Origin: Guyparkeria hydrothermalis
GTDB taxonomy: Bacteria; Pseudomonadota; Gammaproteobacteria; Halothiobacillales; Halothiobacillaceae
Direction of reading: 5' to 3'
Assembly: GCF_023555385.1 (NCBI RefSeq)
Contig: NZ_JAJSED010000001.1
Location: 2,090,311 to 2,154,310 of the forward strand
DNA length: 64,000 nt
Both the position numbers and the translations under genes were made by a program. Below the pieces are notes generated by a model. The model was not told the origin of the DNA. It saw only the letters and a list, made by a program, of their open reading frames with translations, and ran no database searches. Within the stretch, counting starts at the first letter, position 1. Each line of letters begins with the position of its first letter. Of this stretch, positions 1 to 64,000 are shown piece by piece.

Positions 1-66
1 TGGAAATCGGGCCTCGGGGCGCTCCCGACGGGGCGGGCGCATGGAATTAATGATGAAGGTGACGCT

Positions 67-1230
67 ATCACAAAGCACGACTGGACACAGTGGCTGGCCC
101 GGCAGGATGACGCCGGTCTCACCCGGCGTCTGACGGTCGCCGATTCGCCGCAGGGGCCGCGGATGCGTATCGACGATCGCGATCGTCTGACCTTCTGCAG
201 TAACGACTACCTCGGGCTGTCGGCCGACCCGCGGCTGGCCGAGGCGATGTGCGGCGCGGCGACGCGTTACGGGGTGGGGGCCGGCGCCGCCCATCTGATC
301 AATGGCCATTTCACCCCGCATCAGCGTCTCGAAGAAGAACTGGCCGAGTGGCTCGGCGTGGCGACAGCGCGTCTGTTCTCCACTGGCTACATGGCCAACC
401 TCGGCGTTGTCGGTTCGCTGGTGGGGCGTGGCGATACCGTGATTGCCGACCGGCTCAACCACGCCTCGTTGATCGACGCGGTGCAGCTGTCCGGCGCGCG
501 CCTGTCGCGCTATCGGCACAACGACCTCGACGAGCTCGAGGCACGGCTGTCGCGGGCGAAGGGCGAGCGGCTGATCCTCACCGACGGCGTGTTCTCCATG
601 GATGGCGATGCCGCGCCGCTTGCGGAACTGGTCGAACTGGCCGAGCGCTTCGATGCGTGGCTGGTGGTGGACGAGGCGCATGCCTTCGGTGTGCTCGGCG
701 AGGCCGGCCGCGGCAGCTTCGAGGCGGCGGGGCTGGTGCCGGGCGAGCGTGTGTTGCGGGTTGGCACGCTGGGCAAGGCCTTCGGCACTGCCGGGGCCTT
801 CGTGGCGGGCGCGGCCGAGCCGCTCGAGGTGCTGCTGCAGCGGGCGCGGACCTACCTGTTCACCACCGCCCAGCCGCCGGCGGTGGCCGAGGCCTCGCGC
901 GCGGCCCTTGCGATCGTCCGGTCGGAAGGCTGGCGGCGCGAGCGTTTGCAGTCGCTGGTCGCGGCCTTCCGCGAGGCGGCTTCCGTCCTTGACGGGGTCG
1001 AGCTGATGCCCTCGGCCACGCCGATCCAGCCGCTGGTCGTGGGGGAGGCCTCGCGGGCCGTGGCCATGGCCCATCGGCTGGCGGATCGCGGCCTGCTCGT
1101 TCCGGCGATTCGCCCGCCCACGGTACCCCGGGGAAGCTCCCGGCTGAGAGTGACGTTCAGCGCCGCCCACGAGGATGACGACTTGAGCCAACTCCTGTCA
1201 GGACTGCGTGAATGCACTACCATCCGCTGA
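67..1230 (+). CDS. bioF: 8-amino-7-oxononanoate synthase (KAPA synthase)
   Basis: PLP enzyme of biotin synthesis that condenses pimeloyl-ACP with L-alanine to give KAPA in the cytoplasm. The sequence shows the family landmarks: FCSNDYLGL near the N-terminus, TDGVFSMDGD, VVDEAHAFGVLG, the PLP-lysine motif VGTLGKAFG and the C-terminal AIRPPTVPRGSSRLR. The first in-frame ATG (163) would remove about 30 N-terminal residues that BioF proteins normally have. The frame is open upstream, and the codons from 67 read like that missing helix (KHDWTQWLARQ). No ATG, GTG or TTG exists there. An AAGGTG box at 56-61 sits 5 nt before an ATC codon at 67, so an AUC start is the best fit; a sequence error or a start at 163 remain possible. 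Function is certain, the start is not. Confidence 0.88.
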   Translation: MTKHDWTQWLARQDDAGLTRRLTVADSPQGPRMRIDDRDRLTFCSNDYLGLSADPRLAEAMCGAATRYGVGAGAAHLINGHFTPHQRLEEELAEWLGVATARLFSTGYMANLGVVGSLVGRGDTVIADRLNHASLIDAVQLSGARLSRYRHNDLDELEARLSRAKGERLILTDGVFSMDGDAAPLAELVELAERFDAWLVVDEAHAFGVLGEAGRGSFEAAGLVPGERVLRVGTLGKAFGTAGAFVAGAAEPLEVLLQRARTYLFTTAQPPAVAEASRAALAIVRSEGWRRERLQSLVAAFREAASVLDGVELMPSATPIQPLVVGEASRAVAMAHRLADRGLLVPAIRPPTVPRGSSRLRVTFSAAHEDDDLSQLLSGLRECTTIR

Positions 1231-1235
1231 CAGGG

Positions 1236-1257
1236 CCGCGGCATGTTTGTGCCGCGG
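1236..1257 (+). terminator. GC-rich hairpin directly after bioF
   Basis: A perfect 8-bp inverted repeat (1236-1243 with 1250-1257) encloses a 6-nt loop, 5 nt after the bioF stop. There is no T-tract after it, so it is either a weak terminator or a 3'-end stabilising stem. The remaining bases up to 1421 hold no gene; a 13-bp palindrome lies at 1338-1350. Confidence 0.4.
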
Positions 1258-1421
1258 GCTGTCGATGCGAACAGGGAGCCGCAAGTGACTCGGAGGCGAG
1301 GGAAGGGCGACTCCGGACGCGAACCTGTCGCGCATCGCGTTGTCACAACGGGTAATCGGCGCCCGCTGGTCTCAAGCGCGGCGCCATCCGATTTCTGACC
1401 ATTTCTCAAGGAGTGATAACA

Positions 1422-2075
1422 ATGAAACACCTTAGTCTGATTGCCGTTCTTGCCGCCACGCTAGTGGCTGCCGGCTGTGCCCAGAACCCCTACACCGGGG
1501 AAAATCGCAAGACCGCGACCGGGGCGACCGTCGGCGCCGGTGCCGGTGCGCTTCTCGGCAACGTGATTGCGCCGAGCGGCAACCGTACCGGCGGTACCCT
1601 GATTGGTGCCGCCGTCGGCGCCACGGTTGGTGGCCTGATCGGTCGCCAGATGGACAAGCAGGAGCAGCAGCTTCGTCAGGACATGCAGGGCACCGGCGTT
1701 GACGTCCAACGCCAGGGCGACACCATCCGCCTGCAGGCGCCTGAGTCGATTACCTTCCAGACCGACAGCGCCGAAATCCAACCGCAGTTCCGCCGCACGC
1801 TGAACGACATCGCCGCCTCGATCCAGCAGTACCCGAACACCGTGGTGCGCGTCGAGGGGCATACCGACTCGACCGGTTCGGCGAGCTACAACCAGGACCT
1901 GTCGGTCAATCGCGCGCAGAGCGTCGCCAGCTACCTGGCTCAGAGCGGCGTGAGTTCGTCGCGCGTTCAGGCCATCGGCTACGGCGAGAGCCGTCCGATC
2001 GCGACCAATTCCACGCCGCAAGGGCGTGCGCAGAACCGTCGGGTCGAGATCCTGATCCTGCCGCAGCAGCAGTAA
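1422..2075 (+). CDS. Glycine-zipper OmpA-family lipoprotein (YiaD-like)
   Basis: Outer-membrane lipoprotein that should anchor the envelope to peptidoglycan. The N-terminus is a lipoprotein signal peptide with lipobox VAAGC, so lipidation falls at about Cys18. Residues 30-75 are a Gly/Ala-rich glycine-zipper segment (GAGAGALLG, GAAVGATVGGLIG). Residues 110-215 are an OmpA C-terminal peptidoglycan-binding domain with VEGHTDSTG, NQDLSVNRAQSVASYL and GRAQNRRVEI. The ATG at 1422 is preferred over the in-frame GTG at 1413 because AAGGAG (1408-1413) lies 8 nt upstream of it. It stands alone, with a terminator immediately downstream. The length and order match E. coli YiaD-type proteins. Confidence 0.93.
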   Translation: MKHLSLIAVLAATLVAAGCAQNPYTGENRKTATGATVGAGAGALLGNVIAPSGNRTGGTLIGAAVGATVGGLIGRQMDKQEQQLRQDMQGTGVDVQRQGDTIRLQAPESITFQTDSAEIQPQFRRTLNDIAASIQQYPNTVVRVEGHTDSTGSASYNQDLSVNRAQSVASYLAQSGVSSSRVQAIGYGESRPIATNSTPQGRAQNRRVEILILPQQQ

Positions 2076-2100
2076 GGCATCCCATCCGAGCGGAACATCA

Positions 2101-2126
2101 GGCCCCGGCAACCCCGGGGCCTTTTT
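2101..2126 (+). terminator. Intrinsic terminator of the OmpA-family lipoprotein gene
   Basis: A GC-rich stem (GGCCCCGG with CCCGGGGCC, 4-nt loop) is followed by TTTTT, 25 bp after the stop codon. It also separates this gene from the converging DUF192 gene. Confidence 0.85.
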
Positions 2127-2133
2127 CGTGGGG

Positions 2134-2637
2134 TCAGGGCAGTCGCCCGGGTGGCTCGAGTTGCTGGCCGACCGCCAGGCCGAGCCGGTCGCTGCTGCGG
2201 GCGGGCAGTTCGAGCACGTAGCGGGCCGGCTGCGCCGCCGGGTATTCGCCGCACGGCATGCTCGGGCATGGCGGGGCGGCCACGACCCGGTCGACGATGC
2301 GCCAGTCGGTGTCGAGGTAGAGGATGTCGAGTTCGAAGTGCACGTTGCGCATCCAGAACGCTCGCGGCGCTTCGTCGGCATACAGGAACAGCATGCCGTG
2401 ACCGGCTTCGAGCTGCGAACGGCCCATTAGGCCGCGCTGGCGGCTGGCGGGTGTGCTGGCCAGTTCGACCACGAACGGCTCGCCGGCCAGCAGCATGGTT
2501 CGGCTCTCGCCGTCGACCGAGGCCAGCGGGTTGGGCGGGGCCGTGGCGGCCCACGCCATCCAGCTGAGCAGGGCCGATCCTCCCAGTATCAGGGCGAGAA
2601 CGGATGCGCGTGCTTGGCGACGTGGCGAGATGGTCAT
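2134..2637 (-). CDS. DUF192 family protein, exported
   Basis: Small periplasmic protein of the DUF192 family, whose molecular role is not established. An N-terminal signal or anchor segment (about residues 10-31, LALILGGSALLSWMAWA) precedes a compact domain with the family signatures RQRGLMGR, GMLFLY, AFWMRNVHFELDILYLD and PAARYVLELPA-type C-terminal strands. The start at 2637 is chosen because it puts the hydrophobic segment at the N-terminus; the frame stays open for another 55 codons upstream without similarity. It is divergent from the malic enzyme gene and converges on the lipoprotein terminator. Confidence 0.82.
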   Translation of the reverse strand: MTISPRRQARASVLALILGGSALLSWMAWAATAPPNPLASVDGESRTMLLAGEPFVVELASTPASRQRGLMGRSQLEAGHGMLFLYADEAPRAFWMRNVHFELDILYLDTDWRIVDRVVAAPPCPSMPCGEYPAAQPARYVLELPARSSDRLGLAVGQQLEPPGRLP

Positions 2638-2736
2638 GTCGGCAGGGTAGCGCAAGAGCACCCTCGGCCTGACGATCACGGCGGGCGCTGATAAGATGAG
2701 CGCCCGTCGTCCAACCCCATTCCAGGCTCCCGGCCC

Positions 2737-4017
2737 ATGACCGATTCCTCCCGTCCCGATGTCGACAAGCGCCGCGCCGAGGCGCTCGAGTACCACGCCC
2801 ATCCGCAGCCGGGGAAGATCGCCACGGCGATCACCAAGCCCACCGAGACCGCACGCGATCTCGCGCTCGCCTACTCGCCGGGCGTGGCCGAGCCGGTGCG
2901 CGCCATCGCCGCCGACCCGGATGCCGCCTGGCAGTACACCGCCCGCGGCAACCTGGTCGCGGTGATCTCCGACGGCTCGGCGATCCTGGGGCTGGGCGAT
3001 CTTGGTCCGTTGGCCTCAAAGCCGGTCATGGAGGGCAAGGGCGTGCTGTTCAAGCGCTTCGCCGACATTGACGTGGTCGATCTCGAGCTCGAGGCCGAGA
3101 ACCCGACGGCCTTCATCGACACGGTCCGCCGACTCGAGCCGTCTTTCGGCGGCATCAATCTCGAGGACATCAGCGCGCCGCGCTGCTTCGAGATCGAGTC
3201 CGCGTTGAAGAAGGCGATGGACATCCCGGTCTTCCACGACGACCAGCACGGTACGGCGATCATCATCGCCGCCGGCCTGACCAATGCCCTGCGCCTGCAG
3301 GGCAAGCGCCTCGAGGAGGCGCGGCTGGTGCTGGTGGGTGCCGGGGCGGCCGGCACGGCGACCCTCAACCTGCTGCTCGACATGGGCCTCAAGCGCAACA
3401 ACCTGCTGGTGGTCGACCGTGTCGGCGTGCTCCACGAGGGGCTCGAGGATCTGCCTGAGCACCACCGGCGCTTTGCCGCGAAGACCGAGGCGCGCACGCT
3501 CGCCGATGCCCTCGACGGAGCGGATGCCTTCGTCGGCCTGTCGGCACCGAACCTGATGAGCGAGGAGATGCTCGCCAGCATGGCGGACAAGCCGGTGGTG
3601 TTCGCCCTGGCCAATCCCGACCCGGAGATCCTGCCCGAGGTCGCCCACACCGTGCGTGATGACCTGATCATGGCGACGGGACGCAGCGACTACCCCAACC
3701 AGGTCAACAACGTGCTGGCTTTCCCGTTCATCTTTCGCGGCGCGCTCGATTGCCGGGCGCGTAGCATCACGCCCAACATGAAGATCGCCTGCGTCGAGGC
3801 GCTGGCGGCGCTGGCGCGCGAGGAGGTGCCGGCCTCGGTGCTGGCGGCCTACGAGCTCGACGAGATGGCTTTCGGCCCCGAGTACATTCTGCCCAAGCCG
3901 TTCGACCCGCGCCTGATCGAGCGCCTGCCGCTGGCGGTGGCCCGAGCTGCGGAATCCGATGGTGTTGCGCGCATGACCTATCGCCCGCATCCGATGCCAG
4001 AGGCCGACCGCTCATGA
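2737..4017 (+). CDS. maeB: NADP-dependent malic enzyme, short form
   Basis: Oxidative decarboxylation of malate to pyruvate with reduction of NAD(P)+. The 426-residue protein holds only the malic-enzyme domains: an N-terminal catalytic half with YSPGVAEP, GDLGPLASKPVMEGK and ADIDVVDLEL, the metal site FHDDQHGTA, then a Rossmann half with VLVGAGAAGTA and FALANPDPEI. The C-terminal phosphotransacetylase-like domain of the long E. coli MaeB (about 760 residues) is absent. Its stop overlaps the next gene by 4 nt, so it leads a three-gene operon. In an autotroph it probably links the C4 pool to pyruvate and NADPH. Confidence 0.94.
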   Translation: MTDSSRPDVDKRRAEALEYHAHPQPGKIATAITKPTETARDLALAYSPGVAEPVRAIAADPDAAWQYTARGNLVAVISDGSAILGLGDLGPLASKPVMEGKGVLFKRFADIDVVDLELEAENPTAFIDTVRRLEPSFGGINLEDISAPRCFEIESALKKAMDIPVFHDDQHGTAIIIAAGLTNALRLQGKRLEEARLVLVGAGAAGTATLNLLLDMGLKRNNLLVVDRVGVLHEGLEDLPEHHRRFAAKTEARTLADALDGADAFVGLSAPNLMSEEMLASMADKPVVFALANPDPEILPEVAHTVRDDLIMATGRSDYPNQVNNVLAFPFIFRGALDCRARSITPNMKIACVEALAALAREEVPASVLAAYELDEMAFGPEYILPKPFDPRLIERLPLAVARAAESDGVARMTYRPHPMPEADRS

Positions 4018-4931
4018 GTCAGGCGCGCGCCTGGTTGATCGACGCCCACGCCCAGATCTGGCGGGCGTGGCACGTCTACGACAAGGGTCGCACCGACGGG
4101 GCGGGGCGGCCCGTCAACGCCATGCTGGGCTTCGCCGACTACCTTCTTGCCTTGCTCGAGTCGACCTGGCTACCCAACCAGCCGGCGCCGATCATCGCTG
4201 CGATCTTCGATGCCCCCTGCGGTCGCGGTCATCGTCAGGCGATCTACCCCGACTACAAGGGCCACCGGCCGCCGACGCCGGCCGATCTCAAGGAGCAGTT
4301 CCCGCGCTGTCGCGAGCTGGCCGAGGCGGCCGGTTTCGGGGCGCTGGATCACGCCGGTTTCGAGGCCGACGACGTCATCGGCACGCTGGTCGGACGGCTG
4401 CGTAACCGTGAGCGGGCGGTCACCATCGTCACCGGCGACAAGGATCTCGCCCAGCTGCTCGGCCCGGACGATCGCTGGTACAACCCGATGCGCGGCTCGG
4501 TGATGGCCTACGGCGATGTCGAGCGGCGATTCGGCGTGCGCCCGGCGCAGATCGCCGACTGGCTGGCGCTAACCGGGGATGTGGCGGACAACATCCCGGG
4601 CGTGCCGGGCATCGGCCCGCGCACCGCCGCCCGGCTGCTGCGCAAGCACAGCTGCATCGACGGCATCTACGAAAACCTCTCGGCGGTCTACGGGATGAAA
4701 TTCCGCGGGGCGCCCCGGGCGCAGCGCCTGTTGCAGGAGCACGAGGCGCAGGTGCGTCTGTCCCGACAGCTGACCGAGATCGTCTGCGACCTGCCGCTGG
4801 CGCATACCCCGCAGCCGTGGCAGGGCATCGACCGCGACGCCCTGGTCGGTCTGCTTGAGCAGGCCGGTGCCGATCCCGCGCAGATCGAGCGCTGGGAGGC
4901 CTGGGACGCTCCGCTTGTGCGCACCGCCTGA
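4014..4931 (+). CDS. 5'-3' exonuclease / flap endonuclease (ExoIX/Pol I N-domain type)
   Basis: Stand-alone relative of the 5'-nuclease domain of DNA polymerase I. The N-terminal PIN-like part carries conserved acidic residues: [13 protein letters not shown] at the start, [22 protein letters not shown] and [12 protein letters not shown]. The helix-hairpin-helix (H3TH) part is seen in [22 protein letters not shown]. At 305 residues it is close to the length of the Pol I 5'-nuclease domain and lacks any polymerase part. It overlaps maeB by 4 nt and rluE by 1 nt, implying translational coupling. Role in primer or flap removal is inferred from the family. Confidence 0.88.
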
Positions 4932-5473
4932 TGCTGATTGCCTTCAACAAGCCCTACGACTGCCTGAGTCAGTTCACGCCCGCACCGAACAGCCCGGCGG
5001 CGACGCTCGCCGACTGGATTGATTGCCCCGGCGTCTACCCCGCCGGCCGGCTTGACCGCGACAGCGAGGGCTTGCTGCTGCTCACCGATGACGGGCGCCT
5101 GCAGAATCGTCTGGCCGACCCGCGTCACAAGCTTGCCAAGGTCTACCTCGCCCAGGTCGAGGGCGAGATAGACGAGGCGGCGCTTGCCGCCCTGCGACGA
5201 GGGGTCACCCTCAAGGATGGCGCCACACGCCCTGCCGGTGCCGAGCGGGTCGTCGAACCCGACTGGCTCTGGCCGCGCAACCCGCCGGTGCGCTACCGCA
5301 AGACCGTGCCCACCAGTTGGGTGCAGATCACGCTGCGCGAGGGACGCAATCGCCAGGTGCGCCGTATGACCGCCCATGTGGGCTTTCCCACCCTGCGCCT
5401 GATTCGGGTCGCCATCGGCCCCTATCGCCTCGATGAACTCGCCCCGGGCGAGTGGCGTGAACTGGCGAGCTGA
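4931..5473 (+). CDS. rluE: 23S rRNA pseudouridine synthase of the RsuA/RluE type
   Basis: Converts a uridine to pseudouridine in 23S rRNA (U2457 in E. coli for RluE). The 180-residue protein has [11 protein letters not shown] at the start, the catalytic motif [20 protein letters not shown] with the nucleophilic aspartate, and the C-terminal signature [22 protein letters not shown]. There is no N-terminal S4 domain, which separates RluE from RluB, RluF and RsuA. The start ATG overlaps the exonuclease stop (TGATG). The following 250 bp contain no gene; a GC hairpin without a T-tract lies near 5484-5512. Confidence 0.92.
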
Positions 5474-5730
5474 TCGCCTTTTCCCCAGCCTCTCCTGTCG
5501 AGAGCGGGGTTGGCATGATTTTCCGACCGGCCTACTCGGGTAAAAGTCGTTTTTTCGCAATGGGTTAGCCCACGAATTCGCCCCGATTTTCCCCCTCGCT
5601 TTGCGCCGGGCCCGATTATCGGGTAGATTGCGCGCTCCGCTCGGCGCGGCGGGGCGTCGGCAGTTGCTGGTTTGGGTTTGCAAAACAGTGACTTGCCGGT
5701 TGGTGGGTGAGCAAGAGAACGGGGCGTGCC

Positions 5731-6921
5731 ATGAACATCATGAAGCAGTTTTTGCTGGGTCGTCGGCTGGTGGGCAGCTGGGCGGCGGAACAGGGCGTCA
5801 CGCTCGATGACGCCGCAGCCGTCCGGCTGGCCGAGACCCTTGCTTCACGTGACTGGAACGCCCCGCGTGCGGCGGACGACCTCGACCTGTCGCTGCTCTC
5901 CTTCCTGATCCTCGAGACGGCCCACCGCTACTACGTCCAGGCCGACAAGGCGCTCAAGACCTGTCAGTCCGAGGGCGGTCGGGCGCTCTACCCGGCCTCG
6001 ATGCTGCCCGAGCGCCTGGCGGACCTCGCCGCGACGTTGCGTTTCTACGACGAACTGCCGGCGATGGCGGCCTCCCTGCCGGCCAACGGACTGGCAAGCA
6101 TGCAGAGCCTGACCAACACCCTGTTCGCGGTGCTGGGTGCTCAGTTCCCCGAGCACATGGCCGAGGTGCACGCGCAGGCCATGCGTGATGAGGTGGCCGA
6201 GGCGGTGCGCAGCGGCTATCCCCGCGCCGCCGCCCACGTACCGGTCTACTCGCCCACGCACCTCGAATTCGTGGGTGCGATCGAGAAGACCCGCTGCATC
6301 TTCGCGCCGTCAGGCAAGTACTGGGGGGCACGCGACTACGACGAGGCGCGCGGTCTCGAGGCGAACGTGCGCCAGTTTGGCGAGGACCTGTTCCGCTTCA
6401 TGACGGTGGCCGGCAAGGAAAAGTTCAAGGGACTGGCCTTCCGCCTGCCTGCCTCGTTCAGCCGTTCGATCGAGCAACTGGCCGAGACCACCGCGCTGCT
6501 GCTCGATGGGCTCAATCGCATCGACCCGGCCGGTTCCGCCTGCCTCGAGCGGGTCGACGACAAGCCCGGCTGGAAGTTCGAATGGGCCGGCGAGACCATG
6601 TTCCTGACTGCCTTCGGCGTGTGCTACCCGGAAGATCACCCCCGCAACCCGTACGGCTTCGATTACACCTATTTCTTCTTCCAGCCGGACTTCGTGCTGC
6701 GCAACCACCCTGGCCTGATCGACGGCAAGGAAGAGATCTCGCGCCAGCGCATCCTCGCCTCGTTCCGCAAGGACGGCATGGACTACGACAACGCCGGCAA
6801 GGAAGCCGAGCACGCCCGCTACCTGCGCCCCATGGCGGCCGACGGCCCGGTTGTGGCCTGGTGGGACTACCTGCCGTCGCGTCAGCGTCAGACGGTCGAG
6901 CCGCTGGCAGCCGCTGTCTGA
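5731..6921 (+). CDS. Uncharacterised protein with a C-terminal YqcI/YcgG-like region
   Basis: I do not recognise a characterised family for the full protein. The C-terminal half (from about residue 180) resembles the YqcI/YcgG family in layout: a CIFAPSGKYWG motif, then WKFEWAGETMFLTAFGVCYP, then HPRNPYG and YFFFQPDF, which echo the conserved WEF, GEPIF and FQP stations of that family. The N-terminal 180 residues are alpha-helical-looking and Ala/Leu-rich, without recognisable motifs. No signal peptide or membrane segment is visible, so it is probably cytoplasmic. It stands alone between rluE and the diguanylate cyclase. GTG at 5707 is an alternative start. Confidence 0.72.
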   Translation: MNIMKQFLLGRRLVGSWAAEQGVTLDDAAAVRLAETLASRDWNAPRAADDLDLSLLSFLILETAHRYYVQADKALKTCQSEGGRALYPASMLPERLADLAATLRFYDELPAMAASLPANGLASMQSLTNTLFAVLGAQFPEHMAEVHAQAMRDEVAEAVRSGYPRAAAHVPVYSPTHLEFVGAIEKTRCIFAPSGKYWGARDYDEARGLEANVRQFGEDLFRFMTVAGKEKFKGLAFRLPASFSRSIEQLAETTALLLDGLNRIDPAGSACLERVDDKPGWKFEWAGETMFLTAFGVCYPEDHPRNPYGFDYTYFFFQPDFVLRNHPGLIDGKEEISRQRILASFRKDGMDYDNAGKEAEHARYLRPMAADGPVVAWWDYLPSRQRQTVEPLAAAV

Positions 6922-7053
6922 TTGGCGCCAAGCCCCGCTCGCGAGGGCGGCGCTGTGTGCAACGCTGCCAGCCTGATGGTCGATCGCTCCCCCGCATTCC
7001 CTGCAATTTCCGTTAGTTAGGCGGAATTGATAGTGGTCTGGGCGGCCGGGTTC

Positions 7054-7062
7054 TGTGATAAT
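7054..7062 (+). promoter_or_regulatory. Possible extended -10 promoter for the diguanylate cyclase gene
   Basis: TGTGATAAT fits an extended -10 element (TG-n-TATAAT) about 93 bp upstream of the coding start. No convincing -35 box lies at normal distance, as is common for extended -10 promoters. The rest of 6922-7154 shows nothing else. Confidence 0.3.
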
Positions 7063-7154
7063 TCCGCCCCCGTATACAAGGCGTGGCAAGGAAGCCGCGT
7101 CCAATCGTGCCGCTCGTTTCGTGACGGGCGGCGCCGAAAAGGAGCTAACGGCAG

Positions 7155-9035
7155 ATGACTGAAGTTAATGCCATTCGCCTGATTCGCCGCAAGGCGATGT
7201 TGCTGGCCATCCTCGGCATTTTCGTCAGCGGTGTCCTGGTCGCCGTGGTGACGGCCGTCCCCATGTATCAGTCCGCCCGCGAGGGTCTTGAGCGCAGCAC
7301 CCTGATGGGGGTGCAGGCGCAGGGGGCTGCGCTCGACAATCTCGTGCAGCGCTACGAGGGCATTGCCCGCCAGATCACCAGCCGCACCGAGATCCGTCGA
7401 CACCTGGAACGGTATGTCGATGGCGAGTTGCCGATCGGGCAGTTGGTATCGTTCACCAATCCGCGTCTCGCCGAAGCGCTGGAGAGCGAGCCGGCGCTGC
7501 GCGGCATCAAGCGGCTCGGGCCGATGGGTGAGGTGATCGTCGATCAGGGCGACGGTGGCGTGATGCCGGATCTTTCGCGGCTGTCGGATCTTCACGGTAT
7601 CGAGAGCCAGTTGGTCCGGGTCGACGGTACGGTCATCTGGCGGACGATCGTGCCCATCGTCGATGACCTCGGGCTCCGGGTCGGGACCGACGTGATGTTC
7701 TTCGAGGTTGACAATCTGGTCGACCTGCTCCAGCGCACTCGTACGCTGGAACCCTCCGCTCGCGGCTTTCTCGTCGATCGCGACGTCGGTCGGGTGGTCG
7801 GCATCGATCCGGCCAGCGGCAAACTGGTGATCTCGTCTGCTCGCGACGTGCTCTCCGGTGGCGTTTCCCGCATCGACCCGACCGAGTCGGGCGTGGTCTG
7901 GCCTAATCTGGACCGCGAGAGCGGTGTGCTGTTCCACACCCCCGTCGGTGGTGGGCGCTGCCTGCTGCTGGTCGAGGCGGGGTTCTGGACGTTCTACCAG
8001 CCGGTAATCATGCGCCTGCTCTGGCCACTGGGGCTGGTGTTCCTGCTGTTGCCCATCGTCGCCTGGCTGTCCGCCCGGGCCTTGCGGCCGGTGCTGCAGC
8101 GGCTGACCGAGCAGTCCGAGGAGCTGGAGCATTCGGCCGGCGAGCTGCGGCTGGCCGCGAGCGTGTTTGATGGTACCGGCGAGGCGATCATGATCACGTC
8201 GCCCAACCACCGTCTGCTGCGCGTCAATCCGGCATTCACCCGCATCACCGGCTTCGAGGCCGGCGAGGTGGTCGGCCGGCCGATGACCGACCTGTTTCAG
8301 CTGGACGAAGCGGACAGCGCGCGGCTGGATGCGATCTGTAGCCGGCTGGGGCGCGATCACAGCTGGGAAGGGGAGATGGATTACCGCAACCGTCGGGGCG
8401 AGCGCATGACCGCCCTGCAGACCATCAGCCAGGTGATCGACAGCCAGGGGCGGGTCAGCCACTACATCCACATCTTCAACGACATCACCGAGACCAAGGC
8501 CGCGCAGCGTCAGATTCGGCACCTGGCCCACCACGACGCGCTGACGGACCTACCCAACCGCGCCTCGTTGCGATTCCGTATCGAACAGGCGATCGAGCGT
8601 GCGGGCGTGGACGGAGGTCGCATGGCGGTGCTGTTCCTCGATCTGGACTTCTTCAAGGACGTCAACGATCGGTTGGGGCATGCCGTGGGCGATCGGCTGT
8701 TGCGCGAGGTGGCCGAGCGGCTGCGGCAACTGCTGCGTCACGAGGATACCGTCGGCCGGTTGGGTGGCGACGAGTTTCTGATCCTGCTCGAGGGGTTGCC
8801 GGCGGCGCACTTCGCCGGTCAGGTTGCCCGCAAGGTGATCGAGGTGCTTACCCGGCCGTTCGTGATCGACGGCGAGTCGATCCAGATCGGCGTGTCGGTC
8901 GGCATCGCCGTTTTCCCGGGGCAGGCCGTGGATGCCGATGGGTTGATCGGCCATGCCGATGCGGCCATGTACGAGGCCAAGGCGGCCGGTCGTGACACAT
9001 ACCGTTACTTCGATCGCGGCGCGGGGACGGCATAG
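7155..9035 (+). CDS. Membrane diguanylate cyclase: periplasmic sensor, PAS, GGDEF
   Basis: Makes the second messenger c-di-GMP from two GTP. Order of parts: membrane segment about 13-37; a periplasmic sensory region about 38-280 of Cache/CHASE-like appearance; membrane segment about 283-303; a PAS domain about 330-440 (VFDGTGEAIMITSPN, NPAFTRITGFE); and a GGDEF domain about 455-620. The active-site motif GGDEF is intact at residues 537-541. An RxxD inhibitory site (RHED) lies exactly five residues before it, so product inhibition is expected. No EAL domain is present. AAGGAG lies about 10 nt before the ATG at 7155. The signal sensed cannot be read from the sequence. Confidence 0.93.
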   Translation: MTEVNAIRLIRRKAMLLAILGIFVSGVLVAVVTAVPMYQSAREGLERSTLMGVQAQGAALDNLVQRYEGIARQITSRTEIRRHLERYVDGELPIGQLVSFTNPRLAEALESEPALRGIKRLGPMGEVIVDQGDGGVMPDLSRLSDLHGIESQLVRVDGTVIWRTIVPIVDDLGLRVGTDVMFFEVDNLVDLLQRTRTLEPSARGFLVDRDVGRVVGIDPASGKLVISSARDVLSGGVSRIDPTESGVVWPNLDRESGVLFHTPVGGGRCLLLVEAGFWTFYQPVIMRLLWPLGLVFLLLPIVAWLSARALRPVLQRLTEQSEELEHSAGELRLAASVFDGTGEAIMITSPNHRLLRVNPAFTRITGFEAGEVVGRPMTDLFQLDEADSARLDAICSRLGRDHSWEGEMDYRNRRGERMTALQTISQVIDSQGRVSHYIHIFNDITETKAAQRQIRHLAHHDALTDLPNRASLRFRIEQAIERAGVDGGRMAVLFLDLDFFKDVNDRLGHAVGDRLLREVAERLRQLLRHEDTVGRLGGDEFLILLEGLPAAHFAGQVARKVIEVLTRPFVIDGESIQIGVSVGIAVFPGQAVDADGLIGHADAAMYEAKAAGRDTYRYFDRGAGTA

Positions 9036-9073
9036 CGCGACCGATCTCCAGTGGTCTCGTCCGGGCACGCGGC

Positions 9074-9114
9074 AAAAGAAAAGCCCCCGCGGCAAATACC
9101 GGCGGGGGCTTTTT
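9074..9114. terminator. Bidirectional terminator between the diguanylate cyclase and prk
   Basis: The stem GCCCCCGC (9083-9090) with GCGGGGGC (9102-9109) is followed on the + strand by TTTTT. On the - strand it is followed by TTTTCTTTT. It can therefore end both converging transcripts. Confidence 0.85.
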
Positions 9115-9136
9115 CGTGCCAGTCGCGGACGGCGGT

Positions 9137-10030
9137 TTAGCCGTTGCGCTCCTGGATCAGGCGATGAATACGCGGGGTCAGGATCAGGTCCATCGCGTAG
9201 CTCATCTTGCCGCCCGGCACCACGATGGTGTTGTAGCGGGACATGAACGAGTTCGGGATCATCTGCAGCAGGTACGGGAAGTCGACGCCGAACTCGTCCG
9301 GATCGCGGAAGCGGATCACGACCACGCTTTCGTCCGGGGTCGGGATGTCGCGGGCGATGAACGGGTTGGAGGTGTCGACCGTCGGTACGCGCTGGAAGTT
9401 GACGTCGGTCTCCGAGAACTGCGGGGTGATGTAGTTCACGTAGTCCGGCATGCGGCGCAGGATGGTGTCGACGATCTTCTCGGCGGAGTAGCCGCGCTCG
9501 GCGTTGTCGCGGAAGATCTTCTGGATCCACTCCAGGTTGACGATCGGCACGACACCGACGCCCAGGTCGACGTGCTCGGCGACGTTGACGTCATCGGTCT
9601 TCACCAGGCCGTGCAGGCCTTCGTAGAACAGCAGGTCCGATTCGGCCGGGATGTCTTCCCAGGGGGTGAACTCGCCCGGGCCGAGGTTGGTGTTCAGGCG
9701 CGCGTTGTGCTCGGCGGCTTCTTCGTCGCTGTGCAGGTAGTAGCGCTTTTTGCCGGTGCCCGACTCGCCGTAGCTCTTGAACAGCTCGCCCAGCTTGTCG
9801 AAGTGGTTGGCATCCGGACCGAAATGCGAGAAGAAGTTATTGCCCTTCTCGGACTCGGCGGCCATGCGCTCGCGCATGTCCTTGCGGTTCAGGGCGTGGA
9901 AACTATCGCCCTCGATCACGACCGGCGAGATGCTCTCGCGACGGAAGATGTGGTTGAACGCCTTCTTGACGGTCGAGGTGCCGGCACCGGACGAGCCGGT
10001 AACCGCGACAACGGGATGCTTCTTGGACAT
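9137..10030 (-). CDS. prk: Phosphoribulokinase
   Basis: Phosphorylates ribulose 5-phosphate to ribulose 1,5-bisphosphate, the CO2 acceptor of Rubisco, in the Calvin-Benson cycle. The 297-residue protein is of the bacterial (proteobacterial) PRK class. It has P-loop GSSGAGTS at residues 12-19, the segment VVIEGDSFHALNRKDMR, FFSHFGPDANHFD, FYEGLHGL and VNLEWIQKI. The start at 10030 is supported by a strong AGGAGG 4 nt upstream. It is transcribed alone from a good sigma-70-like promoter with a leader of about 118 nt. No Rubisco, carboxysome or cbbR gene is in the window, so prk is unlinked to them at least on this side. Confidence 0.97.
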   Translation of the reverse strand: MSKKHPVVAVTGSSGAGTSTVKKAFNHIFRRESISPVVIEGDSFHALNRKDMRERMAAESEKGNNFFSHFGPDANHFDKLGELFKSYGESGTGKKRYYLHSDEEAAEHNARLNTNLGPGEFTPWEDIPAESDLLFYEGLHGLVKTDDVNVAEHVDLGVGVVPIVNLEWIQKIFRDNAERGYSAEKIVDTILRRMPDYVNYITPQFSETDVNFQRVPTVDTSNPFIARDIPTPDESVVVIRFRDPDEFGVDFPYLLQMIPNSFMSRYNTIVVPGGKMSYAMDLILTPRIHRLIQERNG

Positions 10031-10155
10031 GGTCCCTCCTGTTGGAAAGCAGTGAAAAACGAAACGTGGAAAGCGGTGGAATTCGGTCGGTTGGCCGCAG
10101 AGGAGCACGTTCAACAGCGTGCGGCTCGACTCCAGCGGCAAAACGAAAGCCCACG

Positions 10156-10184
10156 ATAATAGGGGTTTACGCGACCGGGAACAA
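10156..10184 (-). promoter_or_regulatory. Sigma-70-like promoter of prk
   Basis: Reading on the - strand, TTGTTC (10184-10179), a 17-bp spacer and TATTAT (10161-10156) form a near-consensus promoter. Transcription should start near 10149. No LysR-type (CbbR) T-n11-A site was convincing. Confidence 0.6.
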
Positions 10185-10243
10185 GTTGGTGGCGCCTCGG
10201 CCGGGTCGTCACCGCCGGGTTCGGGGGTCCGGTTGGCAGTCGC

Positions 10244-10522
10244 TCAGCGCTTTTCGGCCGACGGACTCCGGCGACGCCGTAGCCGCTCGACATGGATATT
10301 GCGGGCCAACCGGATGCTGGGTCTGACGACGTACTGGAGCGACGCTATCAGGAAGATCCATGCGCCGGCCGACTCGTAGGCGGGGAACAGGAACGCGAGG
10401 CTGCCCAGCGTGAACCACAGCCCGATCAGGAAGTCATTGGCCAGCACCGCGGTCTCGTAGCGTTGGTGGATGACCAGTGCTTCCGCGCCGAGGGGTAGCG
10501 TGAGCTTCGGGTCGCGGTCCAT
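10244..10522 (-). CDS. YrhK family small membrane protein
   Basis: A 92-residue protein resembling the YrhK domain family of unknown function. Two hydrophobic stretches can span the membrane: LANDFLIGLWFTLGSLAFLF at about 31-50 and AGAWIFLIASLQYVV at about 55-70. A basic tail (RHVERLRRRR-like) follows. It starts 4 nt after the trmB stop and is therefore the last gene of the ygfZ-thiG-trmB operon. The function is unknown. Confidence 0.75.
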   Translation of the reverse strand: MDRDPKLTLPLGAEALVIHQRYETAVLANDFLIGLWFTLGSLAFLFPAYESAGAWIFLIASLQYVVRPSIRLARNIHVERLRRRRSPSAEKR

Positions 10523-10526
10523 CGGA

Positions 10527-11228
10527 TCAGCGGCGGCGGTAGAGCAGGTCGAAGACCTGGTGGCCACGTTCCTCGCCGCGACGCTCGAACTTGGTGCGCG
10601 GCCGCCAGTCGGGACGGGCGTTCTCCCCCGTGCCTGCGTGCTCTGCGGCGAAGGCCGGGTGAGCGTTGAGCACCTCGCGCATGTGCTCGGCGTATTCCGC
10701 CCAGTCGGTCGCGAGATGCCACAGGCCGCCGGGCTTGATGCGACTCGCGACCAGGTCGGCGAACGGTGTCTGCACGATGCGCCGCTTGTGGTGGCGCTTC
10801 TTGTGCCAGGGGTCCGGGAAGTAGAGCAGCAGCCGGTCGAGGCTGCCCTCGCCGAGCCGCTCCTCGACGAACGGCATGGCATCACCGCAGACCGCCATGA
10901 GGTTGGTCAGGCCGAAGTGCTCGATGCCGTTGAGGAGATGGCCGACACCGGGGCGGTGGACCTCGATGCCGATGTAGTCACCGTCCGGGTCCTTGGCGGC
11001 CATCTCGACCAGGCTGTCGCCGTTGCCGAAGCCGATTTCGAGGGTCAGCGGCGCCTGCCGTCCGAACAACTCACTCGGGTCGAGTTGCGGGCCGGTCGGC
11101 TCGATCAGGTATTTGGGCCCGAGCTCGTTCAGTGCCCGCTGCTGTCCCGGCGTGAGCCGGCCCTCGCGGCGAATGAACGAGCGGATGCGCCGGCGGATGC
11201 CGTCGCTTTTCTGGCTGGTCTCGCTCAT
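10527..11228 (-). CDS. trmB: tRNA (guanine-N7-)-methyltransferase
   Basis: Methylates G46 in the variable loop of tRNA using S-adenosylmethionine. The 233-residue protein has the class I methyltransferase glycine motif LEIGFGNGDSLV, the family motif YIGIEVHRPGVGHLL, the catalytic signature LYFPDPWHKKRHHKRR and a C-terminal TKFERRGEERGH. It follows thiG by 4 nt and precedes yrhK by 4 nt, so the genes are co-transcribed. Confidence 0.97.
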   Translation of the reverse strand: MSETSQKSDGIRRRIRSFIRREGRLTPGQQRALNELGPKYLIEPTGPQLDPSELFGRQAPLTLEIGFGNGDSLVEMAAKDPDGDYIGIEVHRPGVGHLLNGIEHFGLTNLMAVCGDAMPFVEERLGEGSLDRLLLYFPDPWHKKRHHKRRIVQTPFADLVASRIKPGGLWHLATDWAEYAEHMREVLNAHPAFAAEHAGTGENARPDWRPRTKFERRGEERGHQVFDLLYRRR

Positions 11229-11232
11229 GGGA

Positions 11233-12045
11233 TCAGAAGAACAGGCCGTCGATGGGCGAGGAGGCGCTGGCGAAACGCTTGCGTGGCATGCGCCCGGCGA
11301 GGAACGACTCGCGGCCGGCCTCGATCGCCTTCTTCATCGCCGAGGCCATCAGGACCGGCTTCTTGGCATGCGCGATCGCGCTGTTCATCAGTACGCCGTC
11401 GCAGCCGAGCTCCATGGCGACCGCGGCATCCGAGGCCGTGCCGACGCCGGCATCGACGATGATCGGCACCTCGGCATTCTCGATGATGGTCAGCAGGTTG
11501 TACTTGTTCTGGATGCCCAGCCCCGAACCGATCGGCGCGGCCAGCGGCATGACCGCAACGCAGCCGATTTCCTCGAGTCGCTTGGCGACGATCGGGTCGT
11601 CGGAGGTGTACACCATCACCTCGAAGCCGTCCTCGACCAGGGTCTCGGCGGCCAGCAGCGTGTTGGTGATGTCCGGGTAGAGGGTCTTCTCGTCACCGAG
11701 GACCTCGAGCTTGACCAGGTTATGCCCGTCCAGCAGTTCGCGCGCGAGCCGGCAGGTGCGGATCGCTTCGGTGGCGGTGTAGCAGCCGGCGGTATTCGGC
11801 AGGATGGTGAAGCGCTCCGGCGGCAGCACGTCCAGCAGGTTCGGCTCGTTCGGGTTCTGGCCGATGTTGCTGCGGCGGATCGCCACCGTGACGACCTCGG
11901 CCCCGGCGGCCTCGGTGGCCTCACGCGTTTCCTGCATGTCCTTGTATTTGCCGGTACCGGTCAGCAGGCGTGAGGAAAAGCGGCGGCTGCCGACGACGAG
12001 CATGTCGTCGGCCAGCGGATTGGTGTCGGGACGATTGTCAGTCAT
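11233..12045 (-). CDS. thiG: Thiazole synthase
   Basis: Forms the thiazole phosphate of thiamine from deoxyxylulose phosphate, dehydroglycine and sulfur carried by ThiS. Family motifs are [13 protein letters not shown], the Schiff-base lysine region [24 protein letters not shown], the [15 protein letters not shown] phosphate loop and [14 protein letters not shown]. The usual partner thiS is not adjacent: ygfZ ends 37 bp upstream. No TPP riboswitch leader is visible, which fits an internal operon position between ygfZ and trmB. Confidence 0.96.
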
Positions 12046-12082
12046 GAGCGTGTTTTCGTTCGATGTGGTGTTCGGTGAGCGG

Positions 12083-13132
12083 TCAGTGTCGGGCGTCGGC
12101 CTGACGGCTGCCGCCTTCGATGGTGTCGTGCGGGTCGAGACTCAGCGGCAGGCCGTCGACAAGCAGCGGATCGTGCAGGTGCTTGAGCTTGATCACGGCC
12201 AGTACCAGGCTGCCGGAGCCGTCCGGCAGCGGCGCGCTGCGGACTACCTCGCCGGCCGCCTGGTCACTGTCGTTGACGACCGGGGTTCCGGATGCCGGCG
12301 GGGCCAAGCCCAGCACATGGCCGGCGAACAGTCGGCGGTTGGGCTTGCCGAGGTAATGCATCCGCGCGATCACTTCCTGGCCCGGATAGCAGCCCTTCTT
12401 AAGGCTGAATGCCTCGAGTTCGTCGAGATTGATCCACTGCGGGACGTAGTGCTCGACGGTCTCGCCGGTGACCTCGGGTACCCGGGACTCGATCGCAGCA
12501 CGCTCCCAGCCACCCGTGTCGACCACGGCCGCGCCCGAGGCCTCTGCCACCAGGGGCGCGAGATCGGCGGCGGTGCCGTGGATGGCCACGCGCAGACCGT
12601 CGTTCGAGTCCTCGCGCAGGAAGAGCCGGCCCTGGCTGTCGACCGCGGCGGGCAGATGACCGGGCGACGGTGTCGCGGCGGCGAGTCGTGCGATCACGTC
12701 ACAGGCTTCCGAGTCGGCGAAGGGACAGCTGGCTTCCCCGGCCTCGGTCGGCCAGGCGACGCCAACGGCGGATTGCTCCTCGCGCAGTTCAAGCGCCACA
12801 TCGCGTCGTAGCACGTACATCTTCAGGCGTTTGAGCAGGTTGTCTGCCAGGTCGGCCCGAGTGACCAGCAGGAAGTGGTCGCCGTCGACGAGGACGCGCA
12901 GCAGCCCGAGCGCCCGGCCCTTGGCGCTGCAAAGGGCGGCGAAGCGTGCGGTGCCTTCCTCCAGTGCCTCGATATCCTGGGTAAGGATTGCATGCAGGAA
13001 GGGGCGGGCCTCTTCCCCGCCGACCTCGATCACGCGCCGTTCGGGCAGCTCGGTGATCTGCACGGTGCCCGGTTCCGGTGTGTCGGTCGGCTGCATCAGC
13101 TCGCGCCAGGCAGGTTGATTCGCTTCAGGCAT
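12083..13132 (-). CDS. ygfZ: Folate-binding protein YgfZ
   Basis: Tetrahydrofolate-dependent helper in assembly or repair of Fe-S clusters, homologous to GcvT. The diagnostic motif is [18 protein letters not shown] with its conserved cysteine, about residue 245. The 349-residue protein also has [32 protein letters not shown] near the N-terminus, read here across positions about 27-58. It is the first gene of the operon with thiG, trmB and yrhK. It is divergent from ygfX, the arrangement known in E. coli, except that sdhE is missing from the gap. Confidence 0.94.
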
Positions 13133-13216
13133 CGACTACCCCAGTCGGTGGTCTCGATTGAACGGGTGCCAAGGATAGCATCCCCTCCGGCCCCGGGTTG
13201 TGCTAGAAAGGCGGTC

Positions 13217-13678
13217 ATGGAACGCGCATCACAGGGATTTCGTGAGTGCCTGCGTGTCGATCTGCGACTGCTTTCGGCATGGATGGGCCTGATGCTGGCG
13301 GCATGGCTTGCCGCCAGCTGGGTGGTCTGGAGCGGCCCCTGGCCGATTGGCGCGCCGCAACCGTGGCAGGAAACGGTCTGGCGACTGGTCGCCTGGGTTG
13401 TCGTTTCCGTCTGGGTGGTCCGCGGCCTGCAGCATCGACCGCAGGGTTTTGCCCTCGAAGGGAGATTGGTCTGGTCGGGCGGGCACGGCGAGGTGGTATC
13501 GGCGAATGGCGAAACCGTGCGTGGGCCCGCCAGGTTGCAGTGGCAGAGCCCGCTGCTGGTGGGCGTGACGATCGACGATCCGGCCTCCGGCCCGCTGACG
13601 CTATGGTTGACGCCGTGGCGGTTGGGGGAGCGCGGGTGGTGGCGCCTGCAGCGTTTCCTGATGCTCGCCCGGCATTGA
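13217..13678 (+). CDS. YgfX/CptA-like inner membrane protein
   Basis: A 153-residue membrane protein matching the YgfX (CptA) pattern: a short cytoplasmic N-terminus, two close transmembrane segments (about 18-39, WMGLMLAAWLAASWVVW, and about 52-70, WRLVAWVVVSVWVVRG) and a Trp/Leu-rich C-terminal domain with LTLWLTPWRLGERGWWRLQRF. In E. coli YgfX is encoded with SdhE and acts on cell division and shape proteins. The ATG at 13217 is chosen because the frame upstream overlaps ygfZ antisense. Identification rests on topology and the ygfZ neighbour, not on strong motifs. Confidence 0.7.
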   Translation: MERASQGFRECLRVDLRLLSAWMGLMLAAWLAASWVVWSGPWPIGAPQPWQETVWRLVAWVVVSVWVVRGLQHRPQGFALEGRLVWSGGHGEVVSANGETVRGPARLQWQSPLLVGVTIDDPASGPLTLWLTPWRLGERGWWRLQRFLMLARH

Positions 13679-13710
13679 GTGCGCCGTGACTCGGTGTCAG
13701 GTGGATCGGC

Positions 13711-14367
13711 TCAGTCGGTTTGTCGCAGGCGGCGGTCGAGTACCTGCACTTGGCGGCGCAGTTCGTCGGGGGTGCCGCTGTTATCCAGTTCGTGATCGCT
13801 GATGGCTCGGCGGGCATCGTCGTCGACCTGCGCGGCGATCAGTGCATCGGCTTGTCTGTCGTCCAGTCCGGGACGGGTCGCCAGTCGCGCGCGGCGGTCG
13901 GCCAGGCGGGCGGTCAGGGTAACCACCGCGTCGAGCCAGTCCTGGTAGGCCGGCCATACCGCGGGTTCGGCAAGCAGCGGTACGACTACCAGGACGTAGG
14001 GTGCCCTCCCGGCAGCTTCGAGAGCCTGTCTGCGCGCTTCAGCCCGTATCGCCGGGTGAAGGATCGCCTCCAGCGCCGCGCGTTCCTCGGGGCTTTCGAG
14101 GATGCGTTGTCGCAAGGCAGTGCGGTCCAGTTGGCCGTCCGCCCCGATGATCGCCTCGCCGAATCGTTGCCGGATGGCCTCGAGACATTCGCCGCCGGGT
14201 GTGACCAGTTCTCGACTGATGGTATCGGTGTCGATCACCGGGATGCCCAGCTCGGCGAAGAAGCTGCTGACGAGGCTCTTGCCACTCGCGATTCCGCCGG
14301 TGAGGCCGACGATGCGCCCTCGTTTATCGGAGCTCGGTGGCTGGCTATGCAGGAGAGGTGCCGTCAT
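13711..14367 (-). CDS. coaE: Dephospho-CoA kinase
   Basis: Last step of coenzyme A synthesis: ATP-dependent phosphorylation of dephospho-CoA. The P-loop GLTGGIASGKS lies at about residues 21-31, followed by IPVIDTDTISRELV and a lid region with VVVPLLAEP. The C-terminus has ARRAISDHELDNSGT. It follows pilD by 7 bp, the classical pilB-pilC-pilD-coaE order. Confidence 0.96.
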   Translation of the reverse strand: MTAPLLHSQPPSSDKRGRIVGLTGGIASGKSLVSSFFAELGIPVIDTDTISRELVTPGGECLEAIRQRFGEAIIGADGQLDRTALRQRILESPEERAALEAILHPAIRAEARRQALEAAGRAPYVLVVVPLLAEPAVWPAYQDWLDAVVTLTARLADRRARLATRPGLDDRQADALIAAQVDDDARRAISDHELDNSGTPDELRRQVQVLDRRLRQTD

Positions 14368-14374
14368 GTCGGGA

Positions 14375-15262
14375 TCAGGCCATGCCGCCCAGATAGACGG
14401 TCATGATCGGCTCGCCGAAATAGAGGGCGATCAGCCCGGCGATCGCCAGGTAGGGGCCGTAGGGAATCGGGATGCGGCGGTCGTGACGCAGGGCCAGGAT
14501 CATCGCGATGCCGATCACGCTGCCGGCGAGCGCCGAGAACAGGATCACCAGTGGCAGCATCTGCCAGCCCAGCCAGGCGCCGAGTGCAGCGAGCAGCTTG
14601 AAGTCGCCGAACCCCATGCCTTCCTTGCCGGTCAGCAGCCGGAACAGCCAGTAGACCGACCAGAGCGCCAGGTAGCCGAATGCCGCCCCAAGGACAGCGT
14701 CCTGAAGCGTGACATGGTGTTCGGATAGCACGATCGGCAGCAGTAGGCCCAGCCACAACAGCGGCAGGGTGAAGACGTCGGGCAGGAGCTGGGTCTTGAG
14801 GTCGATCACCGCGGTGGCGAGCAGCGTCCAGCTGAAGACGATTACGGCTAGCCCCCAGGCGGTCGGGCCGAACTGCCAGGCGGCCAGGCCGGCCAGCACG
14901 GCGCCGGCCAGTTCGACCGACGGGTACTGCCAGCTAATCGGGGTCCGGCACTTGCCGCAGCGACCGCGCAGCCACAGCCAGCTGATGACGGGAATGTTCT
15001 GCCAGGCGCTGATCGGGGCGCCGCAGGACGGGCAGCGCGATCGGGGGTGGATCAGGTTGAACGGTTCGTCCTTGGCCGCTTGCTGTTCGTTATCTTCTTC
15101 TGCCAGCAGAGCCCGGCATTCACGTTTCCATTCGCGCTCCATCATCACCGGGAGGCGATTGATCACCACGTTGAGAAAGCTGCCGACCAGCAGGCCGAAC
15201 AGGGAGGCGATCGCTACCCACAGGGTGGGATGCTCAGCAAGAAAGGCGGGTAGTTCGGACAT
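14375..15262 (-). CDS. pilD: Prepilin peptidase / N-methyltransferase
   Basis: Inner-membrane aspartyl protease that cleaves and N-methylates type IV pilins and type II secretion pseudopilins. The N-terminal domain has the four-cysteine zinc motif CPSCGAPI...CGKC (about residues 75-105). Eight hydrophobic segments follow, with catalytic aspartates in TAVIDLKTQLLPD and GFGDFKLLAALGAWLG. At 295 residues it is full length. It is the third gene of the pil operon, 70 bp after pilC. Confidence 0.96.
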   Translation of the reverse strand: MSELPAFLAEHPTLWVAIASLFGLLVGSFLNVVINRLPVMMEREWKRECRALLAEEDNEQQAAKDEPFNLIHPRSRCPSCGAPISAWQNIPVISWLWLRGRCGKCRTPISWQYPSVELAGAVLAGLAAWQFGPTAWGLAVIVFSWTLLATAVIDLKTQLLPDVFTLPLLWLGLLLPIVLSEHHVTLQDAVLGAAFGYLALWSVYWLFRLLTGKEGMGFGDFKLLAALGAWLGWQMLPLVILFSALAGSVIGIAMILALRHDRRIPIPYGPYLAIAGLIALYFGEPIMTVYLGGMA

Positions 15263-15332
15263 GATTCAGGTGCCTGACATGGAAACGGCCCGTGCGTGGC
15301 GGGCCGTGAGGGAATCCGTCGGGGCGGAGCGG

Positions 15333-16565
15333 TCAGACCACGGCGCCCAGCTTGAAGATCGGCAGGTACATCGCGATAACCAGGCCGCCGACGACAACGC
15401 CGAGGAAGGCCATGATCATCGGCTCGAGCAGGCTCGACATCGCGTCGACCATGTTGTCGACCTCTTCCTCGTACATGTCGGCCACCTTGGCGAGCATGGT
15501 GTCGAGCGCGCCGGTTTCCTCACCGATAGCGACCATCTGCACCACCATCACCGGGAACAGGTTCGACTGCTGCATGCCGATGCGCAAGGGCGAGCCGGCG
15601 GAAACCAGGTCGCGCATGTTCATGACCGCATCGCGGAATACTGCGTTGCCGGTGGCGCCCGCCGTCGGCGGCAGGGCCTCGACCAGCGGCACGCCGGCGG
15701 AGAACATGGTCGACAGCGTCCGCGCGAAGCGGGCGATGGCCGACTTCTCCATCAGCGGGCCGAAGATCGGCAGCTTGAGGATCAGGCGGTCGAGGAAGTG
15801 GTTGAAGCGGTCGGAACGTCGCTTGACGAACACGAACAGGAAGATCGCTCCCGCGATGCCGCCGAAGATCCAGTACCAGTAGGCGCGGAACAGGTCCGAC
15901 AGGTTGATCACGAACTGGGTGAAGGCCGGCAGGTCGGCGCCGAAGCCCTGGAACAGCGATTCGAACTGCGGGATGACGAAGATCAGCAGGATCGCGGTGA
16001 CGATGAACGCGACCACCAAAACGGCCGTCGGATAAAACAGCGCCTTCTTGATCTTGCCCTTGAGGCTCTCGGTCTTTTCCTTGTAGGTCGCGATTCGGTC
16101 GAGCACGACTTCGAGCGCACCGGACTGCTCGCCGGCACGGACCAGGTTCACGAACAGCTCGTCGAAGTGCTTGCGGTGGCGGTCGAGCGCGTCGGCGAGG
16201 TTGGTGCCGCTCTCGACGTCGTTCTTGACCTCGTTGATGAGGTCCTTCATCGACTTTTTCTCGGCACTCTGGGCGATGATGTCCAGCGCCTGCACGATCG
16301 GCAGGCCGGCGTTCATCATGGTCGACAGCTGCCGGGCGAAGGTGGCGATGTCCCTGGGCTCGACCGGCTTGGAGCTGGAGAACAGCGGCTTGGCCTTGCG
16401 CTTGACCCGGATCAGGGTCATGCCCAGCCGCCGGATCTCGGCGCGCACGGCGGTATCGTTGAATGCCGCCATCTCGCCCTTGATCACCCGGCCTTCCTTG
16501 GTACGTGCCTCATAGCTGAAGACGGGTTTTTCGGTGCTCTTGTTCTTGGTTGCCGCAATGGCCAT
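15333..16565 (-). CDS. pilC: Type IV pilus inner-membrane platform protein PilC
   Basis: GspF-type platform protein around which the pilus is assembled. Two repeated T2SSF domains are seen, at about residues 75-200 (FARQLSTMMNAGLPIVQALDII) and 275-400 (FARTLSTMFSAGVPLVEALP). Each has a conserved GE(E/Q)(S/T)GAL motif: AGEQSGALEVVLDRI and IGEETGALDTMLAKVAD. Three membrane segments lie near 175-195, 225-245 and 380-400. It sits 28 bp after pilB. Confidence 0.97.
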   Translation of the reverse strand: MAIAATKNKSTEKPVFSYEARTKEGRVIKGEMAAFNDTAVRAEIRRLGMTLIRVKRKAKPLFSSSKPVEPRDIATFARQLSTMMNAGLPIVQALDIIAQSAEKKSMKDLINEVKNDVESGTNLADALDRHRKHFDELFVNLVRAGEQSGALEVVLDRIATYKEKTESLKGKIKKALFYPTAVLVVAFIVTAILLIFVIPQFESLFQGFGADLPAFTQFVINLSDLFRAYWYWIFGGIAGAIFLFVFVKRRSDRFNHFLDRLILKLPIFGPLMEKSAIARFARTLSTMFSAGVPLVEALPPTAGATGNAVFRDAVMNMRDLVSAGSPLRIGMQQSNLFPVMVVQMVAIGEETGALDTMLAKVADMYEEEVDNMVDAMSSLLEPMIMAFLGVVVGGLVIAMYLPIFKLGAVV

Positions 16566-16593
16566 CTTGTCTCTCCCTTGAGCCCGGCCGGGT

Positions 16594-18291
16594 TCAGTCC
16601 TTGGTGACGCGGTTGATTTCCTCGAGGCTGGTCACGCCGGCGAGGACCTTCTTCAGGCCCGAACGCCGCAGATCGTCGATCCCTTCCTCACGCGCCTGAT
16701 CGGCGATATCCATGGCGTTTCCGCCCTGCATGATGATGCGGCCCATCGCCTCGGAGACCGGCATGACCTGGTAGATGCCGACCCGGCCCTTGTAGCCGTT
16801 CGTGCACTGGTCGCAGCCGACCGCCTTGAATATCTTCGGCGAGTCGGCGATGTCGGCGGCGGTGAAGCCTTCACGCTGGAGCTCCTCGTCAGGAATGTTC
16901 TCCGGCGTCCGGCAATTATTGCACAGGCGGCGCGCGAGTCGTTGGGCGATGATCAGGCTGACCGACGAGGCGATGTTGTAGGCCGGCACGCCCATGTTGA
17001 CCATCCGGGTCAGTGTCTGCGGTGCGTCGTTGGTGTGCAGCGTCGACAGGACCAGGTGGCCGGTCTGAGCCGCCTTGATGGCGATTTCGGCGGTTTCGAG
17101 GTCGCGGATCTCGCCCACCATGATCACGTCGGGATCCTGGCGAAGAAAGGCACGTAGCGCATTGGCGAAGGTCAGACCGACCTTCGGGTTGACGTTGACC
17201 TGGTTGATGCCCGGCACAACGATTTCCGCCGGATCCTCGGCGGTCGAGATGTTGCGATCGCCGGAGTTGAGAATGTTCAGACCGGTGTACAGCGAGACCG
17301 TCTTGCCTGAACCGGTCGGGCCGGTGACCAGGATCATGCCGTAGGGCTTCTCGAGCGTGTCCAGATAGAGCTGCTTCTGCCCGGGCTCGTAGCCCAGGTG
17401 GTCGATGCCGAGTTGGGCGCTCGACGGGTCGAGAATACGTAGCACCACCTTCTCGCCGAACAGGGTCGGGCAGGTGTTGACACGAAAGTCGATCGAGCGC
17501 TTCTTGGACAGCTTGAGCTTGATTCGCCCGTCCTGCGGGATGCGGCGCTCGGAGATGTCCATGCGGCTCATTACCTTGACGCGGGCAATGATGCGATCGG
17601 AGAGGTTGGCCGGTGGCTTGGCACTCTCGGTGAGCATGCCGTCGATACGGAAGCGTACCCGGAACTGCTTTTCGTAGGGCTCGATGTGAATGTCCGAGGC
17701 ACCCTTGCGGATCGCGTCCGTCAGCAGCTTCGTGACGAACTTGACCACGATGTCGTCCTGGATCGAGGAATCCTCGACGTCGTGGGCGTCGTCCTCTTCC
17801 TTTTCGAACTGGACGTTGGCGAGATCGTCGTCGAGCTCCCCGCCGAGCGCGTCCATGCTGTCGCTCATCGCGTCTTCGAGCGCGCGGGCGATCTTCGGCG
17901 CCTCGGCGACGACCGCCTCGATCGCCATGTTGGTGGAAAAGCGGAAGCCGTCGAGCGCGCCGGTGTCGGAGGGGTCGCCGACCGCGACGGTCAGGCGCCG
18001 GCCACGTTTGAACAGCGGCAGGGCATTGTTGGCTTGCAGGACCTTCTCGGGCACCAGGTTGAGTGGCAGGTCGCTGGTGTCGACGGCGTCGAGGTTCACC
18101 AGCGGCAGCCCGAAGCGTTTCGCGCCGACGGAGGCGATGGTGGCAGCAGAGATGCCTTCGGCGAGCAGGGTGTTGATTAGTGACTCGCCGCTCTTCTCGG
18201 CCTTTGACTGAACGGTGTGAGCCTGATCGTTGGAAAGGGCTTCAGCCTTGACCAGTGCGCTCAGCAATCCATTGACGGGTGGTGCGCTCAT
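16594..18291 (-). CDS. pilB: Type IV pilus assembly ATPase PilB
   Basis: Hexameric cytoplasmic motor that extends type IV pili. The N-terminal GspE_N-type domain covers about 20-150. The ATPase core has Walker A GPTGSGKT (about 324-331), the Asp box around DPAEIVVPGINQ, Walker B VIMVGEIRDLETAEIA and the His box TGHLVLSTLHTNDA. A four-cysteine zinc site (CNNC...CDQC) follows at about 455-500. First of pilB-pilC-pilD-coaE; no retraction ATPase pilT or pilin gene is in the window. Upstream on the same strand lie the LOV and LitR genes. Confidence 0.97.
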   Translation of the reverse strand: MSAPPVNGLLSALVKAEALSNDQAHTVQSKAEKSGESLINTLLAEGISAATIASVGAKRFGLPLVNLDAVDTSDLPLNLVPEKVLQANNALPLFKRGRRLTVAVGDPSDTGALDGFRFSTNMAIEAVVAEAPKIARALEDAMSDSMDALGGELDDDLANVQFEKEEDDAHDVEDSSIQDDIVVKFVTKLLTDAIRKGASDIHIEPYEKQFRVRFRIDGMLTESAKPPANLSDRIIARVKVMSRMDISERRIPQDGRIKLKLSKKRSIDFRVNTCPTLFGEKVVLRILDPSSAQLGIDHLGYEPGQKQLYLDTLEKPYGMILVTGPTGSGKTVSLYTGLNILNSGDRNISTAEDPAEIVVPGINQVNVNPKVGLTFANALRAFLRQDPDVIMVGEIRDLETAEIAIKAAQTGHLVLSTLHTNDAPQTLTRMVNMGVPAYNIASSVSLIIAQRLARRLCNNCRTPENIPDEELQREGFTAADIADSPKIFKAVGCDQCTNGYKGRVGIYQVMPVSEAMGRIIMQGGNAMDIADQAREEGIDDLRRSGLKKVLAGVTSLEEINRVTKD

Positions 18292-18331
18292 CGATCCGCC
18301 TGTGCGTTCTCGCGTCCGTGTGTAATCTCAT

Positions 18332-18394
18332 CGCGCCCGAGAGGGGCGCGGCTTTCGCAAAGCATGCCCGCTTGCCGGGTTCCTGACAAGCGGG
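18332..18394 (-). terminator. Two hairpins between the LOV gene and pilB
   Basis: An 8-bp stem (18367-18374 with 18387-18394) starts right at the LOV stop and is followed on the - strand only by CATGCTTT. A second 7-bp stem (18332-18338 with 18344-18350) has no T-tract. Either could weakly terminate, or only modulate, read-through from the light-sensing genes into pilB. Confidence 0.4.
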
Positions 18395-18856
18395 TCAGTC
18401 CGTGTTTCGAGTCGGCTCGTTACTGGCAAGCCGGGATTCGAGCTCGGCGATCCGCGCCCGCAGACGGTCATTTTCCTCACGCGTGTCGACCAGTTCGGTG
18501 ACGTCACGTTGGATGCCGATGAAGTAGGTGAGGCGGTCGTCGTCGTTGAACACCGGCGTGATCGACAGCTCGTTCCAGAACGGGGTGCCGTCTTTGCGGT
18601 AGTTGCGCAGCACGACGCGGCTTGCCTCGCCACGTTGAATGGCGTTGCGCACCTCGGCCAGCGGTGCCTGATCGCGGTCCCCATCCTGCAGGAAGCGGCA
18701 GTCCTGGTAGAGGATCTCCTCTTCCGGGTAGCCGGTCAGCTCCTCGAAGGCCCGGTTGGCATAGATCAGGATGTTGTCCGAGCCTTCCTGCTCGGCTATC
18801 ACGATCCCGTCCGTCGAGGCGTTCACCGCCTTCTTGAGCAGATTCGCATCCAGCAT
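18395..18856 (-). CDS. Short LOV-domain blue-light photoreceptor
   Basis: A 153-residue single LOV/PAS domain with short helical caps and no effector domain. It aligns closely with the short LOV proteins of Pseudomonas putida (PpSB1-LOV type). The photoactive cysteine is Cys53 in ILYQDCRFLQ. FMN-contacting residues Asn85 and Asn95 (RNYRKDG, WNELSITPV) and Gln116 (FIGIQRDVT) are conserved. Of the four arginines holding the FMN phosphate in PpSB1-LOV, 54, 61 and 70 are kept while position 66 is leucine. A C-terminal coiled-coil helix (ENDRLRARIAELESRL) should dimerise. The start at 18856 follows the homologues; 18898 is an alternative. It lies 85 bp after litR and 103 bp before pilB. Confidence 0.93.
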   Translation of the reverse strand: MLDANLLKKAVNASTDGIVIAEQEGSDNILIYANRAFEELTGYPEEEILYQDCRFLQDGDRDQAPLAEVRNAIQRGEASRVVLRNYRKDGTPFWNELSITPVFNDDDRLTYFIGIQRDVTELVDTREENDRLRARIAELESRLASNEPTRNTD

Positions 18857-18941
18857 CGAGGTCTGGATCTCCTGTGGGAACTGGGTAGTTGCGCGCATTG
18901 TGACACAGACGGTGGCGCCGCTACAGGACGGATGGCGGCGC

Positions 18942-19904
18942 TCAGTGGCGCGTTTGGCGGGGGGAGGCGTCGCTGAGCCCAAGGGCGTCCGCGACCTGGT
19001 TGCGGCAGAGCTGGATGTCGTCCTCGATCACCTGGCGCCAGCGTTGCATGAAATTGACCGCCTCGTCGCCATCGCGCGGCTGGAGCAACGGCAGGTCGCA
19101 CCAGAACACACGGGCGCCGGCTCTTCGGGGCGCCGGGCGCGGGCTCTCGCCGGCGCCAAGTCGAATCCATGCCTTGCCCCCCCAGCGCCGCACCATCTGT
19201 TCGCGCTGGGCATCATTCAGACCCGTCGGCAGAAGGCGCGCGTGGAAGCGGTCGTCGTGCAGTGCGGAGAACAGGCGCAGGCCGCCAGCGGAAAAGGCTC
19301 TTCCGGGGACGAGGTTGTCGACCACCACGACCGGTGCGGCCGCGTGTCCCGGTGCGTCGGCCACCCAGTCGGCCCGACCCTTGACGTATTCGGACAGCCA
19401 GATAAGACCCAGGTCGCGGTCCGGCCAGCTGATGCGGGCCTCCAGTTGTGCCAGGGCCTCGATCAGAACATCCCGGAGATAATCCTCCGGCGTCAGCCAC
19501 ATCAGAGCGGTGGCCTCGGCGGCCCGCAGCTCGGTCGGGTCGAGGTCCATTGCGGCACGGATGACCCGATCGAGCAACGATCTCGCCGGCGTGTTCACCG
19601 GGGCCGGACCGGGTTCCTTTTGCGGTCGCGGGGAGGGTTCCTGACTTTCCTGGTCGAGTAGCAGCGCGATCTGGGCGAAGCCCATGCCGCTCTCGGCGAG
19701 CTCCTGGATGCGCTGGATGGTGCGGATGTCCTGCTGGCTGTAGAGCCGATGGCCGGCCGGTGTGCGTGTCGGACGGATCAGGTCGTAGCGGCGCTCCCAG
19801 GCGCGCAGTGTGATCGGGTTGACGCCAGTGATCTGCGATACCGAACGAATGGGCAGCAGGGCCTGACTTTCGTTGTCGGTGCGGTTGGGTTCGATCGTTG
19901 ACAA
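18942..19904 (-). CDS. MerR-family regulator, class II LitR/PplR-like
   Basis: DNA-binding light-response regulator. The N-terminal MerR winged helix is clear: VSQITGVNPITLRAWERRY, then TPAGHRLYSQQDI. The remaining 220 residues resemble the CarH/LitR sensory region in size, but the B12-binding DxHxxG signature is absent, which defines the B12-independent class II. In P. putida such regulators work together with short LOV receptors encoded next to them, the same pairing as here. TTG at 19904 is preferred as start: AGGTGG lies 4 nt upstream. The longer ATG at 19946 would fall at or before the predicted transcription start. Targets are unknown. Confidence 0.85.
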   Translation of the reverse strand: MSTIEPNRTDNESQALLPIRSVSQITGVNPITLRAWERRYDLIRPTRTPAGHRLYSQQDIRTIQRIQELAESGMGFAQIALLLDQESQEPSPRPQKEPGPAPVNTPARSLLDRVIRAAMDLDPTELRAAEATALMWLTPEDYLRDVLIEALAQLEARISWPDRDLGLIWLSEYVKGRADWVADAPGHAAAPVVVVDNLVPGRAFSAGGLRLFSALHDDRFHARLLPTGLNDAQREQMVRRWGGKAWIRLGAGESPRPAPRRAGARVFWCDLPLLQPRDGDEAVNFMQRWRQVIEDDIQLCRNQVADALGLSDASPRQTRH

Positions 19905-19930
19905 GGCGCCACCTGCAGCAGGTCGAGTGG

Positions 19931-19956
19931 TGTACAAGTTGTGCATCGGTATTGTA
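19931..19956 (-). promoter_or_regulatory. Candidate promoter and operator of the LitR-like gene
   Basis: On the - strand a TACAAT -10 box (19956-19951) lacks a good -35 partner, suggesting activator dependence. A TGTACA hexamer (19931-19936) lies just downstream of the expected start. TGTACA is the half-site reported for P. putida PplR1, but the second half at 12-nt spacing is not present. Confidence 0.35.
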
Positions 19957-19980
19957 GCAGTGACGCGCCGCGCACGCGTG

Positions 19981-20016
19981 AGCCCCCGCCCATCATGATG
20001 GTGGGCGAGCGGGGCT
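19981..20016 (-). other. Imperfect 15-bp hairpin upstream of the LitR-like gene
   Basis: Arms AGCCCC-CGCCCA (19981-19992) pair with TGGGCG and GGGGCT (20002-20016) around a 3-nt bulge. It lies between the MFS gene and the regulator, without a T-tract on either strand. It may end MFS transcription weakly or be part of the regulator's control region. Confidence 0.4.
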
Positions 20017-20159
20017 CGAGATGATGCGGGCCGGGGCTCGTCCCCGAAGGAATCGGCTCGTTGAGGAGCGGGAATAGGTTCGTCGTCGGGCGCGCGTCGA
20101 TGATGGGCATTCCTGCTCAGCGCGCGTGTCCCGGTCCCTGGCTGGTTGAGGTGGGCGTA

Positions 20160-21557
20160 TCAGCGGGCGTCGGACCGTCCGGATGGTGTGCGTGGATTGT
20201 CGGCCGGCTCTTCGTCGGGATCATCGATCGCTCCCGGAGGGCCCTCGTAGTCTTCCCAGGCCGGGTCGGGCTCGTAGATCGGTGGCTCGGCCCCGCTGAC
20301 ATGTTCGGACGGGCCGGAGTGTGCGGCCTCGTCCTCCTCGTCGGCACGCGGGTCCAGCTCCAGGCCGGCGGCCGACGTGCGGTGGGTGAAGACGTAGTCG
20401 CCGCGTTCGTCGTCCGGAACCGGCTCGTCGATCAGGATCCGCCAGAAGATCAGCGCGATCATGGCAACCAGAGCGGCGAGGACGAACAGCGGGAAGCCGG
20501 CGGCCCCGAACCACCCCATGGCCACGCCGGAGACCATCGGCCCGACGACCGAGCCGGCGCCGTTGACCATCAGCAGGCCGCGCGTGCCTTCGAGCACCTG
20601 GTCGCTCGACAGCCGGTCGTTGGTCTGCGCGACACTGATCGCGTACAGCGAGAACGAGAAGCCGCCGAACACCAGCGCGAGGGCAAACAAACTCCAGCCC
20701 GGGAACCAGTCCTGCAGTGCCAGCAGGACCGAGAAGGCGCCGCCGATCGCCGAGATCACGATCAGCACGTAGCGCCGGTCGCGGCCGTCGGACAGCCGGC
20801 CGATGGGCCATTGCAGCAGGCCGCCACCGACGATGATGGCGGCGACGAAGGTGGCCACCTGGGTGTCGGGCAGGCCCACGCGGCTGGCGTATACCGCCGC
20901 CATGCCGTAGATCGTGCCGGTGATCGTGCCCGATAGCGCCGCACCGATCACGCCGGTAGGAGCCAGGCGGAACAGCTCGAGCAAGGGCAGCCGGGCGGTC
21001 TCCATCGGCGGTGGCTGACTCACGCGGGTGAGTGCAATGGGCACCAGGCCCAGCGAGAACAGCAGTCCCACGATGGCGAAGGTCGAGACGTCCATCGGCC
21101 CATAGAGACCGATCAGGAATTGCCCGGCGCCATAGGCGAACAGGCTCACCATCATGTAGATGCCGAAGACCTGCCCGCGGTGGCTGGTGACCTTCTCGTT
21201 GATCCAGCTCTCGATCACCATGTACAGGCCCAGCAGGGTCACGCCGTTGATCAGCCGCAGCCCCATCCAGACCCAGGGGTCGACCCACAGGCCGTGAATG
21301 ACGGCAGCCGCCGAGGAGACGGCGGCCAGAGCGGCGAAGGTGCGGATGTGGCCCACACGCCGGATGATGGCGGGGATGGTGATAGTGCCCAGCACGTAGC
21401 CGACGTAGAAGGCCGACATGATTAGACCGATGGTGCCGTCGGAAAAGCCCTCCTCCGCCGCGCGCAGGCCCAGCAGTGTGGCCAGCAGGCCCGAGCCGGC
21501 CAGCAGCACTCCCATGCCGGCGAGCAGGGATTGCACCGACACGACCATGCTAAGCAT
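20160..21557 (-). CDS. MFS transporter with 12 membrane segments
   Basis: Major facilitator superfamily permease of the YcaD-like group; substrate unknown. Twelve hydrophobic segments fill residues about 5-385. The MFS loop-2 region is recognisable around AIIRRVGHIRTFAALAA, and the second half repeats it at WPIGRLSDGRDRRYVL. The last 75 residues are an unusual acidic, proline-rich cytoplasmic tail (DPRADEEDEAAH, EPDPAWEDYEGPPG) of unknown role. It starts 36 bp downstream of apaH and may be the last gene of the lptD-apaH transcript. Confidence 0.87.
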   Translation of the reverse strand: MLSMVVSVQSLLAGMGVLLAGSGLLATLLGLRAAEEGFSDGTIGLIMSAFYVGYVLGTITIPAIIRRVGHIRTFAALAAVSSAAAVIHGLWVDPWVWMGLRLINGVTLLGLYMVIESWINEKVTSHRGQVFGIYMMVSLFAYGAGQFLIGLYGPMDVSTFAIVGLLFSLGLVPIALTRVSQPPPMETARLPLLELFRLAPTGVIGAALSGTITGTIYGMAAVYASRVGLPDTQVATFVAAIIVGGGLLQWPIGRLSDGRDRRYVLIVISAIGGAFSVLLALQDWFPGWSLFALALVFGGFSFSLYAISVAQTNDRLSSDQVLEGTRGLLMVNGAGSVVGPMVSGVAMGWFGAAGFPLFVLAALVAMIALIFWRILIDEPVPDDERGDYVFTHRTSAAGLELDPRADEEDEAAHSGPSEHVSGAEPPIYEPDPAWEDYEGPPGAIDDPDEEPADNPRTPSGRSDAR

Positions 21558-21593
21558 CGGCGGGCTCCCGGTGGCTTGAGGGGCGGTGGGGCG

Positions 21594-22427
21594 TCATGCC
21601 GAGCGCGGGATGCGAGCGGCCGGGCAATCGACGGCGAACAGGGCTTCGTCCTCGAGGCGAAGCGCGGTCAGCTGGTGGCCCCACAGGCAGCCCTGGTCGA
21701 TGCCCCAGGCATTGCCGCGGGGCACGGCCGGCCCCAGCGTCGACCAGTGGCCGAACACGATGCGCCGGTCGGCCATGGCGCGGCCGGGCACGGCAAACCA
21801 GGGGGTCAGGTTCGGGTCGGCGTTGGCCGGGGTGCGTTTCTCGGCGAAGTCCAGCCGGCCGTCGGCATGGCAGTAGCGCATGCGCGTGAACACGTTGACC
21901 GCGAACCGCTGCCGATCGATGGTTGTCGGGTTCTCCAGCGGATGGTCGCTCTCGTTGCCGAAGATGTCGCTGAAGAACGCCTCCGGATTATCGGCGCGCA
22001 TGGCCGCTTCCGTTTCCCGGGCGGCCGTCTGTGCCTGCTCGAGTGTCCAGTGAGGGTGGATCCCGGCATGCACCAGGGTCCAGTCGAGCGCGGCGTCATG
22101 TTGCAGCAGCGGCCGTCGGCGCAGCCAGTCGATCAGTTCGTCACCGTCCTCGGCGTGCAGGATCGGCTCGAGGGTGTCACGGCCACGAGCGACCCGGCTG
22201 CCGAACCAGCAGCCGAGCAGGTGGATGTCGTGGTTGCCCAGCACGGTGATGGCGCGGTCGCCGAGGTCCCGTACGAAGCGGAGCGCCTCGAGTGATTGCG
22301 GGCCACGATTGACCAAATCGCCGACGAACCAGATGCGGTCGTCGGCCGGGTCGAAACGGACCCGCTCGAGAAGCGCTTCGAGCGGGTCGAGGCAGCCTTG
22401 AAGGTCACCGATCGCGTAAGTGGCCAT
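21594..22427 (-). CDS. apaH: Bis(5'-nucleosyl)-tetraphosphatase, symmetrical
   Basis: Hydrolyses Ap4A to two ADP and removes Np4 caps from RNA. It is a PPP-family metallophosphatase with the three metal motifs: IGDLQGC at the N-terminus (GDxxG), FVGDLVNRG (GDxxxRG) and VLGNHD (GNHD). At 277 residues it has the typical length. It follows apaG at 91 bp in the conserved apaG-apaH order. Confidence 0.97.
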   Translation of the reverse strand: MATYAIGDLQGCLDPLEALLERVRFDPADDRIWFVGDLVNRGPQSLEALRFVRDLGDRAITVLGNHDIHLLGCWFGSRVARGRDTLEPILHAEDGDELIDWLRRRPLLQHDAALDWTLVHAGIHPHWTLEQAQTAARETEAAMRADNPEAFFSDIFGNESDHPLENPTTIDRQRFAVNVFTRMRYCHADGRLDFAEKRTPANADPNLTPWFAVPGRAMADRRIVFGHWSTLGPAVPRGNAWGIDQGCLWGHQLTALRLEDEALFAVDCPAARIPRSA

Positions 22428-22518
22428 GCAGCGTGTGGGGTCCGTGACGAGCGTGAGAAAACGGGGATGCTAGCACCCATAGCGCGTTCGGGCGCAGAGT
22501 CTCGCGTCACGGCGTCGC

Positions 22519-22920
22519 CTAGTGGATGTGGCGGAAGGTGGCCGGGGCGACCAGGTCGAAGCCGGGGATTGCGACGCGGAAGGTTTCGCCGCTGTCGCCG
22601 ACAAAGCCGTAGTCGCCGCGCATGCGCCCGGCGGGGGACTCGATCACCGCTCCCGACCGGTACGCGTAGCGTTCGCCGGGAAGGATGCGTGGCTGCTCGC
22701 CGACCACACCTTCGCCACGGACCTCCTTGAGGCAGCCGTTGCCGTGGTCGATCACCCAGTGGCGGTCGGTCAGCGTGACCGGGTGGTCGCCCTCGTTTTC
22801 GATCACGATCTCGTAGCCGAAAGCGAAGCGGTGCGCCGCCGTGTCGCTGTGCTCGGGGACGAACACCGCACGCGGACGGATCCGGATATGTTCGGCGAGT
22901 CGAGGCGTGACGGGTGTCAT
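22519..22920 (-). CDS. apaG: ApaG domain protein
   Basis: Small single-domain protein (133 residues) of the ApaG/DUF525 beta-sandwich family, often encoded with apaH; its molecular role is unresolved. Motifs seen are RFAFGYEIVIENEGDHPVTL, RHWVIDHGNG, VGEQPRILPGERYAYRSG and MRGDYGFVGDSG. Its ATG overlaps the pgl stop by 4 nt (ATGA), which implies translational coupling. Confidence 0.96.
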   Translation of the reverse strand: MTPVTPRLAEHIRIRPRAVFVPEHSDTAAHRFAFGYEIVIENEGDHPVTLTDRHWVIDHGNGCLKEVRGEGVVGEQPRILPGERYAYRSGAVIESPAGRMRGDYGFVGDSGETFRVAIPGFDLVAPATFRHIH

Positions 22921-23639
22921 GGCGAACCGAAGGCCCCCTTGTCGACGAACCAGCGTGTGGGGCGCTTGCTGGCCAGGATTTCGGCGGGCAGTTGAGTCTG
23001 CCCTTCGCGGACGCGCGCCAGAGCCGCCTGCTTGTCCGCCCCCGTGACCAGGAACACCGCATCGCGCGCCGCCTCGAAGACCGGAAACGTCAGGGTCAGG
23101 CGGTGACCGTGGAGCTTGGGGATCGGGTTGACCACCGCCAGGCGCTTGCGCTCCTCCAGTGCCGGGGTATCCGGGAACAGCGAGGCGAAATGCCCGTCGC
23201 TGCCCAGGCCGAGGAGCACCACGTCGAAGCGCGGCACGCGACCGGCCGTCCAGCTCCGAAGGATGTCCTCGTAGGCCTCGGCGTCCCGTTCCGGGTCGCG
23301 CTGCTGGTCCGAGATCATCGGGAAGGTGCGGTGCGGCTGGATCCGCAGGGGCTCGAACAGGGCCAGACGCGCCATGCGGAAGTTGCTGTCCGGGTGGTCG
23401 AGCGGCACGTTGCGTTCGTCCCCGAAATAGAACTCGACCCGCTGCCATTCCAGTGCGCCCCGATAGCGGTCGGCCAGCATCTGGTAGAGGCGGCGAGGCG
23501 TGCTGCCCCCGGCCAGGGCGATGCGGGCTACGCCGCGCGCGCGAATTGCCGCTGCCAGGCGGTCGACCACCCAGTCGGCACAGGCGGCGAATGTCGCCTC
23601 CGGGTGATCGCTCGGATGGAATTCGGCGTTGGCGGACAT
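22917..23639 (-). CDS. pgl: 6-phosphogluconolactonase
   Basis: Hydrolyses 6-phosphogluconolactone in the oxidative pentose phosphate pathway. The 240-residue DevB-type protein has ALAGGSTPRRLYQML, FYFGDERNVPLDHPDSNFRM and the C-terminal signature LLGLGSDGHFASLFPDTPAL. Its placement between rsmA and apaG is an insertion relative to E. coli. No zwf or gnd gene is nearby. The chosen ATG at 23639 fits the family start; the frame is open to 23693. Confidence 0.94.
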   Translation of the reverse strand: MSANAEFHPSDHPEATFAACADWVVDRLAAAIRARGVARIALAGGSTPRRLYQMLADRYRGALEWQRVEFYFGDERNVPLDHPDSNFRMARLALFEPLRIQPHRTFPMISDQQRDPERDAEAYEDILRSWTAGRVPRFDVVLLGLGSDGHFASLFPDTPALEERKRLAVVNPIPKLHGHRLTLTFPVFEAARDAVFLVTGADKQAALARVREGQTQLPAEILASKRPTRWFVDKGAFGSP

Positions 23640-23714
23640 GGCCGTCCCGTGGTTGCTCGTGTCAGTGATCCCGGCAGCCGGGTAAGGCCGCACGCGAATA
23701 CCCCGGGTGGGGCG

Positions 23715-24530
23715 TCAGCCGGACGGATCGATCAATCGCGCGAGCGTCAGGAAGTCGGGAATGTCCAGAGCCTGGGCGCGCAGCGACGGGTCGATGCCCG
23801 ACGCCTCAATTGTTGACGCTGGCATCAGGGGTTTCAAGTTGTTGCGCAGGGTCTTGCGTCGCTGGGTGAAAGCGGCCGTCACCAAACGTTCGAACCGGGG
23901 CCAGTCGCCAGGGGGGATCAGCGGCTCGGTTCGCGGCACGATCCGGATGATGCTCGATTCCACCTTGGGGGGTGGGTTGAAGGCCGTTGGCGGGACGTCG
24001 AACAGGTGCTCCACCTCCGCCTGGGCGGAGACCAGCACGCTCAGCCGTCCGAAGGACGAATCGCCGGGCTCGGCGGCCAGTCGGTCAGCCACCTCTTTCT
24101 GCACCATGAAGACCATCTCCCGGATCCGGTCCGCCTGAGCGAGCAGTTTCGTGATCAGGGCAGTCGCGATGTTGTAGGGCAGGTTGCCGACGATCGTCAG
24201 GGGCGGGGTAAGGCGTGTTTCTTCGGCCAGCGCGGCCAGATCGAGTCGCAGTGCATCCTGCGGGACGATCTCGAGCCGGGAACCGGCGCCCGCGGCATCC
24301 GCCTTGACGCGCAGGCGGGTCACCACGTTTCGGTCGAGTTCGATCGCAACGACACGCTCGCCCCGGTCAGCCAGCGGCAGCGTCAGCGCGCCGAGGCCGG
24401 GGCCGATTTCGACCAATTCGCCGGCCCGGGGAATGGCCGTCAGGATGCGTTCGATTACTTCCGGGTCGACCAGGAAGTTCTGGCCGAAGCGCTTGCGAGC
24501 CCGATGGCCGTCCTGAACGCCGCGTCCCAT
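23715..24530 (-). CDS. rsmA: 16S rRNA dimethyladenosine transferase
   Basis: KsgA: dimethylates A1518 and A1519 at the 3' end of 16S rRNA during late 30S assembly. Motifs are RKRFGQNFLVDP, the SAM-binding VEIGPGLGALTLPLA, catalytic VGNLPYNIATALI (NLPY) and FNPPPKVESSIIRI. Only 2 nt separate it from pdxA, within the conserved lptD-surA-pdxA-rsmA block. Confidence 0.97.
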   Translation of the reverse strand: MGRGVQDGHRARKRFGQNFLVDPEVIERILTAIPRAGELVEIGPGLGALTLPLADRGERVVAIELDRNVVTRLRVKADAAGAGSRLEIVPQDALRLDLAALAEETRLTPPLTIVGNLPYNIATALITKLLAQADRIREMVFMVQKEVADRLAAEPGDSSFGRLSVLVSAQAEVEHLFDVPPTAFNPPPKVESSIIRIVPRTEPLIPPGDWPRFERLVTAAFTQRRKTLRNNLKPLMPASTIEASGIDPSLRAQALDIPDFLTLARLIDPSG

Positions 24531-24532
24531 GC

Positions 24533-25516
24533 TCAGGCCGCCTTGCGGTCGGCCAACTCGGCGGCCAGGTCGATGGCAGCGGCGAGCGAGCCATGTTCGG
24601 CCCGGCCCGAGCCGGCCAGGTCCAGCGCCGTGCCGTGGTCCACGGAGGTGCGGATGATCGGCAGGCCGAGGGTCACGTTGACCGCACGGCCGAAGCCGGC
24701 GTACTTGAGTACCGGCAGGCCCTGGTCGTGGTACATGGCCAGCACCGCGTCGGCGCCGTCCAGATGGCGGGGCGTGAATAGTGTGTCGGCGGGCAGGGGG
24801 CCGATGGCCTGGATGCCGCGGGCGCGCAGCGCCTCGAGCGTCGGGCCGATCACGCGGATTTCCTCGTCGCCGAGGTGGCCCGACTCACCAGCGTGCGGGT
24901 TGAGTCCCGCCACGAGCAGGCGTGGTTGCGGCTTGTCGAGCCATTCGGCCATCGCGGCATTGAGCGTCTCGATCACGGTCGTCAGCACATCGCTGGTGAT
25001 CGCTGCCGGCACCTGGGCCAGCGGCAGGTGGGTGGTGGCCAGGGCCACACGCAGGCTGCCCGCTACCAGCATCATTACCGGCGTGCCGCCTACCCGCTCG
25101 GCCAGGTATTCGGTGTGGCCGGTAAACGCGATGCCCGCGTCGTTGATCACGCCCTTGTGCAGCGGGGCGGTGACCAGCCCGGCGTAGTCACCGGCTCGGC
25201 AGCCCTCGGCGGCGTGGTCGAGCATGTCGAGCACGTGCCGGGCATTGGCCGGGTCGAGCCGTCCCGGCGTGACCGGTGCGGACACGGGCAGGTGGCGGAA
25301 GCGAAAGCCGCCCCGGACGGGGGTGTCCGTGTCGGCATCCGGCCAGTCGAACGGCAGGCCGAGCGCGGTAGCGCGGTCCGCGAAGACCTCACGATCGCCG
25401 AGCACCACCAGCTCGGTCGGCGGGTGGAAGGCCGGGTCGGCGGCGAGCGCGAGCAGCAGGTCCGGGCCGATGCCGGCCGGTTCGCCGCTACTGACGACCA
25501 AGCGCACGCTGGCCAC
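24533..25516 (-). CDS. pdxA: 4-hydroxythreonine-4-phosphate dehydrogenase
   Basis: NAD-dependent oxidation of 4-phosphohydroxy-threonine in pyridoxal phosphate synthesis. It has SSGEPAGIGPDLLL at the N-terminus, the metal histidines in TGHTEYLA, GLNPHAGE and AMYHDQGLPVLKY, and LPIIRTSVDHGTALDLAG near the C-terminus. The start is a GTG at 25516, inside the 3' end of surA (29-nt overlap), so translation is probably coupled. Confidence 0.95.
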   Translation of the reverse strand: MASVRLVVSSGEPAGIGPDLLLALAADPAFHPPTELVVLGDREVFADRATALGLPFDWPDADTDTPVRGGFRFRHLPVSAPVTPGRLDPANARHVLDMLDHAAEGCRAGDYAGLVTAPLHKGVINDAGIAFTGHTEYLAERVGGTPVMMLVAGSLRVALATTHLPLAQVPAAITSDVLTTVIETLNAAMAEWLDKPQPRLLVAGLNPHAGESGHLGDEEIRVIGPTLEALRARGIQAIGPLPADTLFTPRHLDGADAVLAMYHDQGLPVLKYAGFGRAVNVTLGLPIIRTSVDHGTALDLAGSGRAEHGSLAAAIDLAAELADRKAA

Positions 25517-26891
25517 GGGCGTCGCTGACGGTGCCGGTCAGGCGGTTCTCGATGTAGGCCTCGGCGCGCAGGCGGCGGATGTACTTGGTCAATTCCTCGT
25601 CCGCGCGACGCTCGCCGATGGCGTTGCGTGCCTGCTGCCGCAGGTCCTCGCCGGATACGTCCTGACGGCGCGTGTCGTTGACCCGCAGGAAGTGGAAGCC
25701 GAACTGGCTCTGGAATACCGGGCTGAGTTCGCCGACCTTGACCGATTCGAGCCGTTGGGCGAAGGCGGGAACCATTTCGTCCGGGTTCACCCAGCCCAGA
25801 TCCCCACCCCGCTTGGCCGAGCCCGGGTCATCGGAGAATTCGCGGGCGATGGCGCCGAAACGAGCCTCGCCCGAGGCGATGCGCTCGCGCAGTTCCTGCG
25901 CCAGCTTGCGGGTCGCGTCGGGGTCGCGGTCGCTCCGCGGCCGCAGCAGCACGTGCTCGGCCCGATACTGGGTCACGGCCGCGCCGCCGGTGGTGGTGCG
26001 CGTGTCGGCCAGCTTCACGATGTGAAAGCCGTTGGGGCTGCGGATGATGTCGCTGACCTGGCCGACTTCCAGATCGCGGACGACCGGCAGGAACAGGGAG
26101 GGAATCCGGGCCGGTTCGCGCCAACCGAGATCGCCACCTTCCTCGGCATTTAGGGCATCCGAGCGCTCGGCGGAGACGCGGGCGAATTCCTCGCCATCCT
26201 CGAGCTCGTCACGGATTGTCTCGGCGCGCTCGCGAGCCGTTTCGATTTCGCTGGGCGAGGCGTTTTCCGGGACCGAGACCAGGATCTGCGCCAGACGGTA
26301 TTCCGTCTGTTCCGCGGACGCGCCGGTGCGCTGCTCGATGTAGTCGTCGATTTCGCGGTCGGAGATGTTGATCTGGCCGTAGACCTCGCGCTTCTGCAGC
26401 TCCTCGATGATCATCTGATCGCGGATGCCGTCACGGAAGGCCGCCCAGTCCTGGCCTTGGCCGATTACCGCCTGGCGCAGCTGCGAGAGGTTCATGCCGT
26501 TGCGGGAGGCGATGCCGTCGAGCGCCTGGTTCAGGCGGGTGTCGTCGATCTGGATGCCGATCTTCTTGGCCCGCTCGAGCATCGCCGCTTCGGTGATCAT
26601 GCGGTCGAGCACGCGCGCGGCGAGGCGCTGGCGTTCGCTCGGTCCCATCGAGGCGAGATCGACCTGGCCGCCGAGCTGCGCCACTTCGGCCTCGAGCTCG
26701 CGTTGCGTAATCACGCGCTCATTGACGACGGCGACGATACGGTCGAGCGGCTGGAAACCTTCCATGCCGCGGCTCTGTTCGGCGTCAGGCTGGCTTTGTG
26801 CCACCGATGGGGTCAGCGGGGCGCAGGCCAGTAGCAGGGCGGCCAGCAGGCTCGTCGGTCGACGGAGGGTCATGGCGTGCAGGAAAGGCAT
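25488..26891 (-). CDS. surA: Periplasmic chaperone / peptidyl-prolyl isomerase SurA
   Basis: Escorts outer-membrane proteins through the periplasm to the BAM machine. A signal peptide (cleavage after PSVAQ-like region, about residue 31) is followed by a SurA N-domain beginning LDRIVAVVNERVITQREL. Two parvulin domains come next, at about 175-275 and 290-385, marked by GGDLGWREPARIP and GGDLGWVNPDEMVPAF. A C-terminal helix completes the chaperone module. It precedes pdxA and follows lptD, its key client. Confidence 0.97.
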   Translation of the reverse strand: MPFLHAMTLRRPTSLLAALLLACAPLTPSVAQSQPDAEQSRGMEGFQPLDRIVAVVNERVITQRELEAEVAQLGGQVDLASMGPSERQRLAARVLDRMITEAAMLERAKKIGIQIDDTRLNQALDGIASRNGMNLSQLRQAVIGQGQDWAAFRDGIRDQMIIEELQKREVYGQINISDREIDDYIEQRTGASAEQTEYRLAQILVSVPENASPSEIETARERAETIRDELEDGEEFARVSAERSDALNAEEGGDLGWREPARIPSLFLPVVRDLEVGQVSDIIRSPNGFHIVKLADTRTTTGGAAVTQYRAEHVLLRPRSDRDPDATRKLAQELRERIASGEARFGAIAREFSDDPGSAKRGGDLGWVNPDEMVPAFAQRLESVKVGELSPVFQSQFGFHFLRVNDTRRQDVSGEDLRQQARNAIGERRADEELTKYIRRLRAEAYIENRLTGTVSDARGQRALGRQ

Positions 26892-26965
26892 GGATCTACT
26901 CGCTGTTGCGACAGGTTCAAAAGGCGAACGGGGCGATCATAACGTAATCCGCCTCGCCTCGAGGG

Positions 26966-29275
26966 TCAGGGGCGGAAGCCGAGGATGTCGTCACGGAACT
27001 GGTCGCCGCCGATGCCGCCGAGGCCCTTGAGTTCGATCTGGAAGACCACCGCGTTGCTGTACTCGGCGTCATTGGCCGGGTCGAACCCGGCATCCGGTCG
27101 AACGATGTAGCGCTTCAGGGCCAGGCGTGCGGTCCAGCAGCAGGACTCGTAGCCGACTCCGAGCAGGGACTGGACGATCTGCTCGGAGTCGAAGTCGTAA
27201 CCGACCCGCCCGAGGACCGACCAGCGCCGGGTGAGCGGCCAGGCGAACGACACGTCGCCCTGCTGATAGTCGTTGTCGGTGCCGATTTCGGCATCGCGGG
27301 TGAAGTACGACAGGTTGAGGATGCGATTGTTCTCGCCGCGGTAGCCGATGCGGGTCTGCGAGCGCGCCAGCGTTTCGTGATCGGTGTCGTACTCGGCGGT
27401 GAATGAGCCGTGCCAGTTTTGCGTGACGTCACTGTACACCTCGGCGAGCACGGCCGAGCCGCCCCGCTCTTCAGCGGTATACGGCCGGTAGGGCAGCGTG
27501 GTTTCCGAGGGCTCGAAGCGGTAGCGCTGCGCGACTCGCAGCGACAGCGGCATGATGCCCTGGTGCGTGTCGAGCAGCGACCAGGACAGGCCGTAGGTCA
27601 GTGCGTTCTCATCGGCCACCCGGTCGCCGCCGGAGAAGCGGTTGGGGCGGAACAGCTGGCTGTAGCTCAGTGTTTGCAGGCCGGTATCGAACACCGGGAT
27701 ATCGCTCTGATCGCGATACGGCACGTAGAGGTAGTAGAGCCGCGGCTCGAGCAGAGCCCGATAGCGTCCGGTCTCGCCGTACCCTCGCTCGAAGAACAGC
27801 TGGCCGTCGATGCTGGTCAGCGGCAGCACGCGTGAGGCGCCGTTGTCGTAACGGTTGGCGTCCCACGCCTGCTGCTCGTCGAGCTGATAGCTGGTGGCAT
27901 CGAGGGTCACCTCGGGGCGCAGCCGGTACCAGGTGTCTGCGCTGGTCTGGCCGAGCGTGAGGGCGGTATGGGCGCGATCGCCTTCGACCCGCAGCTCCGA
28001 CGGATGGGTGAAGCGAGTCAGATCGGCGCGTACGCCGAGCGTCGGTGCAAGATGATCGCCCCATTCGCCCAGAGCAAAGCCGTTGCTGGCCGTCAGCCGC
28101 GGCATGATCCGATACGGGTATTGCGACTCGGTCAGGTTCGGGTTGATGGTCTGCCACTGTTGGGCCAGCAGGCCGAGGTTCCAGCCCCCGGCGCGCCCAT
28201 TCAGGCGTGCATCGCTCCGGAGATGACTGGCGCTTGACTGGTCGAGGTTGGTCGAGAAGTCCTGGAAGAACTCGTCGTCCGAGACCCGATTGATGTCGAC
28301 GCGGTAGTTGAGGTCCGGGTTGACGCGCCCCTGACTGTCCACGCCCAGCGACCAGCGCGAGTCGCCGTAGACGCGGTCGTCGGGCAGATAGAAGAAGTTG
28401 ACCTGATCGCGGCCGAGATCCGCCTCGCCGAAGCGATGCAGCCACCGAGCCTGGCCACCGAGGCCCAGCCCGCGCCGGGTCATCAGGGTCGGCGTGAGCG
28501 TGGCATCCAGGTTGGGCGCGATGTTCCAGTACCAGGGCTGTGCATACTCGAACCCGCCGGAGCTGCTGCTGCCGAGGGTCGGGTAGAGAAAGCCGGTCTG
28601 GCGGCGGTCGTCGATCGGGAAATTGAGATAGGGGGCGTAGAAGACGGGCACGCCACCGGCATGGAGCGTCGTGTGCCACGCTTCGCCGCGACCTGTCTCC
28701 CGGTTGAGTGCGATCTCGTTGGCTCGGAATTCCCAGTCGCGCTTCTCCGTCGGACAAGTCGAGAAGGTTGCCCGGTCGAGACGGTAGTGCTGGCGGTCCT
28801 GCTGCACGATGGTGTCGGCCACGCCGGAGAGGTGGCGGCTCTCGATCCAGTAGCGCGCCCGTTCGAGCCGCCCCGCGTCGGTATCGAGATTCAGTCGGCC
28901 GCGCTCGGCCTGCACGGCAAGGTCGGCGGTCTGCAGCCAGATATCGCCTTCGGCGGTGACAACCTCATCCTGCTGCTGATAGACGAGCTTCTCGCCGCGC
29001 ACCCGCCGCCCGGGTTCGTCGATCACCGCGTCGCCGGTGAAGGTGACGGTGCCCTCGCTGCCGTACTCGGCGCGGTCGGCCTCGGCCTTGCCCGGCTTTC
29101 CCGCTGTCAGCGGCGTGTAGTCCGGGCGCTCCGGGCCAAACGCAGGGCACAGTGCGTATTCATCGCGCGCCTCGGCCCGGACATCGGTCGGCAGGGTGGC
29201 GCCGATCGCCGGGACCAGGCCGAGGGCTATGGCGACGGCGGACGCCAGTGGCTTGCGTGTCATCCCTGACCCCAT
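26966..29275 (-). CDS. lptD: LPS-assembly outer membrane protein LptD
   Basis: Beta-barrel translocon that inserts lipopolysaccharide into the outer leaflet, with LptE as its plug. A signal peptide covers about 1-35. A periplasmic OstA/LptA-like jellyroll covers about 50-220 (VTFTGDAVIDEPGRRVRGE), then a barrel of about 550 residues with many aromatic strand ends. Cysteines near the N-terminus (LCPAFG, STCPTEK) and a CC pair at the C-terminal side (YESCCWTARL) are those used for disulfide assembly. It starts only 10 bp after adk. Confidence 0.97.
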   Translation of the reverse strand: MGSGMTRKPLASAVAIALGLVPAIGATLPTDVRAEARDEYALCPAFGPERPDYTPLTAGKPGKAEADRAEYGSEGTVTFTGDAVIDEPGRRVRGEKLVYQQQDEVVTAEGDIWLQTADLAVQAERGRLNLDTDAGRLERARYWIESRHLSGVADTIVQQDRQHYRLDRATFSTCPTEKRDWEFRANEIALNRETGRGEAWHTTLHAGGVPVFYAPYLNFPIDDRRQTGFLYPTLGSSSSGGFEYAQPWYWNIAPNLDATLTPTLMTRRGLGLGGQARWLHRFGEADLGRDQVNFFYLPDDRVYGDSRWSLGVDSQGRVNPDLNYRVDINRVSDDEFFQDFSTNLDQSSASHLRSDARLNGRAGGWNLGLLAQQWQTINPNLTESQYPYRIMPRLTASNGFALGEWGDHLAPTLGVRADLTRFTHPSELRVEGDRAHTALTLGQTSADTWYRLRPEVTLDATSYQLDEQQAWDANRYDNGASRVLPLTSIDGQLFFERGYGETGRYRALLEPRLYYLYVPYRDQSDIPVFDTGLQTLSYSQLFRPNRFSGGDRVADENALTYGLSWSLLDTHQGIMPLSLRVAQRYRFEPSETTLPYRPYTAEERGGSAVLAEVYSDVTQNWHGSFTAEYDTDHETLARSQTRIGYRGENNRILNLSYFTRDAEIGTDNDYQQGDVSFAWPLTRRWSVLGRVGYDFDSEQIVQSLLGVGYESCCWTARLALKRYIVRPDAGFDPANDAEYSNAVVFQIELKGLGGIGGDQFRDDILGFRP

Positions 29276-29285
29276 CGGACCCGAC

Positions 29286-29948
29286 TCAGGACTTGCCGGG
29301 GGCGATGGGGTCGAGGATCTCGCGGAAGTCGGACGCGATCTGATCGATCTCCCGCTCGCCGTCGACTCGTGCCAGGCGCCCGTCGCGCTCGTAGTATTCC
29401 ACCAGTGGGGCGGTCTGCTCCTGGAATACCTCCAGGCGACGACGGACGGTTTCCTCGTTGTCGTCGTTGCGCTGAACGAGTTCGTGTTCGCAGTTGTCGC
29501 ACTGGTGCTCGGCGGTCGGCGGGTTGGTGTAGCGGTTGAAGACCGCGCCGCACTCCTTGCAGGTCATGCGGCCGGTCAGGCGCTTCATCAGCTTGTCGAG
29601 CGGCACGTCCAGCAGGATGCCCAGCTCCAGCGGGCGCTCGAGCTCTTCGAGCATGGTGTCGAGCGCCTCGGCCTGCGCGATGTTGCGCGGGAAGCCGTCG
29701 AGGATGAAACCGCGCTCGGTGTCCGGCTGAGCGAGCCGCTCGCGGATCATGCCCAGCACGATGTCGTCGCTGACCAGTTGGCCCTCGTCCATCGCGGCCT
29801 TGGCCTTGAGTCCCAGCTCGGTGCCTGCCGCGACCGCCGCCCGCAGCAGGTCGCCGGTGGAGATCTGGGGGACCTGGTAGTGTTCGACCAGCTGTGCCGC
29901 CTGCGTGCCCTTGCCCGAACCGGGGGCGCCCAAAAGTACGATTCGCAT
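29286..29948 (-). CDS. adk: Adenylate kinase with a zinc-type lid
   Basis: Interconverts ATP and AMP with 2 ADP. The P-loop is GAPGSGKGT (residues 7-15), followed by ISTGDLLRAAV, ILDGFPRN and GRMTCKECG. The lid carries four cysteines, CKEC at about 131-134 and CDNC at about 151-154, the pattern that binds structural zinc. This is typical of Gram-positive enzymes and absent from E. coli Adk. The gene leads straight into lptD (10-bp gap) and is divergent from ppa. Confidence 0.96.
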   Translation of the reverse strand: MRIVLLGAPGSGKGTQAAQLVEHYQVPQISTGDLLRAAVAAGTELGLKAKAAMDEGQLVSDDIVLGMIRERLAQPDTERGFILDGFPRNIAQAEALDTMLEELERPLELGILLDVPLDKLMKRLTGRMTCKECGAVFNRYTNPPTAEHQCDNCEHELVQRNDDNEETVRRRLEVFQEQTAPLVEYYERDGRLARVDGEREIDQIASDFREILDPIAPGKS

Positions 29949-30122
29949 GATTTTCTAGATCGCTGTAGCCGTGGGTTTTGCCGACCGAATGCGTGACCGG
30001 GGCTCCGGTCGACCGGCGAAAAACGGTATCATATCGAAAACGCTGCGGCTTGCCTTGCGCTTGCCGCAACATCATCACTTTCATCCGATCAAATCGACAC
30101 GCAATCAATCGAGGCTGATTTC

Positions 30123-30653
30123 ATGGATCTGTCCAAAATCCCCGCCGGCAAGAACCCGCCGGAAGACATCAACGTCGTCATCGAGATCCCGGTACAGGGC
30201 GTGCCGGTCAAGTACGAGCTCGACAAGGATTCGGGCGCGCTGCTGGTCGATCGCTTCATGGCGACCTCGATGTACTACCCGACCAACTACGGCTTCATCC
30301 CGCAGACGCTCTCCGATGACGGTGACCCGGTCGACGTGATGCTGGTCGCGCCGCTGCCGCTGCAGCCGGGTTCGGTCATTCGCGCCCGCCCGGTGGGCAT
30401 GCTGGAGATGACCGACGAGTCGGGCATCGACGCGAAGATCATCGCCGTGCCGCACGACAAGCTCACCCCGCACTACCACGACGTCGAGAAGGTCGAGGAC
30501 CTGCCGGGCTTCCTGCTCGAGCAGATCCAGCACTTCTTCGAGCAGTACAAGGCCCTCGAGCCGGGCAAGTGGGTCGAGTGCAAGGGCTTCGCCGACAAGG
30601 CGGCCGCCTGCAAGGAGATCGAGGACTCGATCGCCCGCCACGAGCAGGAATAA
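30123..30653 (+). CDS. ppa: Inorganic pyrophosphatase, family I
   Basis: Soluble Mg-dependent enzyme that hydrolyses PPi released by biosynthesis. The 176-residue length and motifs fit the prokaryotic family I enzyme: [38 protein letters not shown] and the metal-site aspartates in [10 protein letters not shown], then [11 protein letters not shown]. Monocistronic, with its own terminator. The 174-bp gap to adk must hold both divergent promoters; TATCAT at 30027-30032 could be a -10 box. Confidence 0.97.
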
Positions 30654-30706
30654 GACCGGTGACGGCCGTCGGACCTCGGAGTCTGCCCGGCCGCACGCAA
30701 CGGCGC

Positions 30707-30755
30707 GGCCGGTCGGTTCGTCCCTTCGGGGCGTGCCGCCGGCCTTTTTCGTTTT
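30707..30755 (+). terminator. Terminator after ppa
   Basis: A GGCCGGTCGG / CCGCCGGCC stem is followed by TTTTTCGTTTTT. It separates ppa from the mrdA operon. Confidence 0.75.
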
Positions 30756-30785
30756 TGACTCCATGACGACAGCGACCCCGCGCGC

Positions 30786-32633
30786 ATGCTAGATCGGCTC
30801 CACGACCACGGCCGGGCCCGGCGCCTGTTCCGACGGCGAATCCTGTTCGCCGCGGCCGTGTCGTTGCTCGTCGTCTTCACGCTGTTGGGGCGGGCGGCCT
30901 GGCTGCAGATCGCGCAGCACGAGCACTACCAGGCCAAGGCGGAAAAGAACCGCACCCGGGTGGTCGTTCTGCCGCCGGAGCGTGGTCGGATATTCGATGC
31001 CAACGGCGAGGTGGTGGCCGACAATGTCGCCACCTACCAGGTGCAGATCACCCCTGAGCACAGTCGCGATGTCGATGCCGAGCTGGACCTGCTCGCCCGG
31101 GTGCTCGAACTCGATGCGCGCTCGGTCGAGGCGATCGAGGAGCGCATTCGCGTCAGTCGCCGCTTCGACCCGGTCTTGATCAAGACCGGTCTGGACGAGG
31201 TCGAGCGTGCCCGCGTGGCGCGCCTCAAGCCGTGGCTGCAGGGCACCGAAATCGTCTCCAGTCTCAAGCGGGTCTATCCCTACCAGGAGCTGCTGGCTCA
31301 CGTGGTGGGCTACGTCGGGCGTATCAATGCCGAGGACGTCAAGCGGCTTGATCCCGATGCCTATCAGGGCACGCAATACGTCGGCAAGACCGGGATCGAG
31401 CGCCAGTATGAGGACCGTCTGCATGGCGAGCCCGGTTATCGGGTGGTCGAGGTCGACGCGCTGGGGCGCGAGGTCGAGGTGCTGGAGACGGTCCGGCCGG
31501 TGCCGGGCAAGGACATTGCCCTGACCATCGACGTCGGCCTGCAGGGCGTGGCTGCAGCGGCGCTGGGCGAATACGCCGGTGCCGTGGTGGCAGAGGACCC
31601 GCGTGACGGGGCCATTCGGGCGATGGTGTCACGGCCGTCTTTCGATCCCAATCTGTTCGTCGACGGCATCAGCAGCAAGGATTACAAGCGACTGCTCAGC
31701 GATCCCGACCGGCCGCTGTACAACCGCGCGGTGGCCGCGACGTATCCGCCGGGTTCCACGATCAAGCCGGTGATGGGGCTGGCGGGCATGCACTACGACC
31801 TGCTGGACCCCGAAAAGCCGTTCTTTGCCGGCCCCTACTACCAGATCCCAGGCAACAAGCACCGCTATCGGGACTGGCGCAAATGGGGGCACGGCTGGGT
31901 CGACTTCAAGAAGTCGATCTATCGCTCGGTCGACGTCTACTACTACGATCTTGCCTATCGCATGGGCATCGACCGGATGCATGCCTTCCTGACCGACTTC
32001 GGTCTGGGTCACAAGACCGGGGTCGATCTGCCGGGCGAGGCCTCCGGCCTGGTGCCGTCGCGCGAATGGAAGCAGCGGGTCAAGCAGCAGGTGTGGTTCC
32101 CGGGCGAGACCGTGATCGCCGGGATCGGTCAGGGATACATGCTGTCGACGATCCTGCAGCTGGCCGACATGACCTCGACGCTGGCGCTTTCCGGGGTGCG
32201 GCATACCCCGTGGCTGGTGGCACCCGTGGAGGGGCCGCGACAGCCGCGCGCCCGGCTGGAACTCGGCAGCGACGATTACTGGCGACGTGCCCGCGAGGCG
32301 ATGCGGGCCGTGGTCGGTCACAAGCGTGGCACGGCGAACAAGATCGAGGCGCCGTATCCGATTGCCGGCAAGACGGGGACCGCCCAGGTCTTCTCCGTGG
32401 CCCAGGACGAGGAATACGATGCCGAGGAATTGGCGCGCCGCCTGCACGACCACGCCCTGTTCGTCGGCTTCGCGCCGTTCGACGATCCGAAGCTCGCGGT
32501 GGCGGTGATCGCCGAGCACGGCGGCAGCGGCTCCGGCACGGCCGCGCCGATCGCGCGCAAGGTGATGGACTTCTGGTTCGACGTCACGCCGGATGCCGAG
32601 GTGCAGCCTGAATTTTCCGAGTACGGGGACTGA
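30786..32633 (+). CDS. mrdA: Penicillin-binding protein 2 (elongasome transpeptidase)
   Basis: Cross-links peptidoglycan of the lateral wall together with RodA and MreBCD. One membrane anchor at about 19-40 is followed by a dimerisation domain starting at PPERGRIFDANGEVVADN. The transpeptidase domain carries the active-site STIK (Ser324-Lys327) and KTGT (Lys529). The 615-residue length is normal. It leads the elongation cluster and is 3 nt from mrdB. Confidence 0.97.
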   Translation: MLDRLHDHGRARRLFRRRILFAAAVSLLVVFTLLGRAAWLQIAQHEHYQAKAEKNRTRVVVLPPERGRIFDANGEVVADNVATYQVQITPEHSRDVDAELDLLARVLELDARSVEAIEERIRVSRRFDPVLIKTGLDEVERARVARLKPWLQGTEIVSSLKRVYPYQELLAHVVGYVGRINAEDVKRLDPDAYQGTQYVGKTGIERQYEDRLHGEPGYRVVEVDALGREVEVLETVRPVPGKDIALTIDVGLQGVAAAALGEYAGAVVAEDPRDGAIRAMVSRPSFDPNLFVDGISSKDYKRLLSDPDRPLYNRAVAATYPPGSTIKPVMGLAGMHYDLLDPEKPFFAGPYYQIPGNKHRYRDWRKWGHGWVDFKKSIYRSVDVYYYDLAYRMGIDRMHAFLTDFGLGHKTGVDLPGEASGLVPSREWKQRVKQQVWFPGETVIAGIGQGYMLSTILQLADMTSTLALSGVRHTPWLVAPVEGPRQPRARLELGSDDYWRRAREAMRAVVGHKRGTANKIEAPYPIAGKTGTAQVFSVAQDEEYDAEELARRLHDHALFVGFAPFDDPKLAVAVIAEHGGSGSGTAAPIARKVMDFWFDVTPDAEVQPEFSEYGD

Positions 32634-32636
32634 CAG

Positions 32637-33776
32637 ATGGGCACCGATCGCCTGCAATCGACACCGTTGAGCCAGCGCCTGGGCGGCACGCTCCAGTCGG
32701 TGTTCAAGCTCGACCCGATCCTGCTGTTCTTCGTCGCCCTGATCGCCGTCATCGGCGTGGTGGCCGGCTACTCGGCGGCCGAACAGAGCGATGCCTGGGT
32801 CGAGCGCAGCGTGGTGCGCCTCGGGCTAGGCTTTGGCCTGATGCTGGTGATCGCCCAGATCCCGCAGCGCTGGTTCTTTGCCGCCGCGCCGTGGCTGTTC
32901 GCCATGGTGGTGCTGATGCTGGTGGCCGTCTGGCTGGTGGGCGACATGGGCGGCGGGGCGCGTCGCTGGCTCGATCTGGGCGTGATTCGCTTTCAGCCGG
33001 CCGAGTTGATGAAGGTCGCCATGCCGATGACGATCGCCTGGTTCCTCGCCCGCCGGCCGTTGCCGCCGGGGCCGCTGGACGTCACCGTGGCGATGCTGGC
33101 GGTGATGATCCCCACGGTGCTGATCGCCGGCCAGCCGGACCTCGGGTCGTCGTTGCTCATCATGGCCTCGGGATTGTTCGTGCTGTTCTTCGCCGGGCTG
33201 TCGTGGTGGTACATCGGCGGTTTTCTCGCCCTGACGGCCGCGGCCATGCCGGTGATGTGGTTTTTCGTCATGCACGCCTACCAGAAGGAGCGCGTGATGA
33301 CACTGCTCGATCCCGCCAGCGATCCGCTGGGGGCGGGCTACCACACCATCCAGTCGATGATCGCGATCGGCTCGGGCGGCATCTGGGGGAAGGGCTGGCT
33401 GCAGGGCACCCAGTCGCACCTCGACTTCCTGCCCGAGGGGACGACCGACTTCATCCTGGCGGTGTACGCCGAGGAATTCGGGCTGATGGGGCTGGTCCTA
33501 CTGTTCCTGCTGTATCTCGCCGTCGTCTGGCGCGGGCTGTGGATCGCCGAACATGCCGAATCCGTCGAGGGGCGCCTGCTGGCCGCCTCGATCGCCATGA
33601 CCTTCATGGTCTACGTGCTGGTCAATGCCGGCATGGTGCTGGGGCTCTTGCCGGTGGTCGGCGCACCGTTGCCATTGCTTAGTTATGGCGGGACAGCGCT
33701 GGTGACCATCATGGTGGGTTTGGGTATGCTGATGAGCATCCGTACGCAACGAAGTTTTCTGGGGCACGATCGTTAG
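32637..33776 (+). CDS. mrdB: RodA, SEDS peptidoglycan polymerase
   Basis: Glycosyltransferase of the elongasome that polymerises lipid II with PBP2. Ten membrane segments are predicted over 379 residues. The SEDS signatures are visible: GGARRWLDLGVIRFQPAELMK, shown here as positions about 103-123, the catalytic-region GQPDLGSSLL and the C-terminal LPLLSYGGTALV. Its stop codon (33774-33776) forms part of the left arm of the large palindromic element that follows. Confidence 0.97.
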   Translation: MGTDRLQSTPLSQRLGGTLQSVFKLDPILLFFVALIAVIGVVAGYSAAEQSDAWVERSVVRLGLGFGLMLVIAQIPQRWFFAAAPWLFAMVVLMLVAVWLVGDMGGGARRWLDLGVIRFQPAELMKVAMPMTIAWFLARRPLPPGPLDVTVAMLAVMIPTVLIAGQPDLGSSLLIMASGLFVLFFAGLSWWYIGGFLALTAAAMPVMWFFVMHAYQKERVMTLLDPASDPLGAGYHTIQSMIAIGSGGIWGKGWLQGTQSHLDFLPEGTTDFILAVYAEEFGLMGLVLLFLLYLAVVWRGLWIAEHAESVEGRLLAASIAMTFMVYVLVNAGMVLGLLPVVGAPLPLLSYGGTALVTIMVGLGMLMSIRTQRSFLGHDR

Positions 33777-34039
33777 GAACCGCTCGATGATTTGGCGACG
33801 TCTCTGCGGGCCTCCAAGGGCCCAGATGCAAGACGCCGTCCGCGGTGAAGGGCTGTGTCCTTCACAAGGGCGGCAACACCGCAGGTGGGTCCTTGGCGGC
33901 CCGCCCGCTGGGGTACCCGGGCTTGCTCGCGCTCGTTGTTGCCGCCCCTTGATGGGCCGTCAGCCCGCCTGCGATGCGGCGCCTAGATCGCGAACAAGCC
34001 CGGCTGCCAGAGACGTTGCCAAATCATCGAGAGGTTCCT
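33775..34039 (+). repeat. Nested inverted-repeat element filling the mrdB-mltB gap
   Basis: The whole gap folds on itself. The outer arms 33775-33806 and 34008-34039 pair over 32 bp with one mismatch and one G-U pair. Inside are a 19-bp stem (33806-33824 with 33886-33904, one mismatch), itself capped by a perfect 7-bp hairpin (33845-33851 with 33859-33865), and a 14-bp stem (33918-33931 with 33989-34002, one mismatch). Segment 33865-33878 in the first arm is also complementary to 33937-33951 in the second (14 bp, one bulge), a possible loop-loop pairing. The right outer arm contains the GAGAGG ribosome-binding site of mltB (34029-34034). It may be a MITE-like insertion or a structured regulatory RNA. 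Confidence 0.85.
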
Positions 34040-34041
34040 TA

Positions 34042-35088
34042 ATGAAAGACGCATTGGGGCGCGGTTTTAGCCGCTTCCGGAGCGGGGGAAGGACCCTGCT
34101 GTTTTCGCTGCTCGGCTGGTCCGCTCTGACGGGCTCGCTGCCGGCGGCTGCAGGCTATCTCGAACGTGACGAGGTGCAGGCCTTCCTCGATCGGGCGGTG
34201 GACGAGACGGGTGTCGAGCGCGGCCAGATCGAGCAGTGGCTCGGCTCGGCGGTCTATCAGCAGAAGATCATCGATGCGATCACCCGGCCGGCCGAGTCCA
34301 AGACCTGGGGCGAATATCGTCCGATCTTCCTCACCGAAAAGCGCATCGACGGCGGTGTGGCCTTCATGGAGGAGAACGCCGAGCTGCTCGAGGAAGTGGC
34401 GGCAACCTACGGTGTCTCGCCTTACGTGATCGCGGCCATCATCGGCGTGGAAACGTATTACGGTCGGCTGACCGGCGGTTACCGGGTCATCGACGCGCTG
34501 GCGACGCTCGGGTTCGATTACCCGAAGCGGGGCGAATTCTTCCGTGGTCAGCTGATCGAGTTCATCCGGCTGGCGGGCGAAGAGAACCTCGACATGGATC
34601 GTGCCGAGGGCAGCTATGCCGGCGCGATGGGCATGCCGCAGTTCATCCCGTCGAGCTATCGGCACTATGCCGTCGACGGTGACGGCGATGGCGACCGCGA
34701 CCTGTGGGACAGTCGTCACGACGTCTTTGCCAGCGTGGCCAACTACTTCGTCGAGCACGGCTGGGGGCAGGGCGAGCCGGTGATGTTCGAGGTCGACATC
34801 AACGATGCTGACGTCGATGACCTGCTCAACCGCATCCGGGATCTCGAGCCGAAGACGACGCTCGGCGAGTTGCGCGAGCGTGGCGTGTCCGTCCCGGACG
34901 ATGCGCCGGTGCCGGATGATTTCGACGTCATGCTGTTCACCCTGACCGACGGCGACGACGTGAGCTATCACGTCGGGCTGAACAACTTCTATGTCATCAC
35001 CCGGTACAATCACAGCGTCCTCTACGCCACCGCCGTCTGGCAGCTGGCCCAGGCCATCCAACGTCGCCGTGAGAGCGAGGCCGGCTGA
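34042..35088 (+). CDS. mltB: Lytic murein transglycosylase B
   Basis: Cleaves peptidoglycan glycan strands with formation of 1,6-anhydro ends. The 348-residue protein begins with a signal segment (LLFSLLGWSALTGSLPAAAG) without a lipobox, so it appears soluble rather than lipid-anchored. The catalytic glutamate is Glu137 in IIGVETYYGR. Further family motifs are GSYAGAMGMPQFIPSSYRHY, DLWDSRHDVFASVANYF and a C-terminal VGLNNFYVITRYNHS. The start at 34042 follows GAGAGG by 7 nt; the ATG at 33787 would run through the repeat element. It lies between mrdB and rlpA. Confidence 0.95.
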   Translation: MKDALGRGFSRFRSGGRTLLFSLLGWSALTGSLPAAAGYLERDEVQAFLDRAVDETGVERGQIEQWLGSAVYQQKIIDAITRPAESKTWGEYRPIFLTEKRIDGGVAFMEENAELLEEVAATYGVSPYVIAAIIGVETYYGRLTGGYRVIDALATLGFDYPKRGEFFRGQLIEFIRLAGEENLDMDRAEGSYAGAMGMPQFIPSSYRHYAVDGDGDGDRDLWDSRHDVFASVANYFVEHGWGQGEPVMFEVDINDADVDDLLNRIRDLEPKTTLGELRERGVSVPDDAPVPDDFDVMLFTLTDGDDVSYHVGLNNFYVITRYNHSVLYATAVWQLAQAIQRRRESEAG

Positions 35089-35089
35089 G

Positions 35090-35884
35090 GTGACGGGTAA
35101 CCTCTGGCGCCTTCCCGCCGCTGCTGCGGCGCTTGTCTGGATAGTGCTCGGGCTGGCCGGCTGTGCTGGTGGCCCGTCGCCGGAGCGGGCGGCGACGGAC
35201 GATGCCGTCCCGCGGGCGGAAGCGCCCTCGCGCCGCGGCAACCCCGCCAGTTACACGGTGCACGGCAAGCGATACCAGGTGCTCGCCGACAATGCGGGCT
35301 TTCGCGAGCGCGGGTTGGCCTCCTGGTACGGCAACAAGTTTCACGGCCGGCCGACGTCCTCCGGCGAGCCGTACGACATGTACAAGATGACGGCCGCACA
35401 CAAGTCGTTGCAGCTGCCCGCCTACGTGCGGGTTACCAACCTCGACAACGGCAAGAGTGTGATCGTGCGAGTCAACGATCGGGGGCCGTTCGTCGATGAC
35501 CGGATCATCGACCTGTCCTATGCCGCAGCCCACAAGATCGACATGACCGGTCGGGGCACCGTCCCGGTCGAGATCGAGGTGGTCGGCCCGGGGCAGCAGG
35601 CCGGTGGTGACAGGGACAATGGGAACTGGCAGGCGACGAAAGTGCCTAAATCTGGCTGGGGCGATGATGTGTTCGTCCAGGTTGGAGCGTTCCGTGACCG
35701 CGACAATGCCGAGGCGATCGGTGCGAAGTTGCGCCGGGCGGGATTGTCGCCGGTCAGTCAGGTCGAAGGCGGCCTGACCCGCGTGCGGGTCGGGCCGTTC
35801 GCCTCGGCCGCGGAGTACGATTCGGCGCTCGAGCGTCTCCGCGAACTCGGATTTCACGATGCAAGAATGGTGGTAATGAAATGA
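35090..35884 (+). CDS. rlpA: Septal ring lytic transglycosylase RlpA
   Basis: Lipoprotein lytic enzyme acting on denuded peptidoglycan. GTG start 1 nt after the mltB stop, with GAGCGAGG about 8 nt upstream. A lipobox (LGLAGC, about residue 22) is followed by the double-psi beta-barrel domain with RGLASWYGNKFHGRPTSSGE, MTAAHKSLQLP and VRVNDRGPFVDDRIIDLS (catalytic His and Asp). A C-terminal SPOR domain from about residue 190 (DVFVQVGAFRDRDNAEAI) binds denuded glycan at division sites. It overlaps dacC by 4 nt. Confidence 0.96.
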   Translation: MTGNLWRLPAAAAALVWIVLGLAGCAGGPSPERAATDDAVPRAEAPSRRGNPASYTVHGKRYQVLADNAGFRERGLASWYGNKFHGRPTSSGEPYDMYKMTAAHKSLQLPAYVRVTNLDNGKSVIVRVNDRGPFVDDRIIDLSYAAAHKIDMTGRGTVPVEIEVVGPGQQAGGDRDNGNWQATKVPKSGWGDDVFVQVGAFRDRDNAEAIGAKLRRAGLSPVSQVEGGLTRVRVGPFASAAEYDSALERLRELGFHDARMVVMK

Positions 35885-37053
35885 TCAAGGCCCTGTCCAC
35901 GACATGGCGCGGAGGGTGGCTGACCGGCATCCTGGCGGCAACCCTGTTGTCCCTGACGGCAACGACGACCCAGGCGGCCCTGCCCACACCCGGGGCGCCG
36001 GACCTTTCCGCGCGCTCCTATGTGTTGCTGGACTACGCCACCGATCAGGTCATCGTCGAGCGTGATGCCGACCGGCCGGTGCCGCCGGCGAGCATCACCA
36101 AGCTGATGACGGCCTACCTGGTCTTCCAGGCCATCAAGAGCGGTGACATTAGCCTCGACGACAATGTGACCGTCAGCGAAAAGGCCTGGCGCATGGGCGG
36201 CTCGCGCATGTTCATCGAGGTGGGCAACAAGGTCACCGTCGAGCAACTCTTGCAGGGCATGATCGTCCAGTCCGGCAACGACGCGGCGACCGCGCTGGCC
36301 GAATATGTCGGCGGCAACGAGTCGTCCTTTGTCGCCCAGATGAATGCCACCGCCGAGCGCCTCGGCATGGACGAGACCCGCTTCAAGAACCCCACCGGCT
36401 GGCCGGCGGAGGGTCACGTGATGTCCGCGCGCGACATCGCGACCCTGCTCTCGAAGCTGATTCACGAGTTTCCGGAGCTCTACAAGGTCTTCCGCCAGAA
36501 GTCCTACACCTTCAACGGCATCAAGCAGTACAACCGCGAGAAGCTGCTGTTCCGCAACGAGTGGGTCGACGGCGGCAAGACGGGGCATACCGAGGCGGCC
36601 GGCTACTGCCTGGCAACCTCGGGGGCGCGCGACGGCATGCGGCTGGTGGCAGTGGTGCTGGGCACCGAAAGCGACGAGGCCCGCAACAACCAGGCCGAGG
36701 CGCTCCTGAATTACGGCTTCCGCTTTTTCGAGACGGTGGATGTGCGTGACGGCGGCGAAACGCTGGCCACGCCTCGCGTCTACAAGGGTGAGACCGAACA
36801 GGTCCCGGTCGGCCTGCGACAGGATCTGTCGGTCCTGGTGCCCAAGAGCCGCCGCGACGAGTTGGCCGTCAGTCTGCAGCTCGATCCGTCGCTGGTCGCG
36901 CCGGTAAGCCAGGGCGATGCGCTGGGCAAGCTGATGGTTCGGCTCGGTGACGAGACCATTGCCGAGCGGCCGGTGGTGGCCCTGGCGGACAACCCGGAAG
37001 GTGGCATCGTCAAGCAAGTCACCGATAGCTTCTGGTTGTGGTGGGAAGAATGA
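35881..37053 (+). CDS. dacC: D-alanyl-D-alanine carboxypeptidase (PBP5/6 family)
   Basis: Removes the terminal D-Ala of peptidoglycan pentapeptides and so limits cross-linking. A signal peptide (about 1-32) precedes the penicillin-binding domain with SITK (Ser71-Lys74), SGN (131-133) and KTG (233-235). The C-terminal PBP5 beta domain ends in an amphipathic anchor (GGIVKQVTDSFWLWWEE). Both ends overlap neighbours by 4 nt, showing tight coupling with rlpA and dat. The symbol dacA would be equally valid. Confidence 0.96.
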   Translation: MIKALSTTWRGGWLTGILAATLLSLTATTTQAALPTPGAPDLSARSYVLLDYATDQVIVERDADRPVPPASITKLMTAYLVFQAIKSGDISLDDNVTVSEKAWRMGGSRMFIEVGNKVTVEQLLQGMIVQSGNDAATALAEYVGGNESSFVAQMNATAERLGMDETRFKNPTGWPAEGHVMSARDIATLLSKLIHEFPELYKVFRQKSYTFNGIKQYNREKLLFRNEWVDGGKTGHTEAAGYCLATSGARDGMRLVAVVLGTESDEARNNQAEALLNYGFRFFETVDVRDGGETLATPRVYKGETEQVPVGLRQDLSVLVPKSRRDELAVSLQLDPSLVAPVSQGDALGKLMVRLGDETIAERPVVALADNPEGGIVKQVTDSFWLWWEE

Positions 37054-37919
37054 GCCCAACACCGCAAGCCGTTTATCTGAACGGCGAGTGGTGCACCTCC
37101 GATAGTGCCTGCGTGTCGGTGTTCGATCGCGGCTACCTGTTCGGTGACGGGGTCTACGAAGTGATCCCGGCATTTGCCGGACGGTTGTTCGGCCTGGACG
37201 AGCACATGGCGCGGCTGTCGCGCAGCCTCGAGGCCCTCGGCATCGTCCCGCCGCTCAAGCACGACGACTGGCTGGCGATATTCGAGCGCCTGCTGGCGAG
37301 CACCGATGCCCCCGACGCGGCGATCTACCTGCAGGTAACCCGCGGCGCGCCGGCCAAGCGCGACCACGCCTGGCCCGATGCAAGCGTGCGTCCGGGCGTG
37401 ATGGCGACGGTCTCGCCGATCGGTGCGATTGACGGCGGGGCGCGCGTGATCACCCTGCCCGACGAGCGCTGGGGGCGGTGCGATATCAAGAGCATCAACC
37501 TGCTGCCCAATACGATGGCTCGCCAGCAGGCGGTCGAGCAGGGCTGCGACGAGGCGGTTCTGGTGCGGGACGGCCTGGTGATGGAAGGGGCTGCGACCAA
37601 TCTGTTCGCGGTGGTTGGCGGTCGTCTGCTGACGGCTCCCAACGGACCGCGTATCCTGCCGGGGATTACGCGCGGCCTGCTGCTCGACCTGGTGCGGCGG
37701 AAACGACTGATGGAGCTCGACGAGTCGTTCATCAGCATCGGCGCGTTGCGCGAGGCCGACGAGGTGTTTCTTACCAGTTCCACCAAGGACATCTGGCCGG
37801 TGGTCGAAATCGACGGCGAGCCGGTCGGTGCCGGGGAGCACGCCGGCCGCGCCGGGCCGATAACCCGTTTGCTGGATCGGCATTTCCAGGCACTCAAGAC
37901 ACGACGGAGTGATCCATGA
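37050..37919 (+). CDS. dat: D-amino acid aminotransferase-like PLP enzyme (class IV)
   Basis: Fold-type IV aminotransferase, probably D-alanine transaminase, which could use or make D-amino acids from wall turnover. It has VSVFDRGYLFGDGVYEV at the N-terminus, the PLP-lysine motif CDIKSINLLPNTMARQQA and GAATNLFAV, then ITRGLLLDL and VFLTSSTKDIWPV. Branched-chain aminotransferase or aminodeoxychorismate lyase are alternatives within the class. The ATG at 37050 overlaps the dacC stop by 4 nt. Confidence 0.9.
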   Translation: MSPTPQAVYLNGEWCTSDSACVSVFDRGYLFGDGVYEVIPAFAGRLFGLDEHMARLSRSLEALGIVPPLKHDDWLAIFERLLASTDAPDAAIYLQVTRGAPAKRDHAWPDASVRPGVMATVSPIGAIDGGARVITLPDERWGRCDIKSINLLPNTMARQQAVEQGCDEAVLVRDGLVMEGAATNLFAVVGGRLLTAPNGPRILPGITRGLLLDLVRRKRLMELDESFISIGALREADEVFLTSSTKDIWPVVEIDGEPVGAGEHAGRAGPITRLLDRHFQALKTRRSDP

Positions 37920-38263
37920 GCGACGACCCGCACTTCCGGGGAAACGGCAAGGCCTGCGATCCGTTCGCCAAACCGAGCGTGGCCGACGATGAGGCGGCAC
38001 TCGAGCGCGAAACGCTGATCGATTTTCCCGCTGAATTCCCCATCAAGATCATGGGCCCGGCCACCGATGCTTTCATCAGCGACATCAAGCAGGCGGTTGC
38101 CGGCGTGCTGGGTGATCTGCCGGAGTCGGCCTGGGTGCGCCGCGACAGCGCCAAGGGGCGCTTCGTCAGCCTGCAAGTCACCTTCACGGCCACTTCCCGC
38201 AAGCAGATAGACGAGGTCTATCGGGCCGTCACGGCCCACCCGGACGTGAAGATGTGTCTCTGA
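37916..38263 (+). CDS. ybeD: DUF493 family protein (YbeD-like)
   Basis: Small ACT-like alpha/beta protein of unknown function, regularly encoded between dacA and lipB. Residues 35-115 hold the domain: FPAEFPIKIMGPATDAFISD, SAKGRFVSLQVTFTATSRKQ and IDEVYRAVTAHPDVKMCL at the C-terminus. It overlaps dat by 4 nt. Its position links it to lipoate synthesis, but no activity is known. Confidence 0.92.
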   Translation: MSDDPHFRGNGKACDPFAKPSVADDEAALERETLIDFPAEFPIKIMGPATDAFISDIKQAVAGVLGDLPESAWVRRDSAKGRFVSLQVTFTATSRKQIDEVYRAVTAHPDVKMCL

Positions 38264-38349
38264 TTCGAGCGTTGCGCCCGACATAAGACACGGGCCGAAG
38301 ACGCAGGCATGGGCTACGGACGGTGATCCGTGCGGTTACCTGCCCCCGG

Positions 38350-39051
38350 ATGCCTTCTTCCCCACTTGATCGCATGCTGCCATCCCCTGACTTCCACTGG
38401 CTCGGCACCGGTCGCGATTACCGCGCGACCTGGGCGGCGATGCGTCGCTTCACCGCGGGTCGCGGGCCGGACACGCCCGATGCCTTCTGGGCGCTGACCC
38501 ATCCGCCGGTGTTCACTCAGGGGCTGGCGGGCAAGCCCGAACATCTGTTGGCACGTGGTCATGTCCCGGTGGTGGCCACTGACCGGGGTGGGCAGGTGAC
38601 CTACCACGGCCCGGGGCAGCTGCTGCTGTACACGCTGGTCGATCTGCGTCGCCTCGGGCTCGGCCCGCGTGACTGGGTAGAGCGGCTGGAGCAGGTGGTA
38701 ATCGATTGGCTGGGCGAGCGCGGCGTGGCCGCGACGCGGCGAGAGGGTGCGCCGGGGGTGTATGTCGATGGTGCCAAGATCGCGGCGCTCGGCCTGAAAA
38801 TCCGGCAGGGGCGCTGTTATCATGGCCTGTCGTTCAACATCGACATGGATCTTGAGCCCTTCGCACGCATTAACCCCTGTGGATACCAGGGGCTGGCCGT
38901 GACGGATGCCTGCCGTGTCGTCCCGGGCCTCGAGGCCGATCTTCCCGGTATTGCCCGTGCTCTCGTCGATCGGCTGGGCCGGTATCCGGCCGCCACGGAC
39001 AAATCGCCCGACCCTCTCGAGCCCGATTCCATGGGGAAGAACACAGCATGA
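38350..39051 (+). CDS. lipB: Octanoyl-ACP: protein N-octanoyltransferase
   Basis: Transfers octanoate from ACP to lipoyl domains, the first step of endogenous lipoate synthesis. Motifs are [33 protein letters not shown], the lysine motif [13 protein letters not shown] and the cysteine motif INPCGYQGL. The start is uncertain: GTG 38323, ATG 38350 and ATG 38374 are in frame and none has a strong ribosome-binding site; alignment with E. coli LipB favours one of the two ATGs. It overlaps lipA by 4 nt. Confidence 0.95.
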
Positions 39052-40034
39052 GCCAGTCTCCCGACAACCCGTTCGCCAAGACCGATGGCCCTACGCGGGC
39101 GATGCGTTCCTCCGACAAGGTCTCGCGCATCCCGGTCAAGATCGAGCCGAGCGAGCCGATGCGCAAGCCGAGCTGGATTCGCGCTCGCCCGCAGGGCGGC
39201 GCGGAGGTCCAGCGCCTCAAGCGCGTGGTGCGGGAGCAGGGGCTCAACACCGTCTGCGAGGAGGCCAATTGCCCCAATCTGGGCGAGTGCTTCAACAACG
39301 GCACGGCGACCTTCATGATCCTCGGCGACATCTGCACGCGCCGCTGCCCGTTCTGCGACGTCGCTCACGGCAAGCCGCGTCCGGTCGACCCCGAGGAGCC
39401 GGCGCGCCTGGCCGAAACGGTCCGAGCCATGGGTCTGAGGTATGTCGTGATCACCTCCGTCGATCGCGACGACCTGCGCGACGGTGGTGCCCAGCATTTC
39501 GCCGACGTCATCCGTGCGCTGCGCGAGGCCAACCCCGGCCTGATCGTCGAGATTCTCACGCCGGATTTCCGCGGTCGGGTGGAAAAGGCGATCGACATCC
39601 TCAGCGCCGAGCCGCCGGACGTCTTCAACCACAACCTGGAGACGGTTCCGGAGCTGTATCGCGCGGCCCGGCCGGGGGCGAGCTACCAAGGCTCGCTGGA
39701 TCTTCTGGCCGAAATGAAGCGCCGCTGCCCGGAGGTGCCCACCAAGTCCGGCCTGATGCTGGGGCTGGGCGAGACCGACGACCAGCTGATGAACGAACTG
39801 CGCGACATGCGCGAGCACGGCGTCGACATGCTCACCCTGGGGCAGTACCTGCAACCTTCCATGCACCACTTGCCGGTCAAGCGTTTCGTCTCGCCCGAGC
39901 ACTTCGCCGAGCTGGGGCGTCAGGCCGAGGAGTTAGGGTTCACGCATGTGGCCGCCGGCCCGATGGTCCGGTCGTCCTACCATGCCGACCAGGGCGGCTT
40001 CGACGTACTCTCCCAGGCGCGTCAGCCTGCCTGA
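39048..40034 (+). CDS. lipA: Lipoyl synthase
   Basis: Radical SAM enzyme that inserts two sulfurs into octanoyl groups bound to lipoyl domains. The auxiliary cluster motif is [12 protein letters not shown] and the radical SAM motif is CTRRCPFCD. Conserved segments [15 protein letters not shown] and TLGQYLQPS follow. At 328 residues it is full length. It is the last gene of the elongation/lipoate cluster and ends before a strong hairpin. Confidence 0.98.
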
Positions 40035-40060
40035 TCGCCAAACACGCCGCCAAAAACGAA

Positions 40061-40105
40061 AGCGGCCCGCCAAGCCGGTCACGATGACCGGTCTGGCGGG
40101 CCGCT
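40061..40105. terminator. Long terminator between lipA and the YVTN gene
   Basis: A 21-bp stem (40061-40081 with 40085-40105, 3-nt loop) lies between the converging genes. On the - strand it is followed by CTTTCGTTTTT, a good T-tract; on the + strand only by GCTTTC. Confidence 0.8.
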
Positions 40106-40129
40106 GTGCTTTCACCAAGAGGCAGAGGG

Positions 40130-41113
40130 TCAGGGGTTGTCCTTGACCGTGATCCAGAAGGGGAAGTCGCCCCCCGTCCGCGCGTTCTTGACCACCTTCA
40201 TTGACTCCGTGTCGATGATCGCTACTTCGCGGTCACCGGTCAGCGAGACGTACAGCTGCTTGCCGTCGGCATCGGCGCGGATGCCGTGCGGTGCCTTGCC
40301 GACTGGCAGTTCGGTCACCTTCTCGAGTCGTTGCTGGTCGAGAATCGTGACAGTGTCACTGCCAATGGCGGTGGTTGCGACGTACTTACCGCCGGGGATC
40401 ACGTCGATGCCGCCGTGGCTCGAGCCAACCTCGAACGTTTCGAGGACCGACCCACGTTCCAGATCGAGTACGGCCACCTTGCCGGTGAAATCGCGCACCC
40501 ACAGCCGGCTGCCATCATCGGAAAGGTCAAGGTTGTGCGGCTGGGACATGCCTTGGATCGGGATCTTGCGGACTCGTACCAGCCGTTCCATGTCGACGAC
40601 GGCAATGCCCCCTTCGCCCTGAAGGGTGACGTAGGCCGTTTTCCCGTCGGCCGTGAACCGCGCATTGTGCGGCGTCTTGCCAACCGGGATTTCCTTGATC
40701 ACGGCTTGATCGTTCAGGTCGATGACGGCGGCTACGCCTTTTTTCGGCTCGATGGCCAGAGCCAGCTTTCCGTCGGGCGAGACCTTGACGCCCTGGGCCT
40801 TGTCACCGATGTCGAACGTCGCCTCCGTCTTGCCGGTCATCGCGTCGACCTGAAAGACCTGGCCGGTATCGATGCTCGTGACCAGCAGCTCTTGGCCGTC
40901 GGGGGCGATCGAGGCGTAGTGGGCCTTCTTGAGGTCGGACGTGATTCGCCCGGATTTGAGCTGCTCGACTGCGTCGCTGCTCTGCAGGGTCACGTAGGTG
41001 GATGCGCCGGTGAAGGCAGAGGCGCCGGCCTGGACGGTGATCGGGATGCAGAGCGCCGCGACGGCAAGCGGGAGCAGTCCCTTTGTTCGTTGAAGGTTGT
41101 GTTCGCGAGTCAT
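40130..41113 (-). CDS. Exported YVTN beta-propeller repeat protein
   Basis: A 327-residue periplasmic or secreted beta-propeller of the YVTN/Lactonase-like superfamily; function unknown. A signal peptide (LLPLAVAALCIPITVQAGA, cleavage about residue 30) is followed by six to seven repeats with a recurring pattern such as TAYVTLQGEGGIAVVDME, VGKTPHNARFTADGK and LPVGKAPHGIRADADGK. A strong AGGAGG precedes the start. No catalytic residues are obvious. It is monocistronic and converges on lipA. Confidence 0.88.
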   Translation of the reverse strand: MTREHNLQRTKGLLPLAVAALCIPITVQAGASAFTGASTYVTLQSSDAVEQLKSGRITSDLKKAHYASIAPDGQELLVTSIDTGQVFQVDAMTGKTEATFDIGDKAQGVKVSPDGKLALAIEPKKGVAAVIDLNDQAVIKEIPVGKTPHNARFTADGKTAYVTLQGEGGIAVVDMERLVRVRKIPIQGMSQPHNLDLSDDGSRLWVRDFTGKVAVLDLERGSVLETFEVGSSHGGIDVIPGGKYVATTAIGSDTVTILDQQRLEKVTELPVGKAPHGIRADADGKQLYVSLTGDREVAIIDTESMKVVKNARTGGDFPFWITVKDNP

Positions 41114-41590
41114 CAGCAAACCTCCTGTTGGCTTGTGGTTGGTGTCAGCCCGTGGTGCCGTTTGCATTGCGCGGCACGCAAGGTAGGTGGACAAACCCTA
41201 GCAGGGGGCGTTCGGCGGTGGTTGGCCCGTCAAAGCTCAATCTTCTGGGGCGTGCCAAAGGCGGGCTCAAGCTGATGCATTTACCTGAGCGGTGGTGACG
41301 AAGGGGCGTGAGTTGATGTCCCATGAATGGCTGGGGTGTGAGGGGCGTGGGACCGCCCCATTGCCAGCTCTGTTGTTGCGTTGTCGTTTTTGCCGGGAGG
41401 CGCCGCGGTGCGCTTTCTCCGGGGGTGTTGCGCCCGAATGTTGCAAAAAAGACACAGTCCTGAGCGCTTTTTGCCCAAAATTGTCGAGATAGGGTTGTCG
41501 CCTCGACGTGCTTGGCTAGGATGACCCCATCCCTGAAGGAGGAGTCCTCTGCGGGGAAACCTAGAAATCTCACAACACATTGGAGATGGA
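41114..41590. other. Intergenic region between the YVTN gene and the porin gene
   Basis: 477 bp between divergent genes. It contains the porin promoter (listed separately), an inverted repeat GTCGAG/CTCGAC flanking its -35 box (41483-41507), and an A-tract at 41443-41450. No convincing coding sequence: the open frames here lack ribosome-binding sites and recognisable products. The YVTN promoter was not located. Confidence 0.5.
41495..41522 (+). promoter_or_regulatory. Sigma-70-like promoter of the porin gene
   Basis: TTGTCG (41495-41500), a 16-bp spacer and TAGGAT (41517-41522). The -35 hexamer is part of a direct repeat TTGTCG (also at 41481-41486), which could be a regulator site. The leader would be about 62 nt. 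Confidence 0.5.
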
Positions 41591-42718
41591 ATGATGAAAA
41601 AGAACATCATCGCAATGGCAGTAGCTGCCGCTGTTGCCGCTCCGGCAGCAGCAATGGCCGACACCACCCTGTACGGCAAGATCCACGCGTCCTACGACTT
41701 CTGGGGCGGCGACAACGCTGACGACCAGGACTACAGCCTGGCCTCCAACTCCTCCCGCATCGGCGTGAAGGGCAAGGAAGAGATCTCCGACAACCTGGCC
41801 CTGATCTACCAGTGGGAAACCGGTATCGATTTCGGTGGTAACGGAGACGGCATTGGTGACAAGACGCGTAACACCTTCGTCGGCTTCACCGGCGACTGGG
41901 GTACTGCGATCGCTGGTCGTCACGACACTCCGTTCAAGAAGGTCGGCCGCAAGTACGATCTGTTCGGCGACACCGTTGGTGACTCCCGCGCCATCATTCG
42001 TACCAAGAACGATTCGATTCGCGTGGACACCAATGGTGACGGTGTGCTGGAGACTTACGACTCCGTCGACGACTGGGATCGTCGCACCAACAACACTGTT
42101 GCCTACATGACGCCGGATCTGGGTGGCTTCAGCGCAGTGCTCGCGTACGTCTCTGATTGGGATAACGGCGACCAGATCAACAACGAAAAAGATGCGTACA
42201 GCATCAGTGCCGGTTACGAGATCGGTGGTTTCATGGTCGACGCAGCTTACGAAGTGCATAACACTGAAGAGTCTGCCGACCCTGCCATGACGGATGACAG
42301 CTCCGCTTACCGTGTTGGCGCCGGCTACAAGATCGGTGGTTTCAAGATCGTCGGCCTGTACCAGCAGATCAGCGACGTGAACTTCTACGACGGTGCTGAC
42401 GTAGACGGTTACGGTGTTGGCGCGGCCTACGGCTTTGGCAACAGCACCATCAAGGCCCAGTACTACATGCACGACGACATTGACGGCACCGAGGACACCG
42501 ATGCCGACATGTGGGCCGTTGGTTACGACTACAAGCTGAGCAAGCAGACCAAGATCTACGCGGTCTACGCTTCCATGCAAACCGGTGACAATATGGCCGA
42601 TTCCATCGCTGCCGCTACTGGCCACGGCGAAGCTCCGAGCTTCGTGGGTTCCGACGGCACTACTGGTTTCGGTGCTGACTCCAACGCCTTCTCTGTTGGT
42701 GTGATCCACAAGTTCTAA
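41591..42718 (+). CDS. Gram-negative general porin (Porin_4 type)
   Basis: Trimeric 16-strand outer-membrane diffusion channel. A signal peptide ends in PAAAMA-D (about residue 23), and the mature protein starts DTTLYGKIHASYDFWGG. The segment SRIGVKGKEEISDNL and the regular alternation of strands with acidic loops match the proteobacterial porin family. The C-terminus ends in a strand with terminal Phe (SVGVIHKF), the BAM recognition signal. It is rich in Asp and poor in Arg, suggesting a cation-preferring or salt-adapted pore. GGAG lies 5 nt before the double ATG. It is monocistronic, with two tandem terminators. Confidence 0.95.
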   Translation: MMKKNIIAMAVAAAVAAPAAAMADTTLYGKIHASYDFWGGDNADDQDYSLASNSSRIGVKGKEEISDNLALIYQWETGIDFGGNGDGIGDKTRNTFVGFTGDWGTAIAGRHDTPFKKVGRKYDLFGDTVGDSRAIIRTKNDSIRVDTNGDGVLETYDSVDDWDRRTNNTVAYMTPDLGGFSAVLAYVSDWDNGDQINNEKDAYSISAGYEIGGFMVDAAYEVHNTEESADPAMTDDSSAYRVGAGYKIGGFKIVGLYQQISDVNFYDGADVDGYGVGAAYGFGNSTIKAQYYMHDDIDGTEDTDADMWAVGYDYKLSKQTKIYAVYASMQTGDNMADSIAAATGHGEAPSFVGSDGTTGFGADSNAFSVGVIHKF

Positions 42719-42748
42719 TCTCTCTCGAGATAAGGAACGGATTGAAAA

Positions 42749-42771
42749 AGGCGCCCTCGGGCGCCTTTTTT
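42749..42771 (+). terminator. First terminator of the porin gene
   Basis: AGGCGCCC-TC-GGGCGCC stem followed by TTTTTT. Preceded by AAAAA, so it can work in both directions. Confidence 0.9.
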
Positions 42772-42777
42772 GTATGA

Positions 42778-42798
42778 AGCGCCTTCGGGCGCTTTTTT
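42778..42798 (+). terminator. Second, tandem terminator of the porin gene
   Basis: AGCGCC-TTCG-GGCGCT stem with a stable tetraloop followed by TTTTTT, 7 bp after the first. Tandem terminators fit a very strongly transcribed gene. Confidence 0.9.
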
Positions 42799-42856
42799 CG
42801 TTTTGGGCTCCATCGCCGGAATGGCAGGGCGCGTATTCCGGCGATGACAGGAAGGA

Positions 42857-43759
42857 TTACTCCTGAGGTGAGCAGTCTGCCAGGGTGGTGGCCAGCGTCT
42901 GATAGCGCGGTTGCCAGCCTAACGCTCGCTGGATGGCGCGGGCGTTGATCCGTCGTGATTCGCTGAGAAATTCACGTGCCATGGGGGAGGCATGGGCAAG
43001 CACCGACTCCAGTGAGGTCTCGGGGGGCTGGGGCAGGCCAAAGTGGGATGCGATCTCTCCATAGATCACGTTGACCGGCGTGGGGTGGTTGTCGGAGACA
43101 TTGAAGGTGCCGCTCACGGGGTGATGCATATCGAGGCGGTCGATCAGTTGGGCCAAGATGTCGGCAAGGTCGTCTGCATGGATGCGGTTTGACCACGGGG
43201 CATCCGGCCCGGCGGGCACCGGCGCGCCGCGCCGGATCTTCTCGACCGGCAGGCGATCGCAGGCATAGATGCCGGCCACCCGCAGTACCGTCAGCGGGAT
43301 GTGGTGTTGATCGGCCTGCGCCTCGAAGCGCTGCTCGGCGTCCAGCCGCCGCCAGCCGCGGTCGTGTGCTGGTCTCGGTGGCGTGGATTCGTCGACCCAG
43401 CCCCCGCGATGATCGCCGTAGACGCCGGTGGTGCTGATGTAGATCATAGCCTCTGGCGTAGATGCCGCGCCACTCAGCCAGCGAGCAACCCGCGTGTCTT
43501 CCCGCCCCTTGCGTGCCGGAGGGGCGAGGTACACCCAGGTCGCTCCAGGCGCATCGGCCACGCTCGGCCGGATATCGGTATCGAGATCCAACGCCATGCC
43601 GACCCAGCGGCCCTTGTGCCCGGCCGGGCGCTCGGGCGCGTGGCGGGCGATAGCGACGATGTCACGATCGCTCAGCCGCTCGGCAAGGCGCCGGGCGATA
43701 TCGCCGTAGCCGACCAGGACGATAGGGCGATCGAGTGGTTGCGCGCGCGTGGCGGTCAT
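42857..43759 (-). CDS. NAD(P)-binding epimerase/dehydratase-like protein (YeeZ-like)
   Basis: Extended SDR-type Rossmann protein of 300 residues. The N-terminus PIVLVGYGDIARRLAERL is an atypical GxGxxA nucleotide-binding motif. The catalytic-type segment is MIYISTTGVYGD with the Ser/Tyr pair, followed by VLRVAGIYA. The substrate is unknown; proteins of this group are annotated as YeeZ or as nucleoside-diphosphate-sugar epimerases. AGAGG lies 7 nt before the start. It stands alone between the porin terminators and the chemoreceptor terminator. Confidence 0.85.
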   Translation of the reverse strand: MTATRAQPLDRPIVLVGYGDIARRLAERLSDRDIVAIARHAPERPAGHKGRWVGMALDLDTDIRPSVADAPGATWVYLAPPARKGREDTRVARWLSGAASTPEAMIYISTTGVYGDHRGGWVDESTPPRPAHDRGWRRLDAEQRFEAQADQHHIPLTVLRVAGIYACDRLPVEKIRRGAPVPAGPDAPWSNRIHADDLADILAQLIDRLDMHHPVSGTFNVSDNHPTPVNVIYGEIASHFGLPQPPETSLESVLAHASPMAREFLSESRRINARAIQRALGWQPRYQTLATTLADCSPQE

Positions 43760-43848
43760 GCGGGACCTCTGTCGGGGCGTGTGGAAGCCGGGCGATAGAG
43801 CGTAGGGAATCGCGCTTCGGTTTGCACGCATGAGCAGACAGGGGCAAC

Positions 43849-43873
43849 AAAAAGGCCCGCCTGAGGCGGGCCT
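43849..43873 (-). terminator. Terminator of the chemoreceptor gene
   Basis: On the - strand, AGGCCCGCC-TCA-GGCGGGCCT is followed by TTTTTG, about 28 bp after the chemoreceptor stop. Confidence 0.85.
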
Positions 43874-43900
43874 GGTTGGTCCATTCGGCGCGGTGGTGTA

Positions 43901-45541
43901 TCAGAGCCGGAAGCCGGCAATGCGGGATTGCAGTTCCTCGGCCAGTCGAGCCAGCTCCGCCGAGGCGGTCTTGGTCTGGGTGGCACCCTGGGCCGATTCT
44001 TCGCTGATCTGCGAGATGGTCTGCACGTTGCGGTTGATCTCCTCGGCCACCGCGCTCTGCTGCTCGGCCGCGCTGGCGATCTGGAAGTTGAGGTCGTTGA
44101 TGCCACTTACGCCGTGGGCGATCTCGCCGAGGGCGGCCTCGGTTTCCGACATGGCCTGCGTGCTGTGATCGACCTGATCGTGGGCGCGCTGCATGGCGGC
44201 CACGGCGGCCGAGGAGCGCGACTGCAGACGGTCGATCATGCCGTGAATCTCTTCGGTGGACCCTTGAGTGCGCGAGGCCAGCGCGCGGACTTCCTCAGCG
44301 ACCACGGCGAAACCGCGGCCGTGCTCGCCGGCGCGTGCCGCTTCGATTGCCGCATTCAGTGCCAGCAGGTTGGTCTGGTCGGCAATCGCGCCGATCACGT
44401 CCAGTACCTTGCCGATCTCCTCGGACTCGGCCTTGAGCGAGTCGATGGTCTCTGAGGACTGGCGGATCTCGTCGGAAAGAATGCCGACCGCGGTAACCGC
44501 GTTGCCGAGGATCGCCTGGCCGTGCTTGGCCGAATCGTTGGAGGACTGCGCACCCTGCGAGGCATCCGAGGCGTTCCGCGCCACGTCCTCGACGGTGGCT
44601 GTCATCTCGTTCATGGCCGCGGCGACCTGCTCGATCTCCTGCATCTGCTTGGCGACGCCGCGATCGGTCTGCTCGGAGACCGCCGAGGTCTCCTCGGCGG
44701 CCGAGGCGAGCTGCTGTGATGCGTTGCCGATGTGGCGCAGTGTGCCGCGAAGCGACTCGCGCGCGGTGTTCATATGCTCGATGATCTCGGCGATCTCGTC
44801 GCGGCTGTTCACCTCGACCGTCTCGCTGAAGTTGCCCTCGGCGAGATTGGTGGCGAAACGATCGGCAGCCCTCAGGCCGCTGGCCACGCTACGGATGATC
44901 CATCCGGCGATGATGACGATGATCAGCACGTTGGCCACCGTGATCAGGGACGAGATCCACACGTCCATTTCCACCCGCTCGGCGGTGTTGGCCAGTTCGT
45001 TTTCCATGTTGCCGCGAAGGATGCCCTCGTAGCGATCGGCGGCCTGCTCGAAGTTCGGGAGCACCTCGGAGAGGGTCAGGATCAGGAGCGCCTGGGCGCC
45101 GACATAGTTGCCCTGTTCGAGCTTCTCCAGCAGGGGCTTGAATGCGACGTTGATCAGCTTGTCCTGCGTGGCGAACAGCTCCTGCTGGGCCTTGTTCGAC
45201 TTCTCGCGACGATGGGTGACGGCGGCGATCTTGGTGTTCACCGCATCGAGCGTGGCGAGCTTCTCCTCGATCACGGCCAGGTGCTGCTGGATCTCGTGGT
45301 TGTGCATCGCGGCAGTGCGACCGTTCGGGTCGTGTTGCAGTGCGAGCAGCGACTGGGTAGTCATCTGGTTGATCAGCTGCACCGACTCGCCCACGTACTG
45401 GATCGGCATGATGCGCAGCTTGTGGTTCTTTTCCGCCAGTTCCTGGCCCTTGAGCTCGGCGAAGATGCCGAAGGCGCTGGTCCCGATGGTGGCGAGACCC
45501 GCGAGGATCATGAGGAGGAAGAGTTTCGCCTTGATCGTCAT
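43901..45541 (-). CDS. Methyl-accepting chemotaxis protein with a 4HB sensor
   Basis: Transmembrane chemoreceptor that controls the CheA kinase. Membrane segment 1 is at about 8-28, a periplasmic four-helix-bundle sensor (4HB_MCP type) at about 29-185 and membrane segment 2 at about 190-210. HAMP is at about 212-265. The signalling domain has the hairpin tip [41 protein letters not shown], here read at about 370-410. No C-terminal CheR-binding pentapeptide is present. AGGAGC precedes the ATG at 45541, and a sigma-28 promoter lies upstream. The ligand is unknown. Confidence 0.95.
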
Positions 45542-45628
45542 GGTGGTCTGGTGCTCCTGCAATCGTTCTATTTGGTCGTCGCGCCGCAGGGGTGGCGGTG
45601 CTGCTGGCCGGGTGGAGTGGTTACCCAT

Positions 45629-45655
45629 TTATCGGTCGGGAGCGATCAGACTTTA
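45629..45655 (-). promoter_or_regulatory. Sigma-28 (FliA) promoter of the chemoreceptor gene
   Basis: On the - strand TAAAGTCT (45655-45648), 11 bp, then ACCGATAA (45636-45629). This matches the flagellar sigma-28 consensus TAAAGTTT-n11-GCCGATAA at 14 of 16 positions with exact spacing. The leader would be about 80 nt. Confidence 0.8.
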
Positions 45656-45696
45656 GGACGATGGTGCTGCTTGCCGACGATTGTCAGGAGGGCATG

Positions 45697-45730
45697 AAAA
45701 AACCCCGCACCGGCCAGGCCGGACGGGGTT
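45697..45730 (-). terminator. Terminator of dsbC
   Basis: On the - strand AACCCCG-TCCGGCC / GGCCGG-TGCGGGGTT is followed by TTTTTT, about 24 bp after the dsbC stop. Confidence 0.85.
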
Positions 45731-45753
45731 TCGATTGGGCAAGTGGCGCGGGC

Positions 45754-46509
45754 TTACTTGCCGCTGCTCTGCTCGATGGCCTGGAGCATCACCTTGGCCG
45801 GGCGGAAGCCGGCCACCGTCGCCCCGTTGGGCAGCACGGTGTAGGGCGTGCCACTCATGCCGAGCTGGCTCGAGAGCGCGATGTTCTTTTTGATCACGTC
45901 GTCGGCGCAGGCATTGGCGTCTACCGAATTGCCCTTCATGGCCTGTTCCAGGGCCTGCTTTGGCTTGTCGGCACACTGCACCTGGGATGAGAGCTTGAAG
46001 CCCTTCGATCCCGGTCCCTGGCGGGGGGTGAGAATGTAGGTCACTTCGACGCCCGCCTGTTGCAGCGCCGGCAGCTCGTTGTGGAGCTTGTCGCAGAAGG
46101 GGCACGTCGGGTCGGTCAGGATCGTGATCGCGTGCTTCTTCTCGCCGTCGGCCGGGTAGACGAGCTTGCGATCGGAGGAAACATCTTTCAGCGTCGCCAG
46201 GCGCTGCTCGTCCAGTTTTCCTTGGGTGAGATTCTGTCGATTGGCCACGTCGATCAGGTCACCGGCGAGCAGGTACTTGCCATCGGCAGTCACGTACGCG
46301 ATCTGGCCGTTGGAGACAAGTTCGTACAGACCGTCGGCCGGCGTCTCCCGGATCGCGTCGATCGGTATCCCCGGCATGTGCTTCTTGAGGCTTTCGGTGA
46401 TCGTCTCTTTGTCGGAGGCCAGGGTCGAGGTCGCCGGCAGGGCCAGGGCGAGCCCCAGCATGGCCAGGCGCAGGCGGGAATTGAACTGGGAACGGGAAGG
46501 GTTTCGCAT
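45754..46509 (-). CDS. dsbC: Thiol:disulfide interchange protein DsbC
   Basis: Periplasmic disulfide isomerase and dimeric chaperone. A signal peptide (about 1-31) is followed by an N-terminal dimerisation domain (about 33-95). The thioredoxin domain has the active site CPFC (Cys136, Cys139) in TDPTCPFCDKLH and a cis-proline region SGTPYTVLPNG. A second cysteine pair (CADK, CADD) is the structural disulfide. The active site CPFC differs from the CGYC of E. coli. Upstream in-frame ATGs at 46533 and 46554 are possible starts. It follows xerD, as in E. coli. Confidence 0.94.
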   Translation of the reverse strand: MRNPSRSQFNSRLRLAMLGLALALPATSTLASDKETITESLKKHMPGIPIDAIRETPADGLYELVSNGQIAYVTADGKYLLAGDLIDVANRQNLTQGKLDEQRLATLKDVSSDRKLVYPADGEKKHAITILTDPTCPFCDKLHNELPALQQAGVEVTYILTPRQGPGSKGFKLSSQVQCADKPKQALEQAMKGNSVDANACADDVIKKNIALSSQLGMSGTPYTVLPNGATVAGFRPAKVMLQAIEQSSGK

Positions 46510-46640
46510 CGGGTCGTGAACCTGAATTTGCATGTGGGTTTTACGGGCGGTCATCGGCAAACACGTTTGAGTTGCGCAGGATGGCGTGGGTTCCATTGTG
46601 GCATCAAGCGGCGCGTTGTTGTCAGGACCCTGCCAGCGGC

Positions 46641-47546
46641 TTATCCCCGCGGGTGGTGTTCCGCGTGGAGCGCCTTGAGTCGGGCGGTCGCCACGTGCGT
46701 ATAGATCTGGGTGGTCGACAGGTCGGCATGGCCGAGGAGCATCTGCAGGGCGCGCAGGTCGGCGCCGTGGTTCAGCAGGTGGGTGGCAAAGGCATGCCGC
46801 AGTGTGTGCGGCGAGGGCAGGCGCGCCAGACCGGCCTGGCGCGCGTGGTGCTTGATGCGGTACCAGAATGCCTGCCGGGTCAGCGCCGCCGCCCGGTCGG
46901 TGACGAATACTGCCGCGACCTGTCGCTCGCCCAACAGGGCCGGCCGGGCTTCCTGCAGGTACCGCTTCAGCCAGTCGATCGCCTCGTCGCCAATCGGTAC
47001 CAGCCGTTCCCGTCCGCCCTTGCCCACGATGCGGGCCAGGCCGTGGGCGAGATGGATCTCGTTGAGCGTCAGCCCGACCAGCTCGGAGACGCGCAGCCCG
47101 GTGGCATAGAGGGTCTCGAACATGGCGCGGTCGCGCAGCCCCAGCGGCGTTTCGGTGTCCGGTGCGTTGAGCAGGGCCTCGACGTCCGCCTCGCTCATGT
47201 CGGAAGGGAGGGCGCGGGGCAGCCTCGGTGCCGGCAGGTCGCGAGCCGGATTTGGCTGGATCAGACCCTCGCGGCTTGCCCAGGCATAGAAACGCCGCAG
47301 GGCGGATCGCATGCGTCCGACCGAACGGGGGGCGGCGCCTTCGGTGAGGCGCTCGCCCAGCAGACGGTGGAGGGTCTCGCCATCGGCGTGAGCCAGCGCG
47401 GCACTTTCGTCGATTGATTTGGCATTGGAGAGCCGCCGTGCGGCCAGTTCGAGGTCACGCCGGTACGCGGCGCGGCTGTTGGCCGCCAGGTTTTCCTCAA
47501 GCCACAAGGCCTCGACGAAGGCCGTGATCAGTTCGTCGTCCTGCAT
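46641..47546 (-). CDS. xerD: Site-specific tyrosine recombinase XerD
   Basis: With XerC it resolves chromosome dimers at dif under FtsK control. The 301-residue protein has the SAM-like core-binding domain (about 5-90). The catalytic domain shows all six residues: Arg152 (ATGLRVSEL), Lys176, His247 and Arg250 (PHTLRHAFATH), His273 (LGHADLSTTQIY) and Tyr282. The xerD-dsbC order and the lack of mobile-element neighbours argue for the housekeeping enzyme rather than an integrase. XerC cannot be fully excluded from motifs alone. Confidence 0.93.
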   Translation of the reverse strand: MQDDELITAFVEALWLEENLAANSRAAYRRDLELAARRLSNAKSIDESAALAHADGETLHRLLGERLTEGAAPRSVGRMRSALRRFYAWASREGLIQPNPARDLPAPRLPRALPSDMSEADVEALLNAPDTETPLGLRDRAMFETLYATGLRVSELVGLTLNEIHLAHGLARIVGKGGRERLVPIGDEAIDWLKRYLQEARPALLGERQVAAVFVTDRAAALTRQAFWYRIKHHARQAGLARLPSPHTLRHAFATHLLNHGADLRALQMLLGHADLSTTQIYTHVATARLKALHAEHHPRG

Positions 47547-48188
47547 CTCGATTCCGTCGAGCGGCGCGCCGCGTTGAAACAGCGGTCATTATGTCGCGCC
47601 AGGGGTGATCCGTCACCCGGGCAGGCGCGAGCCGCGGAAGCGCCTGATATACCGTTGGATAAGTCGTAATTCCCCAACTTTTCACAGCGGTTTTCCACGA
47701 TTTTATCCACAGGATTCGATTCTCGGTCAGCCGGTTAACACGCCGAGGCGCCGGCTGCCAAGCCGGTTCGCGTGCCGAGCAGAACTCTAGCGGAGATGCG
47801 AGTTAACTTATTGATAAGTATAACTATATACGGTGGAGCCCTGACGCTGTCATCAGGTGGTCAAAAAATCCGCAATTCGTGCAAACCCCTGATGCAGCTT
47901 CATCGAACGGCATTGTTGGCGGGTTTTCCACGAAGTTTTCCACAGAATCTGTGCATAAGTGAAAAGACGATCTCGGCAAACCCTTTGTGACCAATCGCTT
48001 AGCGCATATATTTGCGGCGTCATTCAGCATTGTCGCGCTAAATGGGTCAGGTGGGTCCGCTCGGCGGCTCCCAGCCGCGCAGCGAATTTTGCTAATCTTG
48101 CGCGGTGTAATCTGCCGCGGGAAAAGCCCGGGCGGCGTCCGGCATGTCGGGCGCAATGAAACCGATAACGAATACCGATGGAGTCTTT
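47547..48188. other. Long intergenic region with DnaA-box cluster and AT-rich stretch
   Basis: Between divergent xerD and acs. Perfect DnaA boxes are at 47703-47711 (TTATCCACA) and 47950-47958 (minus strand, TTATGCACA). Near matches lie at 47936-47944 (TTTTCCACA), 47691-47699 and 47924-47932 (TTTTCCACG) and 47654-47662. Between them, 47801-47830 is strongly AT-rich and includes the inverted repeat ACTTAT-TG-ATAAGT (47805-47818). No gene with a recognisable product is present. It could be a replication origin, a DnaA-titrating site, or DnaA control of a flanking gene. Confidence 0.6.
47985..48012 (+). promoter_or_regulatory. Candidate promoter of acs
   Basis: TTGTGA (47985-47990), a 16-bp spacer and TATATT (48007-48012). 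The leader to the acs start would be about 170 nt. No clear CRP palindrome was seen. Confidence 0.45.
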
Positions 48189-50153
<1,965 letters not shown>

Positions 50154-50179
50154 CTCGTCGCCCACCGTTGAGCACAGAG

Positions 50180-50209
50180 ACCCCGCGGCCTCCGGTCGCG
50201 GGGTTTTTT
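50180..50209 (+). terminator. Terminator of acs
   Basis: ACCCCGCGGCC-TCC-GGTCGCGGGGT stem followed by TTTTTT. Confidence 0.9.
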
Positions 50210-50295
50210 ATTGCCGGGAGGACTTCGTTCGGTTCTGATATCTTCAGGTTGGCTTCTTCGGGCTTTCGGCCCAGATGGGGGCAGGGAGGGATCGA

Positions 50296-51000
50296 ATGAC
50301 AAGGAAAGATGAGCGGGCATACCGTCGCGTGCGGGTCTGGGACCTGCCGATCCGCGTGTTCCACTGGGCGCTGGTGCTGCTGATCTTCGGCTCCTGGCTC
50401 ACCGGTGCGGTGCTCGACGACTACGTCGATTGGCATATGTATATCGGGGTTACGATCGGCGGACTGGTGCTGTTCCGGCTCATGTGGGGGGTGTGGGGCA
50501 GCGATACGGCGCGCTTCACGCAGTTCATCCGCGGGCCGGGCGGTATCTTCGACTACCTGCGCGGTCGCGGAGCGCTCGAGGGTCTGCGCCTCGGACACAA
50601 CCCGCTCGGGGCGTTGTCTGTGGTGGCCATGCTGGGGTTGCTGTGCATACAGGTCGGTACCGGTCTGTTCGCGCACGATGACACCTTCAACGAGGGGCCA
50701 TTCAACGAGCTCGTCAGCTCCGACACCGCCGACTGGCTGACGGCGATCCACAAGCAGAACTTCTACGTCCTGTTCGGATTCATCGTCCTGCACATCGGCG
50801 CGGTCTTCTTTCACGTGCTGGTCAAGCACCAGGACCTGTTGCGGGCGATGATCAGCGGTTGGATGCGCATCCCTGCCAATCTGCGCCTACACCGCGACTC
50901 GGTGCGTCTGCGCTTTGCCGGCTGGGTCGTCTTCGCCGTTACCGCGGCGATCGCCGGCGCCGTGGCCTGGTGGGTGGCCGGACGGATCGTGACGCTCTAG
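50296..51000 (+). CDS. Cytochrome b561 / hydrogenase-type b subunit family protein
   Basis: Di-haem membrane cytochrome of the bacterial cytochrome b561/Ni-hydrogenase b-subunit family. Four main membrane segments are predicted at about 20-38, 48-66, 100-120 and 150-172, with an extra C-terminal one at about 205-228. Putative haem histidines lie in RVFHWALVLL, WHMYIGV, AIHKQN and VLHIGAVFFHVLVKH. GGGAGGG precedes the start. No cytochrome c or hydrogenase partner is adjacent, so the electron donor and acceptor are unknown. Confidence 0.85.
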   Translation: MTRKDERAYRRVRVWDLPIRVFHWALVLLIFGSWLTGAVLDDYVDWHMYIGVTIGGLVLFRLMWGVWGSDTARFTQFIRGPGGIFDYLRGRGALEGLRLGHNPLGALSVVAMLGLLCIQVGTGLFAHDDTFNEGPFNELVSSDTADWLTAIHKQNFYVLFGFIVLHIGAVFFHVLVKHQDLLRAMISGWMRIPANLRLHRDSVRLRFAGWVVFAVTAAIAGAVAWWVAGRIVTL

Positions 51001-51026
51001 TTGGACGGATGGTCGTCAGCAAATAA

Positions 51027-51050
51027 CGAAGCGCCCCGAGGGGCGCTTCG
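51027..51050. terminator. Hairpin between the cytochrome b gene and ubiB
   Basis: An 11-bp stem (51027-51037 with 51040-51050) with a GA loop lies between converging genes. The T-tracts are poor (TTCGTT on +, TTATTTG on -), so termination may be moderate. Confidence 0.6.
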
Positions 51051-51073
51051 TTCGTTGTGACCGGTGCCTGTCG

Positions 51074-52738
51074 TCATGATCGACGCAGACCGGCGGCGAG
51101 CAGGCCGATCGCGGCGATCAGTTCGGCCCAGCCGAGCCAGGAGACGGCCGCCACGCCGCCGCGATCGATGGCCGCCGTCTGGGTGGCGAGGAACACCACC
51201 AGCAACAAGGCCCCGACCAACGTCAGGCGACCCTGCTGCCGGTCACGTCGGCTCTCCTCGCGCATGGCCTGCAGCTCCTGGCCCTGGCGGTCGAGCATCT
51301 CCGTATGCCGGTGCACCTGCGTCAGTGCCTGGATGGAAAGGCGGGGCAGCTCGGAGAGGTGCTGGTTGAGATAGGGCAGCTCGTCCTTCAGCCGCTCGAC
51401 GAAGGCGCGCGGCCCGATCCGTTCGCGCATCCAGCGCTCGATGAACGGCTTGGCCGTCTCCCACAGATCGAGATCCGGATAGAGCTCCCGGCCCAGCCCT
51501 TCGATGGCCAGCAGCGTCTTCTGCAGCAATACCAGCTGCGGCTGGACCTCCATGTTGAACTGGCGTGCCACCTGGAACAGTCGCAGCAGGAAGTGGCCGA
51601 ACGAGATCTCGCGCAGCGGCTTCTGGAAGATCGGCTCGCAGACCGTGCGGATGGCGGCCTCGAACTCGCCCACCCGCGTGGTGCGCGGTACCCAGCCGGA
51701 CTCGACGTGAAGTTCGGCCACCCGGCGGTAGTCGCGGTTGAAGAAGGCGTGGAAGTTCTCGGCGAGATAGCGTTGATCCTCCGGCATCAGCGAGCCGACG
51801 ATACCGAAATCCACCGCCATGTAGCGTGGCTGATCGGGGTCGGTCGCATCGACGAAGATGTTGCCCGGGTGCATGTCGGCGTGGAAGAAGTTGTGCTTGA
51901 ACACCTGGGTGAAGAACACTTCCACGCCGCGTTCGGCCAAGCGCTTCATGTTGACGTTCGCCTGGCGCAGCAGGTCGGTTCGGGCGATCGGGATGCCGTG
52001 AATGCGCTCCTGGACCAGCACGTCGGTGCGGCACCAGTCCCAGTAGACCCCCGGGACGTAGAGCATCGGCGAGCCCTCGAATTGGCGCTTGAATTCGGCA
52101 GCATTGGCCGCCTCGCGCTGCAGATCGAGCTCGTTCATCAAGGTCTTGTCGAACTCGGATACCACCGCCACCGGGTGCAGGCGCGGCCCTTCCGACCAGT
52201 AGCGCTCGGCCAGACCCGCGACCGCGTAGAGGATCTCGAGATCGCTACGGATGCGCCGGTGAATGCCGGGGCGGGTGATCTTGACGATCACTTCCTGGCC
52301 GTCGTCGAGCGTGGCGGCATGCACCTGGGCGATGGAGGCCGAGGCCAGCGGTTCGGCCTCGAAATGGGCGAAGTGCTCGGTGACCGATGCGCCCAGCGCC
52401 GCCTCAATGCGCTGGCGGGCGAGCTGGGCCGGGAACGGGCGGACCCGATCCTGCAGCGCGGTCAGCGCCTCGGCGAGGTCCGGCGGCAGCAGGTCGCGCC
52501 GGGTGGAGAGCATCTGGCCGAACTTGACGAAGATCGGGCCAAGGTCCTCCAGGGCGGCGACCAGCCGCTCACCACGGGTACGACGGCGATTATCGGACAG
52601 CCAGTACCAGGGCGAGGCGAACTTGAGAAAGCGGATCGGGCGGAAGATCTTCAGCGCCAGCACGATCTCGTCGAGGCCGTGGCGCAGCAGCACGAACTGG
52701 ATCACCACCAGTCGCCAGAGCAGTCGTGGTCGCATCAC
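51074..52738 (-). CDS. ubiB: UbiB, atypical kinase of ubiquinone biosynthesis
   Basis: ADCK/ABC1-family ATPase needed for ubiquinone synthesis at the membrane. The family hallmarks are the KxGQ motif (FVKFGQMLSTRRDLLP), the Ala-rich loop LASASIAQVHAA, the catalytic HADMHPGNIF and the DFGIVG metal motif. Two C-terminal membrane segments at about 500-520 and 530-550 anchor it. It overlaps ubiJ by 4 nt and is the last gene of pldA-ubiJ-ubiB. Confidence 0.96.
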   Translation of the reverse strand: MMRPRLLWRLVVIQFVLLRHGLDEIVLALKIFRPIRFLKFASPWYWLSDNRRRTRGERLVAALEDLGPIFVKFGQMLSTRRDLLPPDLAEALTALQDRVRPFPAQLARQRIEAALGASVTEHFAHFEAEPLASASIAQVHAATLDDGQEVIVKITRPGIHRRIRSDLEILYAVAGLAERYWSEGPRLHPVAVVSEFDKTLMNELDLQREAANAAEFKRQFEGSPMLYVPGVYWDWCRTDVLVQERIHGIPIARTDLLRQANVNMKRLAERGVEVFFTQVFKHNFFHADMHPGNIFVDATDPDQPRYMAVDFGIVGSLMPEDQRYLAENFHAFFNRDYRRVAELHVESGWVPRTTRVGEFEAAIRTVCEPIFQKPLREISFGHFLLRLFQVARQFNMEVQPQLVLLQKTLLAIEGLGRELYPDLDLWETAKPFIERWMRERIGPRAFVERLKDELPYLNQHLSELPRLSIQALTQVHRHTEMLDRQGQELQAMREESRRDRQQGRLTLVGALLLVVFLATQTAAIDRGGVAAVSWLGWAELIAAIGLLAAGLRRS

Positions 52739-53364
52739 GCCTCCGTGGTTCCGGCAGTGGCTGTCCGGGTCTCGAGGCTTGCCAGGCGGCGCTCCAGCCG
52801 TTCGGTCGCCGAGCGGGTCGCGTCGACCGAGTCGAGAAAGGCCGGCAGGTCGAACTCGTCGGCCACCAACCGCGCTTCGTGCACCAGGTAGTCGTGCTGC
52901 TCAATCTGGCGGGTTTCGTGCCATTCGGTTGCGGTGCGCTGTACCTTGCGGGCCGCCTGTTCAACGATGCCGGCGGCGGATATGCCGATCCGTTCGGCCA
53001 GCCAGTCGGCCCAGTCGATATCCAGACCGCGCAGCGTGCGCAGAAATCGTGTCGCCTCGGTCTCGTCGCCTTCGATACGAAGATCGCCGGCGAACAGGGC
53101 GTCCATGTCGTGGCCGCGCTGCAAGGCGGTCAACAGGGCCGGGCCGCTGCTGTGAATCACCGCATCCGGGGTGAGGTCGTCGGCTGCCCGCCACATCAGG
53201 CCATCGGTGGTCGGCGTGAAGGTCAGCAGGGCGGCGGGGTGCTCGAGTTGCAGGCTGAAGACCATCCCGGCCTGACGCGCGAGGCGCTCCCGGGCGACGG
53301 GGTCGAGCCGGATCAGGCGGTTGAGGGCGGACTCGGCGGTGAATCGCAGGGCGGAGAGAAGCAT
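52735..53364 (-). CDS. ubiJ: Ubiquinone biosynthesis accessory factor UbiJ
   Basis: SCP2-domain lipid-binding factor that holds ubiquinone intermediates in the soluble Ubi complex. The N-terminal SCP2-like domain covers about 10-110 (VFSLQLEHPAALLTFTP, DAVIHSSGPALLTAL, ALFAGDLRIEGDETEA). A C-terminal coiled coil (SATERLERRLASLE) resembles the UbiK-binding region. It overlaps ubiB by 4 nt. The usual upstream ubiE is replaced here by pldA. Confidence 0.92.
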   Translation of the reverse strand: MLLSALRFTAESALNRLIRLDPVARERLARQAGMVFSLQLEHPAALLTFTPTTDGLMWRAADDLTPDAVIHSSGPALLTALQRGHDMDALFAGDLRIEGDETEATRFLRTLRGLDIDWADWLAERIGISAAGIVEQAARKVQRTATEWHETRQIEQHDYLVHEARLVADEFDLPAFLDSVDATRSATERLERRLASLETRTATAGTTEA

Positions 53365-53395
53365 GGGGTTGACGGTCGCATGGCCGGTTGAATTC

Positions 53396-54514
53396 CTAGA
53401 GCCAGTCGGTGAGGGCGATGCCCATGCCGATCCGGCTGACCGAGCGATTGTAGTCGATCAGGCTCTCTCCATAACCATTGAAGTACTGAACGTAGCCCTT
53501 GATCCGGTTCGAGAGCGGGAAACTGTAGCCGACCTCGATCGCCCCGCGGTTCTCGTCAAAGTCGAGATTGTTCCGCAGGGTGGCGGCGATCGTCTGACCG
53601 TTCCACTTGTAGGCCAGCTGTAGATCGCCGTGCCCCATGTAGTCGGTGATGTCCGGATTGTTGTCGTGCTCGTCGGGGTCGGGGATTCGATACCAGCCGC
53701 GCAGCCGGCCGGCGAAATGGCCGCGGCCGAAGGCGATACCGGTCGCCAGCCGATTCCAGCTGCGCGAGCGGTCGCCGCCCTGGCCGTTGGAGGTATGGAT
53801 CACCGACAGACGGGCGCGGCGGAATGTCAGGCCGGCAAGCTTGAAGTTGGTGTCCACGTTCAGGCCCAGCTCGGGTTCGTAGTTCGTCTCGCGGAAAGGC
53901 GAGGAGGCGTCCTCGTCGGCACCGAGTGCGCTGCTGTTGTAGGTCTGCCAGAGCGAGAGCTGGGTATAGCCGAAGTAGAGCGAGGTGTTATCGCCCAGTG
54001 GGTCCTGAAACCAGTCGAACTGGAACGAGAGCTGGAACTTGGTCTCGGCGTGCTGAGGATCGAAGTCATACTCCGGCCGGGACAGGTCGGTCGGGGTATA
54101 GGTCAGCGGCATGATGTAGTTTGGCTTGTAGCCCCGGATGACGAACGGATTGCGCTCGCCCGACTTTTCCGAGCGGATTCGTTGTTCCAACGCAACAGGG
54201 TGCGCTGGCTCCTCCGCCTCGGACGCCTGATCGTCGGTTGCTGCTTTCGGGGCAGCAGACGCCTCTCCCTCGGCCTGCGCTTCCGCGTTTAGCGGGCGGG
54301 TAACGGCCTCACCCTGACCTTCGGCCGGTTCGTTCGTCACGCCTTGGGAGGCCACACGGTCGAAGCAGGCCAGGCGCTGCGCATCATCGTCCAGCATCGC
54401 GCACTCGGACCAGTCCGGTGCTGCGGCCTGCGACGTGCCGGCGAGCGTGGCGAACAGAAGGCCGGCCGGCAGGGCCAGACGGTGTGTTGCGGCGGTGGGG
54501 CGGAGTGCTTTCAT
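53396..54514 (-). CDS. pldA: Outer membrane phospholipase A1
   Basis: OMPLA hydrolyses phospholipids that have reached the outer leaflet, preserving outer-membrane asymmetry. A signal peptide (ALPAGLLFATLAGTSQAA) is followed by a linker of about 100 residues rich in Ala, Glu and Pro. The 12-strand barrel carries the catalytic His-Ser-Asn region IHTSNGQGGDRSRSWNRL. The 372-residue length, with the long acidic linker, exceeds the 289 of E. coli. It lies 31 bp upstream of ubiJ. The start at 54514 is set by the signal peptide. Confidence 0.94.
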   Translation of the reverse strand: MKALRPTAATHRLALPAGLLFATLAGTSQAAAPDWSECAMLDDDAQRLACFDRVASQGVTNEPAEGQGEAVTRPLNAEAQAEGEASAAPKAATDDQASEAEEPAHPVALEQRIRSEKSGERNPFVIRGYKPNYIMPLTYTPTDLSRPEYDFDPQHAETKFQLSFQFDWFQDPLGDNTSLYFGYTQLSLWQTYNSSALGADEDASSPFRETNYEPELGLNVDTNFKLAGLTFRRARLSVIHTSNGQGGDRSRSWNRLATGIAFGRGHFAGRLRGWYRIPDPDEHDNNPDITDYMGHGDLQLAYKWNGQTIAATLRNNLDFDENRGAIEVGYSFPLSNRIKGYVQYFNGYGESLIDYNRSVSRIGMGIALTDWL

Positions 54515-54663
54515 GAGAGCCAAGTCGTTGATGGGTGGCGGTTGGTCGACCATGCTAGATGCTAGCGGTACAAGCACCGAATTGAGCGTTTCGGGCCGTT
54601 CCGGAAGACCGGTCAAGAGGGTCGGGAGTTCCCTCGTTGCTCCTTCCAGTCGAGGAAAATGTC

Positions 54664-55614
54664 ATGGCCAAGGCAAAGAAGCACGCGCGCAAACTGGACG
54701 CCGGTTTTGCCGGCCAACCGGCCGGCGAGATGGCCGCCGCACTGATCCGGGCACAACAGAAAGCGTTTCGCGGCGCCTGGAAGCATTACCAGAAAGCCGG
54801 CGACGATGACCCGGATGCCCTGCATGATCTTCGGGTGGAGTTGCGCCGTCTGCGTGCCTGGTTGCGGTTGGCGCGCGACGTGGTCAAGACGCGCAAGTCC
54901 GCGCGTCGGCGGCTCAAGGTGTTGGGGCGGTCCACCAGCCCCATGCGCGATCGCGAGGTGATGCTCGAACTGTTGAAGGCAGTTGGCCAAACGCCCGATT
55001 GCACCGAGGTGGCCGAGCGCATTGCTTATTTGACCGACGAACACGAACCCCCTGCTCACGCGCCGCTGGTCTTCGATCTCAAGCCGGCCCTCAAGCCGCG
55101 TGCCCGATCGGGCACACCTCGGTTCTCCGACTGGTTCGGCGGGCAGTTGACCCTGATGACCGATCTCATTCGGCGCGATTTCGCCCAGGGGCGTGATGGT
55201 TTTCACGCCGCGCGGATCCAGGTCAAGCACCTGCGCTACTTGGTCGAGCCGATGGCCGAGCCCTTCGCCGAGGTGGCGCCGCTTCTCAAGGACCTCAAGG
55301 AGATCCAGGACCGGCTGGGCGATCTCCACGACCTGCTGGTGCTGCGGCAACGTCTGCCGACCTATGCCGGCTGGCTGGTTGCTGACGACCTGCCCGAGGC
55401 GTTGGTCCGCCCGGGCAAGCAGACCCGGGCCGTAACGCGGTCGTTTGCCGGGGTGCGTGATGCGGTGATCTGTCTGGCCGGCTGGCAGCACGAGGCGTTT
55501 GAATCCCAGTGGAATGACTGGGAAGCCCGGCGTTCCCAGCTCGCGAAGCGGGTGGTCGCCGCCTGTGACCGGCTGGCGGGATCGCTTGATTCCGCCGGTC
55601 GTGGCGGTAATTGA
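54664..55614 (+). CDS. CHAD domain protein
   Basis: Alpha-helical CHAD-domain protein; such domains bind inorganic polyphosphate. The duplicated helical units are recognisable in DALHDLRVELRRLRAWLRLA and GFHAARIQVKHLRYLVEP, with the conserved His and Arg/Lys of each unit, and in LGDLHDLLVLRQ. There is no fused CYTH/ThTTM domain and no export signal. GAGGAA lies about 7 nt before ATG 54664. It is divergent from pldA and ends 37 bp before a tRNA gene. Confidence 0.9.
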   Translation: MAKAKKHARKLDAGFAGQPAGEMAAALIRAQQKAFRGAWKHYQKAGDDDPDALHDLRVELRRLRAWLRLARDVVKTRKSARRRLKVLGRSTSPMRDREVMLELLKAVGQTPDCTEVAERIAYLTDEHEPPAHAPLVFDLKPALKPRARSGTPRFSDWFGGQLTLMTDLIRRDFAQGRDGFHAARIQVKHLRYLVEPMAEPFAEVAPLLKDLKEIQDRLGDLHDLLVLRQRLPTYAGWLVADDLPEALVRPGKQTRAVTRSFAGVRDAVICLAGWQHEAFESQWNDWEARRSQLAKRVVAACDRLAGSLDSAGRGGN

Positions 55615-55651
55615 CAACGCCGGGCAAAAGAACAAAAATGCGCGGTCCCGC

Positions 55652-55727
55652 GCCGGAGTAGCTCAGTTGGTAGAGCAGGGCATTCGTAATGCCAAGGTCG
55701 TAGGTTCGACTCCTATCTCCGGCACCA
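55652..55727 (+). tRNA. thrW: tRNA-Thr (anticodon CGU)
   Basis: 76 nt with an encoded CCA end. Acceptor GCCGGAG pairs with CTCCGGC, the D arm is GCTCAGTTGGTAGAGC, the anticodon loop is TTCGTAA giving CGU, and the T arm contains GGTTCGACTCC. It closely matches E. coli tRNA-Thr(CGU). It reads ACG codons. The gene symbol follows the E. coli tRNA of the same anticodon. Confidence 0.98.
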
Positions 55728-55931
55728 GTTTTCCTGCCTGGAATCAGGGGTGGATTCACCCAGCCCCTGCTTGTCGCTTCAAGTATCCCTCGGGCCCGCG
55801 CAAGGGTGGGCTCTAGTCGGTTTCTCTTGGCGCTCCCGATGTTTTTGTGAGCGACTCCGCTCCGGAGCATGATCGAGCAGACAAAGAGCATGCCCGAGTG
55901 GCGGAAACGCGTAGCTCCCATGGGCGCCTCA

Positions 55932-56588
55932 CTAGAGCCTTTTCACAAAATACACGACCCCTGATCCGCCGAAGCGATTGAACAGCAGTCGTACGGGCCC
56001 CAGGTCGTTGCAAACTTCGAACCCCTGGCGCTGGTAGAACCGCTGAACGTGTGTCTCGCTGGACCAGGCATCGAGCGTGACCTGCCGGGCACCCTGCTCG
56101 CGCAAGTGGTCGATCGCCGCTTCGAGCAGGAGGCCGCCGAGCCCCTTCCCGCGGTACTCCGGTCGAATGATGAGCCGACTGACATAAGCGCCCTGCGCCG
56201 CCATCCAGCGCATGACAACCTCTGTCGCCAACCCGCGCGGCATGCTCTGAAACCAGCCGAATTCGCGCCGCATGCCTGACCAGGTCACACGCTGCGGCCC
56301 CTTGCCGTCGAGGTAGAACTGCAGGTAACCGACCAGCGCACCTTCGGCCCGCAGGAAGAGGATGCGCGAGTAGTCGACCGTCTCGGCGAAAATGCGGCGC
56401 TGGGTAACGGCCTCGCCGAGCAGCGGGCGGAAGACCGTCGGTCCCACCGCGGCCACCTGTCGTTCCTCGGCCGTGGGCGGGCGATCCCTGACCTGGTAGA
56501 CCTCGGCTCGTGTCGCTTGAGCGTCCACTTGTCGGCTAACGGATCGCTCCGGGAGCTCGCTCAACGCCGCGCTCGTGTCGGCCATCAT
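55932..56588 (-). CDS. GNAT family N-acetyltransferase
   Basis: Acetyl-CoA-dependent acetyltransferase of unknown substrate. The C-terminal half holds the GNAT core: VSRLIIRPEYRGKGLGGLLL with the acetyl-CoA loop RxxGxG, then TLDAWSSETHVQRFYQRQGFEV. The N-terminal 70 residues lack recognisable motifs. The start is set by AAGGA 6 nt before the tandem ATGs at 56588 and 56585; the frame is open further upstream without support. It lies between tRNA-Thr and ssrA, transcribed against both. Confidence 0.88.
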   Translation of the reverse strand: MMADTSAALSELPERSVSRQVDAQATRAEVYQVRDRPPTAEERQVAAVGPTVFRPLLGEAVTQRRIFAETVDYSRILFLRAEGALVGYLQFYLDGKGPQRVTWSGMRREFGWFQSMPRGLATEVVMRWMAAQGAYVSRLIIRPEYRGKGLGGLLLEAAIDHLREQGARQVTLDAWSSETHVQRFYQRQGFEVCNDLGPVRLLFNRFGGSGVVYFVKRL

Positions 56589-57101
56589 TGGTTGTCCTTC
56601 GCGGTAGTTGGTTGTCGTGACCGCCACCGTGACGACGGGCCATGATGGCCTCTCCCCGTGGTCGGGGTCGGGCCGGTTCAGTGCAGTGTCTCGCCCCTGT
56701 CCGGGTTCGCGACGCAACCCCCGGATGGATTCCACCGGGCCGTCGAGCGCCGAGCAGGAGCGGCGAAACAGGTTCGAGCAATGGCTGGTTAGTACCCCGG
56801 CCCCGGTCATGGTTCCCGTGAATTCAACACAGGGGCGCGGCGATACGTTCCGGCGCATCCCGACAAGGAATCGGGCATCCGGGTGCCTCAGTGCTGGCGA
56901 GGGGACACGGGTTTTTTGTGCCCGGTGCGGTAATGACCTAAACTGCGACGTCCAGAGCGCGGGCCGCCCCGACGGGCGTCGATGCGGAACTTCCCGCCCG
57001 TGCTCGGGTCTGATTCATCAGTGCCTGAACCTGGCGGCGTCATCGAGACGACTGCCGGGGACTTGAAATCTCGAGTGACGACCCAACACATGTAGCAAGC
57101 C
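56589..57101. other. Intergenic region upstream of ssrA
   Basis: 513 bp without a supported gene. A sigma-70-like pair TTGTGC (56916-56921), 17 bp, TAAACT (56939-56944) faces ssrA and would give a precursor leader of about 150 nt. A closer TTGAAA at 57063-57068 lacks a good -10. A 152-codon open frame on the + strand is GC-biased noise without known motifs. Confidence 0.45.
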
Positions 57102-57463
<362 letters not shown>

Positions 57464-57472
57464 AATCTCTGA

Positions 57473-57498
57473 AACCAGCCTCCGGGCTGGTTTTTTTT
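57473..57498 (+). terminator. Terminator of ssrA
   Basis: AACCAGCC-TCCG-GGCTGGTT stem running into eight T residues, 10 bp after the tmRNA 3' end. Confidence 0.93.
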
Positions 57499-57614
57499 GT
57501 GCCCGGTTGTCGACATGGCTACGGCCCCGTCGCGACAACGCTCCCCCCGCTGCTACGCTTGCATGCAGGCTCGCACGCGCGGCGGCCGTTTTCTTGCTGA
57601 AGGAGGGAGCGATC

Positions 57615-58919
57615 ATGACGACGAACGGGGGTCTGCTGGCTGATGCGCTGGCGAATCTCAAGCCGCTGATGGACGACGAGCGCATCTCGGAGGATGCGCG
57701 CCGGCGACTGTCCCAGCCCAACCGGATGGTCGAGGTTGAGATTCCGTTGCGCATGGACGACGGTTCGCTGAAGGTTTTTACCGGCTGGCGGTCGCTCTAC
57801 GACAACACCCGCGGGCCCGGCAAGGGCGGCATCCGTTTTCATCCTAGCGTCACCGGCGACGAGGTTGCGGCCCTCAGCTTCTGGATGGCCGTGAAATGCG
57901 CGGTGGTCGATCTGCCCTTCGGCGGCGCCAAGGGTGGCGTGTGCTGTGATCCCAAGCAACTGTCACGCCTGGAGCTCGAGCGGGTCTCGCGCGGCTACAT
58001 CCGCGCGTTGATCGATGTGCTGGGTCCGGACCGCGATATCCCGGCCCCTGATGTCAACACCAACGAGACCATCATGGGCTGGATGGCCGACGAGTATCGC
58101 CAGGCCGCCGGGCGCCACCAGCGCGGCGTGATCACGGGCAAGCCGCCCGGTCATGGCGGGTCGCTCGGTCGCACGGCGGCCACGGGTCGCGGGGCGCTCC
58201 AGGTGCTCAATATCTGGGAGCGGCGGCACGGCCGCGGCGATCAGCGCCCGCGCGTGGCCGTGCAGGGGTTCGGCAACGCCGGCTTCCATTTCGCGCGCCT
58301 CGCCCACGATGCCGGCTACCGCGTGGTGGCCGTCGCCGATTCGCGCGGGGCGATCTATCGCGAGGAGGGGCTCGATCCGCTGTCCATCTGGGAGCGAAAG
58401 CGCGAGTCCATGGATCTGTCCGGCGGAGTGTACTGCGAGGATTCGGTCTGTGCCGAGGTGGAGGTCGACAAGTTCAGCAACGAGGAGCTGCTGGCGATGG
58501 ATGTCGACGTGCTCGTGCTCGCCGCCCTGGAAAACGCGATCACCGAAAAGAACGTCGACTCGATCCGGGCGTCGACCATCCTCGAGATCGCCAACGGCCC
58601 GATCAACCACGCGGCGGACCGCAAGCTCTCGGCGCGGGGCGTGGACATCATCCCCGACGTGCTGGCAAACAGCGGCGGGGTGATCGTCAGCCACCTCGAG
58701 TGGGTGCAGAACCGCATGGGCGACTACTGGTCCGAGGAGGAGGTCGAGCGCCGTCTGGCCGAGCGCTTGGGCGAGCAGGCCGATCTGGTCTTCGAGCGGG
58801 CGGCAACCGAAAGCGAGACGCTGCGTTCGGCGGCCTACCGCCAGGGCATCGAGCGCATCGCCATGGCCATGGACGGGTTGGGCACCGAACGCTACTTCTG
58901 CGGCGATACCGGCCCCTGA
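57615..58919 (+). CDS. Glu/Leu/Phe/Val dehydrogenase family enzyme (glutamate dehydrogenase type)
   Basis: NAD(P)-dependent amino acid dehydrogenase, most likely glutamate dehydrogenase of the GudB/RocG-like group. Catalytic lysines are seen at Lys70 (RGPGKGGIRFHP), Lys94 (WMAVKCAVVDLPFGGAKGG) and Lys106 in the last motif. The Rossmann motif AVQGFGNAGFHFARL is in the second half, and DIIPDVLANSGGVIVSHLEW near the C-terminus. The 434-residue length fits hexameric enzymes. A strong AGGAGGGAG precedes the ATG at 57615. Monocistronic; coenzyme preference is not certain. Confidence 0.93.
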   Translation: MTTNGGLLADALANLKPLMDDERISEDARRRLSQPNRMVEVEIPLRMDDGSLKVFTGWRSLYDNTRGPGKGGIRFHPSVTGDEVAALSFWMAVKCAVVDLPFGGAKGGVCCDPKQLSRLELERVSRGYIRALIDVLGPDRDIPAPDVNTNETIMGWMADEYRQAAGRHQRGVITGKPPGHGGSLGRTAATGRGALQVLNIWERRHGRGDQRPRVAVQGFGNAGFHFARLAHDAGYRVVAVADSRGAIYREEGLDPLSIWERKRESMDLSGGVYCEDSVCAEVEVDKFSNEELLAMDVDVLVLAALENAITEKNVDSIRASTILEIANGPINHAADRKLSARGVDIIPDVLANSGGVIVSHLEWVQNRMGDYWSEEEVERRLAERLGEQADLVFERAATESETLRSAAYRQGIERIAMAMDGLGTERYFCGDTGP

Positions 58920-58925
58920 GCCTGC

Positions 58926-60167
58926 TTAGAAATAGTGGCGCCAGCGGACGGTGAGGCTCGCCGGCACGTGGCCGAATTCCGAGCGCGGCCGGCCATCGTC
59001 GGCGAGCCCCCGCCCGGAGGCGAACAGCAGCGAGACCAGCAGGTCGGACTCGTTGCTCAGTGACCAGGTCAGGTTCAGCTGGTGCAGCAGTGACGACTGC
59101 CGATCTCCCTGGTCGGTCCGCAGCGGGCTGGCCAGCAGGGTGTAGCTGCCGCGCAGCAGCGGTGTCAGATCCTTTTCCGCTCCGACCCCGAGCACCTGCC
59201 GGCCAAGGTGAGGAACGAGGCCGGGAGTGACCCCGTCTGCGGCGGTGAGCCCCGGCAGGGTGTCGGTCTGCCCGGCTCCCGCCCCGTTGTCGTACCACTC
59301 GGCGATTAGGAGCGTACCGTCGTCGAGCTGATAGTCGACACCGGCGACCCAGAACAGGTAGTCGTCTCGATCCTCGCCCGCACCGTGCCGTGTCGCCTCC
59401 ACACGCCAGCCCATCCCGCCGAGATCGCCCTCCAGACTCGCGCCGATGACGTTCGCCTCCCGGACCCGTCCGGCAAGCGTGGCGAGTGCCATGCCGTTGC
59501 CGAGCTGCCGTCGGTAGTGCAGCACGACGCTGTCTTCGGTCGATTCATCCTGCGGCGAGAGCACGTAGGCAAGCGTCAGCGCGGACAAGGGGCCGGGGTA
59601 CCAGTCGAATACGGCCGCATCGATGCCGGGCTTGAAGTCGGTGTCGAGATCGGTAGGGGTGAAGGCGCCGAAGACGTTCAAGGGTTGCCAGAATCGCCCG
59701 GCACCCCAGTCGATCGGCTGGCGGCCGACCGAGAACGCCAGATCATCGTGCCGCCAGCGATAGACGGCGCGGTCGAGTTCGTAGCCGACCCGGGTGCCAT
59801 CGTTGGGGTGGCCGCGGTCGATCCAGTCCTGCGACAGCGGCCGGTAGCGAAACCGGTCGGCGGTTGCCGTGGCATCGAGGGGCAGACCATTGCTGTGCAG
59901 GCGGCGGGTCTTCACGTGCAGCGACCAATCGCCGATCTCGGTGACGTCATCGAGCATCAGCCGCAGGCTCTGCTGGTCGGCATTCGGCCAGTCCTGATCG
60001 GCGGCGAGATCACCACTGTTCGGGTGGGCGATCGTGCCGAGCACGGCGGTGCGCGCGGTGAGATCGGCCGCTCCCGCCGGCGACAGGGAAAGCGCGAGAG
60101 CAAGTCCCGCGAATGGCCCGTGCAGGCTAAGCCAGGTCGGCCGGGTGCTCGGTTTCGATGCGTTCAT
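58926..60167 (-). CDS. Outer membrane beta-barrel protein of the ABC export cluster
   Basis: About 413 residues. A signal peptide (LHGPFAGLALALSLSPAGA) is followed by alternating amphipathic strands with many Trp/Tyr/Arg ends, and the C-terminus is RWRHYF with the terminal Phe typical of BAM substrates. Segments such as AFSVGRQPIDWGAGRFWQPL resemble a family of DUF1302/porin-like barrels, but I do not recognise a characterised member. Its start lies 41 nt inside the 3' end of the ATPase gene, so it is co-expressed with the ABC transporter. It may be the outer-membrane partner or recipient. Confidence 0.8.
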   Translation of the reverse strand: MNASKPSTRPTWLSLHGPFAGLALALSLSPAGAADLTARTAVLGTIAHPNSGDLAADQDWPNADQQSLRLMLDDVTEIGDWSLHVKTRRLHSNGLPLDATATADRFRYRPLSQDWIDRGHPNDGTRVGYELDRAVYRWRHDDLAFSVGRQPIDWGAGRFWQPLNVFGAFTPTDLDTDFKPGIDAAVFDWYPGPLSALTLAYVLSPQDESTEDSVVLHYRRQLGNGMALATLAGRVREANVIGASLEGDLGGMGWRVEATRHGAGEDRDDYLFWVAGVDYQLDDGTLLIAEWYDNGAGAGQTDTLPGLTAADGVTPGLVPHLGRQVLGVGAEKDLTPLLRGSYTLLASPLRTDQGDRQSSLLHQLNLTWSLSNESDLLVSLLFASGRGLADDGRPRSEFGHVPASLTVRWRHYF

Positions 60168-60837
60168 CACTGACGATGCGTCCGTCTCGCAGCTTGATGA
60201 TCCGTTCGGCACGCTCCATCACGCGCACGTCGTGGGTGGAGAACAGGAAGGTGGTGCCCTCCTCGTGGGAGAGGCGATGCATGATGTCGAGCAGGGCGGT
60301 GGCGTTCTCCGAGTCGAGGTTGGCGGTGGGTTCGTCGGCGAGTACCAGCCTTGGACCGGCCGCCAGGGCCCGGGCCACCGCCACTCGCTGCTGCTGGCCG
60401 CCGCTCAGGGCCGACGGACGGCGGCGCATCATCGTCTTCAGGCCGACCAGCTCGAGGTAGTGTTCGGCCCGCTCGCGCCGCTCGCCAGCCGGACGCCCCT
60501 GCAGCACCATCACCAGCTCGACGTTCTCTAGCGCGCTCAGGACCGGAACCAGGTTGTAGGCCTGGAAGACGAAGCCGAGCTCGAACAGGCGGAAGCCGGA
60601 CAGCCGTGCCTCGGGCAGGGCGGTCATCTCGGTGTCGTGCAGCCACACCCGTCCCTCGCTGGGCGCATCCAGTCCGCCGATCACGTTGAGCAGGGTGGTC
60701 TTGCCCGACCCCGACGGTCCCACCAGTGCGGCGAATTCGCCCGCTTCGACGTCAAGGTCGATGTCGGCCAGCGCGTGGACCGTGGTCTCGCCCTGCCGGT
60801 AGCGCTTGGCGATGCCTTCGAGTTTCAGCAATGACAT
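60127..60837 (-). CDS. ABC transporter ATPase, LolD/MacB type
   Basis: Cytoplasmic ATPase for the adjacent permeases. Walker A is GPSGSGKTT (about 38-46), the Q-loop is FVFQAYNLVPVLSALENVEL, the signature is LSGGQQQRVAVARAL, Walker B is LVLADEPTANLD and the H-loop is FLFSTHD. These features place it in the LolD/FtsE/MacB (type VII, mechanotransmission) group. It follows the permease by 73 bp, a gap filled by a 17-bp hairpin. Confidence 0.94.
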   Translation of the reverse strand: MSLLKLEGIAKRYRQGETTVHALADIDLDVEAGEFAALVGPSGSGKTTLLNVIGGLDAPSEGRVWLHDTEMTALPEARLSGFRLFELGFVFQAYNLVPVLSALENVELVMVLQGRPAGERRERAEHYLELVGLKTMMRRRPSALSGGQQQRVAVARALAAGPRLVLADEPTANLDSENATALLDIMHRLSHEEGTTFLFSTHDVRVMERAERIIKLRDGRIVSDERIETEHPADLA

Positions 60838-60860
60838 GAATCGATACTCCATTTGCTAAC

Positions 60861-60909
60861 GGGTGCCTCGAAGAACCGTAGCGAGCGCAGTAGGTTTTTC
60901 GAGGTACCC
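60861..60909 (-). repeat. 17-bp inverted repeat between permease and ATPase genes
   Basis: Arms 60861-60877 and 60893-60909 match at 15 of 17 positions and enclose a 15-nt loop. It starts 1 bp after the permease stop. On the - strand no T-tract follows, so it is not a classical terminator. It may be a REP-like repeat or an mRNA-stabilising stem setting different levels for permease and ATPase. Confidence 0.75.
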
Positions 60910-60910
60910 A

Positions 60911-62203
60911 TCATGTGCGCAGCGCCTCGACCGGCGTGACCCGCGATGCCTTGATCGCCGGGTAGATCCCGCTGATCAGCGTGGCGCCGAAGACGATGCC
61001 CGTCAGCTGGGCGACCCGCGCGAGCGACAGCTCGGTATGGATCACCGGGTCGATGAAGGTGCCCATCAGGGACGTGCCCTCGTCCATCAGGCCGGAGAGA
61101 TCAAGGCCATAGTGCGAGAACCACAGGTGGACTCCGCCGCCGACCACCCAGCCGGCCGCCACCGCGAGCAGCGCCAGCAGTAGCGATTCGCAGCAGACCA
61201 GCAGCAACAACTGGGTCCGTCCGATGCCCAAGGCTCGCAGCAGGCCGAACTCGCGGCTGCGTTCGAGCACGCTCATCAGCACGGTGTTCAGGATGCCGAA
61301 CACGACCATGATCAGGATCAGCGTCAGGAAGATGTAGTTGCCGGCATCGTCTATCAGGATGAATTGCACTAGCTGCGGCATCATTTCGCGCCAGTCGAGC
61401 ACCGCGATCGAGGCGGTGCCTACCGCCTGGTCGAGCCGGTGCTTCCACTCCGCCATCGTGGCGTCGTCGTCGAGGAAGATCGCAAAGCGCGTGACGGGAA
61501 GCGCATCGGCATCTGCCCCCTCACCGATCAGGAACTGGCGTGCCAGCGAGATATCGCCGAGCACGAGATAGTCGTCGAGTTCGTCGACGCCCGAATCGAA
61601 GACGCCGCGTACCCGGGCGAGCTGTGCCTGGGTGTCGCCCTGACGGTCGCCGGCCATCAGGACCACCTTGCCGCCGAGGTCGACCTTGAGTCGGTCGGCC
61701 ATGCCGTCGCCGATCACGATGCCGCGGCCATCCCCGGTCGCGAGCCACTCGCCCTCGACCAGCCGTGGCGCGAGGATGTCGCGGCGCCGGTCGTGGGTGG
61801 GGTCGATACCTTCGAAGGCCGCACCCAGCGAGTTGCGCGCGCTGCTGGCCAGTACCTGCAGCGAGATGCGCGGGTCGATCTCGCCGGGGACGGCCTGTCG
61901 ATCGAGGGTGCTGGCGATCGCGCGGCCGTCGGCCAGGTACTTGTGGTTCGCCGGGGCGGCGAGGTAGCCGGCCGGCTGCACCGTGAGGTGGCCCTCGCCT
62001 AGCTTGATCGCGTTGCGCACCATCGAGTTGTGGCTGCCGTCCTCCAGCCCGATCAGCAGTACCGCCAGGCCGAAGCCGACGGCGATCGAGGCCAGCGTGA
62101 TCAATGTCCGCCGCCGGTGCCGCCAGATATTGCGCCAGGCCAGCCTCAGCAGCATGCGCGCCGGAAGCCGTCCGTGGTGGAGGGTGGGCACGGATTCCTC
62201 CAT
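60911..62203 (-). CDS. ABC transporter permease, LolE/MacB-like (second of pair)
   Basis: A 430-residue inner-membrane permease. Membrane segment 1 is at about 30-52 (LITLASIAVGFGLAVLLIGL), a large periplasmic MacB-type core domain at about 55-285, and three segments at about 295-320, 340-365 and 390-415. The FtsX motif region is at the end (GIYPAIKASRVTPVEALRT). The conserved N-terminal RLAWRNIWRHRRRT is shared with the other permease. ATG 62203 overlaps the upstream stop by 1 nt, with GGAGG upstream. Confidence 0.92.
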   Translation of the reverse strand: MEESVPTLHHGRLPARMLLRLAWRNIWRHRRRTLITLASIAVGFGLAVLLIGLEDGSHNSMVRNAIKLGEGHLTVQPAGYLAAPANHKYLADGRAIASTLDRQAVPGEIDPRISLQVLASSARNSLGAAFEGIDPTHDRRRDILAPRLVEGEWLATGDGRGIVIGDGMADRLKVDLGGKVVLMAGDRQGDTQAQLARVRGVFDSGVDELDDYLVLGDISLARQFLIGEGADADALPVTRFAIFLDDDATMAEWKHRLDQAVGTASIAVLDWREMMPQLVQFILIDDAGNYIFLTLILIMVVFGILNTVLMSVLERSREFGLLRALGIGRTQLLLLVCCESLLLALLAVAAGWVVGGGVHLWFSHYGLDLSGLMDEGTSLMGTFIDPVIHTELSLARVAQLTGIVFGATLISGIYPAIKASRVTPVEALRT

Positions 62204-63513
62204 CACAGCACCTCCGCCGGCTTCAGTCGCGTGATACGCCAGGACGGGATCAGGGCGGCGATCAGGGTGATGAGGATCATCAGTCCGGCGGCATCGGCCA
62301 CGTGGCCGGCCACCAGGTGCAGCGGAATGACCGGGTCGAACACCATGCCGGCCCAGTCGTAGCCGTCGGGCAGGGCGGCCGAGAAGTCGATGCCGTCCTC
62401 GCCCAGCCACGCCACCACGCCGAGACCGCCGGCCACGCCGACTGCCATGGCCACTAGCGACAGGAAGAACGATTCGCACAGCACCATGGCCAACAGCCAG
62501 CGGCGCTTCATGCCGATGGCCAGCAGGATGCCGAACTCGTGGGTCCGCTCGTGGATGGCCATCAGCATGGTGTTGAGCACGCCCATCGAGGCGAGCGAGA
62601 TCACGATCAGGCCGATGATCAGCAGCATGGTCTCGCTCAGGGCGAGCATGTCGGCCACCGCCGGGTTGATCTCGCGCCAGTTGCGCACCGCGGCCGGCCC
62701 GCCGAGCTCGTCGAGCGGGCGGGCGTCGACCTGCCGGTCGACCATCTGTCGGATGCGCTGCTGCGTCTCGGCCAGTTGATTGGGCTGATCGACACGCACG
62801 GCCAGTTCGTGCACGCCCTCGTCCAGGTACATCAGGTCGCGGTAGGCGGTGATCGACATCAGCACGCCCATGCGGTCGAAGTCCGGCGTCAGGGGCTTCA
62901 AGACCCCGGCGACCCGGTAGAGGTCGTTGCCGATGCTGCCGTCGGCCGCCTGGGTGACCAGCACCAGTTCGCTGCCCGGTTCGAGCTGCATGTTCTTGGC
63001 CAGTTGCGCGCCGACCAGCACCTGGTGGCGGGGGCGGTCGTCGTCAGTCATCCGGTCGATGCTTGCCGTGCCGGCGCGCAGGTGGTCGAGCACCGTGGTG
63101 ACGCTGCGTTCGCGGGCTGGCTCGACCGCCTCGATCATCACCCCGTAGGAGGTCTGCTGCGAACTGGCCAGGCCGGCGGCATACAGGCGCGGGGCGGTAT
63201 GGATCCCGTCGACCTGTGCCTCGAGGCTCGCGGCCCAGTCGTTCGGCAGTGTCGCGTAGAGGTCCCGGTCGTCGATGAAGGCGTCGCGCTGGATCTGGAT
63301 GTGGCCGGTGGTGCGCTCGGTGGCCGAGGCGATCATCTGGTCGACCATGCCCTCGAGCAGGGCCGAGTAGAGGATCACCATGACCAGCCCGCCGGCGAGC
63401 GCCGAGATGGTCAGGCTGCTGCGGATCGGGTTGCGCCACAGGTTGCGCCAGGCTACGAATGCCAGCAGGGGCAGGCGGGTAAGGGCAGAGCCGTGGGCCA
63501 GCGGATGGGTCAT
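62203..63513 (-). CDS. ABC transporter permease, LolC/MacB-like (first of pair)
   Basis: A 436-residue paralogue of the neighbouring permease with the same plan: N-terminal FVAWRNLWRNPIRSSLTI before membrane segment 1, a periplasmic core at about 60-290, then three membrane segments and an FtsX end (SWRITRLKPAEVL). Two different permeases with one ATPase is the LolCDE arrangement. Here they belong to a distinct cluster with its own lipoprotein-sorting-type protein upstream (3-bp gap). Confidence 0.92.
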   Translation of the reverse strand: MTHPLAHGSALTRLPLLAFVAWRNLWRNPIRSSLTISALAGGLVMVILYSALLEGMVDQMIASATERTTGHIQIQRDAFIDDRDLYATLPNDWAASLEAQVDGIHTAPRLYAAGLASSQQTSYGVMIEAVEPARERSVTTVLDHLRAGTASIDRMTDDDRPRHQVLVGAQLAKNMQLEPGSELVLVTQAADGSIGNDLYRVAGVLKPLTPDFDRMGVLMSITAYRDLMYLDEGVHELAVRVDQPNQLAETQQRIRQMVDRQVDARPLDELGGPAAVRNWREINPAVADMLALSETMLLIIGLIVISLASMGVLNTMLMAIHERTHEFGILLAIGMKRRWLLAMVLCESFFLSLVAMAVGVAGGLGVVAWLGEDGIDFSAALPDGYDWAGMVFDPVIPLHLVAGHVADAAGLMILITLIAALIPSWRITRLKPAEVL

Positions 63514-63516
63514 GGG

Positions 63517-64000
63517 TCAGCGCCGGCGTTCGAGGTTCTGCAGCGAGAAGAACGAGCGTTCGATCGGTACGCCGAAGGTGATGTCCTGGTAGGTGATCAC
63601 CGTCGATTCGGTCGGCTTGTCCTCCGGTTGCAGTGTCAGGCGCATGGGCACGGCGCGGTTGTCGATCTGCTCGACCTTGTCGAAGGTCATGGTGCGCACC
63701 AGCTCGCCGGCCTCGTCATAGTAGCGACTGGTGATCGGGGCGAGCGTGTCCTGGTCGATTTCCAGTACGACCCGCCCCCAGACCACCGGTGCCTCGGGGC
63801 GGGGGATGGCGGTCAGTTCGTAGATGCGCCGACCGTCGCGCTCGCCCTCGAAGCTGATGGCGCTCTCGTAGTCGTCCTCGAAGTAGCTCTCGCGTACCAG
63901 GTCGTCGTTGGTGAAGTGACTGCCCATCCAGGAGCCGGACATCATGCTCGAGGGGATCTTGGTGACCCGGTCGATCTTGGGCAGGTAGTTCCAGATGTTC
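63517..64000 (-). CDS. Outer membrane lipoprotein-sorting protein (LolA-like), partial
   Basis: C-terminal 160 residues of a periplasmic protein of the lipoprotein-sorting (LolA/LolB-fold) family; the N-terminus lies beyond the window edge. The frame is open to base 64000 and reads IWNYLPKIDRVTKIPSSMM, then GSWMGSHFTNDDLVRES and YELTAIPRPEAPVVWGRV. These are typical of this group, which is usually paired with MacB-like ABC or RND exporters. It is the first visible gene of the export cluster. Confidence 0.88.
   Translation of the reverse strand, partial: NIWNYLPKIDRVTKIPSSMMSGSWMGSHFTNDDLVRESYFEDDYESAISFEGERDGRRIYELTAIPRPEAPVVWGRVVLEIDQDTLAPITSRYYDEAGELVRTMTFDKVEQIDNRAVPMRLTLQPEDKPTESTVITYQDITFGVPIERSFFSLQNLERRR

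Follow-up and report, generated by a model that had tools for sequence, protein, structure and literature searches.

The 265-base palindrome that lies between rodA (mrdB) and mltB is a copy of a MITE that is dispersed and carries no genes, and not an RNA specific to this locus. Very probably, an old non-autonomous IS5-type MITE inserted here at an overlapping rodA/mltB stop-start junction, because the palindrome is a member of a family that is dispersed and has terminal repeats and a YTAR duplication, and because the junction is empty and overlapping in most relatives. A striking palindrome is explained in this way as made by a transposon rather than as a new riboregulator, and the empty sites show a MITE that breaks an overlapping gene pair and whose end supplants the original start signal of the downstream gene. 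All coordinates refer to the window (the whole 64-kb stretch of DNA that was analyzed), and all features lie on its plus strand. The two flanking genes, which we take to be rodA (mrdB) and mltB following the preliminary description of this DNA, are an open reading frame at 32637..33776, with orthologs that adjoin mltB in the genomes of the genus, and a gene at 34042..35088 (ATG at 34042-34044) that has a match at E <= 1e-40 in 40 of 40 relatives. The mltB frame stays open upstream through the entire element from an ATG at 33787 (33787-35088, 433 aa), which is probably a by-product of high G+C, an N-terminal extension of mltB being formally possible.

The nested palindrome between the two genes proved to be real, with the arms, stems and cap noted in the preliminary description all recovered. 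The outer arms (33775-33806 and 34008-34039) are 32 nt long, as had been reported, and 94% complementary. Between them lie inner arm A (33806..33904), which consists of a 24-nt stem (33806-33829/33881-33904, 83% complementary) and a cap hairpin at 33845-33865 with a 7-bp stem (33845-33851/33859-33865), and inner arm B (33912..34008) with a 23-nt stem (33912-33934/33986-34008, 83% complementary). The 14-bp complementarity that links the two inner arms also exists (93%), but 3 nt away from where it had been placed, at 33868-33881/33934-33947. The predicted RNA fold of 33765-34050 reaches -182.7 kcal/mol compared to -118.4 +/- 5.1 kcal/mol for 200 dinucleotide shuffles (z = -12.65), none of which (0/200) folds as well as the native sequence, so that the structure is indeed far beyond chance. 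An Rfam scan of the window yielded no family at the gathering score on the palindrome, the matches being tmRNA and one tRNA, both located elsewhere; in addition, no T run follows the stem, in agreement with the original impression that the region resembles neither a terminator nor a tRNA. Strong hairpins between two genes could in principle represent a terminator, an attenuator or an integron-like attC site, but, apart from the missing T run, the 263-bp length with two inner arms and the dispersed copies with target duplications argue against this interpretation, which the copies and their target sites contradict and which appears extremely unlikely.

The profile built for the Guyparkeria MITE family matches 33776..34038 along the full 266 positions of the model (E 1.3e-65), and this is the sole strong match within the 64-kb window. 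The left and right terminal inverted repeats, at 33776..33806 and 34008..34038, belong to the 32-nt arms with 94% pairing described above. The element (263 bp) appears to have no transposase of its own: every frame that crosses it is short or extends into mltB. A BLAST search of the same genome (2.39 Mb, one contig) with the 265-bp sequence detected the window copy and four others with 75-78% identity, and with a less decayed copy as the query, the family is found in at least six places (about 20905, 165444, 181082, 1606896, 2036611 and 2124086). Copies are present in 10 of the 11 Guyparkeria genomes, with per-genome counts that are lower bounds in some of them, and the 14 of the 27 family genomes with a match consist of these 10 and four genomes of another genus. 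When about 85,000 species were scanned with a pattern from the interior of the element, 86 stretches were identified, and 76 of the 80 listed come from Guyparkeria, Halothiobacillus or Halothiobacillaceae records (NCBI taxonomy places Guyparkeria in Thioalkalibacteraceae). The other four listed stretches are from records outside the family; there, L159, L180 and L192 match the MITE over only 29-43 bases, and Nitrococcus (L188) is the only one of the four with a longer match and the nested palindrome. The preliminary description had proposed a MITE-like insertion as one explanation of the palindrome and had held that many further copies would indicate a mobile repeat; the copies found in this genome and its relatives, the terminal inverted repeats, the target duplication and the empty sites in relatives bear out this explanation.

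The family consensus of 266 bp was derived from 87 copies with both ends, which show a mean pairwise identity of 82% (range 52-99%). The ends have the form GGAAnnTCTGCACGAWTC..., with shared terminal repeats of ~22 bp. The left and right ends of the same copy are more alike (identity 0.92-0.97 at positions 1-22) than the ends of random copies (0.67-0.85; 85 copies), and this likeness peaks at positions 16-22 (0.92 within vs. 0.67 between copies). The 92 loci scanned include 5 partial copies and 10, the window copy among them, that are not anchored by the end pattern, which leaves 77 for the count of target duplications. The flanking tetramers are identical in 21 of these 77 anchored copies, several of which represent the same insertion in different species and so are not independent, whereas 6.4 are expected and the maximum among 2,000 shuffles is 15; likewise, the identity of the flanking 4 bp is 0.649 vs. 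0.517 expected (shuffle maximum 0.588). No comparable excess of exact flank matches was detected for duplications of 2, 3, 5 or 6 bp in the same 77 copies. The commonest flank is CTAG, and the target duplication is 4 bp, of the CTAG/YTAR type.

Several observations pertain to individual copies. L079, L080, L081, L126 and L037 are shortened or split, and in the first three, the match to the profile skips from arm A straight to the right end, with arm B seemingly absent. Conversely, some copies in G172, a genome of another family, contain an extra hairpin inserted inside arm A or arm B (L259, L262 and L265), i.e., nested growth. The contig ends of the draft genome G008 are often located inside MITE copies (positions 1-204; seen with the G000 copies L008-L011 and L001-L005), as expected of assembly-breaking repeats. 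Members of the family (L002, L086 and L014) with TAAA duplications occupy the same site in G000, G002 and G003, immediately ahead of the downstream gene; they represent another old insertion shared at a junction between two genes, presumably ubiG-gph. In a limited search of the literature (PMC9032823, PMC6504805, PMC10969869), the two Guyparkeria papers contain no mention of MITE or 'transpos' and three core sequences, discussed below, have no match, which does not by itself make the family new.

Comparison of the rodA-mltB junction across the 11 genomes of the genus shows the site before and after insertion. In eight genomes, the stop codon of rodA overlaps the start codon of mltB, as TGATG in six and TAATG in two, with no element, and in the remaining three (G000, G006 and G002), the element lies between the two genes. 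The window copy is flanked by CGTTA on the left and TTAATG on the right, that is, by a TTA at 33773..33775 and at 34039..34041, which appear to be remnants of the target duplication. This 3-bp duplication deviates from the 4-bp rule of the family and is a point against the insertion scenario, although an original 4-bp TTAA from which one base was lost would fit the rule; the terminal repeats of this copy are so divergent that the end-anchor search missed it. As originally read from the sequence, the rodA stop is at the left edge of the palindrome, GAGAGG is in the right arm and the mltB ATG is located just downstream. The stop codon TAG (33774..33776) consists of the target remnant TA and the first G of the element, and GAGAGG (34029..34034), the ribosome-binding site of mltB, is donated by the right terminal repeat 7 nt ahead of the ATG; both are new and made by the element, the overlapping junctions ending in TGATG or TAATG. 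The insertion converted TGATG or TAATG to TAG...GAGAGG-TTA-ATG, such that the left flank and the first base of the element together form the stop codon of rodA, and the ribosome-binding site of mltB lies in the right terminal repeat. The overlapping pair was probably translationally coupled.

The distribution of the insert presents a puzzle in that nearly identical inserts occur at one and the same base in species that are not sisters. G000, G002 and G006 are found in three separate places of the rodA tree (12 rows) and the mltB tree (13 rows), and the monophyly of the carriers is rejected (p-AU 1.2e-6 for rodA and 7.4e-5 for mltB). For each carrier, the closest or near-closest flank lacks the element, with rodA/mltB identities of 91.4/84.0% for G000-G003, 94.2/91.0% for G002-G001 and 93.6/86.0% for G006-G009. 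The elements themselves are 95.5% identical between G000 and G006, 89.5% between G000 and G002 and 89.1% between G002 and G006. The G000-G006 flanks (84.8 and 77.8%) are less similar than the elements, which argues against a single inherited neutral insertion; when G002 is compared with the other two carriers, the identity of the element is close to that of rodA (89.2, 87.4%) and exceeds that of mltB (77.2, 79.2%). Taken together, these comparisons suggest that the rodA-mltB insert was repeatedly gained, lost or exchanged. Because the carriers form no clade, we think that local recombination exchanged one old insertion between lineages or removed it many times.

An alternative is a site-specific, homing-like element, with the same subfamily inserted three times independently at the exact same base, as could be surmised from elements that are 89-95.5% identical and end at the same bases in carriers from three places of both flank trees. 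Among the matches listed, this subfamily has no other copy that could be the donor, the next best match being 83% over part of the element, and the family target is a common tetramer. Furthermore, the three carriers share the same altered 3-bp flanks, which points to the exchange of one old insertion, as does the last rodA codon, which is CGT in both G002 and G000 but CGC in G001 and others. Independent homing is accordingly a distinctly improbable scenario, and exchange or loss of one old insertion is preferred here.

With regard to the effect on mltB, the sequestration of its ribosome-binding site, proposed in the preliminary description, is borne out by the fold prediction: apart from a bulged A, the unpaired probability of the GAGAGG bases is at most 0.01 in the native fold. 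Masking of the site is thus clearly predicted, with the terminal repeats pairing in the mRNA and covering it. When a modeled ribosome at the rodA stop covers the sequence up to 33785, the unpaired probability of GAGAGG rises to 0.67-0.88, and with a reach to 33788 or 33791, it is 0.21-0.86 or 0.11-0.83, respectively, the site being partly re-paired elsewhere. Coupling of mltB to rodA translation is plausible but weakly supported, because the binding site partly re-pairs at the two longer reaches. Translation of mltB might be lowered, or else tied to the ribosomes that finish rodA and would melt the lower end of the hairpin. In addition, RNase III may cut the long stems, by analogy with other MITEs.

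These predictions could also be accommodated by a cis-regulatory RNA of rodA-mltB, the fold of which would be kept by selection and would couple mltB translation to that of rodA. Such a function would be compatible with the paired native site and its release by the shorter ribosome reach, with the excess similarity of the G000-G006 copies over their flanks, and with the comparison of the G000 and G002 copies, in which 5 pairs are broken vs. 10.3 expected in simulation (P 0.005). However, the corresponding comparison of the G000 and G006 copies is not significant (3 vs. 4.6, P 0.162), and broken pairs are avoided in the same way at other loci, where the number of broken pairs is below the simulated mean in 14 of 15 comparisons and equal to it (0) in one, with P < 0.05 in 5 (these comparisons overlap and involve copies with similar flanks, some of the flank matches reaching only 73%). 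The lack of an Rfam match and the presence of the element in only 3 of the 11 genomes, which do not form a clade and each have an empty near relative, further argue against this possibility, which we consider unlikely.

Covariation of the stems does not change this assessment. In the non-redundant set of 42 copies, from which the divergent L082 and L029 were left out, 40 of the 97 pairs of the fold, including those of both inner arms, show changes on both sides, 96.0% of the cells pair vs. 87.8% after shuffling, and the covariation score is 0.270 vs. 0.125 for shuffled and 0.037-0.062 for slid controls. The preliminary description had taken covarying stems in one syntenic copy as a sign of a cis-regulatory RNA; the stems do covary strongly, but across the whole transposon family, and therefore this covariation is no evidence for mltB regulation. 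The same applies to the G-U pair in the outer arms, which had been thought to favor a fold kept at the RNA level: pairing and covariation are kept family-wide, including copies elsewhere in the genome. The fold is kept across the family, by selection or by hairpin-directed repair, and covariation was not accepted as proof of an RNA function given that the ends and palindromes of transposons can stay alike by other means. The cross-arm pairing was also considered as an alternative fold and rejected, with covariation barely above the shuffle control (0.117 vs. 0.113, 137 of 500 shuffles being as high) and 81.9% of cells paired vs. 81.0% shuffled; the cells that change on both sides number 12 vs. 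6.5 (2 of 500 shuffles).

The most conserved part of the family is a hairpin core within arm A. Its two halves, at 33822..33836 (CCAGATGCAAGACGC in the window copy, CCAGATGCAAGGCGC in the family) and 33873..33888 (GCAACACCGCAGGTGG and GCAACGCCGCAGATGG, respectively), are 96.3 and 94.9% conserved, compared with 88.6% elsewhere in the interior and 85.3% at positions 1-22 of the ends, and both recur in other MITEs. Half 1 was found in 13 of 369 genomes of the class and half 2 in 7 of 398 genomes of the phylum, with 10-21 copies in G643 and G592. At all 21 loci that were inspected after detection by half 2 alone (20 from G592 and G643, one from G000), half 1 is located 52-185 nt upstream; in the four genomes with a single hit to half 2, half 1 was not found upstream within a search range of 330 nt (0/4). 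Besides G172 and G261, the 13 genomes with half 1 include eight non-Guyparkeria genomes with single matches and no second half by eye, and the core pattern with a gap of 20-50 bases was absent from the viral contigs searched.

The core-bearing elements in G592, G643, G261 and Nitrococcus mobilis are MITEs of 142-272 bp that resemble the Guyparkeria MITE in the core hairpin halves and in YTAR-like flanking tetramers. They differ from it in the terminal repeats, which are CAGGCCGTTGAAAAACG in G592, G643 and the diverged elements of G261 and TGTAGTGCCCGCCC in Nitrococcus mobilis, and three of the four possess arm A only; outside the core, they align little to the Guyparkeria family. Because the core served as the query by which all these elements were detected, the sharing does not give its frequency among MITEs in general. 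What requires explanation is a single hairpin core kept inside MITEs with differing ends, and the simplest reading is common descent with turnover of the ends. More tentatively, and with considerable doubt, the core CCAGATGCAAGGCG ... GCAACRCCGCAGATGG, with its symmetric AGAT/AGAT loop and AA bulges, might be a functional module common to IS5-type MITEs that otherwise differ and occur in several families of Gammaproteobacteria. Nearly fixed while the terminal repeats change, it would then be under selection in its folded form, as DNA or RNA, for recognition by a host factor or the transposase or for RNA processing; in Guyparkeria, one element with this core would have been recruited as a movable translation-coupling cassette exchanged between species at rodA-mltB. 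A stretch of 67 bases on a Nitrosomonas plasmid (NZ_CP133084.1, 67478-67544) matches the interior of the G643-type MITE with 91% identity.

The ends and target of the MITE match those of IS5-family elements, as judged by sequence comparison. A search of plasmid records with the end sequence gave 11 records at weak E-values, one of which is an annotated IS5-family element on pADP-1. This element reads TTAG|GGAATCTCTGCACGAATC at one end and, reversed, CTAA|GGATGGTCTGCACGAATC at the other, so that TTAG is present on both sides, and its protein matches NF033581 (transpos_IS5_4; E 1.4e-98) as well as PF01609 and PF05598. In G172, which has 54 matches to the MITE, a decayed element that starts with CTAG|GGAACCTCTGCACGAACCGATAGTG adjoins a truncated IS5_4-like frame, a partial match of 66.7 bits that is under the family cut-off of 140. 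The mobilizing enzyme was probably of the IS5_4 type and now appears to be gone from the genus: the IS5_4 protein query (from pADP-1) and PF13340 found nothing in the 11 Guyparkeria genomes, and a PF01609 candidate partner in one of the 11, G007, was rejected because its 34-nt inverted repeats are unrelated to the MITE ends. The failure of these three queries to find a partner transposase in the genus counts against the assignment to IS5-type MITEs. IS5_4-like genes of the wider family (G019 and G021, 49-50% identity) were likewise set aside, with ends such as CTAG|GGAACCTCTGATTGAATC that are only half MITE-like, as was a plasmid or phage origin of the element itself, blastn giving no match in either collection.

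Among known systems, the closest in its ends is the IS5-family element beside atzC on pADP-1, which shares with the MITE the terminal GGAAnnTCTGCACGAATC and has TTAG flanks that, like the target of the MITE, are of the YTAR type; it differs in being about 1.2 kb long with a transposase gene, whereas the MITE has none and its interior consists of two nested hairpins. Elements of 165 bp on Cupriavidus and Diaphorobacter plasmids (L286, about 3004-3167, and L288, about 3003-3167), situated beside genes, have AGGACCCTCTGCACGAATC-like sequences at both ends, about 165 bp apart, and are probable MITEs with the same end type, although shorter and with another interior. The Correia/NEMIS and ERIC repeats are described as small hairpin-forming repeats next to or within transcription units, with Correia-bearing mRNA cut by RNase III and ERIC affecting mRNA decay (PMC10969869). 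Judging from this account, they resemble the Guyparkeria MITE as hairpin-forming bacterial MITEs in transcription units and differ from it as unrelated repeats of other hosts.
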